Source of the DNA: a bacterium
Lineage (GTDB): Bacteria > UBP6 > JAFGXH01
Length of the DNA: 8,442 bases
Reading direction: 5' to 3'
Assembly (NCBI GenBank): GCA_027064085.1
Contig: JAMOQH010000123.1
Coordinates: 1 to 8,442 of the forward strand
The notes beneath the pieces are model-generated. The model saw only the letters and a list, made by a program, of their open reading frames with translations, was not told the origin of the DNA and searched no databases. How positions within the stretch are numbered: the first letter of the stretch is position 1; each line of letters starts with the position of its first letter. Positions 1-8,442 of the stretch are shown here, in pieces. A program made the position numbers and the translations under genes.

Positions 1-728
1 AGAGCTTCTTTAATATCTATTCTATCACTTGATATTAATTTAACAAATTTATTAATTTTATCAAGCATTATTAATTCTTTTTCTTTGTCATAACCTGATA
101 ATATTTGCTTTATTTTTAATATTATTTCGTCTAAATCTTCCTGATTAATTTCTTTATTATCCGTTGCTAAAATATTACTCAATAAATTATCTATCGCTTT
201 TAAGTCTTTTAAACTCTTTTCGTTTAACATTATTTTATAAATATTAAATTTAGGTATATAATTTATTGCATTATTAAATGGTTGTTCTATTAGTTTACTT
301 AAATCAAATTCAAAATTCCACTTAGTCTCCCCAATATAAAATAATATAGGAAGAATAAAAGGTAATTTTTTATCTTTATCATTTTTATTTCTGTTTTTTA
401 AAATATCAATATGCAATAAACTATCATAAATTAAAAATCTAAAAGGCATCTTTCTATCTGGGATTGATTGAAATTCTATGTGAATATAAAAATAAATTTT
501 ATTAGCTTTAAGTTTAACGCTCCAAAGTAAATCTTTTCTAAATTCTTTTAAGTCTTCTGATAAAAAATCTGTTTTTTCTTTTTTTAAAGTTCTAAAATCT
601 ATATTTTTAACCCAATCTTCGTTAATGAATCCTGTAATTAATTGTTTCATTAATATTTTATTATCTAAGAGCTCTTTTAAGATTTTATCATAACGGTTTT
701 CTATTTTATTTTTATCCTTATTTTTCAC
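1..728 (-). CDS. Rpn family recombination-promoting nuclease / putative transposase (PF04754 type), 3' end outside window
   Basis: My translation of the minus strand from a GTG at 728 stays open to the left edge, giving 242 visible residues and no stop, so the C-terminus is missing. The protein opens with a charged helix (NRYDKILKEL), then INEDWVKNIDF, and carries the PD-(D/E)XK-like core of the Rpn family: FRKDLLW with Asp66, then YFYIHIEFQS with Glu85 and Gln87 (an ExQ motif), PDRKMPFRFL, and KLPFILPILFYIGETKW near residues 130-150. In the family these residues form a magnesium-dependent DNA endonuclease site; E. coli RpnA promotes RecA-independent recombination, and the old annotation is transposase_31. 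The GTG start is chosen because a perfect AGGAGG lies 8 nt upstream and an in-frame TGA lies just before the GTG. The motifs are intact, so an active enzyme is plausible. Family assignment is strong; cellular role (mobile, recombination or phage defence) is inference. Confidence 0.85.
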   Translation of the reverse strand, partial: MKNKDKNKIENRYDKILKELLDNKILMKQLITGFINEDWVKNIDFRTLKKEKTDFLSEDLKEFRKDLLWSVKLKANKIYFYIHIEFQSIPDRKMPFRFLIYDSLLHIDILKNRNKNDKDKKLPFILPILFYIGETKWNFEFDLSKLIEQPFNNAINYIPKFNIYKIMLNEKSLKDLKAIDNLLSNILATDNKEINQEDLDEIILKIKQILSGYDKEKELIMLDKINKFVKLISSDRIDIKEA

Positions 729-736
729 TATTCAAA

Positions 737-742
737 CCTCCT
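737..742 (-). promoter_or_regulatory. Ribosome binding site of the rpn gene
   Basis: CCTCCT on the plus strand reads AGGAGG on the minus strand, 8 nt from the GTG at 726-728. This ideal Shine-Dalgarno sequence fixes a non-ATG start for the nuclease gene. Confidence 0.75.
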
Positions 743-748
743 AATAAG

Positions 749-777
749 AGTATAACTTCTTTTATTTAAATGTGCAA
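749..777 (-). promoter_or_regulatory. Candidate sigma70 promoter of the rpn gene
   Basis: On the minus strand, TTGCAC (772-777) and TATACT (749-754) are separated by 17 bp. The -10 matches 5 of 6 consensus bases; the -35 matches only TTG. The predicted start near 742 falls almost on the RBS, giving a leader of about 14 nt. Such boxes arise easily in AT-rich DNA, so this is a moderate call. Confidence 0.4.
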
Positions 778-802
778 GTGAGGAAAATTTTATTTAATTG
801 CA

Positions 803-883
803 ATTCGTAATATGTAGTTTTTATGAGATTACAAAGAGATTAACATAGTAAAAGATAAAATAATAAAAAAACAAATTACGAAT
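803..883. repeat. 81-bp segment bounded by 9-bp perfect inverted repeats
   Basis: ATTCGTAAT at 803-811 is the exact reverse complement of ATTACGAAT at 875-883. The 63 bp between them is A-rich and has no reading frame of note. The right arm overlaps a second small palindrome, AATAACAGTTATT (881-893). It lies upstream of the rpn promoter and could be a small non-autonomous repeat, a pair of protein-binding half-sites, or chance; no flanking target duplication is evident. Confidence 0.35.
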
Positions 884-891
884 AACAGTTA

Positions 892-976
892 TTATATCTG
901 AAGTTTCCCCTTTTTGTAAAGCAAAAGCAGAGGAATAGCAAGCAAAATGCTTGACGGAGTGGGTATAAAGATATAA
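892..976. repeat. GC-rich hairpin island enclosed by 8-bp inverted repeats (candidate MITE-like repeat or structured RNA)
   Basis: The outer arms TTATATCT (892-899) and AGATATAA (969-976) are perfect inverted repeats. Inside them CCC (907-909) can pair with GGG (961-963), CTTT (910-913) with AAAG (918-921), and CAAGCA (939-944) with TGCTTG (948-953) over a 3-nt AAA loop. The stretch 900-963 is about 44% G+C (28 of 64 bases), against roughly a quarter for the surroundings. No convincing coding frame or RBS is present. A GC-rich, foldable island in an AT-rich intergenic region is the usual look of a structured RNA or a small dispersed palindromic repeat. It lies just past the htpG stop; the hairpin at 939-953 has no U-tract on either strand, so it is not a standard terminator. 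Which class it belongs to cannot be told here. Confidence 0.5.
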
Positions 977-1026
977 ATTATATAAGTTTCAATGTAATAA
1001 CAATTGGAGTTTTGAAAAACAATATT

Positions 1027-2964
1027 CTAGTTAACCATTAATTCAGTTAATCTATTAACAAATTCAGTTGGATTTGCAGGAGTTAAACCTTCCATTAATA
1101 AAGCTTGATCTAAAAGCATATTTGTATAGTTCTTAAATTTTTGGGACTCTTTATCTTCGTTATACAACTCTTTAATTTTTGTATATAATTTATGCTCAGG
1201 ATTGATTTCAAGTATTTTTTCTGCTTTAGGCACAAAAGCATCATAATCTTTTAATACTTTTTCCATATTTAAACTAACACTACCTTCACCACTAACTATA
1301 CAAACAGGGCTAGTTTTTAGCCTATTAGTAAATCTAACTTCTTTAACTGATTCACCTAAGATAGTTTTCATTGCTTCTAAAATTTCTTTTTCAGATTCTT
1401 GTTTTTCTTTTATTTCTTTTTTTTCTTCTTCTGTAGTACTAGACTCAACATCACCTTTACTTATAGATTGAATCTTTTTACCATCAAATTCAGATAAATT
1501 AGTAGTAATAAATTCATCAATTCTGTCTAAGAAATATAAAACTTCATAATCTTTATCTCTAAAATATTCCATTTGAGGAGAATTTTCTATAGTAGCTTTA
1601 GAATTTCCGACTGCAAAATAAATTTTCTCTTGGCCTTCTTCCATTCTATCAACATATTCTTTTAAAGTAACAAATTCACCATCTTTAGTTTTAGATGATT
1701 CAAAAATTAATAAATCAGCAATTTTATCTTTTGCACCATAATCAGCATAAATCCCATTTTTTAGTATTTTACCAAATTCATTCCAAAACTCAATATAAGT
1801 AGCCCTTTCTGAATTTAAGATATATTTTAAACTATCATGAACTTTTTTCTCAATATTTTTAGCAATAACTTTTAATTGAGTTGTTTTTTGTAAAATCTCA
1901 CGGCTAATATTTAATGAGAAATCACTGCTGTCAACTAAACCTTTTACAAATTTAAAATAATCAGGAAGTAAATCCTCACATTTATCTTTAATAAATACAT
2001 TTTTGCTATATAATTTAATTCCTTTTTTAAATCCTGGAGTATTAAAATCAAAAGGAGCTTTTTTAGGGATAAATAATAAAGTTGTAAATTCAACAGTACC
2101 TTCTGCTTTTGAATGAATAACATCAAGAGGGTCTGTCCAATCATGAAAAGTTTGTTTATAGAAATCATTATATTCTTCATCTTTTACTTCATTTTTATTC
2201 TTTAACCATATTGGTTTCATTGCATTAATTGTTTCTATCTCCTTTGATTTAGTTGGCTCTGCTTCGTAATCTGGACTACCATCCTCTTTTTTAGGATATT
2301 CAGTTTTTTCAACTTCCATTTTAACAGGGTATCTTACAAAGTTTGAGTATTTAGTAATTAAATTCTTTAAAATATATTCACTAGTATAGTCCTCAAAAGT
2401 TTCATCTCCTTCTGTTTTTTCTTTTAAATGAAGAGTAATGCTTGTTCCTCTATCAGCTTTTTCTATTTCTTCTATAGTATAAGTACCATCTCCCGTTGAC
2501 TCCCAAATAATTCCTTTATCTGAATCAGAAGATTTTGTAACTACAGTAACTTTGTCAGCAACCATGAATGCAGAATAAAATCCAACACCAAACTGGCCTA
2601 TTAATTCCATGTCCATATTTTCTTTATTTTCTACATTTTCTAGTGATTTAATAAAGTTTTCTGTTCCTGATTTAGCAATAGTACCAAGATTTTCAACAAC
2701 TTCTTCTCTAGTCATTCCAATACCATTATCAGAGATAGTTAAAGTTTTAGCTTCAATATCAGCTTTTATGAAAAGCCCTAACTCTTCATCTTCTTTAAGT
2801 AATGAATTTTCAGTTAATGATTTAAACTTTAATTTATCAATTGCATCACTTGCATTTGATACTAATTCTCTTAAAAAGATTTCTTTATTTGTATAAATTG
2901 AGTGAATCATTAAATCTAAAAGTTTTTTTGTTTCTGTTTGAAAACTTCTTTGTTCTTTTGCCAT
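1027..2964 (-). CDS. htpG: HtpG, bacterial Hsp90 molecular chaperone
   Basis: This 645-residue cytosolic ATP-dependent chaperone is slightly longer than the roughly 620 residues of E. coli HtpG. The N-terminal GHKL ATPase domain (about 1-235) shows the Bergerat motifs in order: RELVSNASDAIDKL with catalytic Glu33 and Asn37, the nucleotide-binding DNGIGM with Asp79, the lid segment GTIAKSGTENF (94-104) and GQFGVGFYSAFMVA (123-136). The middle domain (about 240-510) has LNISREILQ with Arg355, the residue that contacts the ATP phosphate in this family. A charged EEEKKEIKEKQ linker leads to the dimerisation domain ending LTELMVN; there is no MEEVD tail, as expected in bacteria. AGGAG sits 6 nt before the ATG. 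It is transcribed divergently from the M18 gene. I see no CIRCE element upstream, so HrcA control is not supported. No clear hairpin-U terminator follows the stop. Confidence 0.98.
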   Translation of the reverse strand: MAKEQRSFQTETKKLLDLMIHSIYTNKEIFLRELVSNASDAIDKLKFKSLTENSLLKEDEELGLFIKADIEAKTLTISDNGIGMTREEVVENLGTIAKSGTENFIKSLENVENKENMDMELIGQFGVGFYSAFMVADKVTVVTKSSDSDKGIIWESTGDGTYTIEEIEKADRGTSITLHLKEKTEGDETFEDYTSEYILKNLITKYSNFVRYPVKMEVEKTEYPKKEDGSPDYEAEPTKSKEIETINAMKPIWLKNKNEVKDEEYNDFYKQTFHDWTDPLDVIHSKAEGTVEFTTLLFIPKKAPFDFNTPGFKKGIKLYSKNVFIKDKCEDLLPDYFKFVKGLVDSSDFSLNISREILQKTTQLKVIAKNIEKKVHDSLKYILNSERATYIEFWNEFGKILKNGIYADYGAKDKIADLLIFESSKTKDGEFVTLKEYVDRMEEGQEKIYFAVGNSKATIENSPQMEYFRDKDYEVLYFLDRIDEFITTNLSEFDGKKIQSISKGDVESSTTEEEKKEIKEKQESEKEILEAMKTILGESVKEVRFTNRLKTSPVCIVSGEGSVSLNMEKVLKDYDAFVPKAEKILEINPEHKLYTKIKELYNEDKESQKFKNYTNMLLDQALLMEGLTPANPTEFVNRLTELMVN

Positions 2965-2992
2965 TTGAATCTCCTATAAAAATCATGCTTAT

Positions 2993-3022
2993 TATATATA
3001 ATCACTATTTCTGACTTTTCAA
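2993..3022 (-). promoter_or_regulatory. Candidate promoter of htpG
   Basis: On the minus strand, TTGAAA (3017-3022) is followed after 18 bp by TATATA (2993-2998). An overlapping better -10, TATAAT (2991-2996), would need a 20-bp spacer. A start around 2985 gives a leader of about 20 nt that includes the AGGAG RBS at 2971-2975. The boxes look like a vegetative sigma factor target, not a heat-shock sigma promoter. Confidence 0.45.
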
Positions 3023-3072
3023 GAGTAATTTTTATTTTTTTTATGAAGGAATCATTGAACAGATCGTTTTAG

Positions 3073-3116
3073 CTATCTGTGATACGAGGAACAACTATCT
3101 GTGATACTAGAAATAA
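3073..3116. repeat. Two-copy 22-bp tandem repeat between the divergent promoters
   Basis: Copy 1 (3073-3094) and copy 2 (3095-3116) agree at 19 of 22 positions and share the perfect 13-bp core CTATCTGTGATAC. A 22-bp period puts both copies on the same helical face, as expected for paired operator sites. ACAGAT at 3059-3064 is an inverted match to the ATCTGT inside each copy. The repeat lies about 85-130 bp upstream of the htpG start and about 70-115 bp upstream of the M18 start. It could be a regulator-binding site serving either gene; the regulator is unknown. Confidence 0.55.
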
Positions 3117-3124
3117 CACATTAT

Positions 3125-3144
3125 AACTCATAAATATATGAGTT
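3125..3144. promoter_or_regulatory. Perfect 8-bp-arm palindrome just upstream of the M18 promoter (operator-like)
   Basis: AACTCATA (3125-3132) and TATGAGTT (3137-3144) are perfect inverted repeats around a 4-nt AATA centre. After one mismatch the symmetry continues outwards for three more base pairs (3121-3123 with 3146-3148). It ends 7 bp before the -35 box. No gene upstream reads in this direction, so a terminator role is unlikely; binding by a dimeric regulator is the simplest reading. Confidence 0.45.
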
Positions 3145-3151
3145 TTAAAAT

Positions 3152-3180
3152 TTGACAGAAAACAACAAATAATATATAGT
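3152..3180 (+). promoter_or_regulatory. Sigma70-type promoter of the M18 aminopeptidase gene
   Basis: A consensus -35 TTGACA (3152-3157) is separated by exactly 17 bp from a -10 TATAGT (3175-3180, 5 of 6 matches). Transcription would start near 3187, leaving a leader of about 19 nt that contains the ACGAGGAA ribosome binding site before the ATG at 3206. This is the best promoter in the window. Confidence 0.7.
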
Positions 3181-3205
3181 TTAGCCTTATTTTACGAGGA
3201 ACATT

Positions 3206-4501
3206 ATGAAAATAGATTTTGCAAAAGATTTTATAAATTTCACTTATGATAGTGGTAGCACTTATCATGCAGTAAGGTTATCAACAAAAATATTAGAACA
3301 GAATGGTTTTAAAAGATTAAATCATAAAAAACATTGGGATATTATCCCTGGTAATAAATATTTTGTAAAAAGAACAAACTCAACTTTTATAGCCTTCACA
3401 GTAGGAAATAATATTGGAGATAATACAAGATTTAGAATAATTGGAACCCATACTGATTCCCCTTGTTTTAAAATCAAGCCTAAGCCCGAACATAAATCTA
3501 GTGGTTTTTTAAGATTAAATACAGAAGTATATGGCTCACCAATTATCAGCACATGGTTTGATAGGCCTTTATCTGTTGCAGGAAGAGTAATAGTAAAATC
3601 CGATAAAACATTTGCCCCAAGAACAATTAACATCAAAATAAACCAACCATTACTAACTATCCCTAATTTAGCAATTCATCAAAATAGAGGAGTTAATGAA
3701 GGCTTTAACTATGACAAACAAAATGATGTTCTTCCTATTATCACCTTGCTAAATAACACCTTAGAAAAGGATAATTATTTATTAAATATAATAACGGAAT
3801 CATACGGAATAGAAAAAGGCTCAGTTCTAGACTTTGATTTATATCTATATAACTACGAAAAAGGAACTCTCTTAGGGGCAAATCAAGAATTTATATCAGC
3901 TCCAAGAATAGATAATTTAGCATCTGTTTATGCGGGAATTAATGCACTAATGGAATCAAATACTCATAACAATAATATTAATGTTTTAGCAGGATTTGAT
4001 AATGAAGAAGTTGGTAGTTCAAGTAAACAAGGAGCTAACTCTAACTACTTAAATAACATGCTAGAAAGAATATTCTACTCCTTAAATTTAACTAGAGAAC
4101 AATTTTTAGAGGCTACTTATAACTCCTTTTTAATTTCAGCAGATGGAGCCCATGCAACTCACCCTGCTCACCCAGAGAAATCAGACCCTATTGTACAAGT
4201 TAGAATAAATAAAGGTGTTGTATTAAAAACAAGTGCAGCACAAAAATATACTTCTGATGGTTATTCTATGTCTGTTATGAAACAAATTGCTAAAGACAAT
4301 GTAAATTTACAATATTTTGCTAATAATTCAAAATATAGAGGTGGCTCAACAATTGGCCCACTATCTTCAACTCATTTTGATGCAGATTCTGTTGATTTAG
4401 GGCTTCCTATGCTTGCAATGCACTCAATAAGAGAACTATGTGGTGTAAATGACTTATATGATTTAAAAGAATTATTAAGATTATTTTGGATAGCAAAGTA
4501 A
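3206..4501 (+). CDS. M18 family aminopeptidase (aspartyl aminopeptidase type)
   Basis: This 431-residue protein is a cytosolic zinc metallopeptidase that removes N-terminal, typically acidic, residues from peptides; members usually assemble into a tetrahedral dodecamer. The ordered M18 motifs are all present: GTHTDSPCFKIKP with metal ligand His82 and Asp84, PRIDNLAS with bridging Asp236, FDNEEVGSSSKQGA with catalytic Glu267 and metal ligand Glu268, SADGAHATHPAHPEK with ligand Asp313, and the closing STIGPLSS...AMHSIRE with ligand His406. Residue roles follow from the human DNPEP arrangement. The length is normal for bacterial members (often named apeB or pepC-like) and no signal peptide is seen. 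The ATG has GAGG 6 nt upstream and a strong promoter. The gene stands alone between a divergent chaperone gene and a convergent chemoreceptor gene, so a role in general peptide turnover is the natural inference. Confidence 0.95.
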   Translation: MKIDFAKDFINFTYDSGSTYHAVRLSTKILEQNGFKRLNHKKHWDIIPGNKYFVKRTNSTFIAFTVGNNIGDNTRFRIIGTHTDSPCFKIKPKPEHKSSGFLRLNTEVYGSPIISTWFDRPLSVAGRVIVKSDKTFAPRTINIKINQPLLTIPNLAIHQNRGVNEGFNYDKQNDVLPIITLLNNTLEKDNYLLNIITESYGIEKGSVLDFDLYLYNYEKGTLLGANQEFISAPRIDNLASVYAGINALMESNTHNNNINVLAGFDNEEVGSSSKQGANSNYLNNMLERIFYSLNLTREQFLEATYNSFLISADGAHATHPAHPEKSDPIVQVRINKGVVLKTSAAQKYTSDGYSMSVMKQIAKDNVNLQYFANNSKYRGGSTIGPLSSTHFDADSVDLGLPMLAMHSIRELCGVNDLYDLKELLRLFWIAK

Positions 4502-4513
4502 GAGCCTTTCAAC

Positions 4514-4558
4514 TGCCTTCTAGGCATTTTACAGGCAAAAAAGTAACTGCCTTTTTGC
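4514..4558. terminator. Probable shared terminator between convergent genes, with alternating TGCCT/AGGCA arms
   Basis: Four 5-base arms occur in the order TGCCT (4514-4518), AGGCA (4522-4526), AGGCA (4533-4537), TGCCT (4548-4552). On the plus strand they give a 3-nt-loop hairpin followed by TTTT and a second hairpin with a 10-nt loop followed by TTTT (4553-4556), a weak but typical terminator for the M18 gene. On the minus strand GCAAAAAG can pair with CTTTTTTGC across 4535-4558, with one bulged base, giving an A-stem/U-stem structure that could end the chemoreceptor transcript. The 66-bp gap contains nothing else. Confidence 0.6.
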
Positions 4559-4567
4559 ATTTCTTTT

Positions 4568-7105
4568 TTAAACTTTAAAACTTGAAACATCTTTATGAAT
4601 TTCTTCTGCAATATTTTTAACATCTTGATAAGTATCTTTAATTGCAATTACATCATTTCTATTTTCTGTTGAATTCTTTGATACTTCTTTCATACCTTTA
4701 GAAATATTTATCATTGAAGAAGATATTTCTTCCCCTACTTTTGTCATTATAATTAAATCGTTACTAACATTATTAATATTTGAAACAACATCCTTTAGTT
4801 TTTTATCTGCAACTTGAATACTTGAAGTCATTTCCTCTGATGATGAAGACACTAAAGACATATTATGAGTTGTTTCAATAATTGTTTCTTTTTGCTGTTC
4901 TAGCGTATCTGCAATTTCTTCATTAATAGCGTCTAACGATGAAACAACTTCACTAACTTTTGTAATAATTTTACTTGCAACTTCTGTTTTATCTTGTATA
5001 GAAATAATTTGATTAGTTATTTTATCAGTTGCAACAACTGTTTGATTTGCTAAGTTTTTAATTTCATTAGCAACTACAGCGAAACCTTTTCCTGCTTCTC
5101 CTGCACTAGCAGCCTCTATCGTAGCATTTAGAGCTAATAAATTTGTTTGAGACGCAATATCTTTTATTAAATCAATTATTTCGTTAATTTGAGAAGCAGA
5201 ATCCGTTAACTCAGACATTTGCCTATTAGCCCCCAAAACTTCTTTTGTTGCTTCACCACTAATATTAACGGCAGTTTGAGTATTACCTGCAATATCTCCA
5301 ATGGTTGCACTAATTTCTTCAACTGCTGAAGTTGTAGAAAACACCATTTCGGTTACCTGTGAAATATTATTTTCTAAACTAGAAAATATATCTTGAAATT
5401 CTGCTATAATATTTTCTGTATTTTCTAAACTTTTACTACCCGTAAATAATTTTTCTATTAATTCTTGACTTTCTTTATTAACCCTCTCAACTATCTTTCC
5501 ACTTTCAATAATTTTAGTATTTGAATTATCAATACCATCATCAATATGATTAATTTTTTCATATAATAAATTTGAAGAGTCTATTAATTTAATAGAATCT
5601 TTACCAAATTCGGAGATAATTTTTTGTAATTTAGAGACAAATTCGTTAAACCAATGTGCCAATTTATCAACTTCATTATCAGTATTTTTATTATCAAGCC
5701 TAACAGTTAAATCTCCTTCTCCTTCTGATATATCCTTTAAACTGTCAACTGTAATATTTATAGAATTTGTTATTTTCTTTATTATATAAAAACTTAGAGC
5801 AAACATTAAAACAGACAGAAAGATTAAGAAAACAACTACATAAATTCTGTTTTGAATTAAATCATCTCTTATTTTTTCAGTTCTAACAACTAAGTTATTT
5901 GCAAATTTATCTTCAATCTCCTTAAAAATATTTATTTTTTTAGTAATGGCACTAAACCAAGTGTCAGTATCTAAATCAAAATGTCCTCCATTTTTTAATT
6001 CTTTTATAGCTTTAACAACTTTATTTGGAAATAAATATAATTTAGCTATCTTTTCTTCTTTTGATACATTATTGTTTAACAACTCTTTAAATTTTTTAAA
6101 CTTTTCTTCATAAACCTTTATAATATTTTCTATTATTGCTATATTTTTTTTATCAATTAAAGATAGTCCACTAAGTTTTTTAATCTCCTGAACATCAGAT
6201 TTTATACCTTTAAGAGATGCTAAAAATAATTTCTCATTTGCTTCTAAATTTTTAGGAGTTTCTATTATAAGCCTATTAAAAGTTTGCAAAACTCCTTTAC
6301 AACCAAAATGTTTTACCATTTTTCTACCTATTTTTCCTTTTAATTTGGCAACATCTACTGTCATTTCGAAATCCTTCACTTTTTTAAATATTGGATTTTG
6401 TATTTTTTCATTATAATAAGATTTTTGTTCTTTATTAGCATACATTAAAAAAGTCTTTAAATATAATTTTTGTTCATTTAATAATTTATAAAACTTTGCC
6501 TCCATCCCCTTAGCAAAATAGCCTTTTGATAAAGTATTACTAACAACAGCTCTTTCTATTCCCATTCTTTCTTTAGCTTGCATTAAATTTAAATAAGCAT
6601 ATAAGTTTATACTTAATTTAACATCAGAAGATAATTTAGTGCTATATGAAATTAAATTTAATAATAATTCATTTGTTTTTGTATAAAAAGCAATAGCCTT
6701 AGAAACTTTAATTGATTTACTTAAAACTTTACTTCTTATATTTTCAAGCTTATCTAAATTATTTTTTACTTTAGATAGAATATCATTTATAGCAGGGTCA
6801 CTTGTTTTAAAAGAATTAACAGCATTTTTATATTTTTTAAGAGTTTTATCTGTATTATCCTTTTTATGATTTATTAATTTATTTTTATAAGAAGAATTTC
6901 CACCTAAATAGGCCGCAGTCATTCCTCTTTCAATTTGAAAATTATGAACTAAGCCTCCAATTTTAGTTGATAAGCCTGTAATTGAAGAAAGTGTTTCTGC
7001 ATTGTTTATCTCTTGTCTTTCTTCATTAAGAACATAAATAAACCCCGAAACAATCACAATAGCTGGAATAAATAATAATAATAATATTAAAGATTTAATC
7101 TTCAT
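4568..7105 (-). CDS. Methyl-accepting chemotaxis protein with nitrate/nitrite-sensing (NIT) domain
   Basis: This 845-residue inner-membrane chemoreceptor would signal to CheA through CheW. TM1 spans about residues 5-26 and TM2 about 421-442, leaving a periplasmic sensor of nearly 400 residues. The sensor resembles the NIT family (PF08376): [17 protein letters not shown] (53-69), an [14 protein letters not shown] helix, [16 protein letters not shown], and [19 protein letters not shown] before TM2. A HAMP domain follows (about 443-500, EGDLTVRL and [11 protein letters not shown]). The coiled-coil signalling domain turns at the conserved tip [19 protein letters not shown], with Glu664 and Glu670. 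The C-terminus (SSFKV) lacks a CheR-binding pentapeptide. GGGAG lies 6 nt before the ATG. Nitrate or nitrite as ligand is a family-level prediction only; NIT domains in chemoreceptors are poorly characterised. No other chemotaxis gene lies in the window. Confidence 0.93.
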
Positions 7106-7111
7106 AAAGAA

Positions 7112-7172
7112 CTCCCAAATAATTCATACACTTATTCATTCGGAATATATTTTAAAAAATATTATATTTCAA
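7112..7172 (-). promoter_or_regulatory. Promoter and RBS of the chemoreceptor gene
   Basis: On the minus strand TTGAAA (7167-7172) and TATATT (7144-7149) are separated by 17 bp. The predicted start near 7137 leaves a leader of about 32 nt, containing GGGAG at 7112-7116 spaced 6 nt from the ATG. The 87-bp gap after the VWA gene has no convincing terminator, so the receptor may be expressed both from this promoter and by readthrough. Confidence 0.5.
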
Positions 7173-7192
7173 GAAATTTATTTTAATTTGAT

Positions 7193-8442
7193 TTATTTTA
7201 ATAGACTTTTAGGTAAAATCTCTTTACCTGTATAATTTGCATTTACTTCTATTCTATATTTAGAGTAATAAAGAATCACATTTTTGCCAACTGAAAGATA
7301 TTTTCTTATTTTTGTATTTTTGGATATTAATTTTAAATATAAGTTAGACATGTACTTTAACTTAACAGCAATCGGTTTTTGTTTTTTTCCAAGCATATAG
7401 TTATCTGTCCAAATACCATTTTTAAATATAAATGTTTTATCTCCAACTACCTTTTTTATACTACTTCCTTGTATTCTATCAGATTTTTTCATTTTTCTTA
7501 GTTTTTTTGAAGTTTTAACAGCAACACTTCCACTTGTTGAATTAAAAGCAACACTATCAGCCACGCCTTCTTCCTTTTCCATAGCTCTCATTGGTCTCGC
7601 AGACCCAACCTTGCCAAAACCATAACCGGAACTACCTCTTCCTTTACTACGTAACATAACTTTCCTTCCTCCACCACCAACTGACATATCATCAATTGTT
7701 TGATTAGGGCGAGAAGTAATCTTATCTTTTTCTGTAACTAAATAAGAAGTATATGGTGTTACAATAGCAAATTTAGTTGCCAACCTTTTTACTTCGTCAA
7801 CTAATTCCTTATTTTCTCCATTTAATCTAATTTCTTCAAGTAAAAAGCCTACCTTTTTGGTTGCCCAAATGTTTGGAATAAAGTCATTATTATCAAATGA
7901 CTTAAAGTTTACATTAAATTCATAGGTTTCTTGTTTTCCTTTTTTGTTTCCAGTTAGAGTTAAAGTAGCAGTTTTACCGTTATTATAAAGAGAAATCATC
8001 CTTTTTAACCAGCCTTTTCCATTGCTGTTTCCATTTAATTTATATCTTCCAAAAACTCTTAACTCCTCTCCTTTGAATAAATCATCTATTTTATAAGGAT
8101 ATAAATCATAAGTTTTAACGCCACTTATTTTTAATTTAATATTTGTTAATACGGGAAATGCCACCTTATCATAAAATGCTGAAATTACAGCCTCTATTTC
8201 TGCACCAGGTTTAATATAATCACTTACACCACCATTTTTTGCAGAAATTTTATCTATCAGCACTGCATTTAAATCATCTCCAATACCAAAAGAAAATATT
8301 TTTACTTTTTTAGTATTGTTTTTAATAGAGTTTTTCACAATTTCAGAAACTTCTGTCTCACCTACCGTAGGACGACCATCAGTCATGAAAACTATCATAT
8401 TAGGTAATTCCTTATCAGCTTGTTTTAAAGCTTCCTTTAGGG
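7193..8442 (-). CDS. VIT/VWA domain protein (inter-alpha-trypsin inhibitor heavy chain-like), 5' part outside window
   Basis: The frame is open to the right edge: codons before the internal ATG at 8398 encode LKEALKQADKELPN, which runs straight into MIVFMTDGRPTVGET, the last part of a von Willebrand A domain with the TDG metal-site (MIDAS) motif. The gene therefore starts outside the window; the ATG is not the start. Next come FSFGIGDDLNAVLIDKIS and SDYIKPGAEIEAVISAFYDK, then the beta-rich ITIH-like region (LYPYKIDDLFKGEELRVFGR). The family signature from WATKKVGFLLEEIRL to VTPYTSYLV lies at about 7745-7870. A glycine-rich, basic linker (about 7560-7700) precedes a C-terminal domain with VVGDKTFIFKNGIW. 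The upstream VIT domain, signal peptide and DxSxS motif are expected outside the window. Such bacterial proteins are usually exported or envelope-bound, and their function is mostly unknown. The visible 415 residues are intact, and no cognate protease or sortase gene is visible. Confidence 0.88.
   Translation of the reverse strand, partial: LKEALKQADKELPNMIVFMTDGRPTVGETEVSEIVKNSIKNNTKKVKIFSFGIGDDLNAVLIDKISAKNGGVSDYIKPGAEIEAVISAFYDKVAFPVLTNIKLKISGVKTYDLYPYKIDDLFKGEELRVFGRYKLNGNSNGKGWLKRMISLYNNGKTATLTLTGNKKGKQETYEFNVNFKSFDNNDFIPNIWATKKVGFLLEEIRLNGENKELVDEVKRLATKFAIVTPYTSYLVTEKDKITSRPNQTIDDMSVGGGGRKVMLRSKGRGSSGYGFGKVGSARPMRAMEKEEGVADSVAFNSTSGSVAVKTSKKLRKMKKSDRIQGSSIKKVVGDKTFIFKNGIWTDNYMLGKKQKPIAVKLKYMSNLYLKLISKNTKIRKYLSVGKNVILYYSKYRIEVNANYTGKEILPKSLLK

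What the first reader, a model, noticed from the sequence alone, without database searches (positions are those of the whole stretch)
892..976. GC-rich, multi-hairpin island with 8-bp terminal inverted repeats downstream of htpG
Seen: perfect outer arms (892-899/969-976), an inner CAAGCA-AAA-TGCTTG hairpin, a smaller CTTT/AAAG hairpin, and about 44% G+C in 900-963, against roughly a quarter around it. Known: in AT-rich genomes such islands often mark structured ncRNAs or small non-autonomous repeats. Inference: this is either an undescribed sRNA/3'-UTR element of htpG or a copy of a dispersed palindromic element. Its position next to an Rpn (transposase_31-like) gene makes the mobile reading worth testing.
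Basis: partly seen in the sequence, partly recalled or inferred. Interest (0 to 1): 0.6.

Follow-up and report, generated by a model that had tools for sequence, protein, structure and literature searches.

The report
Lone, worn dispersed hairpin repeat
The GC-rich spot after the htpG gene is most likely a single, worn copy of a two-hairpin DNA repeat that is scattered in many copies through related bacterial genomes; it is the only clear copy found in its own genome and has no shown tie to the multi-copy nuclease gene beside it.

Summary
In detail: 900-963 is 43.75% G+C (window 26.5%), and the arms and the CAAGCA-AAA-TGCTTG hairpin are there. The 8-bp AT-rich outer arms are expected by chance. 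By BLAST the island has no second copy in its genome and no convincing copy in 27 phylum relatives. Read on the htpG strand, however, it shows the anatomy of a dispersed two-hairpin repeat, CCTCTC[A/C]GT-[C-hairpin-G]-[A/C]CA[C/G]CTC[C/T]CC-loop-GG(G/A)GAG[C/G]C, which I recognised from memory and then tested. A covariance model built only from viral-contig copies picks 962-900(-) as the best window hit (15.8 bits; next 3.6) and finds nothing at E<=10 in 98 kb of other host DNA. It finds 12-28 copies in 13 of 15 genomes of a sister genus, often as inverted pairs. Anchor plus first hairpin score 25.2 bits; 0 of 3000 shuffles reach this. But the second hairpin is badly diverged, the family was chosen after seeing the island, and genome-wide significance is marginal. 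Best reading: a solitary decayed REP-like element, possibly acting as htpG's 3' hairpin. The Rpn gene next door is a separate multi-copy family whose shared upstream DNA stops just short of the island. Low to moderate interest.

The parts
900..962 (-). Proposed element: diverged two-hairpin dispersed repeat
   Evidence: Best hit of covariance model R1 in the window, 15.8 bits, model positions 1-50, next best 3.6 bits; R2 aligns 962-913, 15.6 bits
954..962 (-). 5' anchor CCACTCCGT, compared with family CCTCTC[A/C]GT
   Evidence: alignment; score
939..953 (-). Hairpin 1, CAAGCA-TTT-TGCTTG (6 bp, 3-nt loop), directly after the anchor as in the family, followed by CTA (family [A/C]CA)
905..935 (-). 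Hairpin 2, TTCCTCTGCTTTTG-CTTTA-CAAAAAGGGGAA, possible degenerate counterpart of CTC[C/T]CC...GG(G/A)GAG
   Evidence: Folds; only weakly matched by R1, not matched by R2
892..899 (.). Left outer 8-bp arm; outside the element, expected by chance
969..976 (.). Right outer 8-bp arm; outside the element, expected by chance
891..920 (-). Promoter-like TTTACA-18-TATAAT pointing at the Rpn gene, overlapping the island edge (consensus match only)
   Evidence: 11/12 matches, 0.037 such sites expected per shuffled 729-1026
1027..2964 (-). htpG (HSP90), the gene whose 3' side carries the island; no terminator-like site found between it and Rpn

Best explanation
The island at 962-900 (- strand) is a single, AT-drifted copy of a dispersed two-hairpin palindromic repeat (REP-like) that is abundant in other genomes of the same phylum and in metagenomic viral contigs. 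It is not part of the Rpn repeat beside it. Lying 64 nt after htpG in htpG sense, it would be transcribed as an RNA with two hairpins and most likely now acts, if at all, as a 3'-end hairpin (messenger protection or weak termination) for htpG. Shown: anatomy, the match to the model, abundance in relatives, solitary state in this genome. Inferred: common descent with the family, past mobility, the 3'-end role.
For: A model of the family (R1, 17 copies from viral contigs; 7 base pairs with two-sided changes, 28 such cells against 5.8 in shuffles) has the island as best window hit, positions 1-50, 15.8 bits, E 0.0043 in the window. No hit at E<=10 in 98 kb of other host loci. A second model (R2, 72 copies) gives 15.6 bits and again no hit in the host controls. 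With host base composition, anchor + hairpin 1 + tail scores 25.2 bits; the best of 3000 island shuffles is 12.5, and the next best in 240 kb of host loci is 19.0, an unrelated palindrome fetched because the model had flagged it. The family is present in the phylum: 21 of 28 genomes have hits, 12-28 in 13 of 15 genomes of one sister genus, up to 58.6 bits, often in inverted pairs. Of 24 viral-contig matches to a looser spelling of the island's two anchors, none has a 6-bp hairpin between them.
Against: The family was chosen after seeing the island, from memory. Genome-wide the R1 score is not significant (0.0043 scaled to 3.65 Mb is about 2), and unrelated host palindromes reach 13.6 bits. Hairpin 2 departs strongly from the family; R2 does not align it. 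No intermediate copies were found. The two same-family genomes have only single-hairpin hits. No empty site is available to show insertion.
Confidence: 0.55

Rival explanations
1. A unique htpG 3'-UTR structure (imperfect terminator or messenger-end hairpin) with no relation to the dispersed repeat; the resemblance is chance.
For: No sequence copy in the genome or phylum by BLAST; the - strand folds better than shuffles; no other terminator-like site after htpG; a same-family relative has a strong hairpin with a T-run right after htpG (L159).
Against: Anchor, hairpin and tail match the repeat far beyond shuffles and host controls. No U-run directly follows hairpin 2. 3.9% of host intergenic pieces fold as well.
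Confidence: 0.33
2. An undescribed small regulatory RNA, or a leader of the Rpn gene started from the 11/12 promoter-like site at 920-891.
For: Promoter-like site TTTACA-18-TATAAT on the Rpn strand.
Against: No homologue, no Rfam match; the other Rpn copies share a conserved promoter-like sequence nearer the gene and do not share the island.
Confidence: 0.08
3. Part or end of a mobile unit formed with the Rpn (transposase_31-like) gene.
For: Rpn is in about 26 pieces in this genome with shared upstream DNA.
Against: Shared DNA stops at about 884-889, left of the island; no other Rpn copy seen has the island.
Confidence: 0.04

Closest known systems
Two-hairpin dispersed repeat CCTCTC[A/C]GTC-hairpin-[A/C]CA[C/G]CTC[C/T]CC...GG(G/A)GAG[C/G]C (viral contigs L234-L352; sister-genus genomes; one titled host, Selenomonadales L032). 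No description found in the papers or in Rfam that I could search
   Same: Order of parts: 5' anchor ending CTCCGT, hairpin starting at the next C, short tail ending in A, pyrimidine-rich arm, purine-rich arm
   Different: Anchor CCACTCC, not CCTCTCC; tail CTA, not [A/C]CA; hairpin 2 longer and strongly diverged; solitary, no inverted partner; AT-drifted
CGTC-tagged REP elements (Di Nocera et al. 2013, PMC3733652)
   Same: CGTC at one end of a short palindrome; the family's tail resembles the CCA tail described there
   Different: Published stems are 8-9 bp and nearly always begin with complementary A-T pairs; here 6 bp including the tag's C; a second hairpin is present; not multi-copy in the host
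GTAG-tagged REPs and RAYT transposases (PMC3733652)
   Same: Short dispersed palindromes, inverted pairs (in the relatives)
   Different: No GTAG tag; genomes richest in the two-hairpin repeat mostly lack a Y1 transposase

Membership tests
Two-hairpin dispersed repeat (models R1/R2) | 5' anchor CCTCTC[A/C]GT | tested here: met
   CCACTCCGT, one mismatch
Two-hairpin dispersed repeat (models R1/R2) | Hairpin 1 opening at the C right after GT, closed by G | tested here: met
   CAAGCA-TTT-TGCTTG
Two-hairpin dispersed repeat (models R1/R2) | Tail [A/C]CA, then CTC[C/T]CC / GG(G/A)GAG hairpin 2 | tested here: inconclusive
   CTA, then CCTCT...AGGGG with a long loop; R1 aligns it with mismatches, R2 does not
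Two-hairpin dispersed repeat (models R1/R2) | Multiple copies in the host genome | tested here: not met
   No other full copy in G000 by pattern, BLAST or model. This is a property of the family's genomes, not of the single element
Two-hairpin dispersed repeat (models R1/R2) | Family present in the phylum | tested here: met
   21 of 28 genomes with hits at E<=1, strongest in one sister genus
CGTC-tagged REP (PMC3733652) | CGTC tag next to the palindrome | tested here: met
   956-953 on the - strand reads CGTC
CGTC-tagged REP (PMC3733652) | 8-9 bp stem beginning with A-T pairs, 4-5 nt loop | tested here: not met
   6-bp stem, 3-nt loop; criteria
Known Rfam RNA | Score above gathering threshold | tested here: not met
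   No match
Rpn-associated mobile unit | Island shared with other Rpn copies | tested here: not met
   Shared DNA ends at about 884-889

The most novel reading that the evidence does not exclude
The two-hairpin repeat is an undescribed, cross-phylum family of dispersed palindromic elements with covarying hairpins that spreads without a Y1 (RAYT-type) transposase, and the island is a fossil copy now serving as the 3' end of htpG.
Probability: 0.2. Interest if true: 0.5.

Novelty: new member of a known kind. Interest (0 to 1): 0.3.

Why it matters
The island itself is minor: one worn copy of a REP-like element. The family behind it may matter more: it occurs in viral contigs and in several lineages, its hairpins covary, its copies often lie in inverted pairs, it has no Rfam entry, and I found no paper that describes it. 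In this phylum the genomes with most copies mostly lack the transposase type proposed for REP elements, which makes the question of how such palindromes spread testable there.

Tried and rejected
BLAST of the island against its own genome, 27 phylum relatives, phages and plasmids: no convincing match. Exact 23-mer in viral contigs: none. A strict spelling of the element (ACTCCGTC..CCTCT..AGGGGA) in 386 genomes: 6 hits including the island, against about as many for the reversed-pattern control; the G051 hit lies inside a gene. Other spellings with CACCCCTC or AGGGG: only chance hits or none. Comparison of htpG downstream regions in relatives: nothing alignable. Rfam at relaxed threshold: only chance-level hits. 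Y1 transposase (RAYT) as mobiliser: the host has 3, but 14 of the 15 genomes of the copy-rich genus have none, so not supported. Outer 8-bp arms as terminal repeats: chance. Literature search for the repeat: only unrelated papers.

Full report
What is there. The window is one whole contig (C123) of a 3.65 Mb, 195-contig genome. Its genes are an Rpn / Transposase_31 gene (3-728, -, cut by the contig end), htpG (1027-2964, -), an M18 peptidase, a chemotaxis receptor with a NIT domain and a VWA-like protein. The island lies in the 298-nt gap between htpG and Rpn. The G+C contrast is real and uncommon for intergenic DNA of this genome. The outer 8-bp arms, seven of whose eight base pairs are A-T, are at chance level.

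Copies. By BLAST the island is unique in its genome and has only weak, partial matches (best E 0.0036) in the 27 other genomes of its phylum; phages and plasmids give nothing convincing. htpG is found in 24 of 30 relatives, but I saw no similarity to the island in the DNA after it.

The neighbour. The Rpn gene is in about 26 pieces in this genome, several 95-97% identical. Their shared upstream DNA runs from the start codon to, at most, 863-889 in window coordinates, with a common edge like CTGTGATTCGTAATTTG near 884; beyond it the copies differ. The island starts a few bases past that edge and was seen with none of the other copies. The Rpn repeat and the island are therefore separate.

The lead and its test. 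On the htpG strand the island reads CCACTCCGT-CAAGCA-TTT-TGCTTG-CTA-TTCCTCT...AAAAAGGGGAAACTTC. This resembled, from memory, a two-hairpin repeat of gut bacteria. I treated that as a lead. The copies share a 5' anchor, a variable but paired first hairpin, and a second hairpin. In 17 copies chosen for a 6-bp first hairpin like the island's, 99.6% of cells pair and 28 cells are changed on both sides, against 5.8 in shuffles; sliding the partners destroys this. The choice by pairing guarantees pairing in hairpin 1, so only hairpin 2 is an unforced test of pairing. The window was not used in building the model.

Result. Model R1 picks 962-900 (-) as the best match in the window, over its whole length, 15.8 bits, next 3.6. 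In 98 kb of other host DNA no position reaches E 10. Model R2, from 72 copies including the phylum's, gives 15.6 bits but aligns only the anchor, hairpin 1 and the last bases, and finds nothing in the host controls. A simple score of anchor, hairpin 1 and tail, using host base composition, gives 25.2 bits; none of 3000 shuffles passes 12.6. In the phylum the model finds hits in 21 of 28 genomes, 12-28 in 13 of 15 genomes of one sister genus and up to 58.6 bits (counts may be low because candidates were capped at 150). Many are inverted pairs, in gaps between genes or overlapping open frames. The 80 htpG loci fetched from bacterial genomes held one strong copy, in a Selenomonadales genome.

Limits. 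The family was picked after seeing the island, so the significance is inflated by an unknown number of alternatives. Scaled to the whole genome the R1 match would have E of about 2 (my arithmetic), and unrelated host palindromes reach 13.6 bits. Hairpin 2 is poor. The two same-family genomes offer no clear copy. Membership is therefore probable, not shown; I put it at 0.55.

Mechanism. REPs are described as lying mostly downstream of coding regions, many plausibly transcribed, and as hypothesised to act in termination and mRNA stabilisation (PMC3733652). Here the element begins 64 nt after htpG, in htpG sense, with no terminator-like site in the gap. The - strand folds into the two hairpins. 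A weak 3'-end role is the simplest use; it is inferred, not shown. How the family spreads is unknown: 14 of the 15 genomes of the copy-rich genus have no Y1 transposase hit.

Comparison. The CGTC-tagged REPs of Di Nocera et al. share the CGTC tag and a CCA-like tail but have 8-9 bp stems beginning with A-T pairs; the island does not meet that. I found no description of the two-hairpin family in the papers searched, and Rfam has no match to its copies. That is absence from the sources held, not proof of novelty.

Noticed in passing
window 3-884 (-): Rpn / Transposase_31 gene is a dispersed multi-copy family: about 26 pieces in the genome, many at contig ends, shared 65-165 bp upstream with a conserved TTGCAC-17-TATACT promoter-like sequence, variable KGIEKGIEKG repeats and divergent 3' flanks.
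   Followed up: partly
window 795-891: 27-nt inverted repeat (78%) upstream of Rpn; the - strand folds at z -4.15. A related copy (C122, L188) shows ATTCATAA/TTATGAAT where the window has ATTCGTAA/TTACGAAT.
   Followed up: partly
L011:66-126: Upstream of another Rpn copy, three GTAGAGACAGGGCATTGC palindrome units resembling GTAG-tagged REPs replace the usual sequence.
   Followed up: no
L375:1501-1538 and L377:1501-1531: Host palindrome CCGTACAGTCAGGGCACTGCCCTGAC in two places of the genome, apparently a separate repeat family.
   Followed up: no
L362:1723-1803: DUF3800-VII RNA (RF02967) match, 60.1 bits, close to a pair of two-hairpin repeats in a phylum relative.
   Followed up: no
G003-G027 genomes: The genus richest in the two-hairpin repeat has almost no Y1 transposase genes, unlike the host, which has three.
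   Followed up: partly
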